Shown one piece after another: positions 1-64,000 of a stretch of DNA of 64,000 nt; position 1 is the stretch's first letter; each line of letters begins with the position of its first letter. The DNA comes from Neiella marina (GTDB lineage Bacteria > Pseudomonadota > Gammaproteobacteria > Enterobacterales > Neiellaceae), in contig NZ_NGNS01000001.1 of NCBI RefSeq assembly GCF_002165625.1, positions 186,001 through 250,000 on the forward strand. Direction: 5' to 3'. The notes under the pieces were generated by a model that was not told where the DNA came from, ran no database searches, and saw nothing but the letters and a program-made list of their open reading frames with translations. A program made the position numbers and the translations under genes.

Positions 1-2
1 AC

Positions 3-188
3 GATAAATATCAGGGCAAAGCACGCGATTTCCTTACCGCGGCAGTCGCAGAGGGCCTAATGATGTTGGTCGCCGGCCCCAATGTGTTGCGCTTTGCTCC
101 AGCATTGAACATCACTGAATCAGAAGTATCCGAAGGCATGGACGCACTTGAGCGAGCAGTCGCCAAAGTCTGCCAGTCGAGCGATTAA
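3..188 (+). CDS. astC: Acetylornithine/succinylornithine aminotransferase, C-terminal end only
   Basis: Only the last 61 codons are in the window; the gene runs in from the left edge. The tail reads GLMMLVAGPNVLRFAPALN, the conserved C-terminal block of class III PLP-dependent aminotransferases of the ArgD/AstC type. The family transfers an amino group between N-acetyl- or N-succinyl-ornithine and 2-oxoglutarate, in arginine synthesis or breakdown. It lies 17 bp upstream of astA, so the catabolic (AstC) role or a dual ArgD/AstC role is inferred from context. The active-site lysine lies outside the window, so AstC and ArgD cannot be told apart here. Confidence 0.85.
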   Translation, partial: DKYQGKARDFLTAAVAEGLMMLVAGPNVLRFAPALNITESEVSEGMDALERAVAKVCQSSD

Positions 189-205
189 TACAAGGAGTAA
201 CGCCG

Positions 206-1231
206 ATGCTAATTGTCCGACCGATTGAGAAAAGAGACTTTTCCGCATTACAAGCGATCGCAGAACAATCCGGCATTGGTTTTACCTCTCTGCCACAAAA
301 TGATGACTTGTTGCGGGCTAAGATTGACCGTTCAGTCAATTCATTTGCCGCCAAGGCTGAGCGCCCTGGTGACCAAGGGTACTTGTTTGTTGCCGAAGAT
401 ACCGACACTGGTGAAGTGGTTGGGACCGCTGGTATAGAGGCATCGGTCGGGCTGTCCGATGCCTTTTACCACTATCGCCTTGGCAGTGTGGTTCATTCAT
501 CTCCTGAGCTCGGTATTCACAAGACTGTTAAGACATTGAGCTTGTGCAATGACTTCACCGGTGCCGCCGAGCTTTGTACCTTGTTCTTAAAGAAAACTCA
601 CCGCATCGGCAGCAATGGCCGTCTGCTAGCGAAAAGCCGCTTCTTGTTCATGGCCAGCCATCCTCAACGATTTGGCGACACCGTCATTGCCGAGATGCGC
701 GGCGTCTCCGATGAAGAAGGTCGCTCACCGTTTTGGCAGTGGTTGCAAGAGCACTTTTTCGATCTCGATTTTCCAACAGCCGACTACCTCACCGGGATCG
801 GCGAGAAACGCTTTATCGCTGAGCTGATGCCGAAGTACCCGATTTACGTCAACTTACTGTCTCAGCAAGCTCAAGACGTTATCGGCAAGGTTCACCCGGC
901 CACCAAACCAGCCATTGCTATGCTGAAAAAAGAAGGTTTCCGCTTCAAGGATTACGTCGACATTTTCGATGCTGGTCCGACAGTGGAATGCCCGCTCGAT
1001 CAAATCGAAACCGTCCGCCAAAGTCAGGCGGTGATTATTCGTATCGGCGAACTCGCGGCTCCGCCAGTTGAATACCTGCTAGCCAACACACAGCTGACCC
1101 ATTACCGTGCCGGTTTAGTGAAAGCTCACCTGCACGATGGCGAGCTGTTTCTGGACACCGAGCAAGCCAATATTCTTGGACTATCTGATGGCGATGCTGC
1201 TCGCTGCTTCGCCATGCCCTGCAGTCAATAA
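206..1231 (+). CDS. astA: Arginine N-succinyltransferase AstA
   Basis: 341 aa, the usual AstA length. AstA moves the succinyl group of succinyl-CoA onto the alpha-amino group of arginine, the first step of the arginine succinyltransferase (AST) degradation pathway in the cytoplasm. The N-terminus ([20 protein letters not shown]) is the typical AstA start of this GNAT-fold family, and the internal stretch [20 protein letters not shown] is characteristic. The ATG is preceded by AAGGAG at 192-197, which fixes the start. It sits between the astC/argD tail and astD in one operon. Nothing looks truncated. Confidence 0.95.
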
Positions 1232-1251
1232 CTAAACATCCGAGGTTTTCC

Positions 1252-2736
1252 ATGTCCGACACTATTCAGATTACCGGCCAATCTTTTATCAATGGCCTAT
1301 GGCAAGACGGACAAGGACAGCTTCTCGAATCCTTCAGTCCCTCGAATCAGCAACTTGTACTCAGTGGCCAATGTGCCACCGATGAGCAAGTGGCAGAGGC
1401 GATGCGAGCGGCACGTGAAGCTAGTTTTGGCTGGGCGAATCGCTCAACCGATGAGCGCGTACAAATCGTCGATCGATTCGCAGAGCTGCTCGGCGAACAC
1501 AAACAACAACTTGGTGAGCTGATCGCGTTGGAAACCGGCAAACCACAATGGGAGAGTGCTACCGAAGCAGCCGCAATGATCGGTAAAGTAGCTATATCGA
1601 AGCAGGCATATAATGAACGCACCGGTTTCCGCTGCTCTGATATGCCTGTGGGCAAAGCCCATTTGCGCCATAAACCACATGGTGTTGTTGCGGTATTTGG
1701 TGCTTATAACTTTCCAGGTCATTTGCCAAACGGTCACATTATTCCCGCGTTGATCGCCGGTAACACAATTGTCTATAAACCGAGTGAACAAACGCCTGCG
1801 GTTGCCGAATATTACGTCAAACTCTGGCAGCAAGCAGGCTTACCTCAAGGGGTGTTGAATTTGCTGCAAGGTGCCGTTGCAACCGGGAAGGCAATTGCTC
1901 AACATCCAGCGATTGATGGCTTGTTCTTTACCGGCAGCTCAACGACTGGCCACAAGATACACCAACAGTTTGCCGCCCAACCGGGCAAAATCCTGGCCCT
2001 GGAAATGGGTGGTAATAATCCACTGATCGTTGCCGGAGTCAGTGATATTGATGCCGCCGTGCATGACATCGTCCAATCAGCCTTTATTTCTGCCGGTCAG
2101 CGCTGTACCTGTGCCCGCCGCTTATTGCTGCCAAGTAACGAACAAGGTGACGCCATCATGGCGCGCTTGCTGGAAGTGACCAAGCAAATCGTAGTGGATC
2201 GCCATGATGCCGACAGTCAGCCGTTTATGGGTTGTGTAATTTCAGCTCAGGCCGCAGATGCGGTATTGGCAGCTCAAGACAAGTTGCTGTCATTGGGTGC
2301 CAAAGCGTTACTCAAAGGCGAGCGTTTAGCGCTCGGTGACGCCTTTGTCAGCCCAGCAATCATTGATGTCACGAACGTTGAGGAATGCCCGGATGAAGAA
2401 TATTTTGGGCCGCTTTTACAAGTGTATCGTTACCACGCCTTTGATGACGCACTGGCGATTGCCAACAACACTCGTTTTGGCCTCTCTGCAGGCTTATTGG
2501 CAGACGATGGCGAACTCTATGAGGTGTTTTTCCGCCATATTCGCGCCGGTATAGTCAACTGGAACCGCCCCATCACTGGCGCCAGCTCAGCCGCGCCTTT
2601 CGGTGGTATCGGCGATAGTGGTAATCATCGCGCAAGTGCCTACTATGCCGCCGATTACTGTGCTTATCCCGTCGCTTCAGTCGAAGCTGAGAGCTGTCAG
2701 CTACCGGCAAACCTGAGCCCAGGCCTGACGTTCTAG
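1252..2736 (+). CDS. astD: N-succinylglutamate 5-semialdehyde dehydrogenase AstD
   Basis: 494 aa, full length for AstD, an NAD-dependent aldehyde dehydrogenase that oxidises succinylglutamate semialdehyde to succinylglutamate, the fourth AST step. Visible are the nucleotide-binding turn FTGSSTTG, the general-base Glu (about residue 251, in LEMGGNNP) and the catalytic Cys (about residue 285, in GQRCTC). It starts 20 bp after astA and is clearly co-transcribed. The remaining pathway genes, astB (dihydrolase) and astE (desuccinylase), do not follow; the next gene is a DUF1338 protein. astB and astE must lie elsewhere if the pathway is complete. Confidence 0.95.
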
Positions 2737-2772
2737 CAATAACGTTGAATTGTTACTTAAGGAGGTGCCGAC

Positions 2773-3579
2773 ATGAGCACTGCAACAACCAACTGGCAAC
2801 AGATTTTTGACGCCCTATGGCAGCAGTATCTCAAAGTAACACCGTCGGCACTGGCAATTCACCAGTTACTCAGCGCTGATAGCACCATTCATAACGACCA
2901 TATCGCGCTTCGTACCTTCAATGTTAAGCCCGTTGGGCTTGACGCATTGGCAGCACCTTTCGAGAGAATTGGTTATCAAGCGAAAGGAGATTACCAGTTC
3001 AAAGCCAAAAAACTGCGAGCCAAACACTACGAGCACCCAGATCCGCTGGCACCCAAGGTGTTCATTAGTGAGTTATTGGTCGAACAGTGCTCAGCACAGC
3101 TTCAGGCCATTGTCAGCAGCTTGATTTCGCAACTAAGTGAGGATTTGACGGACTCAGCTAGCTGGGTGCATAGCGGGCGACCTTGGCAAGTCTCTACCGA
3201 GCAGTACCACCAGCTGATTGACGAAAGTGAGTATGCTGGCTGGCTTGCCGCTTGGGGTTATCGCGCCAATCACTTCACCGTCAATGTCAATAAACTGAGA
3301 GAAAGCCCTGAGCTTGCAGAGGTCAATGCACGGCTTCAAGCTGCAGGCTTTGTTCTTAACGGTAGCGGCGGCTTAATTAAAGGATCACCAGCTGAGTTAC
3401 TCGAACAATCCAGTACTATGGCTGATCAAGCCAGTTGTCAGTTCAGCGATGGCGAGCTAACTATACCCAGCTGCTTTTATGAGTTTGCTAAGCGTTATCC
3501 GATGACAAATGGTGAATTGTATTCAGGTTTTGTCGCCGCGTCAGCGGACAAAATATTTGAGTCTACCCATCATTCGTAG
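2773..3579 (+). CDS. DUF1338 (2-oxoadipate dioxygenase/decarboxylase-like) protein
   Basis: 268 aa. It resembles the DUF1338 family, whose studied member HglS converts 2-oxoadipate to D-2-hydroxyglutarate in lysine breakdown using a non-haem metal. Candidate metal ligands are present: His43 (NDHIALRTF), His167 (RANHFTVN) and Glu237 (CFYEFAKRYP), matching the family's His-His-Glu pattern. A near-perfect Shine-Dalgarno AAGGAGGT at 2759-2766 sits 6 bp before the ATG, so it is translated strongly although only 36 bp follow astD. Placement in the AST operon suggests a role in amino-acid catabolism, but the substrate here is inference. It is shorter than HglS, as are other single-domain members. 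Confidence 0.82.
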   Translation: MSTATTNWQQIFDALWQQYLKVTPSALAIHQLLSADSTIHNDHIALRTFNVKPVGLDALAAPFERIGYQAKGDYQFKAKKLRAKHYEHPDPLAPKVFISELLVEQCSAQLQAIVSSLISQLSEDLTDSASWVHSGRPWQVSTEQYHQLIDESEYAGWLAAWGYRANHFTVNVNKLRESPELAEVNARLQAAGFVLNGSGGLIKGSPAELLEQSSTMADQASCQFSDGELTIPSCFYEFAKRYPMTNGELYSGFVAASADKIFESTHHS

Positions 3580-3583
3580 GCGC

Positions 3584-3850
3584 TCATCTGCGACGTGAGA
3601 AGTATTGCTTAATCAAGTTTCGAAACGGCTGATCAAATAAGTAAAAGGCAAGGTAGTAGGCCAGATAGCCGATCACAATGGCAGCTTCGTTTATCAACAA
3701 ACTCGCTGGATAGGCCGCGCCAAACCCTGCCAATAGCGACAGCGGTAAATGAACGGCAAAGGTTCTAAATGGCATGCCTTGCTGTTGTGTCGCTGACGCA
3801 ATCAACGGCACCAACAATAAAAACGCAAACAGCATCTGCATTGGCAACAC
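3584..3850 (-). CDS. Small predicted inner-membrane protein of unknown function
   Basis: 88 aa with about three hydrophobic segments (roughly residues 3-19, 32-50 and 52-72) and a basic tail ending FSRRR. I do not recognise a family. It is convergent with the DUF1338 gene, with only 4 bp between the stops, and lies just before the crp terminator on the same strand as crp. The hydrophobic periodicity and compact intergenic placement make it likely to be a real gene, but no motif supports a function. Without homologues, chance ORF status cannot be fully excluded. Confidence 0.55.
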   Translation of the reverse strand: MLPMQMLFAFLLLVPLIASATQQQGMPFRTFAVHLPLSLLAGFGAAYPASLLINEAAIVIGYLAYYLAFYLFDQPFRNLIKQYFSRRR

Positions 3851-3889
3851 TCCAATAGGCTGCGCGATGATGAACGACTAGAAATAGAA

Positions 3890-3913
3890 AAACACCCGCC
3901 GAAGCGGGTGTTT
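3890..3913 (-). terminator. Rho-independent terminator of crp
   Basis: Ten-bp perfect stem (AAACACCCGC/GCGGGTGTTT) with a 4-nt loop, 13 bp beyond the crp stop. On the minus strand it is followed by TTTCTATTTC, giving a U-rich tail. It also separates crp from the 88-aa gene. Confidence 0.85.
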
Positions 3914-3925
3914 CATCAGAAGTGT

Positions 3926-4561
3926 CTAGCGAGTGCCAAATACCACGATGGTCTTACCATGGGCATGAATCAACTCTTGCTCTTCAAGCATCTTCAAAAT
4001 TCGACCGACGGTTTCACGAGAACAACCAACAATCTGGCCAATCTCCTGTCGAGTGATTTTAATTTGCATGCCATCTGGGTGAGTCATCGCATCTGGTTGC
4101 TTCGCAAGGTGAAGCAAAGTTTGTGCGATACGACCGGCAACATCCAAGAATGCCAAGTTACCCACCTTCTGGCTGGTACTTTGCAGACGACGCGCCATCT
4201 GAGATGACAAGCGCATCAGAATTTCTGGATTAACCTGAATCAGCTGACGGAATTTCTTGTATGAAATTTCAGCAACTTCGCAAGCCGCCTTGGCTCGAAC
4301 CCAAGCGGTACGCTCTGGCTCTTCTTCAAACAAGCCAAGTTCACCAATGAAGTCGCCCTGATTGAGATAGGACAGAATCATTTCTTTGCCTTCTTCATCC
4401 TTAATAAGAACGGCAACAGAACCTTTGATGATGTAGTAAAGCGTATCGGCTTTTTCACCTGCGTGGATAAGTGTGCTTTTTGCTGGATACTTGTGAATAT
4501 GACAATGAGATAGGAACCACTCCAAAGTTGGATCCGGTTGTGGTTTCGCAATAATGGCCAT
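3926..4561 (-). CDS. crp: cAMP receptor protein CRP (catabolite activator)
   Basis: 211 aa, almost the E. coli length. The N-terminal cyclic-nucleotide domain (about 1-135) holds the phosphate-binding cassette [15 protein letters not shown] with Gly73, Glu74 and Arg84. Thr85 replaces the E. coli Ser83, and Thr129-Ser130 match the adenine contacts. The C-terminal winged HTH (about 171-192, [19 protein letters not shown]) keeps the recognition residues Arg182, Glu183 and Arg187. It should therefore bind the classic TGTGA-N6-TCACA sites. A clear Shine-Dalgarno (AAGGAGCTC) precedes the ATG. Its ligand-producing partner cyaA is in the same window at 41-43.5 kb. Neighbours prkB and yheU match the E. 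coli crp region, with a chemoreceptor gene inserted between. Confidence 0.97.
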
Positions 4562-4976
4562 ATGAGCTCCTTATAATTTTGATGGTTTCCCCCGAGCGCC
4601 GCAATACGTAGTGCATCATGCATCAAGACTGCGACTTCTGAACCATAGCTCGCCTAGCCACTAAAACTAACACAGTTTTTAATCAGCAAACCAGCCTAAA
4701 AGCCGGAAAAAGTTGATTAAATTGTCACTTAATTAACCCTTCAGCATAAAACCTGAATGAATGTGGGTAAAAACCGCTCAGGCAACACCAGGTGAGGCCT
4801 TAGTTGGCGGTAACAAAAGCACGATTAGAGCTTTTACTCTTTATAAATGATGCCAATTTGATAACAAATCGTACTTTTAGGTTGCTAATCTTGGTTAGTT
4901 AAAAATAACGAAACCGGTTTATACAAGGTCCAGTTCACACTATTCGAAAGCGCCCCTTCATTTCATTGATCAATCT

Positions 4977-4984
4977 GCCGACAA
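4977..4984 (+). promoter_or_regulatory. Possible sigma-28 (FliA) -10 element upstream of the MCP gene
   Basis: GCCGACAA matches 7 of 8 bases of the flagellar sigma-28 -10 element GCCGATAA, about 160 bp before the MCP start. The expected TAAA-like -35 at the right spacing is poor (TCAT), so this is weak. Chemoreceptor genes are often FliA-dependent. Confidence 0.25.
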
Positions 4985-5023
4985 AAATCAGAATCGTCTT
5001 TAAATGAGTTAGTTAGTTCTCAC

Positions 5024-5083
5024 TTCCCAACTCAAAAAAAGCGAATATTTTCTTCTGTACTAAGCTTCCTCTGTAGTTGGGAA
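5024..5083 (+). repeat. Inverted repeat in the MCP leader
   Basis: TTCCCAACT (5024-5032) and AGTTGGGAA (5075-5083) are perfect 9-bp complements separated by 42 bp, ending about 60 bp before the MCP ATG. In RNA this would form a long hairpin in the 5' leader; in DNA the arms could be paired operator half-sites. Function unknown. Confidence 0.5.
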
Positions 5084-5144
5084 AGTATGGAAATTGCGTC
5101 AGATTGGATGACGTCGGGATGTATTGGTTGAAAGGCAATAAATC

Positions 5145-7145
5145 ATGAATATGACGTTTATTCAGCGCACCTATTTGAGCTTTGGCGTGCTGGTATTTAT
5201 TTTGCTCCTGACAGGCTTGGTAAACTATTACTTGCTGTCGCGCTTCAATGACGGGGTTGAGCAGATTGCCCATGAGGAGATCCCAAGCCTCAAGTCCAGT
5301 TATAGCTTTTACAGCTTGCTGCAAACCAGCAATCAAATTGTGTCCGACGCACTGGCTGAGAACACCGTAGAAATGCTGGAACAGTCAAAAGCATCCTATG
5401 AATTAGCAAGCGAACAAGCAGAGCAAGAACTCGAACGCCTATCCCAGCAAGGCAGCACTGAACTACTTACCAGCTTACAAACCACCCTTCCTGAGTTGCA
5501 GCGCATCTCGGAACTGATGCTCAGCGAACATGGCAAGCTCATTGAATTGGAGAAAAAGAACTCTGAGGACATTCGCGGCATGCTGTTGGAAATGGCGCGT
5601 TTTAAGCAGCACCTGCTTGCTAAGAGCTATGCCATCGCCGATGACTACGTGCGTTGGAGTTTCAATGAACTGCTCAACCCGTTCGAGCAATCTGAAGTGT
5701 TGCTGATGAAAGCGATCAACGCCGCCAATCAAAAATCCATTACCTTCTCAGGTGGTCGAATTGAAAAACTAGCGCCAGTGCTCGATGAGAAATTCGGTAA
5801 CTTGATTGATGAAATGGCCATTTATCAGGATTCTAGAACCGACTACAGAGCTGAATTCGAACCCAGATGGCAAGCGATAAAAAAAGACATTGTCTTGTCA
5901 CAGGGTGGTGCATTTGGTCAGTTTCAGGCACTGGTACAAATGCGCGATAAAAATACTGAGCACAAACAACGCTTGTATGAGCTGCAACAACAAGCTGGTG
6001 ATGCTGTGAAGCAAATGATTGCCGAAGCAGATGGTCGAGTTGACAAGGCCTCTGCCAGTGTTGCTAAGCAATACGTGCGTGGTATCAGCATCACTGTTAT
6101 TGCTGTGCTTGCTTCGGTCGCTATTGGTTTGCTAGTCGGTTTCCGTATTAGTCAGCTGCTTCGTAGAGCTGTTCGCAATGTTGGCGGCGCGCTGGAAGAT
6201 CTTAGCAGTGGCGACATGACGGCTCGCTCAAGCTACACCGCCGCTGACGAATTTGGTGAGATTGGCGATGATGTGAACCAGCTCGCTGAGCGCATGCAGC
6301 GTTCATTGAGTGAAATATCCTCAACGTCTGCTCGCCTGAGTGAATTAGCACAAAGCAATAGCCACCTTTGTACCGACGCTGAGCAGCGGCAGATGAGCCA
6401 GTCTCAAAACATCGCCATGCTAGCGACCGCGATGGTAGAAATGGAGGCGTCATTTGCCGAAGTAGCACAATTGGCCTGTGACACCGCTGAACAAGTCGCC
6501 AGCGTTGAGAAATCGGCGACTTTGGGTAGCGAAATCATGGCTCAAACAATCCAGAGCACCAATGTGGTATCCGGTGAGCTGGAAAGTAGCGTGGAACGTA
6601 TTCGAGATGTCGAGCACTACAGTGAACAGATCGGCGATATTTTGAGTGTCATTCGCGGTGTCGCTGAACAAACCAACTTGCTCGCACTGAACGCTGCAAT
6701 TGAGGCCGCTAGGGCCGGAGAACAAGGTCGCGGTTTTGCCGTTGTCGCTGATGAGGTCCGCCACTTGGCGCAACGTACTGCTGAATCAACCACTGAAATT
6801 CAGCAACGTATCGAGAACCTACAGCAAAGTATCGACGGCGCCGGTAAGGTAGTCCGGGAGGCGCAAAACAGTATGGAGCGCAATCTTGAGAAAGTGTCCG
6901 ACGCCGACAGCGCCATGGGCACTATTCAAGCAGCGGTTTCTCAGATCACCGATATGGCGGCACAGATCAGCGCTGCCACTGAAGAGCAGCGTGTCACCTC
7001 GCAAGATATGACACGCACCGTCAATGAGGTCAGTGATACGGCCGACGCCAACTCACAATTAATCAGTCAAGTCAGCAATGCCAGTGAGCAGCAAGCCACC
7101 ATGGCAGAAGAGCAACAGCAATTGATATCTCATTACAAGGTTTAG
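5145..7145 (+). CDS. Methyl-accepting chemotaxis protein (666 aa)
   Basis: Classic transmembrane chemoreceptor: TM1 at about residues 10-30, a long periplasmic helical domain (about 31-310), TM2 at about 313-335, HAMP (about 335-390), then the cytoplasmic signalling hairpin. The hairpin tip ([20 protein letters not shown]) binds CheA/CheW. The ligand domain is rich in helices and Glu/Gln and has no Cache signature, so it may be a helical-bundle sensor; its ligand is unknown. No CheR-binding NWETF-type pentapeptide is seen at the C-terminus (ends HYKV). It is transcribed alone between crp and a bidirectional terminator. Regulation may involve the leader repeat noted above. Confidence 0.93.
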
Positions 7146-7160
7146 TAAAAAGCACTGATA

Positions 7161-7187
7161 AAAAAACGGCCTAAGTGGCCGTTTTTT
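7161..7187. terminator. Bidirectional terminator between MCP and prkB
   Basis: ACGGCC (7166-7171) and GGCCGT (7177-7182) form a stem flanked by an A-run on the left and a T-run on the right (A6/T7). It serves the MCP gene on the plus strand and prkB on the minus strand. Confidence 0.85.
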
Positions 7188-7212
7188 TCGCAGATAGCAA
7201 AAGCAATTGCTA

Positions 7213-8091
7213 TCAGTACTCCATGGCTTGGCGCTTTTTCTCCAGCAGCTCATCAAGCAAAGGTGTTAAAATCAGCTCCATTGCAAAGCCCATTTTGCCT
7301 CCTGGCACAACCAACACATTCAATCGCGACATAAACGAGCCATCGATCATCTGCAGCAAGTATGGGAAATCAATGCCTCTTGTCTCTTGGAAGCGGATCA
7401 CCACAAAGCTCTCATCAAGCGACGGAATGTTCTTGGCGGCAAAGGGGTTTGACGTATCGACCGTTGGTACCCGTTGAAAGTTAATGTGGGTGCGAGAAAA
7501 CTGCGGCGTAATGTAACGCACATAATCTTCCATACTGCGCAGAATAGACTGGGTCACTGCTTCTCTGGAGTGACCGCGTTCAGTGGTATCGCGAATGATT
7601 TTTTGGGTCCACTCTAGGTTGATGATCGGCACCATTCCAACCAACAAATCAACATGTTGAGCAACGTTGTGTTGCTCCGTTACCACGCCACCATGTAGCC
7701 CTTCGTAATAGAGTAAATCAGTATCTTCGGGTAAATCTTCCCACGGCGTAAATGTGCCTGGCATCTGATTGTATGGCACCGCTTCATCAAAGCTATGGAG
7801 GTAACGCCGCACTTGCCCCATACCACTATCACCATAGCTCTTGAAGAAAGTTTCTAACTGACCAAAATCATTGGCCTCTGGGCCAAAGTAGCTGATGTGC
7901 TTACCTTGTTCTTGCGCCTTGCGAATCGCCATGTCCATCTCTGCGCGAGAGTAGCGGTGAAAACTATCACCTTCGACCAGCGCAGCATTGATGTTGCGAT
8001 GACGGAACATGTGTTCAAACGCAGTGCTGGTGGTGGTGGTGCCAGCGCCAGAAGAACCGGTAATGGCAATAATGGGGTGTTTGACCGACAT
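7213..8091 (-). CDS. prkB: Phosphoribulokinase-like protein PrkB
   Basis: 292 aa from the ATG at 8091, matching E. coli PrkB in length and order (MSVKHPIIAITGSSGAGTTT at the start). The longer upstream frame to 8199 is rejected because AAGG precedes the 8091 ATG and the extension has no family similarity. It is a P-loop kinase of the PRK/uridine kinase superfamily; the usual Walker A lysine is a threonine (GSSGAGTTT), which is normal in PrkB. The physiological substrate is not settled; there is no Calvin cycle context. It lies downstream of yheU on the same strand, as in E. coli near crp. Confidence 0.93.
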   Translation of the reverse strand: MSVKHPIIAITGSSGAGTTTTSTAFEHMFRHRNINAALVEGDSFHRYSRAEMDMAIRKAQEQGKHISYFGPEANDFGQLETFFKSYGDSGMGQVRRYLHSFDEAVPYNQMPGTFTPWEDLPEDTDLLYYEGLHGGVVTEQHNVAQHVDLLVGMVPIINLEWTQKIIRDTTERGHSREAVTQSILRSMEDYVRYITPQFSRTHINFQRVPTVDTSNPFAAKNIPSLDESFVVIRFQETRGIDFPYLLQMIDGSFMSRLNVLVVPGGKMGFAMELILTPLLDELLEKKRQAMEY

Positions 8092-8146
8092 AAGAGGCCT
8101 TGTTGTCGAGATTCTGGCCTTATTGTTGACAGCGTAACAAGGGAAA

Positions 8147-8383
8147 TCAAGTATCGGGTGTTTGTTGAGCCTTGAGCTGCTCCGCAGGAATAATATCAAC
8201 GCTCTCGTGCAACTCGGAATAGATCAGTACCGCAGAGCCCTGTCGAAGCTGCTCAAGCACTTGCTCAACCTTGTCGGTCAATGAAGCTTCTTCATCACCG
8301 TAATCAGTCCCTTCACGAAGTACGAAAGACTCTGCGATGGCGTAAAGCGTATCAGCATTGAGTTGATCAATAGGTATTTGCAT
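8147..8383 (-). CDS. yheU: YheU family (UPF0270) protein
   Basis: 78 aa. The pattern IPIDQLNADTLYAIAESFVL followed by REGTDYG and then YSELHESVDIIP is the hallmark of UPF0270/YheU, a small conserved gammaproteobacterial protein of unknown function. It sits directly upstream of prkB on the same strand, the E. coli order (yheT-yheU-prkB), though yheT is not present here. No catalytic motif is visible; it is probably cytoplasmic. Confidence 0.9.
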   Translation of the reverse strand: MQIPIDQLNADTLYAIAESFVLREGTDYGDEEASLTDKVEQVLEQLRQGSAVLIYSELHESVDIIPAEQLKAQQTPDT

Positions 8384-8463
8384 GGAGCCGATGTGGGTAG
8401 TGATGAACCTGCAACAACACTACCCGAATGATTGAGCGGGCGATAGTAGCAATCGCCAACCAA

Positions 8464-8958
8464 TTAGATTTGATTATCGATGATTTGACCCAACGTCGGG
8501 TTAGACTCTGAGCCTTGCTGCGTTGCGTTATACAGCGATGTCGGCGTTTGGTTACCGGTAGCCGTTCGATATTGCTGCTCAGTGAGCTGAATATCATCGG
8601 GGGTAATGGTATTGCTATCGCGCGATGCTTCGCCATTGGTCGCCGAAGTGACGTAGGCGTCAATCACACGTTGGGTTTGATTATAGTCAGCCACTGTAGT
8701 TGCTGCTTGGCGTTGGGCATCCTGAACGTTTTGCTCACGCTGAGCGATCTCATTTTGCCGCGCTTCAACCTGATCAATCAGCTCTCGTTGTTGTTCTGGG
8801 CTGAGTTGTGGCCGCTCATTTTCTGGAATACCAGCAACGGGAGGCTCGACCTGAGGACGCTCTGGAGTAACTGCTGGCTGCTGGCGATTGGTCGCAACTG
8901 TTTGTTGTTGCGTAAATAAAGCGGCGCTACTGGCCGAAGAGATACTGGTCATGGTCAC
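8464..8958 (-). CDS. Unknown Gln-rich, low-complexity protein
   Basis: 164 aa, not recognised. The N-terminus is Ser/Ala/Thr-rich (MTMTSISSASSAALF), followed by a Pro/Gln/Glu segment, a predicted helix with heptad character at about residues 50-95 (SPEQQRELIDQVEARQNEIA) and a Thr/Gln-rich end. No signal peptide or membrane segment is evident. A good Shine-Dalgarno (AGGAGTGACC) precedes the ATG, which supports translation. The neighbours are yheU and yheS, so it interrupts an otherwise conserved block. The Ser-rich start plus helix resembles small flagellum- or surface-associated accessory proteins, but that is a loose impression only. Confidence 0.6.
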   Translation of the reverse strand: MTMTSISSASSAALFTQQQTVATNRQQPAVTPERPQVEPPVAGIPENERPQLSPEQQRELIDQVEARQNEIAQREQNVQDAQRQAATTVADYNQTQRVIDAYVTSATNGEASRDSNTITPDDIQLTEQQYRTATGNQTPTSLYNATQQGSESNPTLGQIIDNQI

Positions 8959-9041
8959 TCCTAAACTACAGGCTTGTGCTGGTTCGACTATTAATTATAC
9001 AAAAGGTTCATCGATCTAGCACTTAATTGGCTAAAAAACAT

Positions 9042-10940
9042 TCAGCCCTGCTGAGCATGCTCCTCGCTCAATTGTTCCAGCTCAGCACTAGCTGCCAGCC
9101 AACTCTCTTCATGTTCGTCTAACTGACGTTGGCTTTTGGCTCGCTGTTCAATTAGTTGTGTCAATTTGGCCTTATTAGCTTCATCGTAGATCGACGGTTC
9201 GGCCAGCTGTTGTTCCAGCTCCGCGACTTCGTCACCGAGCTTTTCCATTGCCTTTTCATGACGCTCAATCGTTTGTCGCAACGGTCGAGTTTGCTGCCGA
9301 AACTCAGCATCTCGACGTTTTTGATCCTTGCGATTTTGCGATACCGAAGGCTTATCCGAACTCGCTTCAACCGCCGGCTGCTGAATCAATTTTTGATAGT
9401 CCGCTAGATCACCTTGGTACGGCTGCACCTGACCGTTGGCAACCAGCCACAGTTCATCGGTAGTTGAGGCAATCAAATCCCTGTCGTGGGACACCACCAG
9501 TAATGCCCCTTCATAGCCCTGCAATGCCAACTCAAGGGCATGGCGCATTTCCAAATCCAAGTGGTTGGTTGGTTCATCGAGCAATAGCAGGTTGGGTTTT
9601 TGCCAGCAAATCATCGCCAGTACCGCTCGGGCTTTTTCACCACCGGACATACTGGCCAGCTGCCGCAGCGCATCGTCGCCATGAAAATTGAAACCACCAA
9701 GGTAATTCCGCAAATTCTGCTCTGTTTGCTCGGGGCTCATGGCCATCAATGCTTGTAACGGCGATTGCTCGCCATTGACCTGCTCTAGCTGATGCTGCGC
9801 AAAATAGCCCACGGTTAACTTCGAACTTGCTGCTTGCTCGCCATTCAATACGGTTAATGAACCAGCTAACGCCTTGATTAAGGTACTTTTACCTGCGCCA
9901 TTAGGGCCAATAAGACCCACTCGTGAACCGGGTACCAAAGACACGTTCACTCGCTGCAAAATAGTACTGTCACCATAGCCAAGATCGGCTTGCTCCAATG
10001 TCACCAACGGATTGGGTAAGTGGGCCGGGCTCGGGATTGAAAATGAGAATGGGCTACCAACATGCGCTGGCGCACTGGCTTCGAGCCGTTCTAGCGCCTT
10101 GATCCGGCTTTGAGCCTGACGAGCTTTAGTCGCCTTGGCGCGAAATCGATCAATGTAGGACTGTAAGTGAGCGCGCTGGCGCTGCTGCTTTTCAAACACC
10201 GCAGCTTGCTGGGCAAAGCGCTCTGCACGCTGCCGTTCAAAACTACTGTAGTTGCCCGAGTAGCTAGTAATTGTGGCCTGATCGATATGGGCGATTTGGC
10301 CAACCACATTATCCAAAAAAGTCCGGTCGTGACTAATCATCAACAAGGTGCCATCAAAACGCTGGAGCCAGCTCTCAAGCCACAGCACGGCTTCTAAATC
10401 TAAATGGTTGGTTGGTTCATCGAGCAACAGCAGGTCAGCTCGGCAAATCAGTGCTTGAGCTAAGTTTAATCGCATTCGCCAACCACCAGAGAAGTCGCTC
10501 ACTGGTCGCTGTTGCTGCTCGTGACTGAAACCCAAGCCCGACAGCATCGCACCAGCTCTGGCGTGAATACTATAACCATCAATGGCAGCCATCTTGCCAT
10601 GTAAGTCTGCTTGCTTGGTACCATCGTGCGACTGTTCTGCTGCCGCAAGCGCATCGGCAAGTTTCTGATACTCCCGATCACCAGCAATGACGTAATCCAT
10701 CGCCGAGATTGGCAGGGCAGGCGTTTCCTGAGCAACATGACCAATACGCCAGCCTGGGGTGATGTTGAAATCACCTTTGCTGGTTTCCAACTTACCTAGC
10801 AGTAACGCGAATAGACTCGATTTGCCACAGCCATTGCTGCCAACCAAGCCAACCTTGTGGCCATCAGGAATATGCAGGTTGGCGTCGGTCAATAGTATTT
10901 TATGACCTCGCATCAATTCGATGTCCTGACATTGAATCAT
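9042..10940 (-). CDS. yheS: ABC-F family ATPase YheS
   Basis: 632 aa, close to E. coli YheS. Two ATP-binding cassettes without membrane domains: Walker A GSNGCGKSS (about 34-42) and GPNGAGKST (about 344-352); signatures DFSGGW and MSGGEK; each Walker B/D-loop reads LLLLDEPTNHLDLE. A linker between the domains and a charged C-terminal coiled coil (about 530-625) are ABC-F features. ABC-F proteins act on the ribosome to relieve stalled or difficult translation; for YheS a role on stalling nascent chains is known from E. coli. It is divergent from yheV. Confidence 0.95.
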   Translation of the reverse strand: MIQCQDIELMRGHKILLTDANLHIPDGHKVGLVGSNGCGKSSLFALLLGKLETSKGDFNITPGWRIGHVAQETPALPISAMDYVIAGDREYQKLADALAAAEQSHDGTKQADLHGKMAAIDGYSIHARAGAMLSGLGFSHEQQQRPVSDFSGGWRMRLNLAQALICRADLLLLDEPTNHLDLEAVLWLESWLQRFDGTLLMISHDRTFLDNVVGQIAHIDQATITSYSGNYSSFERQRAERFAQQAAVFEKQQRQRAHLQSYIDRFRAKATKARQAQSRIKALERLEASAPAHVGSPFSFSIPSPAHLPNPLVTLEQADLGYGDSTILQRVNVSLVPGSRVGLIGPNGAGKSTLIKALAGSLTVLNGEQAASSKLTVGYFAQHQLEQVNGEQSPLQALMAMSPEQTEQNLRNYLGGFNFHGDDALRQLASMSGGEKARAVLAMICWQKPNLLLLDEPTNHLDLEMRHALELALQGYEGALLVVSHDRDLIASTTDELWLVANGQVQPYQGDLADYQKLIQQPAVEASSDKPSVSQNRKDQKRRDAEFRQQTRPLRQTIERHEKAMEKLGDEVAELEQQLAEPSIYDEANKAKLTQLIEQRAKSQRQLDEHEESWLAASAELEQLSEEHAQQG

Positions 10941-11087
10941 CAGGGTTACTCCGCGTTACAAACTAATAATGAAGGGCGCCAATGGTAACTGACATTAGCC
11001 GCCAGCCCAACCAATTCAGCTGGGCAGGAAGCGGTTGGCTAGGTAAACTAGGCGGCAATTAGAATCCGATTAAGGATCAACAACAGA

Positions 11088-11282
11088 ATGACCAAACCAA
11101 CGAGGCGCTTTATTGCCGGAGCGAGCTGCCCAAAGTGTAACGAACAAGATAGTTTGGCCATGGTAGTGACCGAAGACTCAAGCTACGTCGAGTGTGTCGA
11201 ATGTGGTCACGTCCAACATGAGCCGGGAAGCGACGATCAAACGCCTGGCTTGATTGCCACTTTCAACCCCAATCAGGACTGA
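11088..11282 (+). CDS. yheV: YheV family putative zinc-ribbon protein
   Basis: 64 aa. The RRFIAGASCPKC start and the later VECVECGH give two CxxC pairs, a zinc-ribbon pattern typical of the YheV/DUF2387 family. Function unknown. The gene is divergent from yheS and adjacent to slyX, as in E. coli. Its small size and four conserved cysteines make it a confident call despite its length. Confidence 0.9.
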   Translation: MTKPTRRFIAGASCPKCNEQDSLAMVVTEDSSYVECVECGHVQHEPGSDDQTPGLIATFNPNQD

Positions 11283-11290
11283 TATTGCTG

Positions 11291-11515
11291 CTAATAATGC
11301 GGTGGCGGGGTCTCTTCTGATTCACTCGCCATGTTCGAACCTTTCAGATCATGGATCTGGCGGAACATCAATTTAACTTGTACTTGAAGTTTATCGATTA
11401 ACTCTTGGTGAGCGCTCAGTTCTTGGTTCAAGTCGCCAATCGTAATCTCCTGAAACGCCAGCTTCGACTCCAGTTCGTCAATTCGGCTCTGGAGCGCTTT
11501 ATCATTGGTTACCAT
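11291..11515 (-). CDS. slyX: SlyX family protein
   Basis: 74 aa. Almost entirely a predicted coiled coil (LQSRIDELESKLAFQEITIG) ending in the characteristic SlyX tail with paired prolines and histidine (PPPHY). SlyX is a short conserved protein of unknown function usually located between fkpA and yheV/slyD. Here it is convergent with yheV (8 bp between stops) and downstream of the WD40 lipoprotein gene by 9 bp, suggesting one transcript with it. Confidence 0.93.
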   Translation of the reverse strand: MVTNDKALQSRIDELESKLAFQEITIGDLNQELSAHQELIDKLQVQVKLMFRQIHDLKGSNMASESEETPPPHY

Positions 11516-11524
11516 CAGGCTTCC

Positions 11525-12541
11525 TTATTGCAGTGCTTGTTGAGGTAGCGGCCATGCTTCAGTGTAACCAGATGAGCTTACGCTAAATAACCAACGGCCC
11601 GAAAAGGCGACATCATACACCACCGCGCTGCGCCAACGATTATCCGATTGCCTTGCCACTTGCCAACCGGCGATTTTCTGACCAGTTTCAACATGCCACA
11701 GGGTTAACTGACGTGACGGTGATCCCGTTGCGAGCCATTGACCGTCGGCCGAGAACCTTGCAGCACTGAATACTTGCTGGCGGGACTTGAAATTCAAGTT
11801 ACTGACCATATCACCTGAGGGTATGCGCCAAATCCGTGCTTGCTTCAGACTATCGGCGGTAAAGACATATCGGCCTTGCTGATCGAAGCGAACTTGGGTA
11901 ACTCGGCTGGGATGATTGAACTGTTGGATGATTTGTGCGGTCTCAGTACTCCAGAGCTTAGCACTGTAGTCACTGCTGCCAGTAATGGCATAGAGTCCAT
12001 TAGCTGATAGGTCGACGGCATTGATTTTTTCTTGATGACCAAGAAACTCGAGCCGACGTCCGGTTTGTCGTTCGACATAGACGGCACGGCCATCGGCAAG
12101 CCCATAAAGGATGCCGGTCGCTTCATTATCGATGGCGATATCGCGTATGCGACTGTCCGGAATGGTAAACCAGCCGATGGATTCACCGCTGGTGACAGAC
12201 CAAATGGCGATTTCACGGTCTGAAGCGGTAACGACATAGTTGCCATTGGGTGAAAACCGGGTCAAATAAACGGGGCTCGACTGGTCGCCCAACTGCCACT
12301 GGTAGCGTAAGCCTTGTGTTTCATTGTCCCAAAGCGCTAAGTTATGGTGAATGGTGGCATGGATGGCCCAACGGCCATCGGCAGATAACGCGGCGGCAGA
12401 GCTACCCTCTGCTGCTTGCTCAATCCGCTCAGCCGGTTTGCTGATCTGATCACAACCATTGAGCAAGACCGCAACACTGGTCAGTACAACGACGACTCGA
12501 ACGTGACAGTATGCGCGCTTGAGCGCGTTAATAAGGTTCAT
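11525..12541 (-). CDS. WD40-repeat lipoprotein
   Basis: 338 aa. The N-terminus is basic and then hydrophobic, ending in a lipobox-like LLNGC (Cys about residue 29), so it is probably an outer- or inner-membrane lipoprotein facing the periplasm. The rest is a beta-propeller made of about six or seven WD40-type blades, seen as repeats of the type GRYVFTADSLKQARIWRIPS and GLYAITGSSDYSAKLW. WD40 propellers are protein-docking platforms; no catalytic residues are expected. It sits between slyX and fkpA, both envelope/folding-region genes, and 9 bp upstream of slyX. The specific partner is unknown. Confidence 0.88.
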   Translation of the reverse strand: MNLINALKRAYCHVRVVVVLTSVAVLLNGCDQISKPAERIEQAAEGSSAAALSADGRWAIHATIHHNLALWDNETQGLRYQWQLGDQSSPVYLTRFSPNGNYVVTASDREIAIWSVTSGESIGWFTIPDSRIRDIAIDNEATGILYGLADGRAVYVERQTGRRLEFLGHQEKINAVDLSANGLYAITGSSDYSAKLWSTETAQIIQQFNHPSRVTQVRFDQQGRYVFTADSLKQARIWRIPSGDMVSNLNFKSRQQVFSAARFSADGQWLATGSPSRQLTLWHVETGQKIAGWQVARQSDNRWRSAVVYDVAFSGRWLFSVSSSGYTEAWPLPQQALQ

Positions 12542-12673
12542 AGCAACCCTAATTTTTAGGCCCTAACGGCATGATAGCGTTAGTAATCTTGTTTCGCTAT
12601 TGGCCGCTTGGAATAACCCGAGATATTTGTCATCAATGAGTGGTGACGATACACAATCAGGAGTATTTATTTA

Positions 12674-13486
12674 ATGAAACGTCTTGCATTAGGCACAGCA
12701 GTGGTAGCGGCCATGCTGACCGTTGCTTGTAACGCAGAAAAAGAAGCACCAGCTGCAACAGAAGCGACAGCAGAGCAACCAGTTGCTACCGAAGTGAGCT
12801 TTGCCTCTGACCGTGAGAAGCAATCCTATGCCACGGGCGCCTTCATGGGCCAACAAATGATCCGCATGGTCGATGCTTATAAAGAGTTAGGTATTGAGCT
12901 TGACGCAGCACAGTTAGAAAAAGGCATCATCGCCGGTATCAGTGGCACTAGCCAGCTCGATGAGGCAACACTGCAAGAAGTGCTCACAGCACTTGAATCA
13001 GAGCGCATGACTGCAGTTCAAGCGTTGCAAGCGAAAGCCCAAGAAGAACAGCAAGCCAAAATGGCCGAAGCAAAAGCTGCCGGCGAAGCATTCTTAGCAG
13101 AAAACGCCAAGAAAGAAGGTGTTACCGTTACTGAATCTGGCCTGCAATATGAAGTCATCGCAGCAGGTGAAGGCGACTCTCCTGCGGCAAGCGATCAGGT
13201 TAAAGTACATTACACGGGTACATTAATTGATGGCACCGAGTTCGACAGCAGCCACAAACGCGGCGAGCCTGCAGTATTCTTCCTCAACCAAGTTATTCCT
13301 GGTTGGACTGAGGGTGTGCAATTGATGAAGCCTGGTGCCAAGTACAAGCTGTATATCCCATCAGAATTGGGCTATGGCGAGCATGGCGCTGGTGCCAACA
13401 TCCCTGGTAACTCAGCGTTGGTATTTGAAGTCGAGCTAATTGAAATCAATCCAGATGCAGCAACAAAAGAAGCGGCGGCAGAGTAA
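12674..13486 (+). CDS. fkpA: FKBP-type peptidyl-prolyl isomerase FkpA
   Basis: 270 aa, the FkpA length. A signal sequence (residues 1-19) ends LTVAC; the cysteine could be lipidated, although the -3 position is Thr rather than the favoured Leu, so a soluble periplasmic form is also possible. An N-terminal dimerisation helix region (about 40-140, rich in Ala/Gln/Glu) precedes the FKBP domain (about 145-255) with [18 protein letters not shown] and the active-site run VIPGWTEG. It catalyses prolyl cis-trans isomerisation and acts as a chaperone for envelope proteins. It is divergent from the WD40 lipoprotein and closed by a strong terminator. Confidence 0.95.
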
Positions 13487-13520
13487 TCTCAAGCCTCTTT
13501 GTTTTGACAAAAACTGCGAC

Positions 13521-13549
13521 AAAAAAAGGCGCCTTAAAGCGCCTTTTTT
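13521..13549. terminator. Bidirectional terminator between fkpA and rsd
   Basis: A-rich arm AAAAAAAGGCGC, loop CTTAAA, arm GCGCCTTTTTT. It works for fkpA on the plus strand and for rsd on the minus strand. Confidence 0.9.
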
Positions 13550-13564
13550 ATTTCTTGGCTTAAC

Positions 13565-14020
13565 TCAAGCTGATGCCGAAGCAAGGTTTTCAATCAGTGA
13601 ATCTTCCAGCTCAAAACGCTGTGATAGTGCTTCGCCAAGCTGGCTCAAATCATCATCCAATGTCGCCAAATCATCGTCTGCACTCACTTCACCATATCGG
13701 TCATTGAAGTTGAGCACGATATCGGTACTGGCGTTAATCCCGGGATACACTTTTGCCGCTAGTTGCTTGGCCTCAGGATTTTCTTCGTCCACCAATTTGT
13801 CGTACATCTCGAAATGCCCGGCTGATGTATAATCAAGCAGGCCAGCACAAAAATCTTTTAATGACGTTGCATCGGGCAACTGACGCTCATGTTCAAACGG
13901 CTTTAAACCGGCAAGTTTGCAATATTGAATCAATACGCTTTCTCGGTCAGCCAACCACTTATCAATGGCAGAGTCAGCACCACCCCACGCAGCCTGAGCT
14001 TTTTCCAATCTTGTAAGCAT
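13565..14020 (-). CDS. rsd: Anti-sigma-D factor Rsd/AlgQ family
   Basis: 151 aa. The Rsd/AlgQ family is recognised by IDKWLADRESVLIQYCKLAG, the LDYTSAGHFEMYDKL block and the acidic C-terminal helix with EALSQRFELEDSLI. Rsd binds the housekeeping sigma-70 in stationary phase and frees core RNA polymerase for alternative sigmas. The start ATG at 14020 is followed by the typical MLxxLxxAQ. The gene is near hemE, the E. coli arrangement, but divergent from it across an unusually long 666-bp gap. Confidence 0.9.
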   Translation of the reverse strand: MLTRLEKAQAAWGGADSAIDKWLADRESVLIQYCKLAGLKPFEHERQLPDATSLKDFCAGLLDYTSAGHFEMYDKLVDEENPEAKQLAAKVYPGINASTDIVLNFNDRYGEVSADDDLATLDDDLSQLGEALSQRFELEDSLIENLASASA

Positions 14021-14335
14021 TTATCATTCTCCGCACATTGAGTCGGCAGCAGAGTTAATCGCACCCAATCGATACCGACTTGAACTCAGTTTTGAGTCAT
14101 TTATCCAAGTGAATAGCAGTCTATTGGAACCTAGAATAACGACAATCTAGCAACAATGGAACGCTCGATGAGGACACCCAACTAGCAACGCTGCATTGTC
14201 GCAGCCAGCGGGCAAATATCGGCATCAGAGACTACCTGTAATCTATGAAGGCAGTATGGCAGGGGTTAAACGAAAATGCCCGAAGATCTGACCAGATCGT
14301 CGCGCTAATCACAGTTGCAAAAGGAATTTCAGGCA

Positions 14336-14362
14336 ATAAAAAAGCCCCACTTAAAGTGAGGC
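14336..14362 (-). terminator. Intrinsic terminator inside the rsd-hemE gap, no gene in front of it
   Basis: On the minus strand an 8-bp stem (14344-14351 with 14355-14362, one G-U wobble) with a 3-nt loop is followed by UUUUUAUU. There is no minus-strand CDS between it and hemE, so it should end a non-coding transcript. Confidence 0.65.
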
Positions 14363-14540
14363 CCTAATCTGCGAAGGTACAGTCTCGTTCTAACGAGCTT
14401 CTTGGTTGTTTTTCGCTAGCTCGACACAATTTTTAACACTCCGATTAGCAAGCCTCAACAACATAACCACAAAACTATGGAGGGCTTCACACTAATCAAG
14501 TAACCGGTCTCCTCGAGCACTACCGGTATCACTGGTTGCA
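14336..14540 (-). ncRNA. Candidate small RNA between rsd and hemE
   Basis: About 200 nt on the minus strand ending in the terminator above. Four nested complementary arm pairs lie in order: 14419-14424 with 14513-14518 (GCTCGA/TCGAGC), 14443-14448 with 14492-14497 (GATTAG/CTAATC), 14450-14456 with 14480-14487 (one bulge) and 14462-14465 with 14476-14479. Together they make one long irregular hairpin. A second small hairpin (14384-14389 with 14392-14397) precedes the terminator. The 5' end is a guess from a weak -10 (TAATGT on the minus strand near 14543). It does not match 6S, tmRNA, RNase P or SRP RNA motifs that I know. Confidence 0.4.
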
Positions 14541-14626
14541 CATTATTGACTTGCTTTCCAACTTAAAATTTGAGTTCACCAACGCTATGAAACAGCGATC
14601 TATTTTCGTTTAGTTCTGTCTAGCGG

Positions 14627-14656
14627 TTCCGATTCGACAAAAAATAGACATATAAT
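14627..14656 (+). promoter_or_regulatory. Predicted hemE promoter
   Basis: A perfect -10 TATAAT (14651-14656) with a weak -35 (TTCCGA, 18-bp spacer), about 30 bp before the hemE ATG. The predicted leader would be only about 24 nt. Confidence 0.6.
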
Positions 14657-14686
14657 CGCAGCAACCTCAGTTAAAAAAGACCCTAC

Positions 14687-15760
14687 ATGAGCCAGTTAGA
14701 AAACGATCGATACCTAAGAGCCTTGCTAAAGCAGCCAGTGGATCGCACGCCAATTTGGATGATGCGCCAAGCAGGCCGCTACCTGCCAGAATATCGCGCG
14801 ACACGAGCCGAAGCTGGTGACTTTATGTCACTTTGCAAAAATGCCGAGTTGGCGTGCGAGGTTACTTTGCAACCGCTGCGCCGCTTTCCTCTCGATGCCG
14901 CTATTTTGTTCTCAGACATTCTGACCATCCCAGATGCAATGGGGCTCGGTTTGTACTTTGAAACCGGAGAGGGACCGAAATTCACTAACCCTGTTCGCAC
15001 CGCAGCTGATGTCGCCAAGCTTGCTGCCCCCGATCCGAATCAGGAGTTGCAGTATGTGATGAATGCGGTCAGCACCATTCGGCGTGAACTCAAAGGTAAA
15101 GTACCGCTGATTGGCTTTTCGGGTAGCCCATGGACTCTAGCAACCTATATGGTTGAGGGCGGCTCAAGTAAGACATTCAGTAAGATTAAAGCAATGGCCT
15201 TTGGCGAACCAAAATTGATGCATCAATTGCTTGATACTGTTGCCGACTCAGTGATCAGCTACCTCAACGCGCAGGTTGAAGCTGGCGCGCAGGCGTTGAT
15301 GATTTTTGATACCTGGGGAGGATCATTATCCGGCCCGGCATATCGCGAATTTTCATTAGCTTACATGCAAAAAATTGTCGATGGTTTGGTTCGCCAGGCC
15401 GATGGTAGAACCGTGCCTGTGACGCTGTTTACAAAGAATGGCGGCCAATGGTTAGAGCACATGGCCGAAACTGGCTGCGACGCCTTGGGTCTCGACTGGA
15501 CCACAGAGTTGGCCGATGCTCGATCTCGCGTTGGCGACAAAGTGGCACTGCAGGGCAACATGGATCCGTCAATGCTATACGCGCCAATCCCAGCCATTGA
15601 GCAAGAAGTTAGCCGCCTGCTCGCATCGTATGGCCAAGGCACCGGCCACGTATTTAACTTGGGACATGGTATCCACCCGGATGTCAACCCAGAGCACGCT
15701 GGCGCCTTTATCGCCGCTGTGCAAGCTGAAAGCGCCAAATACCATTTGGATGAATCCTAA
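14687..15760 (+). CDS. hemE: Uroporphyrinogen decarboxylase HemE
   Basis: 357 aa, full length. It decarboxylates the four acetate side chains of uroporphyrinogen III to give coproporphyrinogen III in haem synthesis; cytoplasmic, cofactor-free. The signature [11 protein letters not shown] near residue 27 carries the substrate-binding arginines, and the second signature [16 protein letters not shown] lies near residue 140. Preceded by a perfect -10 box and closed by its own hairpin, it appears monocistronic. Other haem genes in the window are hemB, hemC and hemD. Confidence 0.97.
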
Positions 15761-15781
15761 TTTGGCCCAACGCACGCAAAG

Positions 15782-15806
15782 AAAAGGCAGCTTTTAGCTG
15801 CCTTTT
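15782..15806. terminator. hemE terminator (bidirectional)
   Basis: Arms AAAAGGCAGCT and AGCTGCCTTTT with a TTT loop, 21 bp after the hemE stop. It can also serve the minus-strand gene at 15832. Confidence 0.88.
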
Positions 15807-15831
15807 CTATATCATCGCTATCAACTTCTAG

Positions 15832-16011
15832 TCAGGCGTAATACTGCATAAATTCTTTCAGGTGTCGCTTTATCCCGGTGAGCTGTAATTCAGAGACGAG
15901 CGCCTCTTCAGTATCATTGACGCATTTGATTAAACCATGAAGCACCGAATCAGAGATGCTTTCATAGGTTGGGTTAGCACGCAGTAGCCTAAATGCTTCC
16001 AGAGCGGTCAT
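15832..16011 (-). CDS. Small hypothetical protein
   Basis: 59 aa from the ATG at 16011 (MTALEAFRLLRANPTYESIS), chosen because AAGGAG lies upstream; an alternative ATG at 16038 gives 68 aa but lacks a clear ribosome site. The protein is charged, probably all-helical and cytoplasmic, with a single Cys. I do not recognise the family. It is flanked by terminator hairpins, consistent with a short independent gene. Confidence 0.5.
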   Translation of the reverse strand: MTALEAFRLLRANPTYESISDSVLHGLIKCVNDTEEALVSELQLTGIKRHLKEFMQYYA

Positions 16012-16114
16012 CGCCTTCAAACTCCTTTCCAAAGACATTGAGCAAAAAATAATCGCCAGCTAAGCTAGCGCCATCGGCAACAAAATGCAACCCCGTCAGA
16101 CAGTTATTCGTATC

Positions 16115-17020
16115 TTAATCAAGTACGTAGATGGTTTGAGTTAGCCGATGACTTTCTCCAGGCAATAACGCATAGCAATCGTCGCCGGCATTCACCGCTT
16201 CAATGCACACCATGCTCTGATAGCCATCGTTATTGAAATCGCCCATGGCTGCAGCTTTATCGAACCAAGGGTTCCAAACGACCGTGGTACGACTGCCATC
16301 TTTGGCGACGGCAATGACTCGCTCGTTGCCGTCATCATTAATCAAACATGTCGCTAGGGTGTCGAGATATACTCGGTCCACTTCTTCATCGATAATGATG
16401 TCACCGCGCTGAATCAGTCCATCTTGCACGGCCACTTTGTCATCATAGGTCACTTGATCGAGGCCGCGAATCCGAGTTTGGGCAATGCTGGCAATATCAA
16501 AGTAAGAATGCAAAGCGCCGCCAACGACCATTTCGTCATCGCCAGTATTGGTGCTGAGCAGTTCCATATGAAGTTGTTTGCCAACGGTGACCTTCAAGGC
16601 AAGTTCAAATGCATGTGGCCACAGCTGGCGGGATTGTTCTGAATCGGTCAAGGTAAAGACCAGCTCGGTCGCGCCATCAGCAAGCTGCATGGTATCGGAT
16701 AACTGCCAGTTTTGATTGCGGGCGAAGCCATGCTGCGGGAACTCTTTGTTTGTTGGATGCGGCCCAAACCACGGCCAACACACAGGTACCCCGCCACGAA
16801 TGGCTTTTCCTTGTATGAACTGGACATCATTGCTCAGCCAAAGCACGGGCTTTTGGCCTTTGGGCTGAAACGAGCAGACATGAGCACCATGCAAACAAAT
16901 CTCAGCGCGAGCAAAATCATTTTCAATGGTCACCATGACTAATCCAGTATTAGTCGCGGAAAACGACAATTGGGCAGAGTCTTGATAACGAGTTTGGAGT
17001 TGGCTTAGAACGTCGGACAT
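16115..17020 (-). CDS. yeaD: D-hexose-6-phosphate mutarotase (YeaD-type aldose 1-epimerase)
   Basis: 301 aa. The family of YeaD and yeast YMR099c interconverts alpha and beta anomers of hexose 6-phosphates. The RGGVPVCWPWFGPH segment and the HGFARNQNW block give the conserved Arg and His of the sugar/phosphate site, and the later C-terminal VCIEAVNAGD carries the catalytic Glu region. Cytoplasmic beta-sandwich; no signal peptide. It stands alone on the minus strand. It is an ordinary carbohydrate housekeeping gene. Confidence 0.92.
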   Translation of the reverse strand: MSDVLSQLQTRYQDSAQLSFSATNTGLVMVTIENDFARAEICLHGAHVCSFQPKGQKPVLWLSNDVQFIQGKAIRGGVPVCWPWFGPHPTNKEFPQHGFARNQNWQLSDTMQLADGATELVFTLTDSEQSRQLWPHAFELALKVTVGKQLHMELLSTNTGDDEMVVGGALHSYFDIASIAQTRIRGLDQVTYDDKVAVQDGLIQRGDIIIDEEVDRVYLDTLATCLINDDGNERVIAVAKDGSRTTVVWNPWFDKAAAMGDFNNDGYQSMVCIEAVNAGDDCYALLPGESHRLTQTIYVLD

Positions 17021-17132
17021 GAGTCAATGGCTTCCGTGTGTGACATAAAAATGCGCTTTGAGATTGTCTCTAGCTAACTCAAAACGATTGCTTGGACGGT
17101 ATAGTATCGACGTAACAATGTTACAGCCAGAG

Positions 17133-17453
17133 CTAGCTGTTGTTTGTCTCCAACTTCACTTTCTCTATTAGCGCTTGCCAAAGAACGGGCTCGGAAGCAA
17201 GCAACCCCGTTGGCCTCAGCCAAAAGCCGTCAGCTAACCAGTCGTAATGGAGCTGAACCAAGCCATCCGGAAGATGCAAACAAGCAAACCAAACATCAGC
17301 CCCTAAGCTCTGATCGGACAATTCACCTCCAGTCACAACAGCGAGCCGTTGAGCCATCAGCTCAACATCTTGCTGTTCCTCACAATTGACCGAGTAAAAG
17401 AAGCTGACGGCCTCATCTAGCTGCTGCATGAAATTTCCAAGTGCTGACTCCAA
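17133..17453 (-). CDS. DUF3630-like small protein downstream of selO
   Basis: 106 aa. The pattern LGADVWFACLHLPDGLVQLHY followed by FWLRP resembles the DUF3630 family of Shewanella and Vibrio relatives, which has no known function; I am only moderately sure of the family. The start at 17453 overlaps the end of selO by 37 bp; an internal ATG at 17429 would still overlap by 13 bp, so translational coupling to selO is likely. It is acidic, apparently soluble and has no catalytic motif that I can name. Confidence 0.68.
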   Translation of the reverse strand: MESALGNFMQQLDEAVSFFYSVNCEEQQDVELMAQRLAVVTGGELSDQSLGADVWFACLHLPDGLVQLHYDWLADGFWLRPTGLLASEPVLWQALIEKVKLETNNS

Positions 17454-18910
17454 TCCGGTGGCAGCGCCGCATATTGCTCATACTCAGGCTGCTCATCATA
17501 GGGCCTAGCCAGTACTTGCTGCAGTCGCGCTATCTCATCAAAGCGGCCCGACTGGGCCTCTTCAATGGCCTGCTGCGCCATATAATTGCGCAAAATATAC
17601 TTTGGATTGGTTAGTAGCATCTGTTGCTGCCAATGCTCGATGTCGCCTTGGGCGATCCGACGCTGGCGATAGGCCTGCCACCATTGACGGAAACCGTCGC
17701 GGTCAACCCAATCATCTTCCATCGCGGAGTGCTGCTGATTGACGTCTTGGTGGCTTAGCTGACGAAAGGTTCGAGTCAAATCTTGCCCCTCAGATTGCAT
17801 CAGCGTAAACAATCCATTGAGCATCTCACCATCATTCTGCTGAATTTCATTGAGCCCGAATTTGGCGGCCATCAATTGGCTGTAACGGCCAAGCAATGCA
17901 GTTTGATAATGCTCCAGCGCAAGTTGCGACTGCTCTTTGGTAACTAGAGGCGATAAAGCCAGCGCCAGGCATTGTAAGTTCCAGTGACCAATCCCCGGTT
18001 GTTGGGCGTAGCTATAGCGGCCGCCATGATCAGAATGATTTGGAATATAGCCGGCTTGATAACCATCCATAAAGCCATATGGGCCATAGTCAATGGTTAG
18101 TCCCAGCAACGACATATTGTCGGTATTCATCACCCCATGGGTAAAGCCCACGGCTTGCCACTTGGCAATCAACTGTGCTGTTTTCACCACCACCTGCTGA
18201 AACATTGCAGCATAGGGCTCTGGTTGGTCGATGCAATCTGGAAAGTGATGGCGCAAGGCAAAATCAGCTAACTGCTTTAATTTGTCATGCTCGTTGCGAT
18301 GATAAAAGAACTCGAAATGACCAAAGCGTAAATGACTGTCGGACACTCGTAACAAGGTTGCTGCGGACTCCAGTTCTTCGCGTTGCACAGGCGTGTCACT
18401 GCCAATCACACACAGAGCTTGGGTAGTTGGAATAGTCAGCCCAGAGAGGGCTTCTGAAGCAAGAAATTCGCGAATGCTGGATCGCAACACGGCTCGACCA
18501 TCGCCAAATCGGGAGTAGGGCGTTTGCCCTGCGCCCTTTAAGTGCAGGTCAACCAAATCGCCCTGTTGATTGCGAATTTGCCCCAACAACAAACCGCGGC
18601 CATCGCCGAGTTGTGGTACGTACTGGCCAAATTGGTGACCGGCATAAACTTGAGCAATGGGCTGGCTACCGGCAAGCAATTGGTGACCAGAGAAGTAACG
18701 ACACAAATCGGCGGCGGCAGGCTGTTCGGCTAATCCCAATGACCGCCCGGTGGAATCTGAGTATGCGACCAGTGTGGGATTGCTAATAGCATCTGGTGAC
18801 ACTTCCGAGTAAGTACCCACCAACTCATTAAACCACGAATTTTCAAACTGCCACGTTTCCACCCACTCACTCCCTGCATTCCTATTGTCATCAGCAAACT
18901 GATACGACAA
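17417..18910 (-). CDS. selO: Protein adenylyltransferase SelO (YdiU)
   Basis: 497 aa, full length. SelO is a pseudokinase-fold enzyme that flips ATP and transfers AMP to Ser/Thr/Tyr residues of target proteins, linked to redox stress. Visible are the N-terminal GHQFGQYVPQLGDGRG loop, HLKGAGQTPYSR, and the metal/active region GVMNTDNMS followed by the DYGPYGFMD segment. The C-terminus ends SCSS, where eukaryotic SelO has selenocysteine; here a cysteine is used. It is followed by an overlapping DUF3630-like gene and is divergent from aqpZ. Confidence 0.95.
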   Translation of the reverse strand: MSYQFADDNRNAGSEWVETWQFENSWFNELVGTYSEVSPDAISNPTLVAYSDSTGRSLGLAEQPAAADLCRYFSGHQLLAGSQPIAQVYAGHQFGQYVPQLGDGRGLLLGQIRNQQGDLVDLHLKGAGQTPYSRFGDGRAVLRSSIREFLASEALSGLTIPTTQALCVIGSDTPVQREELESAATLLRVSDSHLRFGHFEFFYHRNEHDKLKQLADFALRHHFPDCIDQPEPYAAMFQQVVVKTAQLIAKWQAVGFTHGVMNTDNMSLLGLTIDYGPYGFMDGYQAGYIPNHSDHGGRYSYAQQPGIGHWNLQCLALALSPLVTKEQSQLALEHYQTALLGRYSQLMAAKFGLNEIQQNDGEMLNGLFTLMQSEGQDLTRTFRQLSHQDVNQQHSAMEDDWVDRDGFRQWWQAYRQRRIAQGDIEHWQQQMLLTNPKYILRNYMAQQAIEEAQSGRFDEIARLQQVLARPYDEQPEYEQYAALPPDWSQHLEISCSS

Positions 18911-19002
18911 AAAACAACGGACTGATTAAATCATGTCTACACTTGGCGACGAAATACTTCTTTTTTCTATCCTCATACTCCAGCTTATAAAAGGACTTCG
19001 TT

Positions 19003-19701
19003 ATGCCATTGTCAAAAAAGCTACTCGCTGAATTCTTTGGTACGTTTTGGTTGGTACTAGGCGGCTGTGGAAGTGCCGTTCTGGCTGCTGGTTTTCCCGA
19101 TGTTGGTATCGGTCTGTTGGGCGTTAGTTTAGCCTTCGGCTTGACGGTGCTGACCATGGCCTATGCCATCGGCCATATCTCCGGCTGCCATTTGAACCCT
19201 GCAGTATCGGTAGGCCTGTGGCTGGGCGGACGATTCTCTGCTGCAGAACTTGGCCCTTACATCATTGCTCAAGTCATTGGCGGGGTTGCCGGTGGTGCGG
19301 TGCTTTATGTCATCGCCTCCGGTTCTGCCGACTTCTCTGTTGCTGGCGGCTTTGCCTCGAATGGCTTTGGCGCTCATTCACCCGGTGGCTATGGCATGAC
19401 AGCAGCAATTGTCTGTGAGGTGGTGATGACCATGATGTTTCTTTTTGTCATCATGGGAGCGACCGACAAACGCGCACCGGCTGGCTTTGCGCCGATTGCC
19501 ATTGGCTTATGTTTGACCCTTATCCACTTGATCAGTATTCCGGTCACCAATACCTCAGTGAACCCAGCTCGCAGCACCGGCGTTGCCCTATTTGTCGGAG
19601 ATTGGGCTATCGCGCAACTATGGCTATTTTGGTTGATGCCGATTATCGGTGGCGGGCTTGGCGGCTTGACCTACAAGTTTGTCGCTAGCAGCGACGATTA
19701 A
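19003..19701 (+). CDS. aqpZ: Aquaporin Z
   Basis: 232 aa with six transmembrane helices and the two NPA half-helices: HLNPAVS (about residue 65) and SVNPARS (about residue 186). The second-NPA arginine and a small-residue ar/R region fit a water-selective aquaporin rather than a glycerol facilitator. It mediates rapid water movement across the inner membrane in osmotic response. Convergent with recQ: the stop codons overlap (aqpZ TAA 19699-19701, recQ TAA 19698-19700 on the other strand), with no terminator between. Confidence 0.96.
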
Positions 19702-21527
19702 CGCTCCAGCAAGTAGGCGCAAATGGCGGTGAGAAACTCATCGCCATATTTGGCTAGTTTAGTCCGCCCCACCCCAGAAATCGCCAGAAACTGACTATCG
19801 TTGGTTGGCTTTTGTTCGGCCATTTCCACCAGCGAGGCATCAGAGAACACCACATATGGCGGCACTTCATCGCGATCAGCAAGCGTCTTCCTAACCCCTC
19901 GTAAGCGCTGGAATAACGGTCGATCGTCATCGTTCAATCCAAGTTGCAATGAACGCTTGTCCTTAACCCGAAGTCTCGGCACTGCCAACTGAAGTCCCTG
20001 CTCGGCTCTTAAAATAGGTCTGGCGGCCTCAGTCAGCATCAGTGCACCATGGCGCGTGACGTCCTGCCGCAACAAGCCCAAATGGACCAATTGCCGGATC
20101 ACCGATAGCCATTGCTCATGATTGTGCTGCATACCAATACCGTGAGTACTGATTTCGTGGTGGCCCAAACGACGAACTTTTTCGTTATCGGAGCCTCGCA
20201 GCACATCGGCAATGTGATGGGCGGTATGACTTTGCTCGGTGCGATAGACACAACTAAGCGCCATCTGCGCATCATTCAAGCCATCGTAAAGCTTAGGCGG
20301 ATTGAGGCAAACATCGCAGTTACCACAGGCTTGCTGAGCAGGCTCGTCAAAGTAATTGAGCAGCACTTGGCGGCGACAGGTTTGAGCCTCACAAAAAGCG
20401 CCAATGGCATCAAGTTTGTGTTGCTCCACTTGACGCTGATCTGGGTTTTCGATATTGGCAATAAAACCGACAATACGCTGTCGATCGGCCGGGTCATAAA
20501 GCATCAACGCTTCTGACGGCAAACCATCTCGACCTGCTCGGCCAGTTTCCTGGTAATAGGACTCGATATTCTTTGGCATGTCATAGTGAACCACAAAGCG
20601 CACATTAGACTTGTTGATGCCCATGCCAAATGCCACTGTCGCCACCACAATTTCGACCTCATCACGCAAGAATTGCTCCTGCACTCGATGACGGACCTCC
20701 GGCTCAAGTCCAGCATGGTAAACCGCACTGTTGATCTTATGATTGGCTAGGCGCTCCGAGACTTGCTCGCAACGCGCTCGACTACCGCAGTAAATAATGC
20801 CACTTTGGCCCCGCCGCTCGTTCAAGTAATCGACGAGCTGTTTTAGTGGCCGATACTTATCTTCCAAGGTGTAGCGAATATTGGGTCGGTCAAAGCTGCC
20901 AACGTGAAGTAACGCCTGATTGAGTTGAAGACGCTCAACGATATCTTGTTGCGTCGCGGCGTCGGCGGTGGCGGTCAGCGCCATCACAGGTAAATTGGGA
21001 TAGCGCTGTTTGAGCTGCCCGAGAGCAGCGTAATCGGGCCTGAAGTCGTGTCCCCATTGTGAGATACAGTGGGCTTCATCGACAGCGACAAAGGCCAGTG
21101 GCAACTCTGCTAACCGCTCAAGAAAGCGATCGCGAACAATTCGCTCTGGCGAGACATACAGTAAATCTAGCTCACCGTGATGCGCGTCATTCAAGGTTTG
21201 AATTTGTTGTTCACGCGGAATATCGCCATACAGAGCAGCGGCGCGAATGCCCATGTTTTGCATCGAGTCGACTTGATCTTTCATCAATGAGATGAGCGGT
21301 GAAACCACCAGTACTAAGCGCTTTTTCACTAGCGCCGGCAACTGGTAACACAATGATTTACCGGCGCCTGTTGGCATGATCACCAACGCATCCTGACCGT
21401 TGCAAATAGCGCAGATGACATCTTGCTGACCAGGGCGAAATTCGCCATAGCCGAAGACACTTTGCAAAGTTCGCTGCAATTGTGGCAGTAAGTCAGGAGC
21501 AGGGCTTGAAATAGGATCAGCGAGCAT
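19698..21527 (-). CDS. recQ: ATP-dependent DNA helicase RecQ
   Basis: 609 aa from the ATG at 21527, exactly the E. coli length; an in-frame TTG at 21536 is less likely because GGAA precedes the ATG. Superfamily 2 motifs: Walker [15 protein letters not shown] box ([14 protein letters not shown], including the RecQ aromatic loop), motif [12 protein letters not shown]. The RecQ-Ct zinc site is formed by [10 protein letters not shown] and CGNCDVC, and an HRDC domain covers about the last 75 residues. It is a 3'-5' helicase that works in the RecF pathway and at stalled forks. Confidence 0.97.
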
Positions 21528-21699
21528 GATTTCCAAAGCAGGCGAGGTGTAAGCACAGAATAATCGAACTGGCTATTGTACCGGTTGCAGATCAACCAGC
21601 AATGGCAAATCAGGTAATATCGAGATTGGCAGTGATAACCAGCTGTTTCTCTGAATATTTATATGGTCGATCAATTTCTATAACAACGGATAACAGGGT

Positions 21700-22587
21700 A
21701 TGCAATGGCATCACATTGAACAGCAGTTAAAGCTAGCTCTTGGCTCCAGTTTACAAATCACTGCTACTCAAGCGCTAAGCGGTGGCGACATCAATCAGGC
21801 TTTTCGGTTGCGGACCAACCTAGGAGACTTGTTTATCAAGTTGAATGATGCTGGGCGCTTGGATATGTTCGAGCAAGAGGCCTTGGGCTTGGCCGCTATG
21901 GCAGCGACCAATACCATTCGCACGCCCAACGTTATTGTCACCAGTTGCACCCAGCAGCATGCGTTTTTGGTGCTCCAGTACCATGAGGCCACAAACCCGG
22001 AGTCATCAGACTGGCAATTAGCAGCAGAGCAACTAGCCGCAATGCATTGCACCCCAACAGACTCAATAGTCGCGAACGACCGGTTTGGCTTTAATGCCGA
22101 CAACTACATCGGCAGCACCCCACAGCTCAACTCAACAAGCAAGTGTTGGAGCCAATTTTTCTCGCAACAGCGCATCGGCTACCAACTGTCGTTACTTGAG
22201 GGGCGAATGAGGTTACCAGTCACTCATGCAGAGCTGTGTCGATTAATCGAATCCATTGTCAACACCCTACCAGCCAAACCTTCGCTGCTCCATGGCGATC
22301 TGTGGCGTGGCAATATGATGTTCGACAAGTACGGTCCACTGCTAATTGACCCTGCTTGCTATGTTGGTGATGGGGAAGCAGATATTGCTATGACCGAGCT
22401 GTTTGGTGGTTTTCCAAGGCCGTTCTATCAAGCTTACCGGAGCATCAGGCCAGCATCCGAACCAATCAGCCTCCGGCATCAAATCTATAACCTCTACCAC
22501 CTGCTCAATCACGCCAACTTATTTGGCGGGCATTACGTTGATCAAGCAGAAAAATCTATTGTGAGCCTAATGACAAACGGCAGCTAA
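21700..22587 (+). CDS. Fructosamine/ketosamine-3-kinase family protein (YniA-like)
   Basis: 295 aa. The family phosphorylates the C3 hydroxyl of ketosamines on glycated amines or proteins, leading to their breakdown. The kinase-like fold shows the catalytic loop LLHGDLWRGNMMF (about 200-212) and the metal-binding LIDPACYVGDGEADIAM; DLWRGN replaces the HxDxxxxN loop of related phosphotransferases. An AGGG ribosome site precedes the ATG. The stop codon lies inside a hairpin loop. The gene is divergent from recQ and apparently monocistronic. Its natural substrate in bacteria is not known. Confidence 0.92.
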   Translation: MQWHHIEQQLKLALGSSLQITATQALSGGDINQAFRLRTNLGDLFIKLNDAGRLDMFEQEALGLAAMAATNTIRTPNVIVTSCTQQHAFLVLQYHEATNPESSDWQLAAEQLAAMHCTPTDSIVANDRFGFNADNYIGSTPQLNSTSKCWSQFFSQQRIGYQLSLLEGRMRLPVTHAELCRLIESIVNTLPAKPSLLHGDLWRGNMMFDKYGPLLIDPACYVGDGEADIAMTELFGGFPRPFYQAYRSIRPASEPISLRHQIYNLYHLLNHANLFGGHYVDQAEKSIVSLMTNGS

Positions 22588-22600
22588 AAAGCTGCCGTTT
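22575..22600. terminator. Hairpin at the end of the fructosamine kinase gene
   Basis: Ten-bp perfect stem AAACGGCAGC/GCTGCCGTTT, 6-nt loop containing the stop codon (22585-22587). The T-tract is short, so termination may be partial; a symmetric A/T flank allows use on both strands. Confidence 0.65.
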
Positions 22601-22624
22601 CACGCGCTTCATCATCCCAAGTGA

Positions 22625-23434
22625 CTACGAGCGCCGCTGTTGCTCTGCCAATTGCGCTTTTAGCGCCAACAGCTCGCGATGCACATCGACAATGGTTGGT
22701 TCGCCAGCATGCTCAGCAGCATCTGCTTCCTTATTTTCTTGTTCGATAACATTGACCACGATACCGATCACCATGTTTAAGAAGGCAAATGCGGTTAGGC
22801 AAATAAACGACAAGAAATACATCCAACTCCAGCCATGAACTGTCATGGTTTCGTACATCACATCAGTCCAATCCTCGAACGTCATCACTCGGAACAAGGT
22901 CAGCAAGGAGATCGCAATATCACCCCATAATTCGCTGTTAATTGAAGCAAACACAGTAGTGCCAACCGCCGCATAGATATAGAAGATGACAAACATCATC
23001 AGCAACACATACCCCAGTTGCGGCAAGGCTTTGAGCAACGAGTTAATCAGCATTCTCAGCTCGGGGATGATGGACACCATACGCAACACTCGGAACACCC
23101 GTACCAAGCGAGCAATCAACGCCATATCGTTGTTGCCAACCGGTATCAGTGACAAAGTCACCACAAAGGTATCGAATAAGTTCCAACCGTTTTTGAAGAA
23201 ATCTCGCTTTCTTGGCTCACCAATGAACCTAATGGTAATTTCGATCAGGAAAAAAACAGTAACGCCCCAATCGAGAACCGATAAGCCAGTGTGAAGCCAG
23301 TTGGGTATATCGAAGGTTTTCACTCCGATCATTAGGGCAGAAAAGATAATTACGGCGATAACGAGCAGCTCGAACAGCTTGTTTTTCCGCAGCCGATCAA
23401 ACTTGCTTTGAATGGAGTCGAAGTGAGTAGTCAT
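22625..23434 (-). CDS. Voltage-gated-type ion channel (bacterial Nav/Cav family), atypical filter
   Basis: 269 aa single-domain six-helix channel, assembled as a tetramer. S1-S3 cover about residues 20-100. S4 has arginines at 109, 112, 115 and 118 spaced by three (RLVRVFRVLR), the voltage sensor. S5 is about 138-160, the pore helix and filter about 175-192, and S6 about 202-230. The filter reads TFEDWTD (185-191), unlike the TLESWSM of NavAb or NaChBac. Acidic residues at the second and last of the key positions match substitutions that make engineered NavAb Ca2+-selective, so calcium permeation is inferred. A short C-terminal coiled coil (about 228-266) fits the family's tetramerisation stalk. 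No partner gene is adjacent. Confidence 0.9.
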   Translation of the reverse strand: MTTHFDSIQSKFDRLRKNKLFELLVIAVIIFSALMIGVKTFDIPNWLHTGLSVLDWGVTVFFLIEITIRFIGEPRKRDFFKNGWNLFDTFVVTLSLIPVGNNDMALIARLVRVFRVLRMVSIIPELRMLINSLLKALPQLGYVLLMMFVIFYIYAAVGTTVFASINSELWGDIAISLLTLFRVMTFEDWTDVMYETMTVHGWSWMYFLSFICLTAFAFLNMVIGIVVNVIEQENKEADAAEHAGEPTIVDVHRELLALKAQLAEQQRRS

Positions 23435-23531
23435 TTTTGCTTTAGCAATTACGTCGTAACAATGGCGCGATTGTACAAAGCCTTTGCTATTGCTGACTAG
23501 CCCGAAAAATCAGCGGTTAAATAACTAATGG

Positions 23532-24515
23532 TTAAATAAAGAGTTGTTGGATGGAATGCTTGTTGTGGTACATCAACTCATCGCCGGCGGCAAGAAGCGC
23601 ATCAACTGAGGGATGCTTCAGTGGGTCGTATTGCACGGCACCGCAGCTGAACTCAATATCGTAACCACGTTCACTCTCTGCATTATATGCTTTGATCGCA
23701 TCGGCAAACTTTTTCAGTACCGCCATTGCCACTTGTCGCCGGGTGTTGGTGAACAACACGACAAATTCATCACCGCCGATACGAGCAAACAAATCCGACT
23801 CACGAAAATTCTCACGCATTGCTTCAGCAAAACACTGCAAAGCCCGATCGCCTTCGGCATGACCAAATGTATCGTTAATTTCTTTGAAGTGATCTAAATC
23901 GAAAAACACCAGCGTTGCGGGGATATGCTCACGGGCAAACATCTTCATGCTGTGTTGAGCCAAGGTTGCGAAGCCTCGGCGATTACTTATGCCAGTCAGT
24001 TCATCGGTGGTCGCCAGCTGAAAAGCCGACAATTCACGCTCGACCATGGACGCCAAGTCGACCAATGTTTCCATTTCTTCGGTACAAAAATCTCGCGGCG
24101 CAGTGTCAATGATACACAGCGTACCCAATCGACCGCCGGACACCGAACGCAATGGACAACCGGCATAGAAGCGAATACCGGGCTCACCAGTCACCAGAGG
24201 ATTATCAAAAAATCGTTCATCCTTGAGTGCATCCGGAACCAGCAAGACTTTAGAATCTAAAATCGCATGGCCACAAAACGATACATCTCGGGAAGTTTCT
24301 GAGGCATCGAGACCAACGCAAGACTTAAACCACTGACGATCATCATCAACTAATGACACCACGGCGATAGGCACATCAAACACCCGCTTTGCCATTCGGG
24401 TTACTCGATCAAATCGTTCTTCATTGGGAGTATCAAGCACATCCAAAGAGCGCAGCTCAACTAACCTAGCGGCTTCGTTATCTGGCCTATCGGGTTTCTT
24501 CACATGATTCTCCAA
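23532..24515 (-). CDS. GAF-GGDEF diguanylate cyclase
   Basis: 327 aa, cytoplasmic. An N-terminal GAF domain (about 20-160, with SLVDDDRQWFKS and VSFCGHAI typical of GAF domains fused to GGDEF) precedes the cyclase (about 165-325). The active site is RIGGDEF and the inhibitory I-site RESD lies five residues before it, so feedback inhibition by c-di-GMP is likely. The product c-di-GMP controls the switch between swimming and surface life. The GAF ligand is unknown. Monocistronic between the ion channel and the LysR gene. Confidence 0.93.
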   Translation of the reverse strand: MENHVKKPDRPDNEAARLVELRSLDVLDTPNEERFDRVTRMAKRVFDVPIAVVSLVDDDRQWFKSCVGLDASETSRDVSFCGHAILDSKVLLVPDALKDERFFDNPLVTGEPGIRFYAGCPLRSVSGGRLGTLCIIDTAPRDFCTEEMETLVDLASMVERELSAFQLATTDELTGISNRRGFATLAQHSMKMFAREHIPATLVFFDLDHFKEINDTFGHAEGDRALQCFAEAMRENFRESDLFARIGGDEFVVLFTNTRRQVAMAVLKKFADAIKAYNAESERGYDIEFSCGAVQYDPLKHPSVDALLAAGDELMYHNKHSIQQLFI

Positions 24516-24592
24516 CTTATATTTCGGCAGAAATCTAAGTATAGAAATTACAGATTGCTTTAAGAGATCAATAAATCAATCTGTGAGCCGGA

Positions 24593-25486
24593 TTACGAAG
24601 CGCCAACAAAACAGTCGTCAATGGCATTGGCAAGTGCTATCACCGCGGGATTAGCTCGGTCTTGCAAGGCCAGCACTCGATTGACGATTAATGACTTCTT
24701 AGCATCAAACGCTAATGGCACTTCGATAAGCTCACCGCTTTGCAACTCCCGATGAATGTGTGATGTGGGAACGAAGATAAAACCCAGCCCTTGCTTGACG
24801 ATATCTATCGCCGTACCGAAATAGGTCACGGTCCAGCGCTGCTCCGCTTGCAGCCAGCCTGCATCGACTGGTCGCCGGACGCCTGAATCTCGGATCACCA
24901 ACTGGCGATACTGGCGCAGATCGTCAGAACTTACCAAATGGTCGACTGTAGCCAATGGGTGTTGGGGGCTAACCGCACAAATCATCGAGCTGGTGGCCAC
25001 CGGCTTGCCGAGAAATCCTGGTAATACCCGGACCGCATACACTAAGTCCGCTTGTCGTTCGAGCAACGCATCATCCGTTGCCGACAGGGTCGTTTCTAAG
25101 ATTCGAATTCGGGTCTCTGGGTGGGCTTTGGAAAACTTGGCAATGCCAGCGACGACGGGTGCCATGTCAACTACCGCATCAACCGCAATAGTCACTTCAG
25201 CCTGCCAGCCAGATGCGAGGTAGCCAGCATGTTGCTCCAACGCTTGTGCCTGCGCCAGCAAATTGCTCGCATGGCGATAGAGAACTTGGCCGGCTTCGGT
25301 CAACACCGCTTTGCGACCTTGCTGGGTCAGCGCTGGCGTCGGTAGTTGCTGCTCCATCTTACTGATGATGTAGCTAACTGCGGATTGGCTTTTGTTGAGC
25401 TTTTCGGCCGCCTTGGCAAAAGAGCCACAATCAATCACAGCTTGAAAGGTCGCCCATTGCTCGAGTGAAATGCGTGGCATTGTCAT
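24593..25486 (-). CDS. LysR-family transcriptional regulator
   Basis: 297 aa from the ATG at 25486, which overlaps the stop of the upstream DUF1461 gene as ATGA; a longer in-frame start at 25576 would lie deep inside that gene and adds a Cys-rich stretch without similarity. The N-terminal winged HTH (LEQWATFQAVIDCGSFAKAA, about 7-66) and a periplasmic-binding-like effector domain are typical. The effector is unknown. The two-gene unit is divergent from azoR-pirin, and LysR genes near quinone or azo reductases often control them, so that pair is the first candidate target. Confidence 0.92.
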   Translation of the reverse strand: MTMPRISLEQWATFQAVIDCGSFAKAAEKLNKSQSAVSYIISKMEQQLPTPALTQQGRKAVLTEAGQVLYRHASNLLAQAQALEQHAGYLASGWQAEVTIAVDAVVDMAPVVAGIAKFSKAHPETRIRILETTLSATDDALLERQADLVYAVRVLPGFLGKPVATSSMICAVSPQHPLATVDHLVSSDDLRQYRQLVIRDSGVRRPVDAGWLQAEQRWTVTYFGTAIDIVKQGLGFIFVPTSHIHRELQSGELIEVPLAFDAKKSLIVNRVLALQDRANPAVIALANAIDDCFVGAS

Positions 25487-26208
25487 AGTGGTACCATCCG
25501 ACTTTGTCGTCGCTGAAGTCCAACCAACACAGCAACAAACGTTAACAAAGCAAAACCACCTATTTGCAGTGCCCAAATAGCAAATAGATCCGGGGCTTTG
25601 AGTAAGGTCGTCATGAGTGACTCATAGTATTCAAAGTACCATTGATGTTGGACCGGAAAAGCACGTTGATGAAACTCGGTATAGAGTGCATCAAAACCAA
25701 CCACCAGATAGCTCACAACAAAAGCCAACCCAGCAGCTAGACCGATGCCTCGTTGCATTAGAACACTTGGCAGCCGTAATCGCGATCGCCAATAAAGAAA
25801 CAATAGAATGAAGGTGACAGGCGTGCTTAGCCACCAAAGCACATTGAAGTCTCGCAGCAACAAGTGGACATCTCGCAAGTGCGTGACTTCACTATCGGTC
25901 AGCAATGGCTTACTACCGCTGTTGGTGGTGTATCGAATCTCGGCAAGCTGATCGGGCTGGTCATGCACGGCATCATTGATCTGCTCAAACAGGGCAAGAT
26001 GTTGATGCTTTACCGTGAGGTGAAAATCTTTGCGCTTCATCTTGTTGAGCGGCGCATAGCGCTTGATATGGGCGTCGATGGCAATGACCTCATACCAAAA
26101 CGGGTAGCCGAACTGAACTAACTTGTTGACTTGGTAACTGACGCCACAAGTGACAATCAAAAGTGACAGACACATCACCAGCCAAACAAATGTCCTAACA
26201 ATAGTCAC
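25483..26208 (-). CDS. DUF1461 integral membrane protein
   Basis: 241 aa if the GTG at 26208 is used; the longest frame begins at a TTG at 26247 without a ribosome site. Four or five membrane segments with an extracytoplasmic loop. The LLTDSEVTHLRDVHLLLRD segment before the second helix and the QWYFEYYESLMTTLLKAPD block are typical of DUF1461/TIGR01906 proteins, whose role is unknown. The stop overlaps the LysR start (ATGA), implying translational coupling. A palindrome (26238-26249) sits just upstream in the divergent promoter region. Confidence 0.78.
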   Translation of the reverse strand: MTIVRTFVWLVMCLSLLIVTCGVSYQVNKLVQFGYPFWYEVIAIDAHIKRYAPLNKMKRKDFHLTVKHQHLALFEQINDAVHDQPDQLAEIRYTTNSGSKPLLTDSEVTHLRDVHLLLRDFNVLWWLSTPVTFILLFLYWRSRLRLPSVLMQRGIGLAAGLAFVVSYLVVGFDALYTEFHQRAFPVQHQWYFEYYESLMTTLLKAPDLFAIWALQIGGFALLTFVAVLVGLQRRQSRMVPL

Positions 26209-26237
26209 CCAACATAATCCATCAATAATTTCGATTA

Positions 26238-26249
26238 ATTTGAGCAAAT
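26238..26249. promoter_or_regulatory. Palindrome in the LysR/azoR divergent control region
   Basis: ATTTGAGCAAAT, two 5-bp inverted arms around AG. It lies between the DUF1461-LysR unit and azoR and could be an operator. LysR sites often follow T-N11-A, which this fits only loosely. Confidence 0.3.
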
Positions 26250-26325
26250 ATTAGCATCATTCAATCGACTTAATAGCTCTATTATCAAATTGTCAGTTCG
26301 CCAACCATGATTTCAGGAGCTCAAC

Positions 26326-26931
26326 ATGAACAACGTACTTCGTATCGATTCCAGTGTATTTGCCGAAGCAGGCGTCAGCAGCCAACTTGCCAATCAGATG
26401 CAGCAGAAATTGTTGTCTACCTATCCGGCGATCAATGTCGTCGAGCGGTCGTTTGCAGCGGCCCCGATTCGTCACGTCGATGGCGCCCACATTACAGCAT
26501 TGATGACTCCAGAAGCTGACCGCAATGAGCAGCAGCACGAGGCTGTGGCCTATAGTGATCAGTTAATCGCTGAAGTTCGCGATGCCGATGCCATTATCCT
26601 GACCGCACCAATGTACAACTTCCAAGTACCGTCGATGCTAAAAGCCTGGTTCGATCATCTCGCACGGGCCGGTGATACCTTTAAATACACAGAAAATGGC
26701 CCTGTTGGATTGCTAACCGACAAGCCTGTGTATGTCATCACCACTCGAGGTGGAGTGCACCGCGATCAACCCACCGATACCATTGAGAGCTTCGTCAAAA
26801 CCATGCTGAGCTTTATTGGTCTTAATCAGGTCACCATGATTTTTGCCGAAGGTCTAAACATGGGTGATGACAGTCGCAGCAATGCTATTAGTAGCGCTGA
26901 ACAACAAATCGCCGCATTGGCTGTCGGCTGA
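26326..26931 (+). CDS. azoR: FMN-dependent NADH-azoreductase (AzoR family)
   Basis: 201 aa flavodoxin-like quinone reductase. The N-terminal LRIDSSVF gives the FMN phosphate loop region, APMYNFQVPSMLKAWFDH is the AzoR/NQO signature, and TTRGGVH binds the FMN isoalloxazine. It reduces quinones, and azo dyes in vitro, by two electrons with NADH, protecting against quinone stress. A good ribosome site (CAGGAGCTC) precedes the ATG. It is co-transcribed with the pirin gene 14 bp downstream and divergent from a LysR unit that may regulate it. Confidence 0.94.
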   Translation: MNNVLRIDSSVFAEAGVSSQLANQMQQKLLSTYPAINVVERSFAAAPIRHVDGAHITALMTPEADRNEQQHEAVAYSDQLIAEVRDADAIILTAPMYNFQVPSMLKAWFDHLARAGDTFKYTENGPVGLLTDKPVYVITTRGGVHRDQPTDTIESFVKTMLSFIGLNQVTMIFAEGLNMGDDSRSNAISSAEQQIAALAVG

Positions 26932-26945
26932 GCGAGGAGACCATC

Positions 26946-27809
26946 ATGACAGATAGAAAAGTAGTCGAAGTGATTAAAGCTCGGGCCACCAGTGATGGTA
27001 ACGGCGTCAACCTGTTACGAGTGTTTGGCGGGATCAGAACCGACCGCTTTGACCCCTTCTTGATGCTTGATGATTTCGGATCGGATAACCCAGATGATTA
27101 CATTGCCGGATTTCCGCCCCATCCGCATCGCGGGTTTCGCACCGTCACCTACATGCTGCAGGGGCACTTTGAACACCGAGATCATTTGGGCAATATCGGC
27201 GGTATACGTGACGGCGGAGCCCAATGGATGACCGCAGGTCGAGGCGTAATTCATTCTGAAATGCCGAAACAAACCGACGGCAAGCTACGTGGCTTCCAGC
27301 TGTGGTTAAATCTGCCCAGCAAAGACAAAATGATGGCGCCTGACTATCACAATGTAGAGGCAGAGGATATCGCCATCACCCGCATTGACGGCATCGAGGT
27401 GCGGACCATTGCCGGTCAGGGCCAAATCAATGGTCAGCACGTCAGCAGTAACAAAGAAATTGCCGATACTAAGCCACAAATTTGGTACCTCAGTAACCCA
27501 ACAGATGACAGTAAGGTACTAACCGTTGCTCAAGATTGTGGTCGCAACGCCATGATTTACATCGCCGAAGGGAACATCGCAGTGGCGGCTTCTAATTGGC
27601 GAGGTTCAGCAGGGTCCCTGTTACGCTTTGGCCAACAAGGCGATCTGCGCTTTGAAATGGCAGCGGGCAGCGAACTGCTGTTGCTTAGCGGAGCCCCAAT
27701 CAATGAGCCAATCGTGCAATATGGCCCGTTTGTGATGACTAGCCAAGCAGAAATCGATCAGGCCATTGCTGACTATCAGGCCGGTACGCTGACCGCGCCA
27801 GCGGCTTAA
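26946..27809 (+). CDS. Pirin family protein
   Basis: 287 aa bicupin. The N-terminal cupin shows the iron-binding motif in FPPHPHRGF and HRDHLGN, then SEMPKQTDG with the EM-P segment typical of pirins. Bacterial pirins bind a metal and some have quercetin dioxygenase activity; others act as redox-sensing regulators. Position 14 bp after azoR in one operon points to a shared role in quinone or flavonoid redox metabolism, which is inference. Length and order of motifs are complete. Confidence 0.92.
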   Translation: MTDRKVVEVIKARATSDGNGVNLLRVFGGIRTDRFDPFLMLDDFGSDNPDDYIAGFPPHPHRGFRTVTYMLQGHFEHRDHLGNIGGIRDGGAQWMTAGRGVIHSEMPKQTDGKLRGFQLWLNLPSKDKMMAPDYHNVEAEDIAITRIDGIEVRTIAGQGQINGQHVSSNKEIADTKPQIWYLSNPTDDSKVLTVAQDCGRNAMIYIAEGNIAVAASNWRGSAGSLLRFGQQGDLRFEMAAGSELLLLSGAPINEPIVQYGPFVMTSQAEIDQAIADYQAGTLTAPAA

Positions 27810-27924
27810 TATGGGTCAATCATAATCGCAGCTCAACTCACAGTTTTATCGGGATCGACTGGACACAACTGGTCGGTCCACTATTCTCGTTCGATATCAA
27901 TGGGTATCGCAGGACAACTTCACC

Positions 27925-28389
27925 ATGGAACTAATCAACCCCGCCGACCATCTCGACAAAGTGGCTGAGTTGTTTGATCAGGGCATGGCCTTTGACAAAG
28001 TCATTGGCCTCAAAGTCGAGCAGTATGACCCGACCGGAGCAAAGCTAACATTTGTCGCCAAACCCGAACTTATTGGCAACCCGATACACAAAATTCTCCA
28101 TGGTGGCGTTATTGCAACTGCACTCGACGTCGCTGGCGCAGCAGTCACATTTGCCGCCGCGCTGGCTCGGATGCCAGCAATGCCAGAGCAGCAGCTGAAC
28201 GAAAAACTAGCGCGAATGAGTACCATTGATTTGCGTGTCGATTACCTACGTCCGGGCTGGGGCAAGCAATTCACCGTGACCTCTCACATTATTCGAACCG
28301 GCACCAAAGTCGCAGTAGCACGAATGGAGCTGCACAATGAGCAAGATACTCATATCGCTTTTGGTACAGGTACCTACATGGTGGGCTGA
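27925..28389 (+). CDS. Hotdog-fold acyl-CoA thioesterase family protein
   Basis: 154 aa. The HKILHGGVIATALDVAGA segment is the hotdog central helix with the HGG catalytic region of PaaI/YigI-type thioesterases, followed by STIDLRVDYLRPG, the second strand signature. These enzymes hydrolyse acyl-CoA thioesters; chain-length preference cannot be told. It lies 115 bp after pirin, so a separate promoter is possible. Cytoplasmic, no signal peptide. Confidence 0.9.
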   Translation: MELINPADHLDKVAELFDQGMAFDKVIGLKVEQYDPTGAKLTFVAKPELIGNPIHKILHGGVIATALDVAGAAVTFAAALARMPAMPEQQLNEKLARMSTIDLRVDYLRPGWGKQFTVTSHIIRTGTKVAVARMELHNEQDTHIAFGTGTYMVG

Positions 28390-28480
28390 CTATTCGTAGC
28401 GCTTGGCGCCTTGATTTCAATTGCGATCAGCTTTAGCGCCGAGTTAAACTCGCGCGGCAATCATTAGCGGAAGCAGCATC

Positions 28481-29377
28481 GTGCAATCAGTCGCGCGCCA
28501 AGGGGCAATATTTGCCGTTTTGGCTTACACCATGTGGGGCATCGCGCCCATTTACTTTAAGTCTTTACAAAGCATTCCCGCCCTCGAGATGGTCAGCCAC
28601 CGGGTAGTTTGGTCATTTTTGTTGTTGCTGGCAGTGCTGTCTTGGTATGTCGGTTGGCAAGCCATCAAGCAGCTACTCAAGGAGCCGAAGAAACTTGCTC
28701 TGCTCGGCTTGAGTTCGGCACTCATTGCCGTCAACTGGGGAGTTTTCATTTGGGCGGTCAATAATGACCGAATGCTTGATGCATCACTCGGTTATTACAT
28801 CAACCCTCTGGTTAATGTCGCTTTGGGCATGGTATTTCTGCAAGAACGTTTGGCTCGTTTACTGTGGGTTGCGATGGCGCTAGCCGCCATCGGCGTGATG
28901 ATTCAAGTAGTCACCTTTGGCTCTGTTCCTTGGGTTGCACTGGTGCTGGCAGTCAGCTTTGGCTTTTATGGTTTGCTGCGTAAACGCGTTCATATCGACG
29001 GCGTCTCTGGGTTGTGGGTCGAAACGGCGTTAATAGCTCCTATCGCCTTGTGGTATCTGGTGAGTGCCAGCAGTACTGGCCTACCGATGGCCGACCACCC
29101 ACTCATGACTAATATGCTGCTAATTGCGGCCGGTGTCGTCACGACCGCCCCTTTACTTTGCTTCATTGCCGCTGCCAAACGATTACCGCTGTCGCATTTG
29201 GGATTTTTTCAATATATTGGCCCCAGCTTGATGTTTATACTAGCCACCACCATGTATGGCGAAGCCATTACCATCGACAAACTAATCACCTTCGCCTTTA
29301 TTTGGGGCGCACTAGTTGTCTTTAGTTGGCATGGGATACGCACAAGCCGGACAACTCGCGTCAATCGGCAACGCTAG
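28481..29377 (+). CDS. rarD: EamA-family transporter RarD
   Basis: 298 aa with about ten transmembrane helices. The start GTG at 28481 is preceded by GGAAG. RarD features are the opening Y-MWG-AP-Y-K (YTMWGIAPIYFK), the YYINPLVNVALG signature in the first EamA half, and LSHLGFFQYIGPSLMF in the second. RarD-type permeases belong to the drug/metabolite transporter superfamily; the E. coli protein is linked to chloramphenicol tolerance, but its substrate is not proven. The 3' end is followed closely by a DUF805 gene. Confidence 0.93.
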   Translation: MQSVARQGAIFAVLAYTMWGIAPIYFKSLQSIPALEMVSHRVVWSFLLLLAVLSWYVGWQAIKQLLKEPKKLALLGLSSALIAVNWGVFIWAVNNDRMLDASLGYYINPLVNVALGMVFLQERLARLLWVAMALAAIGVMIQVVTFGSVPWVALVLAVSFGFYGLLRKRVHIDGVSGLWVETALIAPIALWYLVSASSTGLPMADHPLMTNMLLIAAGVVTTAPLLCFIAAAKRLPLSHLGFFQYIGPSLMFILATTMYGEAITIDKLITFAFIWGALVVFSWHGIRTSRTTRVNRQR

Positions 29378-29402
29378 ACACAAACTGGGTAACAAGAAAT
29401 CG

Positions 29403-29843
29403 ATGAACTACTTTAACTGGCTGGTGTTTTCATTCCGCGGCCGAATCAATCGCAAAACATTTTGGCTTTGCCAACTGGCCATGCTGGCAGTGAGCACCCT
29501 GCTTCTAGTGACCTTCGGCAGCGAGGTGCTCGAACGCTTCACTCGCAATCCAGAAGATCAAGCAGCATTGGACGCCGTCATGAGCTTCGGTTGGAAGATA
29601 AACCTAGTGTTGCTGTGGCCCAAGCTGGCAATTGATATTAAACGTTTCCAAGATCGCGACCGTCCTTGGTATTGGGTAATGATTCAATTCATTCCGCTGA
29701 TTGGCCCCATTTGGTATCTGATTGAAGCCGGATTTATGCCCGGCACAGCGGGTCCAAATCGTTATGGACCCGGCAACGGCAACAACAATAATCAAAACCC
29801 GCCATCGAACTCGAATGACAATAGCGGTCACTTCGAAGCCTAA
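29403..29843 (+). CDS. DUF805 membrane protein
   Basis: 146 aa from the ATG at 29403; an in-frame start at 29316 inside rarD is unlikely. DUF805 proteins begin with a FSFRGRINRKTFW-type block, seen here, and continue with three or four membrane helices and the DIKRFQDRDRPWYW motif. The last 30 residues are a flexible Gly/Asn/Pro-rich tail (GNNNNQNPPSNSNDN), an unusual but not unique extension. Function unknown. It follows rarD by 25 bp, probably in the same transcript, and ends before a 9-bp hairpin. Confidence 0.88.
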   Translation: MNYFNWLVFSFRGRINRKTFWLCQLAMLAVSTLLLVTFGSEVLERFTRNPEDQAALDAVMSFGWKINLVLLWPKLAIDIKRFQDRDRPWYWVMIQFIPLIGPIWYLIEAGFMPGTAGPNRYGPGNGNNNNQNPPSNSNDNSGHFEA

Positions 29844-29849
29844 ATAACG

Positions 29850-29871
29850 GACCGGATGTCCTCATCCGGTC
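29850..29871 (+). terminator. Hairpin after the DUF805 gene
   Basis: GACCGGATG and CATCCGGTC, 9-bp perfect stem with TCCT loop, 7 bp after the stop. No T-tract follows, so it may stabilise the 3' end rather than terminate. Confidence 0.45.
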
Positions 29872-30065
29872 GGACCTCTCATTGCCGCATGGTGTGCGTC
29901 AAATCAAATTAATCGCTGATCGCACAGTCATTTCGTTTACCTTTCATATAGTCCTCAAAAACCACTGCTAGACTGGGAACAGTTGTGTTGCGCTTATGTT
30001 AAAGCGCTGCATTGTTATGTAGTTAGGTCGCTTTATTCAGCTACCTAAGCATCCCTGAGGTTATT

Positions 30066-31739
30066 ATGTCGGTTCGCATCAAAGTCATTCTGCTGGCCAC
30101 CATTCCTGCGCTATTGGTGTTTGTTATAGCGACTTTGCTGACAATTTATGAATTGAAAGCAGTGGCGGAAAAAGAGCTAGAAACCACCCGTGTTACTCTG
30201 GAGCAAGCCGAAAAACTGAAACTCAAATCCTTAGTTGAGGCCAGTGTTAGCAGCCTCGATGATATTCTGCAAAACAATGGGTTGAGCAAAGAGCAGAAAC
30301 AACAACAAGCCTATCAGCGCTTTTCATCCGTTAAATTTGGTGCTGACGGTTACATCTTTGGCTACACCCCCTCTGGTACTCGGGTTTTGCTTGGTGCGAG
30401 CAGCAAAGGTCTTAACGATAACTTTCTCCAACTGAAAGATGCCAACGGTGTCACTTTCATTCAGCAGATCGTTCGCGAAGCACAAAGTGGCGGTGGTTAC
30501 ACCTATTACAGCTTCCCCAAACCGGGGCAATCACAAGCAGAACCAAAGCTAAGCTATTCGCTGTTAATTCCTCAGTTGGACTGGGTAGTTGGCGTTGGCA
30601 TTTACATCGATCACATTGAACGCGAAATTGCCAAGGCCCGAGCACAGGCTGATGCCTCGGTTGTTCAAGCCGTCTGGTGGTTTATTGGCATTGCGGTGGT
30701 GTCACTGGCGTTGATTTCGCTGCTTGCTTCCTTGTTTGCCAACAAAATGATGGGGCGTATCGTCAACGTGCAACACAGCTTGCATGAAATATCTCAAGGC
30801 GATGGCGATCTGACCCAACGCTTGGTGATTCAAAACGATGATGAGATTGGCAAGTTGGCGCAATCGTTTAATGAGTTTGTCGATAAGATTCACCAAACCA
30901 TTGCGGCCATTTTCGGCGTCGTCAATGAGCTTGCTGATACAGCACAAAAAATGGCGGCTTCGGCTTCAGGCACTCACGATTCAGTGCAGGCCCAGCGCAC
31001 CGAAACCGACATGGTGGCAACCTCAATGAATGAAATGAGCGCATCGGCGGTTGAGGTTGCCCGAAGTGCAGAAGAGGCAGCCCAGGCCGCGAACAAGGCC
31101 AGCAATGATGGCGCTCAAGCCCACGGTGTGGTGAGTCAAACCTCGAACACCATCGACCGTTTGGCGCAAGAAATCGATCAAAGCGCCAATGCTTTGGAAT
31201 CACTCGGGAATGACGTCAATTCGATTGTCTCAATACTTGATGTGATTCGAGGAATTGCCGAGCAAACCAATTTGCTGGCTCTCAATGCTGCCATTGAGGC
31301 GGCTCGCGCTGGCGAACAAGGGCGCGGATTTGCGGTGGTTGCCGATGAAGTGCGATCGTTGGCTAGCCGCACGCAAGAAAGTACCGAAGAAATTCAGTCG
31401 ATGATTGAGCGGCTACAGCAGGGCTCAAACGATGCCATTGAAGCCATGACTCAAAGTCGCGACAGTGGTCAACAAGCGGTAGAGAACGCAACCAAAGCCC
31501 AAACTTCACTTGACGAAGTGGCCCATGCCATCAGTCTGATTAGCGCGATGAACGAACAAATCGCTAGCGCTTCTGAACAACAAACCAGTGTCAGTGAATC
31601 GATCAATCTCAGTATCACACGAATTTCCGATTCGGCTGGCGAAACAGAAAACCACGCTGCAGCGACAACAGAAATGAGCGACAACTTAGCTCGTTTGAGT
31701 GAGCGTCTTGGCCAGCTGCTGGCGCAATTCAAAGTTTAG
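30066..31739 (+). CDS. Methyl-accepting chemotaxis protein with single Cache domain, copy 1
   Basis: 557 aa: TM1 (about 8-28), a periplasmic single-Cache domain (about 40-190, with [16 protein letters not shown] and [13 protein letters not shown]), TM2 (about 199-221), HAMP (about 222-275, [15 protein letters not shown]) and the signalling hairpin with tip [20 protein letters not shown]. sCache domains of this kind usually bind small organic acids or amines; the ligand is unknown. It is followed 262 bp later by a paralogue of the same length, and the two share a 71-bp identical block. The C-terminus ends QFKV, without a CheR pentapeptide. Confidence 0.95.
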
Positions 31740-32001
31740 CCGCCAACTGACTGGCGCCACAGTAGTGAATCACACGGACACATCAAACCAGCGCGCCTTC
31801 GCGCTATTAGTTTTTGACCAACACCTCAATTGAGAATCATTTAGGCCCTGTTCATTGGGCCTAGTTGGTGGAACCAACTATGTTAATAACACAACCAACT
31901 GCAAAAAATTCTTAACACAAGTAGCTAGGAATCGCAGATCTTGTCGCGAATGGAGGGAGCCACTAACTCGCACGTTAAGCATCAATCAGAGGTCAGCTGC
32001 G
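31740..32001 (+). other. Spacer between the tandem MCP genes, with tandem hairpins
   Basis: 262 bp. It holds a small CGCCA/TGGCG hairpin just after the first gene (31741-31756), then two adjacent hairpins: TAGGCCC/GGGCCTA (31842-31863) and TAGTTGG/CCAACTA (31862-31880), which share two bases and so compete at their border. No promoter of good quality is seen. Confidence 0.6.
31842..31880 (+). promoter_or_regulatory. Two abutting hairpins in the leader of the second MCP gene
   Basis: Stem 1: 31842-31848 with 31857-31863 (7 bp, 8-nt loop). Stem 2: 31862-31868 with 31874-31880 (7 bp, 5-nt loop). No T-tract follows, so they are unlikely to be a simple terminator. Confidence 0.45.
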
Positions 32002-33675
32002 ATGACTGTGCGACTGAAGCTTGTTTTACTCGGCACCTTGCCGGCCCTACTCATTTTTCTGATTACCTCGGCACTGACCTATAACGACATGCGCGCCGTT
32101 GAGGAAGGCAACCTAGCGACATTTAGAAACACCCTAGAGCAAGCTGAAAAAAATCGCCTTGAGAACATGGTCGACGCCAGTGTCGATGTCATCCAGCACA
32201 TCCTCAAAGACCCAGACCTAACTAACGTCGAGAAGGAGCAGCAAGTGTTTGAGCTGCTCTCGCCGATTTCCTACGGTGGCGATGGCTATATTTTTGCCTA
32301 CACCTCCTCTGGCGTTCGCAAGATCAATGGCCAGAATACCAAGGGCCTTGGCAATAACTTCATTGACCTGAAAGACGCAGATGGTGTGCCGCTCATCGCC
32401 GAACTGATCGCACAAGCTCAGTCAGGTGGAGGATTCCTTTACTACAGCTTCCCAAAACCCGGAGCAAGCAAACCATTGCCTAAGCTAAGCTACGCCAAAC
32501 TGGTCCCTGAACTTGATTGGATGATTGGAACTGGGGTTTATATCGATAGCATCGATCGTGCTATCGAGTCTGCCAGAGCAGAAGCCGATCAAACCGTAAT
32601 GTCGGCACTACTTTGGTATCTCGTCATCGCCATTGGCGTGTTGTTGGTAGTGTTGTTTATCGGCTCTTACATGGCCAACTATGTCACTCGCCGGATCATC
32701 AACGTCCATCATAGTCTTGATGAAATTGCTCAAGGTGATGGCGATTTGACTCAGCGGCTAACCATAGTAAACGACGATGAGATTGGCGATTTAGGCAAGG
32801 CATTTAACCTCTTTGTCGACAAAGTACATCGCACCATAGAGGCAATCGTGGACGTTGTCGGCCAACTCTCAACCACCAGCGCAGAAATGGATCGCTCAGC
32901 AGCAGGGACACATGACTCAGTGCAAGCACAGCGCAGTGAAACCGACATGGTTGCGACATCAATGAACGAGATGAGTGCCTCTTCAGTTGAAGTAGCGCGG
33001 GCAGCCGAGGAAGCAGCTCATGCTGCCAATCAAGCCAATCAAGATGGCAACCAAGCGCGCGATATCGTCGAGCAGACGTCCCTCGCAATTGGCCAGTTGG
33101 CCAATGAAATAGATCAAAGTGCCAATGCATTGGAGTCGTTGGGCAATGATGTCAATTCGATTGTATCAATCCTTGATGTGATTCGAGGAATTGCCGAGCA
33201 AACCAATTTGCTGGCTCTCAATGCTGCCATTGAGGCGGCTCGAGCAGGAGAGCAGGGCCGCGGCTTCGCTGTGGTTGCCGATGAAGTCCGTTCATTGGCC
33301 AGTCGCACCCAGGAGAGTACGGAAGAAATTCAGTCGATGATCGAACGATTACAATCCGGCTCCAATGATGCTATTGCAGCGATGACTCGCAGCCGTGATG
33401 GCGGTCAACTGGCGGTCGAGCAAGCCATCAAAGCGCAACAGTCACTTGACCAAGTCGCTGAATCCATCAACTTAATCAGCTCCATGAACGAACAAATCGC
33501 CAGTGCATCTGAACAACAAACCAGCGTCAGTGAATCCATTAACTCAAGCATTACCCGTATCTCAGATGCCGCCGGTGAGACCGAAGGTTATGCATCGACC
33601 ACCACAGCAATGAGTCGCAATTTAGCTGAGCTAAGCAATCGCTTGGCCCAGCTGATGGCGCAGTTCAAGGTGTAA
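32002..33675 (+). CDS. Methyl-accepting chemotaxis protein with single Cache domain, copy 2
   Basis: 557 aa from the ATG at 32002 (AGAGG upstream); the open frame extends to 31855 but those residues lack similarity. Same architecture and length as the preceding gene: TM1, sCache ([29 protein letters not shown]), TM2, HAMP and the identical tip segment. The periplasmic domains have diverged much more than the cytoplasmic ones, so the copies probably detect different ligands while feeding the same CheA array. Convergent with uvrD, stops only 2 bp apart and no terminator. Confidence 0.95.
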
Positions 33676-33677
33676 CA

Positions 33678-35843
33678 CTAGATCGCTGACAGACGCGCAT
33701 AAGCGATCACTAGCCACTTGCTGCCAACGTCATCAAAGTGGACCTGGATCCGAGTTTGCGGACCAGAGCCTTCGTAGTTAGTAACGGTGCCATCACCAAA
33801 CTTCGGATGATTGACCCGCTGCCCCAAATAGAATCCGGCATCGTCAAAACGTTCCGCTTCTTGGTGAAAGCGATTGGCCATGGTTGGCTGACTCACTTGC
33901 GTCGTCAACTTGACCTGATTCACCAGCTGGGCCGGTATTTCACGTAAGAAGCGCGAGGGCCGATTAAAGCTTTCTTTACCATACAAACGACGACTTTCGG
34001 CATGGCAAATCACCAATTTTTGCATCGCTCGGGTCATACCCACATAGCAAAGTCGACGTTCCTCTTCGAGGCGCTCTGGATCTTCTCCAGATTGCATGCT
34101 CGGGAACATGCCTTCTTCCACACCAACCATGAAGACCAGTGGAAACTCCAAACCTTTGGCCGAGTGCAGCGTCATCAACTGCACCGCATCATCAAACTCA
34201 TCGGCCTGGCCCTCCCCTGACTCCAACGCCGCATGACTTAAAAAGGCATCAAGCTCGGTCATTTCTTGCTCGTCTTCACTCGGCACAAATGCCTTTGCGG
34301 CACTCACCAGTTCTTCAAGGTTTTCTACTCGGGCCTGTCCTTTCTCGCCTTTTTCCGCCTGATACATTGCCAGTAGGCCGGAATGACGCATGGTGACATC
34401 TGTTTTTTCATGCAACGGCTTATCGGCCACCTGCTGATCAAGAAACTCAATGAGATCAACAAAGCGCGCCGCCGATGTTGCCGCCCGGCCTTTGAGGGTT
34501 TTCGCTTCTAACATCATCAACACCGAGTGCCACATGGAACAACCATGCTCACGGGCATTGAGGCGAATTTTCTCCAGCGAGGTGTCGCCAATACCCCGTG
34601 TCGGAGTATTCACCACCCGCTCAAAAGCAGCATCATCACGGCGATTACTCAGCAACCGCAAATAGCCCATGGCATCTTTGATTTCTTGTCGCTCGAAAAA
34701 TCGCACACCACCATAAATCCGATACTTAACGCCCGCTTGGCCAATGGCCGATTCCAACACCCGCGACTGAGCATTGGAGCGATATAAGATTGCGCAATCT
34801 GTTAGCGCATTGCCTAACTGCTGCCACTGCTGGATTTGGCCAACGACATAACGCGCTTCATCGAGTTCGTTGTAAGCTTCATAGATGGCAATTGGCTCAC
34901 CATCTTCACCATCGGTCCATAACTCTTTACCTAATCGATCCGAGTTATTGGCAATCACCGCATTGGCGGCCTTGAGAATAGTGCTGGTCGAGCGATAGTT
35001 TTGCTCTAGCCGGACCATCCGTGCGCCGGGGAATTCATCAAGAAACTTCTGAATGTTTTCGACCCGCGCTCCGCGCCAACCATAAATCGACTGATCGTCA
35101 TCACCAACAATCATGACGTGGTTACTGTCACCTGCTAATAGCCGAATCCAAGCATATTGGATACGGTTGGTGTCCTGAAATTCATCGACCAAAATGTGGC
35201 GAAAGCGATCGCGATAGTGCCGCAGCAAGGCTGGATTTTTCAGAAACAACTCGTGAGCACGCAGCAACAACTCAGCAAAATCAACCAACCCAGCTCGGTC
35301 ACAAGCCTGTTGATAGGCTTCATAAACCTGCAACCAGGTTTTGGTAGTCGGGTCGCCATGACTGTCGATGTGTTGAGGCCTCAGCCCTTCATCTTTGTTG
35401 CCATTGATAAACCAGCTGGCTTGCTTTGCAGGCCATTTTTTTTCATCAAGGCCAAGGGCTTTGATTAAGCGACGCAATAACCTCAGTTGATCATCACTAT
35501 CGAGGATTTGAAAAGTTTGCGGTAACCCGGCTTCTTGAAAATGAGTACGCAACAGACGGTGAGCTAATGAGTGAAAGGTACCAATCCACATGCCATTGAG
35601 TTGGCCACGCAGCAAACTCTCGGTCCTGCCGCGCATCTCAGCAGCCGCTTTATTGGTAAAGGTCACCGCCATAATGGAGAACGGTGATGCCTGCTCAACG
35701 CGCATCAACCAAGCGATTCGGTGGACCAGTACTCGAGTTTTACCGGAGCCAGCACCCGCCAACACCAGTTGAGTGCACGCTGGGGCGCCAACCGCCTCGC
35801 GTTGAGCATCGTTCAAACCATCGAGTAATTCACTGACATCCAC
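33678..35843 (-). CDS. uvrD: DNA helicase II UvrD
   Basis: 721 aa, essentially the E. coli length. Superfamily 1A helicase: Q motif and Walker A (AGAGSGKTRVLVHR), motif II DEFQDTN, motif III GDDDQSIYGWRGA, motif IV EQNYRS, motif V LMTLHSAKGLEF, motif VI VGMTRAM. The C-terminal Tudor-like segment (NHPKFGDGTVTNYEGSG) binds RNA polymerase in relatives. It unwinds DNA 3'-5' in mismatch and nucleotide excision repair. It is the last gene of the minus-strand lptM-lysA-dapF-DUF484-xerC-yigB block, 78 bp after yigB, so it may have its own promoter as well. Confidence 0.97.
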   Translation of the reverse strand: MDVSELLDGLNDAQREAVGAPACTQLVLAGAGSGKTRVLVHRIAWLMRVEQASPFSIMAVTFTNKAAAEMRGRTESLLRGQLNGMWIGTFHSLAHRLLRTHFQEAGLPQTFQILDSDDQLRLLRRLIKALGLDEKKWPAKQASWFINGNKDEGLRPQHIDSHGDPTTKTWLQVYEAYQQACDRAGLVDFAELLLRAHELFLKNPALLRHYRDRFRHILVDEFQDTNRIQYAWIRLLAGDSNHVMIVGDDDQSIYGWRGARVENIQKFLDEFPGARMVRLEQNYRSTSTILKAANAVIANNSDRLGKELWTDGEDGEPIAIYEAYNELDEARYVVGQIQQWQQLGNALTDCAILYRSNAQSRVLESAIGQAGVKYRIYGGVRFFERQEIKDAMGYLRLLSNRRDDAAFERVVNTPTRGIGDTSLEKIRLNAREHGCSMWHSVLMMLEAKTLKGRAATSAARFVDLIEFLDQQVADKPLHEKTDVTMRHSGLLAMYQAEKGEKGQARVENLEELVSAAKAFVPSEDEQEMTELDAFLSHAALESGEGQADEFDDAVQLMTLHSAKGLEFPLVFMVGVEEGMFPSMQSGEDPERLEEERRLCYVGMTRAMQKLVICHAESRRLYGKESFNRPSRFLREIPAQLVNQVKLTTQVSQPTMANRFHQEAERFDDAGFYLGQRVNHPKFGDGTVTNYEGSGPQTRIQVHFDDVGSKWLVIAYARLSAI

Positions 35844-35921
35844 GCCTTGAGTACCTTTACTGTATCGAAAGCGGCAGTATAGCGGGTTTTAGTGGATGAA
35901 TATACAGTACATGCGAATGGC

Positions 35922-36650
35922 CTAAGCCATCAGCACATCAACTAATTCGGCAAGTCGCGAATACTCTAAATGGGGTAATGCCAAGGCCCGCTGGCTCGGC
36001 GTCAACTGAGTCTGAGCGGGATTAAACCAGCCCGCATGCCAACCGGCACCAATAGCGCCGGCAACATCGGAGATCAAATGGTCGCCTAGGTGCAGCCCTT
36101 GATGAGGCTTGATTGCCAATTTGTGCTCTGCCAGCCGGAACAAGTCGACATGAGGTTTGGCCCGATATTGTCCTGCCAACGGGTAAAAAATGTGGTCAAA
36201 CACCTTATCAAGACCGATTAAATGAGGTTGAGCATTGCCATTGGTAATGGCAACCAAGCGGTAACGGGTTTTCAATCGCTGCATCAATGCCACGATATCT
36301 TTTGCCACTTGGAATTGGTTGCGATGATGCAAAAACAGCTCAAAGCCTTGCTCTGCCAATCGCTTGCTGTCGGCGGCGGCAAAGCCCCGAGCGGCGAAAG
36401 CTTGTTGTAAAGCGGCGCGGCGCAAGGCCGTCATGTCGTCACCTAAATGGGCATGCTGCAACGCCACTTGGCGCCGGTACTTGGCCCAGTCGACGACCGA
36501 CATAGCAGCAAAGTCTTGATGCAACTCAGTTAACCACGCCTGAAGCTCAGCCTCGGCTTTAACCATGTTCGGCGCGTTGTCATAAAGGGTATCGTCTAAG
36601 TCAAAACTAATTGCCAACGGCCGTTGCCAGCGTTTGTAAACCCGCATCAT
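35922..36650 (-). CDS. yigB: HAD-superfamily phosphatase YigB
   Basis: 242 aa. HAD motif I SFDLDDTLYDN supplies the nucleophile and general acid Asp, motif II is ITNGN, and motif IV is LGDHLISDVAGA. In E. coli YigB dephosphorylates 5-amino-6-(5-phospho-D-ribitylamino)uracil in riboflavin synthesis, with some FMN phosphatase activity. Position between xerC and uvrD is the conserved one, 15 bp after xerC, so it is part of the operon. Confidence 0.93.
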   Translation of the reverse strand: MMRVYKRWQRPLAISFDLDDTLYDNAPNMVKAEAELQAWLTELHQDFAAMSVVDWAKYRRQVALQHAHLGDDMTALRRAALQQAFAARGFAAADSKRLAEQGFELFLHHRNQFQVAKDIVALMQRLKTRYRLVAITNGNAQPHLIGLDKVFDHIFYPLAGQYRAKPHVDLFRLAEHKLAIKPHQGLHLGDHLISDVAGAIGAGWHAGWFNPAQTQLTPSQRALALPHLEYSRLAELVDVLMA

Positions 36651-36665
36651 TATTCTCCTTACCAG

Positions 36666-37589
36666 CTATTTATTATCCGTTTTGTTGTTTGCTGCACGTT
36701 TCGCTCGCGGGTGAGCCTGATCGTAGACTTTGGCTAAATGCTGAAAATCCAAGTGAGTGTAAACTTGCGTCGTGGAAAGGTTGGCATGACCCAGTAACTC
36801 CTGTACCGCTCGCAAATCACCGCTACTCTCAAGCATATGAGTAGCAAACGAATGGCGTAGCTTGTGGGGGTGAACCTTGGCATTAATGCCCTGTTCGATA
36901 CCAGCCTTAGCTAAGCGGCTTTGCACCGAGCGCTCGCTTATCCGCTGGCCTTGCTTGCTAACAAATAAAGCCGGCTGATCAGCCGGAGCAAAGTCATTGC
37001 GAAATTGCAACCAACGTTCAATGGCTTGAACAGCGGCTCGCCCCAATGGCGCCAAGCGCGTCTTACTCCCCTTACCGGTGACAGTCGCAACGCCGCTGTC
37101 AAAATCGATGTCGGTAAGGTCAAGTGCCGTCAACTCTGAGACCCTCAAACCACCGCCATAAAGCACTTCCATCATCGCCACATCGCGGGCACCAAGCGGA
37201 TCGTCGGTCGACGCTTGCAGCAACTGATTGACTTGGTCAACATCGAAGTTTTTCGGTAGCGGACGATTAACTTTTGGCGTTGTCACGCCCTGAGTGGGAT
37301 CGACACTCAGCCACTGCTGCCTAACGCCATAGAGAAAAAAACTGCGCAGCGTCGACATTTGTTGCGCCAAAGTCCGAGGTTTTTTGCCCTTTCGGTGCTG
37401 ACCGGCCAGCCACTGTTCGACATGCCGATTAACGACATCAGTCATCAGAGCCAAGCGCTGCTGCTCGGCCCAATCACAGAACTGGCCTAGGGTACGGCTG
37501 TAACTATCCAAGGTGCGCGAGCTGTATTGGCGCTCCACCCGCAGGTGTTGCAAAAAATCATCACAGCTCTGGCGCAAGGATTTAGCCAT
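36666..37589 (-). CDS. xerC: Tyrosine recombinase XerC
   Basis: 307 aa. Full catalytic set: Arg149 (RVSEL), Lys173, His242 and Arg245 (HKLRHSF), His268 (LGHANLSTTQ) and nucleophile Tyr277 (VYTHL). The N-terminal core-binding SAM-like domain covers about 1-100. XerC with XerD resolves chromosome dimers at dif near the terminus; this is a housekeeping recombinase, not a mobile-element integrase. The start overlaps the DUF484 stop by 8 bp. Confidence 0.97.
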   Translation of the reverse strand: MAKSLRQSCDDFLQHLRVERQYSSRTLDSYSRTLGQFCDWAEQQRLALMTDVVNRHVEQWLAGQHRKGKKPRTLAQQMSTLRSFFLYGVRQQWLSVDPTQGVTTPKVNRPLPKNFDVDQVNQLLQASTDDPLGARDVAMMEVLYGGGLRVSELTALDLTDIDFDSGVATVTGKGSKTRLAPLGRAAVQAIERWLQFRNDFAPADQPALFVSKQGQRISERSVQSRLAKAGIEQGINAKVHPHKLRHSFATHMLESSGDLRAVQELLGHANLSTTQVYTHLDFQHLAKVYDQAHPRAKRAANNKTDNK

Positions 37590-38289
37590 GGCGACGTTCG
37601 CGCAATTGCTTCAGCACCGCGCTTAGCAAAAGCCGCAACTGATCAAGCAATAAGACATCAAGATTAGGATTAAAATGGCTGCTATCGGTGCTGCCAAAGG
37701 CCAACAATATGGACTCGTCTTCTAACGTCATTAATGCGGCCGATTCTACGGGCTGGTCATCAAACAATAGCGCCTTGTCCATTTCGTTGAGTCGACCAAA
37801 GTAATAGGGTTGATGGCTCAAGCGTCGGTCAGCCAGCGCTTTTAACGCTTCATGATCGACAGGCTTGCGCCGAGGTACCCAATCTTGCTGGCCCGACAAC
37901 GGCCACATAGTAATGGCACTGAGCCCCAGCAGATCGGTCAGTATCTGCTGCACTTTTTGGTGAATCTCATTAATTGACTGGCAGGGCAGCAACGCCACAT
38001 AGAGCTGACAAAAACTGTTGTAAATCGCCTCGTTATGTTTGGCGATGGCCATTAACTCAGTAATTTCTTCACGCAACAGGGTGTTTTGCTCACGCAACTT
38101 GTCGAGCTGCCGATCCACTAGCGAAATACTGCCGCGTTGGGTGTGAGTAAAGCGGACATTGGCAAGCCAGTCACTCTGGCGCTCAAAGAACTGCGGATCC
38201 GCTTCTAAGTAAGCTTTGACTTGTTGATCATCCAAGCCGATTTGGAGCGGTTCAGCTGCTGCTGAATCTGACGTGGCATCATGACTCAT
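37582..38289 (-). CDS. DUF484 family protein
   Basis: 235 aa. DUF484 proteins (E. coli YigA is a member) are always found next to xerC and dapF. The opening [19 protein letters not shown] and the [14 protein letters not shown] coiled coil are typical, followed by a GAF-like domain. No function is established; an accessory role to XerC or to regulation of the cluster is inference. Its ATG overlaps the dapF stop by 4 bp (ATGA) and its end overlaps xerC. Confidence 0.93.
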
Positions 38290-39116
38290 ATGTTAATGGT
38301 TCCATCGTAAACATGCTTTGCCGGGCCGGTCATGCGCACCGGATGGCTGTCGCTGTCACAGCGGATCTGCAAGGTACCGCCCGGTAAGTCTACTTTCACT
38401 CGCTTATCCAACAAGCCAAATTTCTGACCAACAACAACCGCTGCGCAAGCACCAGTGCCACAGGCTAGTGTTTCTCCAACACCGCGCTCATACACTCGCA
38501 ACCGCACGTGACCACGATTCATGACTTGCATAAAGCCAGCGTTGACCCCTTCGGGAAATCTCGAGTGCTGCTCAATCGCAGGTCCCAAGGTGTCGATATC
38601 TAAGTTTTTCAAGTTATCAACAATGGTCACGCAATGTGGGTTCCCCATCGAAACGGCACCCACTTTGAGCTGTTGGCCAGCCACATCTAGCATGTAGTGC
38701 TCGGCAAGCTCATCAGCTGCGAACGGCACGTCCTGAGGTTGCCAAATGGGCTTACCCATGTTGACCGATACCGTGCCGTCGCGCTCAACTTGCAGCAAAA
38801 TATTGCCTTTGGCAGTACTGACGCCAATACGATGTTTGCTCGTTAAGCCTTTGATGCGAACAAACCGAGCGAAACAGCGGGCACCATTACCACATTGCTC
38901 CACTTCAGAGCCATCGGCATTAAAAATACGGTAGTGGAAATCCATATCAGGATCATATGGCGGCTCAACGACCAGCAACTGGTCGAAGCCAACCCCGAAA
39001 TTACGATCGGCCAAGCGGCGGATCTGATCGGGCGACAGGTATTGGTTCTGGGTAACGTTGTCGATGACCATAAAATCGTTACCCAGACCATGCATTTTAG
39101 AAAACTCTAGCGGCAT
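38286..39116 (-). CDS. dapF: Diaminopimelate epimerase DapF
   Basis: 276 aa. PLP-independent epimerase that converts LL- to meso-diaminopimelate for lysine and peptidoglycan. The two acid/base cysteines are Cys75 ([10 protein letters not shown]) and Cys219 (ACGTGACAA). The N-terminus ([17 protein letters not shown]) is canonical. The next gene in the operon overlaps by 4 bp; lysA lies 35 bp upstream and uses its product. Confidence 0.98.
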
Positions 39117-39151
39117 GAATGCAATATTCTAATTCAATCTATGGCGCTAGT

Positions 39152-40405
39152 TTACGGCAGCACTACCTCTCCTTTCCATAGTTCTGCGTAGGTTTCGCGT
39201 CGCCGGATCTCAATTGTTTCGTCACCATCGACTAAAATCTCCGGCGGACGAGGTCTTGAATTGTAGTTTGACGACATGCAAAAACCGTATGCACCGGCCG
39301 AGCGCACCACTAGCAAATCATCTTCTGCAATCGCTAACTCTCTGTCTTTACCCAAGAAATCACCAGTTTCGCAAACCGGGCCAACGACATCATAAAGCGC
39401 AGAATCTCGCTCTAAGCTCCGATCGACCGGTTCAATCGCCTGATAAGCACTGTAGAGCGAAGGGCGAATCAGATCGTTCATTGCCGCATCAACAATAGCG
39501 AAGTGTTTCGCTTCAGTAGGCTTGAGGAATTCAACTTTGGTCAGCAAAACGCCAGCATTAGCAGCAATCGCCCGGCCCGGTTCAAATACCAGTTTGAGAT
39601 GGGGGCGGTCAGCTAAGCGCTCGCGCAATGCCGCAGCATACTCACTTGGATGTGGCGGTTGCTCACCATCGTATGGCACACCTAAACCGCCGCCAACATC
39701 CAAATGCTCAATGACGATGCCTTCAGATGCAAGCTGATCGATCAGTACTAACAAGCGGTCAAGCGCTTCTAAAAACGGCGCTAATTCGGTGAGCTGAGAG
39801 CCAATATGGCAATCGACTCCAATCACTTTCAACTGCGGGTATGCCGCCGCTTGGCGATAAACTTCAGGGGCCTGCTCGATGGCAATACCAAACTTGTTTT
39901 CTTTCAGACCAGTTGAGATGTATGGGTGAGTGCCAGCATCAACATCTGGATTTACCCGCACCGAAATTGGCGCTACTTTTTTTAGTCGCTCAGCCACCTT
40001 GGCAATGCGATGCAACTCAGGCTCAGATTCAACATTAAAACAGCCAACCCCGACCTCGAGCGCGTATTCAATCTCTTCAACCGTTTTACCGACACCAGAG
40101 AACACGACTTTGGTTGGGTCGCCACCGGCTTCAAGCACACGAGCCAACTCACCACCAGAGACAATATCAAAGCCCGAACCCAGCTTTGCTAGCACACTCA
40201 ATATGGCTAAATTGGAGTTAGCCTTGACCGCATAACACACCAAATGAGGGTGATCGCCAGCAGCATCATCAAACGCTTTCCAGTGACGCTCTAAGGTAGC
40301 GCGTGAATACACATAACAAGGGGTGCCGTAAGTTTCGGCAATAGCGGCAACGGGAACCTGTTCAGCAAACAGTTGGCCGTTGTCCTGATAATTAAAATGG
40401 TCCAA
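39152..40405 (-). CDS. lysA: Diaminopimelate decarboxylase LysA
   Basis: 417 aa, PLP-dependent fold III enzyme that decarboxylates meso-diaminopimelate to L-lysine. PLP lysine is Lys61 (CYAVKANSN); HIGSQ and the GGGLGVPY loop bind the cofactor phosphate; ETGDF and the FCMSSNYNSRPRP end complete the active site across the dimer. It stands between lptM and dapF, the common gammaproteobacterial order. Confidence 0.98.
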   Translation of the reverse strand: MDHFNYQDNGQLFAEQVPVAAIAETYGTPCYVYSRATLERHWKAFDDAAGDHPHLVCYAVKANSNLAILSVLAKLGSGFDIVSGGELARVLEAGGDPTKVVFSGVGKTVEEIEYALEVGVGCFNVESEPELHRIAKVAERLKKVAPISVRVNPDVDAGTHPYISTGLKENKFGIAIEQAPEVYRQAAAYPQLKVIGVDCHIGSQLTELAPFLEALDRLLVLIDQLASEGIVIEHLDVGGGLGVPYDGEQPPHPSEYAAALRERLADRPHLKLVFEPGRAIAANAGVLLTKVEFLKPTEAKHFAIVDAAMNDLIRPSLYSAYQAIEPVDRSLERDSALYDVVGPVCETGDFLGKDRELAIAEDDLLVVRSAGAYGFCMSSNYNSRPRPPEILVDGDETIEIRRRETYAELWKGEVVLP

Positions 40406-40447
40406 AAAGTACTCCTTGAGATTCTGGTGCCAGTGGGGTCAAGGCCC

Positions 40448-40612
40448 TTAAGCTGGCTCGGTCGCTGGTTGCTCAGGCTCGTCAGTCGGCTGAGGTTGTT
40501 GCTGAGGCTCTTCAGGCAAATAAAGTGGCCCCTTCTGACCACAGCCTGAAAGACTAAACATTAAGGCCAGCAAAGCTGCCCCTACCAGTCGTGACCGCAG
40601 ATTGTTCCGCAT
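40448..40612 (-). CDS. lptM: Small lipoprotein LptM (YifL)
   Basis: 54 aa, short enough to be easily missed. The signal peptide (MRNNLRSRLVGAALLALMFS) ends in lipobox LSGC (Cys24), followed at once by the family hallmark GQKGPLYLP. The rest is a Pro/Gln/Glu-rich tail. LptM is an outer-membrane lipoprotein that helps the LptD/LptE lipopolysaccharide translocon to mature and form correct disulfides. It starts the lysA-dapF-xerC-uvrD operon, 42 bp before lysA, as in E. coli, and is divergent from cyaY. Confidence 0.92.
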   Translation of the reverse strand: MRNNLRSRLVGAALLALMFSLSGCGQKGPLYLPEEPQQQPQPTDEPEQPATEPA

Positions 40613-40653
40613 CTGTTTCCACTCTCAGTTATAGAAATTGTCAGAATGGCCTC

Positions 40654-40659
40654 TATAAT
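40654..40659 (+). promoter_or_regulatory. Possible cyaY promoter -10 box
   Basis: Perfect TATAAT in the 86-bp lptM/cyaY gap, about 40 bp before the cyaY start, but with no clear -35 at the right spacing. Confidence 0.35.
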
Positions 40660-40698
40660 CGCACTCAAATCAACAATTGCAACCATTGTGACTGATCT

Positions 40699-41013
40699 AT
40701 GAACGACACCGAATTTCATACCCTGATTGATGAGCAGCTGAACGCCATTGAAGAGCAACTTGACGAAATCGATGCCGATATCGATTACGAGATGATGGCA
40801 GGTATTTTGACCATTGATTTTGCCGATGGCTCAAAGGTGATTATTAACCGCCAAGAGCCGGTGCATCAGCTGTGGCTGGCGACACGCAAAAACGGCTATC
40901 ACTTTAACTATGTTGATGGTGCTTGGCTGGATGATCGAACTGGCGAGAACTTTCTCGATATTTTCAACAACGCTTGCAGCGAACAAGCTGGCGAGCCGAT
41001 TAAGATTCGCTAA
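40699..41013 (+). CDS. cyaY: Bacterial frataxin CyaY
   Basis: 104 aa. The acidic N-terminal helix (ALEEQLDEIDADIDYE-type ridge), followed by LTIDFADGSKVIINRQEP and QLWLATRKNGYHFNY, is the frataxin fold. CyaY binds iron on its acidic ridge and tunes the cysteine desulfurase IscS during Fe-S cluster assembly. It is divergent from lptM and convergent with cyaA, overlapping the cyaA stop by 4 bp, the same arrangement as in E. coli. Confidence 0.96.
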   Translation: MNDTEFHTLIDEQLNAIEEQLDEIDADIDYEMMAGILTIDFADGSKVIINRQEPVHQLWLATRKNGYHFNYVDGAWLDDRTGENFLDIFNNACSEQAGEPIKIR

Positions 41014-43511
41014 AGGTTGACTGACTGCGACACGCTGCCGCCGGCACCGTAAGGCAAGATGTGCTTACTGCCGTTACGTTCGACGATTTCGTAGAACTGC
41101 GGCAGGTTGAAGTTCACTTTTTGCTCCTCTTCATCGCTTTGTTGTTGTCTTGACGATGAGTAGAAACGATTGACACTTTGCACCAGCTCTTCTTTCGAAC
41201 CTTTGAAGTGTTCATACAGCTCAACCTGATTGGCCTCATCAACCACATAGATGTTGAAGCCTTCTAAGCCCTGCTCAAAAAAGAACTGCACCAAGCCTTC
41301 ACTAGCATGGTTTTCGACGATAGTTGGCGCAACGCTATCGGCCGACTCACCTGAAGCATGATCACGACCGCCAATCTTGTTGTGAGAAATATGGCGATAA
41401 AAATCGACCGGATTTTCTAACTTATGTTTGTAAACCGAGCGCCGCTCAAAGAACAAACCATGGCGCTCGCCACCGAGGGTAAACAGCCGGTAATCGGAAC
41501 CTGAACCTGAGCGATCCAGACGCATCGTCATGCAATCGAGCAGTACCTGGCGGACTTGCTGGCCGATCAAATTTGGGTTTTGTTGTGAGTAGCAAAACAC
41601 ATCACTGCGCATCGGTATGTTTGCTTGCTTGTGCATTTTCGATGTCAGCATCACCATGCAATCAAGAATCGCTTCGTTACCAGCGAAATGGTAACTGTGA
41701 ATCTCATTCCAGCTACTGACAAACAACATATCAATGCTTTGAACCAAATTTTCTTCGTCGTCGCCAAGGCTAAAGATGCTATGGCTCTCTGGCGTGGCAT
41801 CAAGTGGCAACTCGTGGTCAGCATACGCCTGCGGATGAGATAAGTTAACGAACAGCATCAATTGACGAATTTCGCTGGGCTTACTGAGCTCTTCCTTGCG
41901 CGTGGCAGCAAAAGTGACCGGCATCGCCGAACTTAGATCACGCACCATGCGGCGCACTGCATCAACCGTGATATTGCTATCCGGCGCATGAATATTGATT
42001 TGCGTCGTAGGGTTAACAATGCCATTGAAATAGGCCCACGCTAACAGCTTGGATAAATGATCGGTGTGTTTCTGATGCTTCGCACCAATCATACTACTGG
42101 CCCGTAATGGCGTTTTATACAGATACCAGCCCGCAGGATTGTGGCGGCCTTCTGGCACCTGAACCAAGGTGATAACCGGTTCAAACAAGCTCGGCGCAAT
42201 ATTTGGGTTAATGAGGTCAACCTTACTCGGCGTCATCTCAAACGACGCATACAGTTTGCGCGATAGCACCCCGATGTCTTCCGGGTTAATGGCTTCACTG
42301 ATTTGATTACGGCGGGCAAATTCAATCAATTTGCGGAACCCGACCATCAAGGCTTCAAGAACCTCGCGGTAAGCTTTTCTGACGTGCTCGACTTTCCATT
42401 GTTCACGACGATCAAGCTCGACCAATAGCTCATGCTGCCAATGCCAATCAGACATCAGGTAGCGTAAGCCAATCACCTGCCAATTGAGCTCTTCGACAGG
42501 TTGGCTCAGCAACATACAGGTCTTGAGATAGAAACAGCGCCGCGCTAAGTCCAATCGCGCCCAGTCATTCTGCTCGCGCAAATAGTCGCTGACGCGTTCC
42601 AATACTAAACGGTAACTATCCAACCCCAACGGGTCACAACAACCATCCATCCAGCTCTGTTTGAACTCGTGGCACAGCAAACTGGTGTTAGGGTACTGGT
42701 GTGAATAGGATTCCAGCAGTAAGGTTTTGAGAACCGCTTTAAAGGGCGAATCGATGCCCTTATAGAGCTGCCACAATGCTGCGCCGAAATACTCTTCCGC
42801 AGGAACGCGAGCAATGCCGCCCAAATCGACCCAGTCGCGTGGATCCATCAGCTGCTGATCAAACAGTGCCGCGACATATTCAGCATACTGCTCTTCGCAA
42901 TCAACCGGCACCAAAAACCAAACCAAATTACAACCGGCCAAGCGAACACAAGAGCGATAAAACTCGTCGAGTAGCAGCCAGTTTTGAGTCGAGCCACAGT
43001 TATCTTTGGTTACCACTTGTTGGCGGCTACGCACAAATTGCTCGGGATCGACCAAGAAGAAATTCGCCTCAATACCCATTTGGGCGGACCAGGCCGTTAT
43101 CTTCTGACATTTCTGCTCCAGCAACATGCGCTGATGAGCATTCAGATTGGAATCGTAAATCACCCAAACATCGAGGTCAGAATCACAACACTGGCCCAAC
43201 GATGCAGTACTGCCCATACAGAACACACCGAGAATAGCGCTGTCATCGGTCAGTTCGGGGCGAAAATGCTCCCATTCAGACAAGTAGCGGCGCTGGGTTT
43301 CCAGCAAGTGATAATTTTGAATACCAGCAGGGCAGCTACCACCAACGTAGCCTGGCAAATCAGGGTGATTGAAATGCAATAGCGGCGCAATCAACTCAAA
43401 GACTTTAAGGCCGGATTCGGTGAGGATAAGACGCGCACGATTGAGGCGCTGCTGATTAAGCGCTTCAAGTCGAGCGATACGTTGCTCGATTTCAATACCA
43501 TTGGTATCCAT
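41010..43511 (-). CDS. cyaA: Class I adenylate cyclase CyaA
   Basis: 833 aa, near the 848 aa of E. coli. The N-terminal catalytic half carries the nucleotidyltransferase signature GS (100-101) with Asp112 and Asp114 (CCDSDLDVWV) for metal and ATP. The C-terminal half is the regulatory region answering to the glucose PTS (enzyme IIA-Glc). It makes cAMP for CRP, encoded at 3.9 kb. A CRP-like site and an inverted repeat lie upstream (43581-43629), consistent with feedback control. Divergent from hemC; the stop overlaps that of cyaY. Confidence 0.97.
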   Translation of the reverse strand: MDTNGIEIEQRIARLEALNQQRLNRARLILTESGLKVFELIAPLLHFNHPDLPGYVGGSCPAGIQNYHLLETQRRYLSEWEHFRPELTDDSAILGVFCMGSTASLGQCCDSDLDVWVIYDSNLNAHQRMLLEQKCQKITAWSAQMGIEANFFLVDPEQFVRSRQQVVTKDNCGSTQNWLLLDEFYRSCVRLAGCNLVWFLVPVDCEEQYAEYVAALFDQQLMDPRDWVDLGGIARVPAEEYFGAALWQLYKGIDSPFKAVLKTLLLESYSHQYPNTSLLCHEFKQSWMDGCCDPLGLDSYRLVLERVSDYLREQNDWARLDLARRCFYLKTCMLLSQPVEELNWQVIGLRYLMSDWHWQHELLVELDRREQWKVEHVRKAYREVLEALMVGFRKLIEFARRNQISEAINPEDIGVLSRKLYASFEMTPSKVDLINPNIAPSLFEPVITLVQVPEGRHNPAGWYLYKTPLRASSMIGAKHQKHTDHLSKLLAWAYFNGIVNPTTQINIHAPDSNITVDAVRRMVRDLSSAMPVTFAATRKEELSKPSEIRQLMLFVNLSHPQAYADHELPLDATPESHSIFSLGDDEENLVQSIDMLFVSSWNEIHSYHFAGNEAILDCMVMLTSKMHKQANIPMRSDVFCYSQQNPNLIGQQVRQVLLDCMTMRLDRSGSGSDYRLFTLGGERHGLFFERRSVYKHKLENPVDFYRHISHNKIGGRDHASGESADSVAPTIVENHASEGLVQFFFEQGLEGFNIYVVDEANQVELYEHFKGSKEELVQSVNRFYSSSRQQQSDEEEQKVNFNLPQFYEIVERNGSKHILPYGAGGSVSQSVNL

Positions 43512-43580
43512 CAGCTCACCACAACCCGGTGACAGGGATAACTAACTAAATGGCAACAAAACGGCGACATAAATAGGCTG

Positions 43581-43629
43581 GTACCTTGGGTAAAACGTGA
43601 TCATGCTAACAACTTAACACCCCAAGGTA
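43581..43629. repeat. Inverted repeat between cyaA and hemC
   Basis: TACCTTGGG (43582-43590) and CCCAAGGTA (43621-43629), perfect 9-bp arms with a 30-bp centre that contains the CRP-like site. Downstream, TACCA (43635-43639) could pair with TGGTA (43579-43583), and a near-palindrome with AAGCTTGGG follows at about 43640. No T-tract, so not an obvious terminator. Confidence 0.6.
43596..43611. promoter_or_regulatory. CRP-like binding site upstream of cyaA and hemC
   Basis: CGTGA-N6-TAACA, four of five matches in each half to TGTGA-N6-TCACA, with correct 6-bp spacing. It lies 85 bp from the cyaA start and 90 bp from the hemC start. CRP repression of cyaA is known in E. coli, so the location fits. 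Confidence 0.4.
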
Positions 43630-43700
43630 AACTGTACCAAAGCTTGGGTCTGGGTAAGGGCAGTGATAGCATGTTGCTATGACGCTAAATGGAAAGTTAT

Positions 43701-44621
43701 ATGTCTCTGATCCGCATCGCCACTCGTAAAAGTCCGTTAGCCTTGTGGCAGGCTGAATATGTAAAAGCACAACTTCAACACTATCATCCGCAGCTTAAAG
43801 TCGAACTCGTTCCCATGGTGACCAAAGGCGACAAAATTCTTGATACGCCATTGGCCAAGATTGGTGGTAAGGGGCTGTTTATCAAAGAGTTGGAAGTGGC
43901 TATGTTGGAAGGAGAAGCTGACATCGCGGTACATTCAATGAAAGATGTACCGATGGAATTACCTGAACCTTTCAGCTTGCCGATTATCTGCCCACGAGAA
44001 AATAGCGCCGATGCCTTCGTCAGCAACGATTATCAAACCATCGATGCGTTGCCACATGGCGCCCGTGTTGGCACCTCTAGTTTACGACGCCAGTGCCAAC
44101 TCAAAGCATCTCGTCCTGACCTAGAGATCTTAGACTTGCGTGGCAATGTCGGTACCCGCTTGGGCAAGCTCGACAATGGTGAATATGACGCCATCATTCT
44201 AGCCAGTGCCGGCTTGATTCGGCTCGAAATGCCGGAACGAATCAAGCAACACCTGCCCCATAGTTTGTGCCTACCAGCTGCAGGCCAAGGTGCCGTTGGT
44301 ATTGAATGTCGCGAGGACGACCAAGCCACTCAAGCGCTGCTAGCACCACTACATTGTCAAACCACCGCCTTGTGTGTTCGCGCCGAGCGAGCAATGAACC
44401 GCCACTTAGAAGGTGGTTGCCAAGTGCCGATCGCTGGACAAGCCGCGCATCATGGTTCCCAGCTAACACTAACTGGCTTAGTGGGCAGTATGGACGGCCA
44501 GACCATACTCCGCTGTGTATTAAGCGGGCCGGCCTCAGAGCCAGAAGCACTAGGTATACAAGTCGCAGAAAAACTATTGGAGCTGGGCGCTAAGCCTCTG
44601 TTAGAAGGCTGCGCAGGCTAA
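43701..44621 (+). CDS. hemC: Hydroxymethylbilane synthase (porphobilinogen deaminase) HemC
   Basis: 306 aa from the ATG at 43701, chosen over 43689 because GGAAAG sits 4 bp before it. It joins four porphobilinogens into the linear tetrapyrrole hydroxymethylbilane. Cys240 (EGGCQVPI) anchors the dipyrromethane cofactor; [12 protein letters not shown] opens the protein, and STLRRQ-like SSLRRQ supplies substrate-binding arginines. First gene of hemC-hemD-hemX-hemY; the upstream gap is shared with cyaA, the E. coli layout. Confidence 0.97.
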
Positions 44622-44627
44622 GCTGCA

Positions 44628-45368
44628 ATGACTAAGGTACTGCTGACCCGCCCTGAGCAAGAATGCGACGAATTGCAGCAGTTGCTGGCTGCTGATGGCA
44701 TCGAGACCGTCAGCCAGCCACTATTTACCATACAGCCAGGGCGCCATTTGCAATTGCTAGCAGATATGCTGGCAGCCGCCGATAAGGTCATTGCCGTCAG
44801 CAAGCATGCCGTGTCATTCGCCAATCAACAGTTGGCGAGCTGTTGGCCGCACCGTTTGAGCTATTTTGCCGTCGGTCAGGCCACTCAAGGTATCTGGCAG
44901 CAAGTCGGTGTGAACGCTATTGCGCCGCAACAACAAACTAGCGAGGGTTTGTTGGTATTGCCGCAACTAACCGATGTAAACCAACAAAACATTGTTATTT
45001 TGCGTGGTCAAAGCGGCCGCGAACTGCTGGCTCAACAACTCTCCGAGCGTGGTGCCAAGGTAAACTACTGCGAGTGTTACCAAAGATCGGCAATTACTTT
45101 AAATTCCAGTCAGTTGGTTCCATACTGGCAACAACACATAAGCTATCTGATAGTCACCAGCGGAGAGCAATTGAGTCGTTTACAAGCGCTGTGCGATGAA
45201 TCACAGCAGAGGTGGCTATACTCAAACACGCTGATCACGGTAAGCCAGCGACTGGCAAATTTAGCCCGAACGATGGGCTTCAACCAAATCCTGATCAGTC
45301 CTAGCGCCAATAATCGGGCGCTAAAAGAGACATTGCTGACCGCGATGAACAAGGCTAAATCAATATGA
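44628..45368 (+). CDS. hemD: Uroporphyrinogen-III synthase HemD
   Basis: 246 aa. HemD cyclises hydroxymethylbilane with inversion of ring D to give uroporphyrinogen III. Sequence is poorly conserved in this family, but VLLTRPEQECDEL at the start, the ILRGQSGRELLAQQL block and the length are diagnostic together with position directly after hemC (6 bp). It overlaps hemX by 4 bp (ATGA). Confidence 0.92.
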   Translation: MTKVLLTRPEQECDELQQLLAADGIETVSQPLFTIQPGRHLQLLADMLAAADKVIAVSKHAVSFANQQLASCWPHRLSYFAVGQATQGIWQQVGVNAIAPQQQTSEGLLVLPQLTDVNQQNIVILRGQSGRELLAQQLSERGAKVNYCECYQRSAITLNSSQLVPYWQQHISYLIVTSGEQLSRLQALCDESQQRWLYSNTLITVSQRLANLARTMGFNQILISPSANNRALKETLLTAMNKAKSI

Positions 45369-46744
45369 CAGAAAAACAGCAAACAGAAATAGCCACCAAA
45401 GACGAGCAACAGCCCTTAGAACAATCCTCGGCGCCAACCACAGAGGAGGTCGAGCAAGCCTTCACCGACGAGGCCGAACGCAGCGCCACTGAGGATGCGA
45501 CGAAAAAGCCGGGTAATGGTGTTGCCGTGACTGCGCTGGTTTTTAGCTTGATTAGCTTTGCTGCGATTATTTTGGGCCTGTTCGCCGTCACCATGGTGTG
45601 GCCAGAGTGGCAGAAGAATCAACAACAGTTTGCCGAATTTAGCGAACAGTTTCAGCGCCGCCAACAAGCAACAATTACCGTGTTTGAACAGCTGACGACC
45701 TCCAATCAAAATCAGCAGCAATCGCTGGATCAGTTTCAAACCCAGTTAGCCGATAGCATGTTAGCTCAGCAACGAATGGAGCAACGTCTGCAACAACTTG
45801 ATGGCCGTAAATCCAATGAGTGGTTGCTGGCCGAAGTCGACTACCTGATCCGGTTGGCGACTCGAAAATTGTGGATGGAGCGCGATGTCAATGGTGCCAA
45901 GGCGCTGTTGAAAAGCGCAGATCTTCGCGTTGCAGAGTTACGCGATCCACAGTTGTTGTCGCTGCGCCGCAGTTTAAGTAACGATATCGCCACGCTTGGT
46001 GCTCTGCCTCGGGTCGATATCGACGGTATCGCGCTGACGCTCGATGGCTTAATTAGCCAACTCGATGTGTTACCCCTAAATGCCCTTGAAATTCCCGACA
46101 GTGTTGGTCCTCAGAACGACCAGGCAGTGACCAATGATCCGTCTGATTGGCGTCAAAATTTGATGCAAAGCTGGCGTCACTTTGTTGATGGCTTTATTGC
46201 TGTCAATCGCCGTGCTGATGGCGCGACGCCATTGCTGCCGCCAGAACAACGTTGGTATCTCCGTGCGAATATTCGCCTGACATTGCAACAAGCACAACTG
46301 GCAGCACTGCGCAATCAGCCGCAACTCTATAGCAACGCCCTTAATCAAAGCGATGATTGGCTCAGAGAGTATTTTGATAACTCAGATAGCGCGGTTCAGT
46401 ACGTTCGCGAAACGCTCGCTGAGCTGGCGATTTCGCCAGTTCGTTTACAGCTGCCAGACGACTTGGAGAGTCGCCAACTCATTATCGGCCTGCTGGCAAC
46501 AGACCATGACGCCGCCACTTCTGACAACGCAGAGTCACAACCATCGACAGACACGGAACAACCGCAAGCTCAGCCAGAACAGCCGACCGAAGCTCCATCT
46601 GACCCAGCTGTGCAAACGCCAGAGACCGAGCAAGAAGTCGAGCAACAAATCGAACCAGAAATTGAACCTGAGTCGCCAGCCGAGCAGGCCGAACCGACAG
46701 ACGAGCCACAATCTGCGACCACTGACGAGGAGCGTGTCCTATGA
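45365..46744 (+). CDS. hemX: HemX-family inner-membrane protein
   Basis: 459 aa. A cytoplasmic Glu/Thr-rich N-terminus, one membrane span (about 52-78), a coiled coil (about 80-150, Gln-rich) and a conserved body with the LLAEVDYLIRLATRKLWMERD segment typical of HemX. The last 80 residues are a Pro/Glu/Gln low-complexity tail, longer than in most relatives. HemX is annotated as a uroporphyrinogen methyltransferase-like protein but lacks the SAM-binding motifs; its role is uncertain. It is coupled to hemD and hemY by 4-bp overlaps. Confidence 0.92.
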   Translation: MTEKQQTEIATKDEQQPLEQSSAPTTEEVEQAFTDEAERSATEDATKKPGNGVAVTALVFSLISFAAIILGLFAVTMVWPEWQKNQQQFAEFSEQFQRRQQATITVFEQLTTSNQNQQQSLDQFQTQLADSMLAQQRMEQRLQQLDGRKSNEWLLAEVDYLIRLATRKLWMERDVNGAKALLKSADLRVAELRDPQLLSLRRSLSNDIATLGALPRVDIDGIALTLDGLISQLDVLPLNALEIPDSVGPQNDQAVTNDPSDWRQNLMQSWRHFVDGFIAVNRRADGATPLLPPEQRWYLRANIRLTLQQAQLAALRNQPQLYSNALNQSDDWLREYFDNSDSAVQYVRETLAELAISPVRLQLPDDLESRQLIIGLLATDHDAATSDNAESQPSTDTEQPQAQPEQPTEAPSDPAVQTPETEQEVEQQIEPEIEPESPAEQAEPTDEPQSATTDEERVL

Positions 46745-47907
46745 TTCGGGTGATCGTCTTGTTGGTCGCGGCGGCTGCAGCCATGGTGTTTGGCCCGGTT
46801 GCTAGCGGCAACAAAGGTTATGTATTGATTGCCTTGGGAGAAACCACGGTTGAAATGACGGTCGTGAGTTTTGTCATCACTCTGATCGGTTTGTTTGTGG
46901 TGATTTTTGTCACTGAGTGGCTGATTAAGAAAATACTCCGAGTAACCAACCAATCGGTGTTATGGCTGAGCAATCGCAAGCAGCGGTTGGCACTGAAGCA
47001 AACAGCCGACGGCTTAGTCGCAGTCGCGGCACAAGACTGGAAGAGTGCGGAGCGACTACTTTCCAAAAGCGCCGATCATAGCCATAGCCCAGAGCTAAAC
47101 TATTTAGTCGCCGCAGAGGCAGCCAAACGCCTTGGTCATGATAAGCGCAGTCAAAAGTACTTCGCTCAAGTCGGCGATGCCGGCCGCCATTCTCTAGCAA
47201 TCGCGATGACCAAGGCGAGATTGGCAGATAATCCGCAAAGTCAGCGCGAAGCTTTGGGCTTGCTGGAGCAATGGCATCGCCACAACCCTAAAAATGCATC
47301 GTTGCTAACTCAACTCAGCGAGTTGTATCAAGTGTTAGAAATGTGGCCGGAGTGGCTGCAAATATTGCCTGAGCTTAAAAAGTACAGTCAGTTATCAGCC
47401 GATTACTTGGCACAAACAGAAGTTAATGCTTACGGCCATTACTTTGAGTTGCTAGCGAGCCAAAAAGGTGTCGAGCCAACCATGAGTTATTGGCAATCAC
47501 TGGCCAGCAAGACCCAACAAAACGGCGATATTCTGGCCAGTTTCAGCCGTGCAATGCGCCGCCACGGCGGCGGCCCCAAGGCCGCTGAGCTGGTTTATCT
47601 GGCACTACTGAAAGCACCGACTCAAACGCTACTAGATGAGTGGTTGCAGTTGCCAGTATCGGACCCAGAACAAAAACTGCAGGAAGTAAAAAAACGAGCA
47701 AAAGGCGATGAAGCCCTGCGCGCCAGCTTGGTGGGTATTACCGCGCTCCATGCTCGTTATTTTGACGAAGCCAGCGACCATTTGAAAAAAGCGCTGCGGC
47801 AGCTAAGTAATCGTCGCGATTACCTAGCATTAGCCGCTTCGATGGAGCAAAACGGCAACTATAGCAGCGCCCTTGAGGCCTATCGCAAAGCCGTTGCTTT
47901 GTCGTGA
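46741..47907 (+). CDS. hemY: HemY, TPR inner-membrane protein of the haem operon
   Basis: 388 aa. Two N-terminal membrane segments (about 2-20 and 40-60) and a TPR-like helical domain (about 85-388) with ELNYLVAAEAAKRLG and ALEAYRKAVA as repeat examples. This is the gammaproteobacterial HemY, unrelated to the Bacillus protoporphyrinogen oxidase of the same name; it is linked to late haem synthesis but has no proven activity. Ends 6 bp from the convergent fre gene, without a terminator. Confidence 0.92.
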   Translation: MIRVIVLLVAAAAAMVFGPVASGNKGYVLIALGETTVEMTVVSFVITLIGLFVVIFVTEWLIKKILRVTNQSVLWLSNRKQRLALKQTADGLVAVAAQDWKSAERLLSKSADHSHSPELNYLVAAEAAKRLGHDKRSQKYFAQVGDAGRHSLAIAMTKARLADNPQSQREALGLLEQWHRHNPKNASLLTQLSELYQVLEMWPEWLQILPELKKYSQLSADYLAQTEVNAYGHYFELLASQKGVEPTMSYWQSLASKTQQNGDILASFSRAMRRHGGGPKAAELVYLALLKAPTQTLLDEWLQLPVSDPEQKLQEVKKRAKGDEALRASLVGITALHARYFDEASDHLKKALRQLSNRRDYLALAASMEQNGNYSSALEAYRKAVALS

Positions 47908-47913
47908 TCGATG

Positions 47914-48612
47914 CTACTCGATAAAGGCAAAAGCATCGGAAAACATCCGCTTGCGCAGCATGCCACGTTCGAGAAATGCATCGCGTGCTACACCAACCAT
48001 CTCAAATCGACCGGCCATGTAGATGTCGTATTCGCTCATATCAGCAAAGTCGGCTAATACTGCTTGGTGAACCTGGCCCGTTTTTCCTTGCCAGCCGGCA
48101 GAGGGTTCTTCAACCACGGCGTATACGGTTAACCAGTCATGGTTCGCCGCCAAGTGTTCAATGCGTGGCCATTCGTACAAGTCGGCTTCTTTGCGAACAC
48201 CCCAGTACAACACCAACGGCTCACGGCGCGGCACATCGATCATGCTCATTAAGATGCTATTAACGTAAGAAAAGCCTGTGCCGCCAGCCATCAGAATGGT
48301 TGGTTCATGACGCTCAGGATGCCAATAGGCATCGCCGCCCGGCAACGAAACCGTTACTTGGTCATTATCACGCAAATAGTCAATGGCTTGCCCTGCGTAG
48401 CTATCTGCTCGCCCAGCACCAATATGCAGCTCCAATACGTCAGCAGAATTAGCGCTAGCTATTGAAAATGGTCGCTTGTCTTCATCTGACAGGTGCAACA
48501 TTAAATACTGCCCAGGTAAGAACTCGACCGCTTCGGTTGGGGTCAAAATTGCACGCTGAACAAAAGGCGTCAGCGCCTCTAGACGGCTTACCGTGCAAGT
48601 CACTTGTTTCAT
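47914..48612 (-). CDS. fre: NAD(P)H-flavin reductase Fre
   Basis: 232 aa ferredoxin-NADP reductase-like enzyme. FAD-binding part: RPFSIASA; NAD(P)H part: GGTGFSYVNSIL and YWGVRKEADLYEW; C-terminal YMAGRFEMV. Fre reduces free flavins with NAD(P)H, supplying FMNH2 for other enzymes including siderophore iron release. It follows ubiD by 21 bp, the E. coli ubiD-fre order; UbiD needs prenylated FMN, so reduced flavin from Fre is a plausible link. Confidence 0.94.
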   Translation of the reverse strand: MKQVTCTVSRLEALTPFVQRAILTPTEAVEFLPGQYLMLHLSDEDKRPFSIASANSADVLELHIGAGRADSYAGQAIDYLRDNDQVTVSLPGGDAYWHPERHEPTILMAGGTGFSYVNSILMSMIDVPRREPLVLYWGVRKEADLYEWPRIEHLAANHDWLTVYAVVEEPSAGWQGKTGQVHQAVLADFADMSEYDIYMAGRFEMVGVARDAFLERGMLRKRMFSDAFAFIE

Positions 48613-48633
48613 CGTTACTCCAGATAAGGCAAC

Positions 48634-50121
48634 TTAGTTGTTGCCATTTAAAATGCCGAGCTCATCCCAAATGGCATCCACTCGATCTTTTACTTCTTGG
48701 CTCATAGTAATCGGCTCACCCCATTCACGATCGGTTTCGCCTGGCCATTTATTGGTCGCATCCATTCCCATTTTCGATCCCAATCCAGCAACCGGAGAAG
48801 CAAAATCAAGATAATCGATCGGGGTATTTTCGATGAGGGTGGTATCCCTCGCCGGATCCATTCGCGTCGTCATCGCCCAAATGACATCCTGCCAATTGCG
48901 AGCATCAATATCATCGTCGCAAACAATAACAAATTTGGTGTACATAAACTGCCGTAAGAACGACCAAACACCCATCATCACCCGCTTGGCATGACCGGCA
49001 TACTGCTTTCGAATGGTGACCACTGCCAACCGATACGAGCAGCCTTCTGGCGGCAAGTAAAAATCAACAATCTCCGGAAACTGCTTTTGTATAATAGGCA
49101 CAAACACTTCGTTTAAAGCGACGCCAAGGACCGCTGGCTCATCGGGCGGCCTGCCGGTGTATGTGCTGTGATAAATTGGCTCTTTGCGCATGGTGATGCG
49201 CTGCACAGTGAATACCGGAAACTGCTCTACTTCATTGTAGTAGCCGGTGTGATCACCATATGGTCCCTCTGGCGCAAATTCCTCAGGTTCGATCACACCT
49301 TCGAGCACAATCTCAGCACTCGCGGGTACTTCCAGATCATTACCGATGCATCGGACAGTTTCAGTTTTATTGCCCCGCAGGAGACCTGCAAAAGCATATT
49401 CTGACATGGTATCAGGGACCGGCGTGACTGCCCCTAAAATGGTTGCTGGATCGGCGCCCAGCGCCACAGACACAGGAAACGGCTCCCCCGGGTGTTGCTG
49501 TTGCCAATCTCGCAAATCCAGCGCTCCGCCGCGATGGGATAACCAACGCATAATCAGCTTATTTTTGGCGAGTAGCTGTTGGCGATAAATACCGAGATTC
49601 TGCCGTTTTGAGCGCGGTCCACGGGTAATGGTCAACCCCCAAGTCACCAATGGCGCAACATCACCAGGCCAGCAGGTCATGATCGGGAGCTTAGTCAGGT
49701 CAACGTCATCGCCTTCAACAACAATCTGCTGACAAGGTGCTTTGCCTAATACTTTGGTTGGCATATTAAGCACTTGCTTATACATGGGCAGTTTTTGCAG
49801 AGCGTCCTTAAAGCTCTTAGGTGGCTCAGGTTCCTTGAGTGACGCTAATAGCTTGCCAACATCCTTCAACGCGCTCACCTCAGTTTGGCCCATGCCCAAC
49901 GCGACCCGTTTCGGGGTGCCGAACAGGTTAGCCAATACTGGCATATCAAACCCTTTTGGATTCTCAAACAACAGCGCAGGACCGCCGGCTCGCAGGGTAC
50001 GATCGGCAATTTCAGTCATTTCCAAATTAGGGTCAATTTGCTGTGAAATTCGCTTTAGTTCGCCGAGCGACTCAAGTTGGTCGAGAAAGTCTCTCAGATC
50101 CTTGTATTTCATAATGGCCAC
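48634..50121 (-). CDS. ubiD: 3-octaprenyl-4-hydroxybenzoate decarboxylase UbiD
   Basis: 495 aa from a GTG at 50121 (an ATG follows three codons later; the E. coli protein has the same MxxMKYxDLRDF layout, so either may be used). UbiD decarboxylates the polyprenyl-hydroxybenzoate ring in ubiquinone synthesis, using prenylated FMN made by UbiX and a metal. Conserved blocks include GITR-type WGLTITRGP, the [15 protein letters not shown] segment with the acid residues, and [14 protein letters not shown]. Operon with fre. Confidence 0.96.
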
Positions 50122-50183
50122 GTAGAAAAGTTGAGGAGTCAGTATAGTGAGGTTATGAAAGCAACCCTAGGTTGCTCAGCAGT

Positions 50184-51083
50184 TTAACGGTGATGCAACG
50201 CCAACGGTTCAAGCACATAGCCACTTCGTTCAATTGCCAGTTTGGCAAAACGGTCGGCCGGGCTATCAAGCTGTTTCAACTGCAATTTACGATGTAGTTC
50301 CTGAAGCGTTTGTTGACTACCATACTTGGCCAACGACACCGCAGACACCGGGCCAATGCGCTCGTCATAAAGGCCATCAACCATTAACTGCTGAACGTCC
50401 GCATCCGGGCCGAAGTGAATGGCCAGTACCGGCATTGCTGCAACAGCCAAGTCGCCATGCTTGGCAGCTTCAACTAACAGTTGCTTAGCCGTGGTTTGAT
50501 CGAAACGCTGTGGTATTTCGCGCAGGCTATTTAAGGTCGCTTCCCGCTCGCCGCGGGCGATCACTTGTCGCAGTAAATCAGCTCGCTCACAGCGCAGTGC
50601 TAACGCAGCTAAGACAGTAGAGTTGACGCCATCAAACACACCATCCACAGCACATGCGGGAAAATCTTGCCGACTTAACCAATACAGCTGTCGCTGTTGC
50701 GATAACACCAGCCAGTCAGACCAAGAAGGGATGGCTCGCTGATTTGCTCGAGTGATCAACAGCTCTGCGGTATGTTGAATCAACTGATGACCACTATTTT
50801 GCCAACGTATCGCCCAAGATCGCTGAGCCTCGGTCAGAGGCATCACTTGCGCTGCTAGATGTTGCATGTGCTGCAGCACTGCTAGCTCAATCGCAGCATC
50901 ATTAGACGCAGTTTGATTTAAATGAGTTGGCTCTAAAGCAAGCGGATCAAGCCGGGCTTGGGCAAATGATTGCTGGAAATCTGTACTATGGGCGAGTTCA
51001 TCACTGAGATCAGAGGCCTGGCAGGCTAAGCTCGAAATGAGCAGCCCGATGCCGACACTCAACGCCTTCATGGCAGTTTTCAT
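50184..51083 (-). CDS. Unknown exported alpha-helical protein
   Basis: 299 aa from the ATG at 51083; the open frame reaches 51197 but that end lies in the rho terminator region and has no leader character. A signal peptide (MKTAMKALSVGIGLLISSLA, cut near ACQA-SD) points to the periplasm. The body is helical with Leu/Ala-rich stretches, and the C-terminal half (about 180-290) resembles HEAT/ankyrin-type helical repeats (AKHGDLAVAAMPVLAIHFG). No catalytic motif is recognised. It lies between rho and ubiD on the same strand. Confidence 0.65.
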   Translation of the reverse strand: MKTAMKALSVGIGLLISSLACQASDLSDELAHSTDFQQSFAQARLDPLALEPTHLNQTASNDAAIELAVLQHMQHLAAQVMPLTEAQRSWAIRWQNSGHQLIQHTAELLITRANQRAIPSWSDWLVLSQQRQLYWLSRQDFPACAVDGVFDGVNSTVLAALALRCERADLLRQVIARGEREATLNSLREIPQRFDQTTAKQLLVEAAKHGDLAVAAMPVLAIHFGPDADVQQLMVDGLYDERIGPVSAVSLAKYGSQQTLQELHRKLQLKQLDSPADRFAKLAIERSGYVLEPLALHHR

Positions 51084-51173
51084 CCGTTGGCCAAATCCCA
51101 GTTTGTGTGGTGAGGTAGAGTTAGTTATTAGTGCAGCACTCGCCGGCTGCTTATTAATCGACCATTCTGCACT

Positions 51174-51215
51174 AAAAAGGGCAGTAAAAGCTAGCATTTA
51201 GCCCCTACTGCCCTT
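51174..51215 (-). terminator. rho terminator
   Basis: On the minus strand AAGGGCAGTA and TACTGCCCTT (arms at 51206-51215 and 51177-51186) form a 10-bp stem with a 19-nt loop, followed by a TTTTT run. It lies 18 bp past the rho stop. Confidence 0.7.
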
Positions 51216-51232
51216 GATAAGACCGCTAAATC

Positions 51233-52492
51233 TTATTTTTTCTTCATCGCTTCGAAAAAATCATCATTGGTTTTGGTCATTGCCAACTTATCGATGAGGA
51301 ATTCCATACCACTGATTTCATCCATTGGGTGAATGATTTTTCGCAAAATCCACATCTTCTGAAGCTCATCAGGGGTGGTAAGCAACTCTTCGCGGCGAGT
51401 GCCGGAGCGATTGATATTGATCGCTGGGAACACGCGTTTTTCAGCAATTTTACGATCCAAATGCACTTCCATATTACCGGTGCCTTTGAACTCTTCGTAA
51501 ATCACTTCATCCATCTTCGAACCGGTGTCGATCAATGCAGTTGCCAAGATGGTCAAGCTACCACCTTCCTCTACATTACGAGCCGCGCCGAAGAAACGTT
51601 TTGGTTTATGCAGCGCATTAGCGTCAACACCACCGGTCAAAACCTTACCAGACGAAGGGATCACCGTGTTGTAGGCTCGCGCTAAACGAGTGATGGAATC
51701 AAGCAGGATAACCACGTCTTTTTTGTGTTCAACCAAGCGCTTGGCTTTCTCAATCACCATTTCAGCAACTTGCACGTGACGGCTCGCTGGCTCATCAAAA
51801 GTAGAAGCAACCACTTCACCTTTGACCAAACGTTTCATCTCAGTCACTTCTTCTGGTCGCTCGTCAATCAGCAGTACCATCAGTTCGCATTCTGGGTGGT
51901 TAGCAGCAATCGATTGTGCCAAATTCTGCAGCAGAATCGTTTTACCTGCTTTTGGTGGCGCCACAATCAAACCACGCTGGCCTTTACCAGTTGGCGATGC
52001 TAGGTCCAGAACTCGCGCAGTAATATCTTCTGTTGAACCATTACCACGCTCCATCCGCATCCGCTCAGCAGCATGCAATGGCGTCAGGTTTTCAAAGAGG
52101 ATTTTATTACGGGAATTTTCAGGGCGGTCGAAGTTGACTTCATTGACTTTCAACAGGGCAAAATAGCGTTCACCTTCTTTCGGAGGGCGAATCTTGCCAG
52201 CGATGGTGTCACCAGTTCGCAAATTGAAGCGGCGAATTTGGCTTGGAGAAACATAGATATCATCCGGGCCAGCCAAGTAAGAGCTGTCGGCACTACGTAA
52301 AAAGCCAAAACCATCCTGCAAAATCTCTAGCACACCGCTACCGAAGATATCTTCGCCACCTTTAGCATGTGTTTTGAGAATGGTAAAAATGATGTCTTGT
52401 TTGCGTAAGCGGGCCAGGTTGTCCAAGCCTTTGCTTTCGCCTAGAGCAATCAGCTCTGATACTGGGGTATTTTTTAACTCGGTTAGGTGCAT
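51233..52492 (-). CDS. rho: Transcription termination factor Rho
   Basis: 419 aa from the ATG at 52492, exactly the E. coli length ([18 protein letters not shown]); an in-frame extension to a TTG at 52591 is rejected. N-terminal RNA-binding cold-shock-like domain ([19 protein letters not shown]), then the RecA-type ATPase with Walker A APPKAGKT, Walker B VVILLDS and the Q/R loops around [19 protein letters not shown]. Hexameric RNA translocase that ends untranslated transcripts. Its leader of about 165 bp contains a 13-bp inverted repeat next to trxA. Confidence 0.98.
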
Positions 52493-52659
52493 CTTGGGAT
52501 CTGCTACACGTCGGTTATGTTGGAATAAGTAAATTGCATAGTGACGCGCATTGCGCACCACGGAGAAAAGACTTTGGAATTTCCCGGCCAAATAAGCCGC
52601 AAGAAGGGAACTCAGTTAGATGTAAAGTAACACCTATAATTGGATTCGTCCAGAAAGAT

Positions 52660-52702
52660 AGTCATAAAGGCTAACGATTTAACACAGCAAGCCTTTATGA
52701 CT
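52660..52702. terminator. 13-bp perfect hairpin between trxA and rho
   Basis: AGTCATAAAGGCT (52660-52672) and AGCCTTTATGACT (52690-52702), 17-nt loop, 7 bp from the trxA stop. The T-tract (CTTTTTATT) follows on the plus strand; on the minus strand, where trxA ends, the tail is only ATCTTTC. Most simply the trxA terminator, but its better orientation is the opposite one. Confidence 0.65.
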
Positions 52703-52709
52703 CTTTTTA

Positions 52710-53036
52710 TTACAAGTTTTCGTTGATGAACTCAACGAGTTGGCCTTTTGACAAAGCACCAACTTTAGTCGCTGCCACGTTGCCATCTTTGAACAACAGC
52801 AGCGTAGGAATGCCGCGAATACCGAATTTCGGTGCAGTTTCGGCATTGTCATCAATATTTAATTTAGCGATGGTTAGTTTGCCATCGAACTCGCCAGCAA
52901 CTTCATCCAGAATTGGCGCGATCATTTTACAAGGGCCACACCACTCCGCCCAAAAGTCAACCAGCACAGGGCCGCTGGCTTTTAATACATCGTCTTCAAA
53001 ACTGGCATCTGTCACGTGGACAATTTTGTCGCTCAT
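52710..53036 (-). CDS. trxA: Thioredoxin 1 (TrxA)
   Basis: 108 aa from the ATG at 53036, fixed by GGAG 9 bp upstream; an ATG at 53048 is less likely. Active site WCGPC with Cys33 and Cys36, and the cis-proline in [11 protein letters not shown]. It is the main cytoplasmic dithiol reductant for ribonucleotide reductase, methionine sulfoxide reductase and others. It lies between rho and rhlB in the conserved order, divergent from rhlB. Confidence 0.98.
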
Positions 53037-53093
53037 CGATTGCTCCAAAAATATAGGGTTGGGTCGCTTTCAGTTCAGACACTATATATGGCG

Positions 53094-53108
53094 ATAGATT
53101 GGATCTAT
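53094..53108. promoter_or_regulatory. Palindrome in the trxA/rhlB divergent promoter region
   Basis: ATAGAT-TGG-ATCTAT, 6-bp perfect arms, in the 122-bp gap between trxA and rhlB next to an AT-rich TATATA stretch that may be the trxA -10 region. Operator function is a guess. Confidence 0.3.
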
Positions 53109-53158
53109 TTCAAGTCGTGTTGTTTATTATTTTAACTTTAACCTGATATGCTTACCGG

Positions 53159-54448
53159 ATGAGCAAAACACATTTAACAGAACAGCGCTTTAGCGAATTT
53201 CCGCTACACCCTAAGGTGTTAGGCGCACTCACCGAAAAAGGGTTCGACTTCTGCACCCCGATTCAGGCTAAAACCCTACCCTTGGCGTTGGACGGAAAAG
53301 ACGTTGCCGGCCAAGCACAAACTGGTACAGGGAAGACCATTGCGTTTTTAGCCGCTACTTTTCACCATTTACTCAACAACCCTTGTCGGGAAGATCGACC
53401 ATCGAATCATCCTCGAGCAGTGATTGTTGCCCCAACTCGCGAATTGGTCATTCAGATCCATAACGATGCCGAGTTGATGGCCAAACACAGCGACATCAAA
53501 CTACAAGTGGTTTATGGCGGTGAAGGTTACGACATTCAGCGTCAGCGCTTGCAACAAGGCGTCGATGTATTAGTAGCCACCATGGGCCGTCTGATCGATT
53601 ACTTTAAGCAAGGCGTGATTAGCCTTGATGATGTTCAAGTCGTGGTACTTGATGAAGCAGATCGAATGTTTGACCTCGGTTTCATCAAAGATATCCGCTA
53701 TATGATGCGCCGCCTGCCGCCACCAACTGAGCGTTTGAACCTACTGTATTCAGCGACGCTGTCGTACAAAGTTCGTGAATTGGCCTATGAACACATGAAT
53801 GAGCCAACTCATGTGCAAATCGAACCTGAGCGTAAGACTGCAGAGAAAATTCAAGAAGAGCTGTTCTATCCGTCGAATGAAGACAAGATGACCTTGTTGC
53901 TGACTTTGATGGAAGAAGAATGGCCCGACAAGGCCATTGTCTTTGGCAACACCAAACATGGTTGCGAAAAGATCTGGGGCGCCTTAGCCGGTGAAGAACA
54001 CCGAGTTGGCTTGCTAACTGGCGATGTGCCTCAACGTAAACGTCTCAAGATCCTCGAGCAATTCACTCAAGGTGAATTGGATATTCTGGTCGCCACTGAT
54101 GTAGCAGCGCGTGGGCTTCACATCCCAGCGGTCACTCATGTGTTCAATTATGACTTGCCAGACGATGCTGAAGACTACGTTCACCGCATTGGCCGAACTG
54201 GCCGAGCAGGTGCCAGCGGTCACGCCATTAGCTTTGCCTGTGAGCAGTATGCGATTAATTTGCCAGCCATTGAGTCCTACATTGCTCATGAAATTCCAGT
54301 GACTCAATATGATGCCAGTGCATTGCTGACCGACATCAAACCGGCAAAGCATATGCCACGTACTCGCCAGGTTAACCAAAGTGGCCGCAAACGTTCGCGT
54401 AGCGGTGGCAACAGTAACCGGCGGCCACAGGGAAAACCGTCTAAGTAG
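53159..54448 (+). CDS. rhlB: DEAD-box RNA helicase RhlB
   Basis: 429 aa. Q motif [14 protein letters not shown], Walker [13 protein letters not shown] ([13 protein letters not shown]), SAT, and motif [12 protein letters not shown]. The Lys/Arg-rich end (about 400-429, [17 protein letters not shown]) binds RNA. RhlB is the degradosome helicase that feeds structured RNA to PNPase via RNase E. It is adjacent to trxA and followed by gppA after 10 bp, as in E. coli. Confidence 0.97.
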
Positions 54449-54458
54449 TGTTTGGCTT

Positions 54459-55976
54459 ATGACCACCAGTAATCACGATTTGTTTGCCGCCATCGATTTA
54501 GGCTCAAACAGTTTTCACATGCTGGTGGTTCGCCAAGTTGCCGGCACCGTTCAAACCGTTGCCAAGATCAAACGAAAAGTGCGGCTAGCAGCAGGCCTTG
54601 ATGACAATCTCGTGTTGTCAGCAGAGGCTATGGAGCGAGGCTTCGACTGCCTGAAACTGTTTGCTGAACGGTTACAATTTATTCCCACCGCGAACGTACG
54701 CATCGTCGCAACCGCTACCATTCGATTAGCCAACAATGGCCCAGATTTTATTGCTCAGGCGGAACAAATTACCGGTAATCAAATCGAGGTCATTAGCGGA
54801 GAACAAGAGGCCCACTTTGTTTACCAAGGTGCCGCCTACACATCGGCCGGCAGCGATCAGCGATTGGTCATTGATATCGGCGGAGCCAGTACTGAACTTA
54901 TCATTGGTCAAGGCGTCGACATTCATCAAGCGGTGAGTCTCGACATGGGTTGCGTCCGCTTTACCGAACAATACTTTGCTGATGGTTTATTCAACCAATT
55001 GAGTTTTACTGCGGCGGTCAACGAAGCCAAGCAAATCGTTGCGCCATTGGTAGAAAACTATCAGTACATCGGTTGGCACCAAGCCTTGGGCGCATCAGGT
55101 ACCTTGCGCGCCATTCAAGAAGTGTTGCTGGCCAATGGCTATGATGATGTGATTACTCTGGATTTGCTTCATCAACTACAGCAGCGCGTGGTATCTGCAA
55201 GGAAACTAAGCCTGCTGACCATTGATGGTCTAAAAGAGGAGCGCAAGCCCGTGTTCGCTGGCGGCTTGGCGATTCTAACGGGGCTGTTTGAAGAATTGGC
55301 AATTAGCAATTTGCGTATCTCTGGTGGAGCGCTCCGCGAGGGCTTGGTCTACGGCATGCTGAACGTCACTGCCGGTGATGATGTCCGAAAACGCACCTTA
55401 AGCAACCTGGCCAAAAAATATCATTTAGATAAGCAGCATGGCGAGCAATGCCGGCAAGCGGCATTGGCTTTATGTGAACAGTTTGAACAACACTGGCCAA
55501 TTACCGAAGACGGCAAAGCAATGCTGGCTTGCGCTGCGCAATTACATGAAATCGGCTTCACCATTGGTTTCGTCAATGGTCATCAGCATGGCGCCTATAT
55601 TCTTAGCCATACCAATCAGCCCGGCTTTTCAACCAGCCAGCAAGTTCTCGTCGCTACGCTGCTTGGAGCCAGCAAGGGCCACATAACAACCGCTACATTC
55701 AGCCAGTTACAGGGTTACGACAGCGAACAGGTAGCCGCTCTGGCGCGAATTCTGCGTTGGGCCATGATCCTTACCAGTCATCGTTCAAATCGACTGCTGT
55801 TGCCAGAGCGCATTGAGTGCGACGGCCACAGCGTACAATGGCAAATGCCGCAAGGCTGGCAGAAGCAGCACCCATTAACCGCAGCAAACTTAGCTGAGGA
55901 AAGCCACTTTCAGACCGATGCAGGTTTGCCTTTTCAATTGATTGAAGCCAAAGTCAGCGAGCCATCAGAAGCTTGA
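54459..55976 (+). CDS. gppA: Exopolyphosphatase/guanosine pentaphosphate phosphatase (GppA/Ppx)
   Basis: 505 aa from the ATG at 54459; an in-frame start inside rhlB (54381) is rejected. ASKHA-fold phosphatase with AAIDLGSNSFHMLVV near the start and the second phosphate motif VIDIGGASTELIIG. A C-terminal HD-like region (about 320-470, AAQLHEIGFTIG) is present. It converts pppGpp to ppGpp and can cut polyphosphate. Position after rhlB favours the GppA name over Ppx; sequence alone does not separate them. Confidence 0.94.
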   Translation: MTTSNHDLFAAIDLGSNSFHMLVVRQVAGTVQTVAKIKRKVRLAAGLDDNLVLSAEAMERGFDCLKLFAERLQFIPTANVRIVATATIRLANNGPDFIAQAEQITGNQIEVISGEQEAHFVYQGAAYTSAGSDQRLVIDIGGASTELIIGQGVDIHQAVSLDMGCVRFTEQYFADGLFNQLSFTAAVNEAKQIVAPLVENYQYIGWHQALGASGTLRAIQEVLLANGYDDVITLDLLHQLQQRVVSARKLSLLTIDGLKEERKPVFAGGLAILTGLFEELAISNLRISGGALREGLVYGMLNVTAGDDVRKRTLSNLAKKYHLDKQHGEQCRQAALALCEQFEQHWPITEDGKAMLACAAQLHEIGFTIGFVNGHQHGAYILSHTNQPGFSTSQQVLVATLLGASKGHITTATFSQLQGYDSEQVAALARILRWAMILTSHRSNRLLLPERIECDGHSVQWQMPQGWQKQHPLTAANLAEESHFQTDAGLPFQLIEAKVSEPSEA

Positions 55977-56132
55977 AACGAACAACTGACTAATCACAGG
56001 CATTGATGGTAGCCAGCCCAGTCTGCGCTGACCTTCACTGTCAACGTAATGCAGTTGCCCAGTTGTGCAGGCTGCCAGCGATACTGACAGCAACACAATA
56101 AATCCCTTGTAGCAAGTCACTAGGCAGGCAAA

Positions 56133-58642
<2,510 letters not shown>

Positions 58643-58653
58643 TCAACATCCTG

Positions 58654-59241
58654 TTATTCTAAGCGCTTCGCTCGACTGGTGCGGCTCGAGCCTTCCTTGC
58701 GCAAGTAGAACGACCCTAAAGTACCGCGCTCAATGATGACAGTATCACCCTTGGATATTCGCGGCCCCTTGGATTGCAGCTTCCAACGCTGTTCGTTATC
58801 CAAACCAAGCGTCAGCTTGCCATAGGCATCCTTACTCACAGCGGTGACAATGCCAGTAATAGCCTCCAGCTTTTTTACTTCTTGTTTAATAATTTGTTGC
58901 TCAAGGCCAAATTGCTCTTCCGGCGACGAATCAACGGTCACCACAGGCTCGGCATCAACATGACCAGAGACCATCGCCGCTGCTTGCGATTGTTCTGCTG
59001 GCACCATCGCAGCAGCGAGCTCAGAAGATTGCTCCGACGGGCCAAGGCTATCTTCACTGATCGTCGTTGTCGCTGCGGTCAAACCATAGCGTGCACCGAT
59101 TCTGTCGTAGCACAATAGCCTTTGCTGATCATTTTTAACCGAGGCACACAGCTGCCACTCAGCCTGCCAGTCTTGGCCATTTGCCATCGATGTAACGATC
59201 ATCAAACCCAAAGCCGACAAAACGACATTAGCTTTTAACAT
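58654..59241 (-). CDS. Exported RLxCYD-motif protein of unknown function
   Basis: 195 aa from the ATG at 59241, chosen because GAGGAA precedes it; a longer start at 59268 is inside tatC. Signal peptide (about 1-22, ends SMANGQ), then the motif [18 protein letters not shown], found near the N-terminus of several secreted or type VI-associated proteins and here probably a disulfide pair. A Ser/Glu/Ala-rich middle leads to a small basic beta domain ([18 protein letters not shown]). The start overlaps the tatC end by 14 bp, so it is translated with the Tat operon. Export itself looks Sec-type (no twin arginine). Confidence 0.82.
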
Positions 59242-59983
59242 CAGATTCCTCTTCATTCTGCTCTTCACGCTTGCGACTATAGAGTGATGACATCAACACC
59301 CCTAACTCAAACAACAGCCACATGGGTAAAGCCAGTAGAGTTTGGGAAATGACATCTGGCGGCGTTAGCAGCATTCCAATAACAAACGCTGCAACAATAA
59401 CATAAGGGCGTTTTTTGCGCAGTGATGCAGGCGATGTCACGCCACTCACGCACAACAAAATAACCGCAATCGGGATTTCGAACGCTAAACCGAAGGCAAA
59501 AAGAATCTTCAGCACGAAATCAAGATAACTGGAAATATCGGTCGCAATCACCACATCATCAGGAGCTACGCTGGTGAAGAAACTGAATGCCAGCGGAAAC
59601 ACCACATAAAAAGCGAACGCAATACCGCCATAGAACAACAATACGCTCATCATCAATAGCGGAATAGCTAACCGTCGCTCGTGACGATAAAGACCGGGAG
59701 CAATAAATCCCCAAGCCTGATGCAGAACGACCGGCATTGCTAACGCCATGGCGACGACGATGGTGAGCTTAAAAGGAGTAAAAAAAGGTGCCGCCACATT
59801 GGTGGCAATCATATTGCTGCCTTCTGGCAACTGAGCAATAAGCGGCTCGGCAATCCAATGATACAAATCATTGGCAAAGTAAACGAGGCCAAGAAAAATC
59901 ACCAATATCGCAATGACCGCTCTTAATAGTCGAGAACGTAATTCGATTAGGTGAGTGATTAGCGGAACACTATTATCCGTCAT
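59228..59983 (-). CDS. tatC: Sec-independent protein translocase TatC
   Basis: 251 aa from the ATG at 59983, 11 bp inside the tatB end; a longer frame is not supported. Six membrane helices; the N-terminal [15 protein letters not shown] and the [26 protein letters not shown] block bind the twin-arginine signal. TatC is the receptor of the Tat pathway, which exports folded proteins. tatD does not follow; an RLxCYD protein takes its place in this operon. Confidence 0.96.
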
Positions 59984-60344
59984 CACGAGGACTCTTTGTC
60001 TGAGGAGGCGTGGTCGCAGATTGTTGCGCTTGGCGGTCAGCTGACACATCTGCCTGATATGGACGTTGCACAGACTCTGCGGCCGACTTCAGTTCATCGA
60101 CTGAGCGTTGCAAATCAGGTGACAGGTTATCCATCCCCTGTTGCTCGGCTTTCTTCAGGTTTTGCTGAAGTTCATGGATATGCAGTTCCTGACTGATTTC
60201 GTCTTTGACATTAGTCGCCATGGCCCTAACCGAGCGAATCCAGCCAATCACTGTTCGCAAAGCACCGGGTAGGCGCTCTGGTCCCAGCACAATGAGGCCC
60301 AGAACGGCAATGACGCCGAGTTCCCAAAAGCCAATGTCAAACAT
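59973..60344 (-). CDS. tatB: Twin-arginine translocase subunit TatB
   Basis: 123 aa. Short membrane helix at residues 5-21 ([19 protein letters not shown]), then the amphipathic helix and a variable Pro/Gln-rich cytoplasmic end. The LGPERLPG motif separates TatB from TatA. It works with TatC in substrate recognition. It overlaps tatC by 11 bp and follows tatA by 6 bp. Confidence 0.95.
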
Positions 60345-60350
60345 GGTCTA

Positions 60351-60587
60351 TTACTTCTTTGGCGTCTCAGATTTCTGTGATGTGAAATCTGCGTCCTGCT
60401 CAGTTTGGCTTTGATCGGTGAGCTGCTCATTCTTCTGCTGCTCGGTTTTGTCGTCGCTGACAGACTCTTTAAATCCTTTGATGGCAGAGCCTAAATCACT
60501 GCCCAAGCCACGCAACTTCTTCGTTCCAAACAGCAGCGCAACGATCACTGCAATAATCAAAAGTTGCCAAATGCTGATTCCACCCAT
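60351..60587 (-). CDS. tatA: Twin-arginine translocase subunit TatA
   Basis: 78 aa from the ATG at 60587; the open frame extends much further upstream into ubiB but only this start begins with [20 protein letters not shown], the TatA membrane helix, followed by the [14 protein letters not shown] amphipathic helix with the conserved FG(T/S)KKL turn. TatA rings form the translocation pore. First gene of tatABC, 68 bp after ubiB. Confidence 0.95.
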
Positions 60588-60655
60588 GGTGACAGTCCTA
60601 TTATCGATGGTTAAAAAATCTTCGCTATTATAAAGGGCTAGGTATACACCAGCTA

Positions 60656-62296
60656 CTACTGACGATTCAACCAAAGCCCCCGCACCCAACATATTGCGGC
60701 TGCAGCCAAAACACCAGTTAATTCTGGCCAACTCACAGTATCGTGAACAAGGCCTGCACAAATGGCCAGTACCCCTGCAGTCGTTAACCAGTAAAACGAA
60801 CGAGCTTGGCGTTGGCGCCATTGGGTCATTTGTTGCGCTGATTGCTGGTGCTGCTCCGTAAACCGTTGCACGGCCTGCAACGAGTCGTAGATCAGGTTTG
60901 GCATCTCAGGCAGTTTTTCGCCCCAGAATGGCGCGTTTTCCTTAATATCGCGCCACACAGCTTTGGGCCCTATCTGCAACTGCATCCAATCTTCCAAGAA
61001 CGGCTTGGCGGTCTTCCACAAATCCAGTTGTGGATACAGTTGTCGCCCTAGCCCCTCAATATAAAGCAATGTTTTTTCGAGTAAAACAAGCTGAGGTTGA
61101 ACTTCCATATTGAAACGGCGCGCAGTATTAAACAAGTTAATTAAAACGTGACCGAAGGAAATCTCCGCCAATGGTTTCTGAAAAATCGGCTCACAAACCG
61201 TGCGAATGGCAAACTCAAATTCTTCTACGTTAGTATCTGACGGCACCCAACCTGAAGCCACATGCAATTCGGCAACTTTACGATAGTCACGATTGAAAAA
61301 GGCTAAAAAGTTCTCAGCTAAATAACGTTTATCTTCCCGATTCAAGGTTCCGACAATACCGAAATCAACCCCAATATACATAGGGTCGTCGGGATGTTGC
61401 CGCGAGACAAAAATATTACCCGGATGCATGTCGGCATGAAAAAATGAATCGCGAAACACCTGGGTAAAGAACACTTCAACACCGCGCTCGGCTAGACGCT
61501 CCATGTTGGTCCCTTGCGCTTCCAATGCCGCAATATCACTCACCGGAATACCGTCGATACGCTCCATCACCAACACATTTTGGCGGCAAAAATCAGCATA
61601 TATTTCAGGAACATAAAGACTATCAGAGCCTTCAAAGTTACGTCTTAGTTGAATGCCATTGGCCGCTTCTCGCATCAAGTCGAGTTCATCAAACAGGGTC
61701 TTGCGATATTCACTAACCACTTCTTTGGGTCGCAACCGCTTACCATCGGGCAGAAACTGTTCCGCCAATCCGGCAAACATTTGCATTACCGAGATATCAG
61801 CATCAATCACTTTGCCGATACCCGGACGAATAACTTTGACCACCACACTCAACTGCTGGTTATCAAGGGTCAACTTGGCACCGTGAACCTGGGCAACAGA
61901 AGCCGAGGCCAACGGCTCCGATTCGAACGAATCAAATACCTGCTCTAAGGTTTTGCCATAAGCTTGCTCGATTTGCTGACGGGCTTGCGATTCATCAAAA
62001 GGTGCAACTCGATCCTGTAGCTTTGCCAATTCCTCGGCAAACGCATCGGGCAGCAGATCGCGGCGGGTCGACAGCATTTGGCCAAATTTGACAAAGACTG
62101 GACCGAGCTCCTCGAGCGCTAGACGAAATCGAGCGGCATCCGAGGCCTCTTGATGGCGAGGACGAAACCACAACACAATGATCCGCCCATAGCGGACATA
62201 CCAAGGTAGCCAGCTCTCAGGAAATAGTCGGTCAAGCCGGTATTGCCAAAAAATTTTAGTGATTTGATATAGCCGGCGATGTTGCTTGATTAGCAT
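60656..62296 (-). CDS. ubiB: Ubiquinone biosynthesis atypical kinase UbiB
   Basis: 546 aa. ADCK/UbiB family: KxGQ motif [12 protein letters not shown] (about 68-78), Ala-rich loop [10 protein letters not shown] (about 130-139), and the DFG at about residue 308 (VDFGIVG). Two C-terminal membrane helices (about 500-545) anchor it to the inner membrane. It acts as an ATPase that supports extraction or delivery of hydrophobic ubiquinone intermediates to the soluble Ubi complex. The conserved ubiE-ubiJ-ubiB-tat order is present. Confidence 0.97.
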
Positions 62297-62345
62297 TATG
62301 AGTAGGCTCTCCGAACAGCAAAGCAGCAGTTGAATATTTTGTTTA

Positions 62346-62942
62346 TCATGACGTTAACTTCTCAACGCGCTCACTCAAACGCTGGCAACGAGACGTCAGT
62401 TCATCGACTTGGCGGCTAAATTGGCGAAACTCAGCAGAGGCGGGAAGCCAATGAATTTCATCTTGCAGATACTCTTGCACATCCACCTCCATGGTTTGCT
62501 TGCGATCACCAGCCCAGCGCTCAAGCCGTTTCAAGCTTGATACCAATAAATGCGCGGGGACGTCGCCAATGCGCTGCGACAACCACTCTTCACTGTCGAA
62601 CTGAATATTGCTCAGTGCCTCGGCAATCTGACTGGCAACTTTGACATCGCCATCAACGAAAACCATCTCGGTTTTTAATAGCTCGGGCAATCGTTCGCTG
62701 TATTTCAGTTGTCGCAATGCGTCGAGTGAACCTCGAATCCGACAATCGACCGCTTGTTCAGTCAGAGGTTGCAGACGCAAGCGTTCACCGACTTCAATCA
62801 ATAACGCAATTGGCACATCTGAACACTCAATCGCTAACTTGGCGCCTTTAATACGTAGCAGGCTAGCTGCCATCGGATGCTGGCTACAATAGGCAGCCAG
62901 TACCTTATCCGCCAGCGATATGGCAAACGCTTGAAACATCAT
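62346..62942 (-). CDS. ubiJ: Ubiquinone biosynthesis accessory factor UbiJ
   Basis: 198 aa with an N-terminal SCP2 sterol-carrier-like domain (about 15-115, [20 protein letters not shown]) and a C-terminal coiled coil (about 165-198). UbiJ with UbiK scaffolds the lipid-handling Ubi metabolon. Its ATG lies 3 bp after the ubiE stop, so it is co-translated. No enzyme motif is expected. Confidence 0.94.
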
Positions 62943-62945
62943 GAA

Positions 62946-63701
62946 TTAGAACTTGAAGCCACGGTGGAGGGCAACAATACCGCCACTAAGGTTAAAATAA
63001 CTGACTTCGTCAAATCCGACATCGCGCATCATTTGGGCTAACGTTTGCTGATCTGGATGCATGCGAATGGACTCGGCGAGGTATTGATAGCTTTCACTGT
63101 CATTTGCAACCAGCTCCCCCATTTTGGGTAACAACTTAAAGGAGTAGGCGTCATAGACCTTGTTTAGCCAGTCAAACTGAGGTTTGGAAAATTCCAATAC
63201 CAACAGCCGCCCGCCGGGCTTCAAAACTCGCAACATGGACGCAAGCGCATTGCTTTTCTCAGTGACATTACGCAGGCCAAAACCAATGGTGATGACATCA
63301 AAATGGTTATCGGGGAATGGCAGCGCTTCGGCATTGGCTTGAACAAACTCAACATTTCCAACAACGCCTCGGTCTCTTAGTTTGGCTTTGCCAACTTTCA
63401 ACATGGAGCCATTAATGTCAGCCAACACGACTTGTCCCTTAGGCCCCACTCGCTTTGACATCAGCGCGGTGATATCGCCTGTGCCACCGGCAATATCCAA
63501 TACTCGATCACCACTTTTAACGCCACTGCACTCACGGGCAAATAGCTTCCATACTCGATGGACCCCAAATGACATCAAGTCATTCATCACATCGTACTTA
63601 TCCGCCACTGAGTGAAATACGTCCGCAACCAGCGAAACTTTGTCTTCTTTTGCTACCTGGCGATAACCAAAATGGGTCGTCGCAGATGTTGAGTCAGTCA
63701 T
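62946..63701 (-). CDS. ubiE: Ubiquinone/menaquinone C-methyltransferase UbiE
   Basis: 251 aa from the ATG at 63701, the E. coli length; a longer frame to 63767 is rejected, and AAGG precedes the chosen start. SAM-dependent methyltransferase: motif [12 protein letters not shown], the UbiE signature [17 protein letters not shown], and the NPxSF-like C-terminal block with PHRGFKF-type end (VALHRGFKF). It adds the C-methyl group in both ubiquinone and menaquinone synthesis. First gene of the ubiE-ubiJ-ubiB-tat unit. Confidence 0.98.
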
Positions 63702-63904
63702 GAGAAAGCCTTGTCGATAAGTTATCGGCGATTGTAACGGAACCGGCGCAACGGAGAAAGACCGCAACCATGGCTGAGCTTAATAACCACAGGTTCCGTT
63801 TGAAGCCCATAAGCGAATGGAACTTCCAACAAGTTGTGAGCATCCAAAAACTATTGCAATTGTGTTGGCGAAGTTTTCAACGAATCGTCAAAAACTAACT
63901 ATAA

Positions 63905-63923
63905 CTTAATGATTATCCTTAAT
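63905..63923 (+). promoter_or_regulatory. Fur-box-like sequence upstream of the last partial gene
   Basis: CTTAATGATTATCCTTAAT matches 13 of 19 bases of the Fur consensus GATAATGATAATCATTATC. It lies about 31 bp before a predicted GTG start, a position fitting repression. A 13/19 score in an AT-rich gap can arise by chance. Confidence 0.3.
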
Positions 63924-63954
63924 TATCAGTTACAACAACCGTCGGAGAAACGCT

Positions 63955-64000
63955 GTGCTCGAATCGTTCCTGAATCAACTAAACGACGCCTCGAATTCAT
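63955..64000 (+). CDS. 5' end of an unidentified gene, cut by the window edge
   Basis: A GTG at 63955 with GGAG 7 bp upstream opens a frame (MLESFLNQLNDASNS) to the window end. About 15 codons are too few to name a family; the amphipathic start is seen in several membrane transporters, among others. It is divergent from ubiE, and a Fur-like site lies upstream. Confidence 0.4.
   Translation, partial: MLESFLNQLNDASNS

Follow-up and report, generated by a model that had tools for sequence, protein, structure and literature searches.

Which ion passes through a bacterial voltage-gated channel whose selectivity filter, TFEDWTD, carries three acidic residues? The question is raised by a gene in a 64,000-nucleotide stretch of the Neiella marina genome (hereafter the window). 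The initial annotation noted that the filter places Asp at key positions of the kind that turned engineered NavAb into a calcium channel. Below we consider the gene and its product, the clade to which it belongs, and the behavior of those relatives for which currents have been recorded.

The channel gene and its product

The channel is encoded by an intact ORF on the minus strand, with an ATG start at 23434 and a stop codon at 22625-22627 (Table 1); the plus strand across the same interval is interrupted by many stop codons. The gene is present as a single copy in the 4.25-Mb genome. Its nearest relatives show 96% (G002), 86% (Neiella holothuriorum, L003/L031) and 80% (G004) identity with an identical filter in all of them, and the retention of gene and filter over this range argues that the ORF does not occur by chance.

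That the product is a bacterial voltage-gated channel, as first annotated, is borne out by its domain match, fold and gating charges. The protein matches Pfam Ion_trans (PF00520) over residues 19-237 with an E-value of 2.5e-46. The AlphaFold monomer model comprises S1-S6, P1, P2 and a C-terminal helix, and possesses the 6TM and P-loop architecture of a single-domain channel. The best Foldseek matches of this model are NavRh, NavMs and NaChBac, and VIA-align gives Z scores of about 14 to NavAb, CavAb and NaChBac. Filter geometry was not taken from the model, a monomer without a pore in which residues 181-190 have a mean pLDDT of 62. In the alignment the four S4 arginines correspond to R99, R102, R105 and R108 of NavAb, while countercharges E65 and D88, the filter Trp (W189) and the S6 Asn (N220) also align with NavAb; all eight residues are invariant in the 122 TFEDWTD proteins discussed below. 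The protein thus has arginines at every third residue of S4, together with acidic countercharges, as is characteristic of a voltage sensor. By analogy with other BacNavs, the C-terminal helix probably forms the coiled coil of a tetramer.

Table 1. Coordinates of the channel gene, its structural elements and the adjacent gene in the window
Feature	Coordinates	Strand	Basis
Single-domain (6TM) voltage-gated cation channel, 269 aa	22625..23434	-	ORF, Pfam, AlphaFold (mean pLDDT 81)
S2, residues 45-72, countercharge E65	23219..23302	-	Model and alignment
S3, residues 83-96, countercharge D88	23147..23188	-	Model and alignment
S4 voltage sensor, residues 102-121, R109, R112, R115, R118	23072..23131	-	Model helix and NavAb alignment
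S4-S5 linker and S5, residues 124-162	22949..23065	-	Model
P1 pore helix (model 167-179) and residues up to R182	22889..22936	-	Model and alignment
Selectivity filter T185-F-E-D-W-T-D191 (TFEDWTD)	22862..22882	-	Translation and alignment; low local model confidence
P2 helix, directly after filter; filter-S6 one residue shorter than NavAb	22838..22861	-	Model and spacing
S6, residues 203-241, conserved N220	22712..22828	-	Model and alignment
Probable coiled-coil helix at C-terminus, residues 248-268	22631..22693	-	Model helix, pLDDT about 90
GAF-GGDEF diguanylate cyclase, upstream of channel, 97 bp gap	23532..24515	-	Neighbour only

All three Neiella genomes have the channel and the GAF-GGDEF gene side by side, but the next genus does not; an operon of the two was therefore rejected, the arrangement being genus-specific. 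Across 80 loci no conserved neighbour genes were found, except for one syntenic block in about 13-16 loci, and promoter and terminator scans gave results at or below chance. With no conserved partner, the genomic context is uninformative on the physiological role. Elsewhere in the window (25483-26247, minus strand) lies a gene for a membrane protein whose sequence weakly matches that of Lit (lipoprotein intramolecular transacylase, PF07314), with an E-value of 8e-9.

The charged filter and its clade

Compared with TLESWSM of NavAb, the pore sequence TFEDWTD is, as the initial annotation held, more acidic than that of NavAb or NaChBac. The impression that it is unusual was not borne out; within a large clade it is the usual filter. 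Among 194 distinct proteins, a set which includes NavAb, NavRh and the window protein and is weighted towards relatives of the latter, 122 (window included) carry TFEDWTD, 31 TLEDWTD and 21 TLESWSM, the remainder being rarer types. A scan of genome contigs, which yielded near gammaproteobacterial relatives only, retained 75 named loci from largely marine genera: 74 of these have TFEDWTD and one, from a Vibrio, TFESWTS. Canonical TLESWSM channels are also present in the same order, and even in the same family (L018-L021).

Multiple alignment of BacNav filters had been suggested as the means of placing this clade. The maximum-likelihood tree (61 rows) resolves three sets, namely the canonical channels with NavAb, a TLEDWTD/TLEGW set, and the TFEDWTD channels with NavRh, the last being a long branch whose exact place is unsure. 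The branch round the TFEDWTD and NavRh set has a support of 100/99, rising to 100/100 with the filter columns masked; the long or divergent rows L013, L022, L114, L183, L190 and L211 were excluded from the careful tree. The TFEDWTD clade is gammaproteobacterial, well supported, and lies outside the canonical NavAb-like branch.

Judged by sequence, the charged-filter channels would be of the type that PMC7041947 describes as ancestor-like BacNavs (AnclNavs). The correspondence is drawn from the Teredinibacter turnerae and Halomonas elongata members named in that study, since a Teredinibacter sp. channel (L084), from a congener of T. turnerae, sits in the window's clade with the filter TFEDWTD. 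Like an AnclNav, the window channel has a TLESW-like filter with more acidic residues, three in all, and a position outside the canonical branch; it has neither the TLESW filter nor the NavAb branch of a canonical BacNav, and at filter position 4, where a CavMr-like Ca2+ channel has Gly, it has Asp188. The window channel thus adds a member to a large family of channels that has been described before.

The clade also differs from the canonical channels in its pore spacing. Counting from the filter Thr to the S6 Asn gives 35 residues for the window channel, for NavRh and for 152 of the 154 channels with Asp at both positions 4 and 7, and 36 for each of the 21 TLESWSM channels. NavRh, like human Nav1.2, is known to be without the residue of NavAb Gly182 (PMC6152994). 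MAFFT sets D191 opposite this Gly182 and not Met181, with a gap that can be moved by one, so that the exact register is unsettled. The acidic pattern pointed out in the initial annotation stands, but its equivalence with CavAb is therefore only approximate for the last Asp: in a clade one residue shorter after the filter, D191 need not overlay CavAb Asp181, and the precedent of engineered NavAb/CavAb does not carry over cleanly. Furthermore, the P1 position R182 is Arg in all 154 Asp4/Asp7 channels and Gln in canonical NavAb-type channels. The missing residue and the P1 arginine could explain why NavAb engineering rules fail in the charged-filter group.

Positions 4 and 7 tend to change in concert. 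In nine of nine independent contrasts between Asp and non-Asp at position 4, one of which is the canonical group itself, position 7 changes likewise (sign test p 0.0039; tree without filter columns); the sample includes variants that were sought with a pattern excluding Asp at position 4. With more rows and the filter columns kept, the two change together in 7-8 of 8 contrasts. A Gly4/Asp7 type does exist, in CavMr and in L013 (TLEGWTD), the latter a long branch that was omitted from the careful tree and that counts against the coupling in the quick tree. In its safe form the observation is that Ser4 never occurs together with Asp7 among the rows tested. Both the paired gain or loss of Asp4 and Asp7 and the missing post-filter residue may be additions to PMC7041947. 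Natural comparison pairs are available, with TFEDWTD channels beside TFESWTS or TFESWAT relatives; one sister pair consists of G017/L007 (TFEDWTD) and Vibrio sp. 10N.261.55.A7/L052 (TFESWTS). Within the charged-filter clade, the TFESWAT channels L122, L123 and L198 show every element of the canonical pore at once: Gln replaces R182, Ser stands at position 4, Asp is missing from position 7, and the additional residue after the filter is present. To judge by these residues, they might represent a natural reversion to the canonical pore by convergence, or else recombinants.

Phage-borne and other unusual copies

Full-length channels of the window's clade were found on two metagenomic phage contigs from IMG/VR. 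In G858 (97,072 bp) the channel (4986-5816; filter TFEDWTD) lies beside a phage-type DNA polymerase and an exonuclease. In G859 (26,986 bp) the channel (5001-5852) has the filter TFDNWSE, and the contig carries a T4-type clamp loader, a SegE-type GIY-YIG endonuclease and a match to a baseplate-wedge/tail-fibre connector. The two proteins are 65% identical and are sisters in the tree (100/99). Scanning viral contigs with the window protein revealed no close relatives; it was an alignment query that found the phage copies. In G857 (39,736 bp; L111/L250) the final ORF, which lies past the tail-tip gene of a prophage of HK97 type, encodes a TFEDWTD channel; it is either a phage cargo gene or part of the host flank, and may be host DNA. 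Terminase_6N was not found in four IMG/VR records, and was also missed in the clear prophage G857, where the terminase was recognized by PHROGs, so that this search is non-discriminating. Phage-encoded voltage-gated cation channels would be surprising; a literature search of limited coverage found no report of phage channels of this type, which is weak evidence.

Three further arrangements were seen. L114 (G860, 395-2410) is a protein of 672 amino acids with a channel domain (TLEGWAE) from residue 414, and Pfam matches the channel part only; its long N-terminal portion appears to be either fused or out-read. Contig G236:C18 carries one channel from each of two charged-filter clades, separated by about 2.5 kb (L163, 57423-58202; L172, 60681-61472). 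Tandem channels that score as canonical occur in G089, G126 and G150.

Ion selectivity and comparison with known systems

We know of no TFEDWTD channel with a measured current; what is available comes from relatives. In Shimomura et al. 2020 (PMC7041947), NavPp, the filter of which is TLEDWTD, tracked the Na+ reversal potential with a PCa/PNa of 0.308; K+ and Cs+ passed less readily than Na+, and Ca2+ on the outside of the cell blocked the channel. The filters TLEDWSD and TLEDWAD, which confer Ca2+ selectivity on NavAb and NaChBac, produced no Ca2+ permeability when put into NavPp. What decides Ca2+ selectivity, in NavPp as in CavMr, is instead a Gly at position 4: D4G renders NavPp Ca2+-selective, and G4D in CavMr has the opposite effect (PMC7041947). 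In the same study, homologues from H. elongata and T. turnerae with similar filters gave no detectable current in patch clamp. NavRh is likewise non-functional in mammalian or insect cells, and its filter grafted into NaChBac is Na+-selective (PMC4225499). In NavAb, Phe in place of Leu at filter position 2 (L176F) produced no Ca2+ block (PMC10349818).

The gene, fold, gating charges, filter, clade and the post-filter loop shortened by one residue are direct observations on the window channel. By analogy with its measured relatives, we consider it fairly likely to be an AnclNav-type Na+ channel, opened by depolarization, with modest selectivity and a low-affinity block by Ca2+. Four subunits would form one pore, which the four-arginine S4 would open on depolarization. 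The Glu-Asp...Asp ring would bind cations strongly, letting Na+ pass with modest selectivity, and external Ca2+ would permeate slightly and block, as in NavPp. Such a channel might serve Na+ entry or an electrical response of the marine cell. Some facts count against this explanation: the two homologues with similar filters gave no current, the window channel has Phe at position 2 where NavPp has Leu, and in NavAb this exchange caused no Ca2+ block. By its Leu2, NavPp is closer in filter to the TLEDWTD clade than to the one with Phe2.

The initial annotation suggested that the channel may conduct Ca2+ or be poorly selective. The former has become the less likely part, since the same charge pattern in NavPp goes with a preference for Na+ and with block by Ca2+, and CavAb-type filters placed in NavPp do not admit Ca2+ (PMC7041947). 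A native Ca2+-selective channel, in which the Glu, Asp and Asp rings work as in engineered CavAb (TLEDWSD), would account for the shared charge pattern and for a phmmer similarity to Cav domains, which is however common to other BacNav-type proteins. Given the effect of G4D in CavMr and the residue missing after the filter, on account of which D191 may not occupy the place of CavAb D181, we regard such a channel as improbable. We are equally reserved about its extension to the whole clade, namely that TFEDWTD channels constitute a widespread Ca2+-conducting family of marine gammaproteobacteria, distinct from CavMr (Gly4) and engineered CavAb, using paired Asp4/Asp7 rings on a shorter post-filter loop; were it true, lineages that have lost both Asp, such as the TFESWTS-bearing Vibrio, would have reverted to Na+ in nature. 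Ion selectivity cannot be read from the count of acidic filter residues alone, because one and the same charge pattern makes a Ca2+ channel of NavAb and leaves NavPp a Ca2+-blocked Na+ channel.

Poor selectivity, the other half of the suggestion, is possible. A non-selective example is the diatom channel OsEUKCATA1 (TLDAWAD), whose permeability profile resembles those of the NaChBac LEDWAS and LEDWAD mutants (PMC8002053), and the selectivity of NavPp is itself modest. A voltage-gated channel passing Na+, K+ and Ca2+ alike, in the manner of NsvBa or diatom EukCatA, is nonetheless unlikely here: the non-selectivity of NsvBa accompanied Asp at position 3 and Gly at a further position (PMC4225499), whereas the window channel keeps Glu at position 3, and NavPp discriminates against K+ and Cs+. 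The silence of the H. elongata, T. turnerae and NavRh homologues in heterologous cells would be explained if channels of this kind were not activated by voltage alone, or needed a host partner or lipid. This we consider very unlikely, as none of the 122 TFEDWTD proteins departs from the set of gating charges and countercharges and no conserved neighbouring partner gene was found.

Among known systems, NavPp of Plesiocystis pacifica shares with the window channel the single domain and Glu3, Asp4 and Asp7, with one filter residue different. CavMr of Meiothermus ruber (TLEGWVD), a naturally occurring Ca2+ channel, belongs to the same broad group according to PMC7041947 and is acidic at position 7, as is the window channel, but has at position 4 the Gly that determines Ca2+ selectivity in place of Asp. 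The closest bacterial relative with a solved structure is NavRh (Rickettsiales HIMB114, PDB 4dxw, TLSSWET; about 45% identity), which falls on the same side of the 100/99 branch and also has one residue fewer after the filter; unlike the window channel, it lacks Glu3, Asp4 and Asp7 and has Gln at the R182 position. The canonical BacNavs NavAb (TLESWSM; 28% identity), NaChBac (TLESWAS) and NavMs have the fold, voltage sensor and filter Trp in common with the window channel, but form a separate branch with Gln at R182, an extra post-filter residue and a single acidic filter residue. CavAb, engineered from NavAb, has by count the same set of acidic positions as the window channel; it is an artificial channel with a different backbone and post-filter length.
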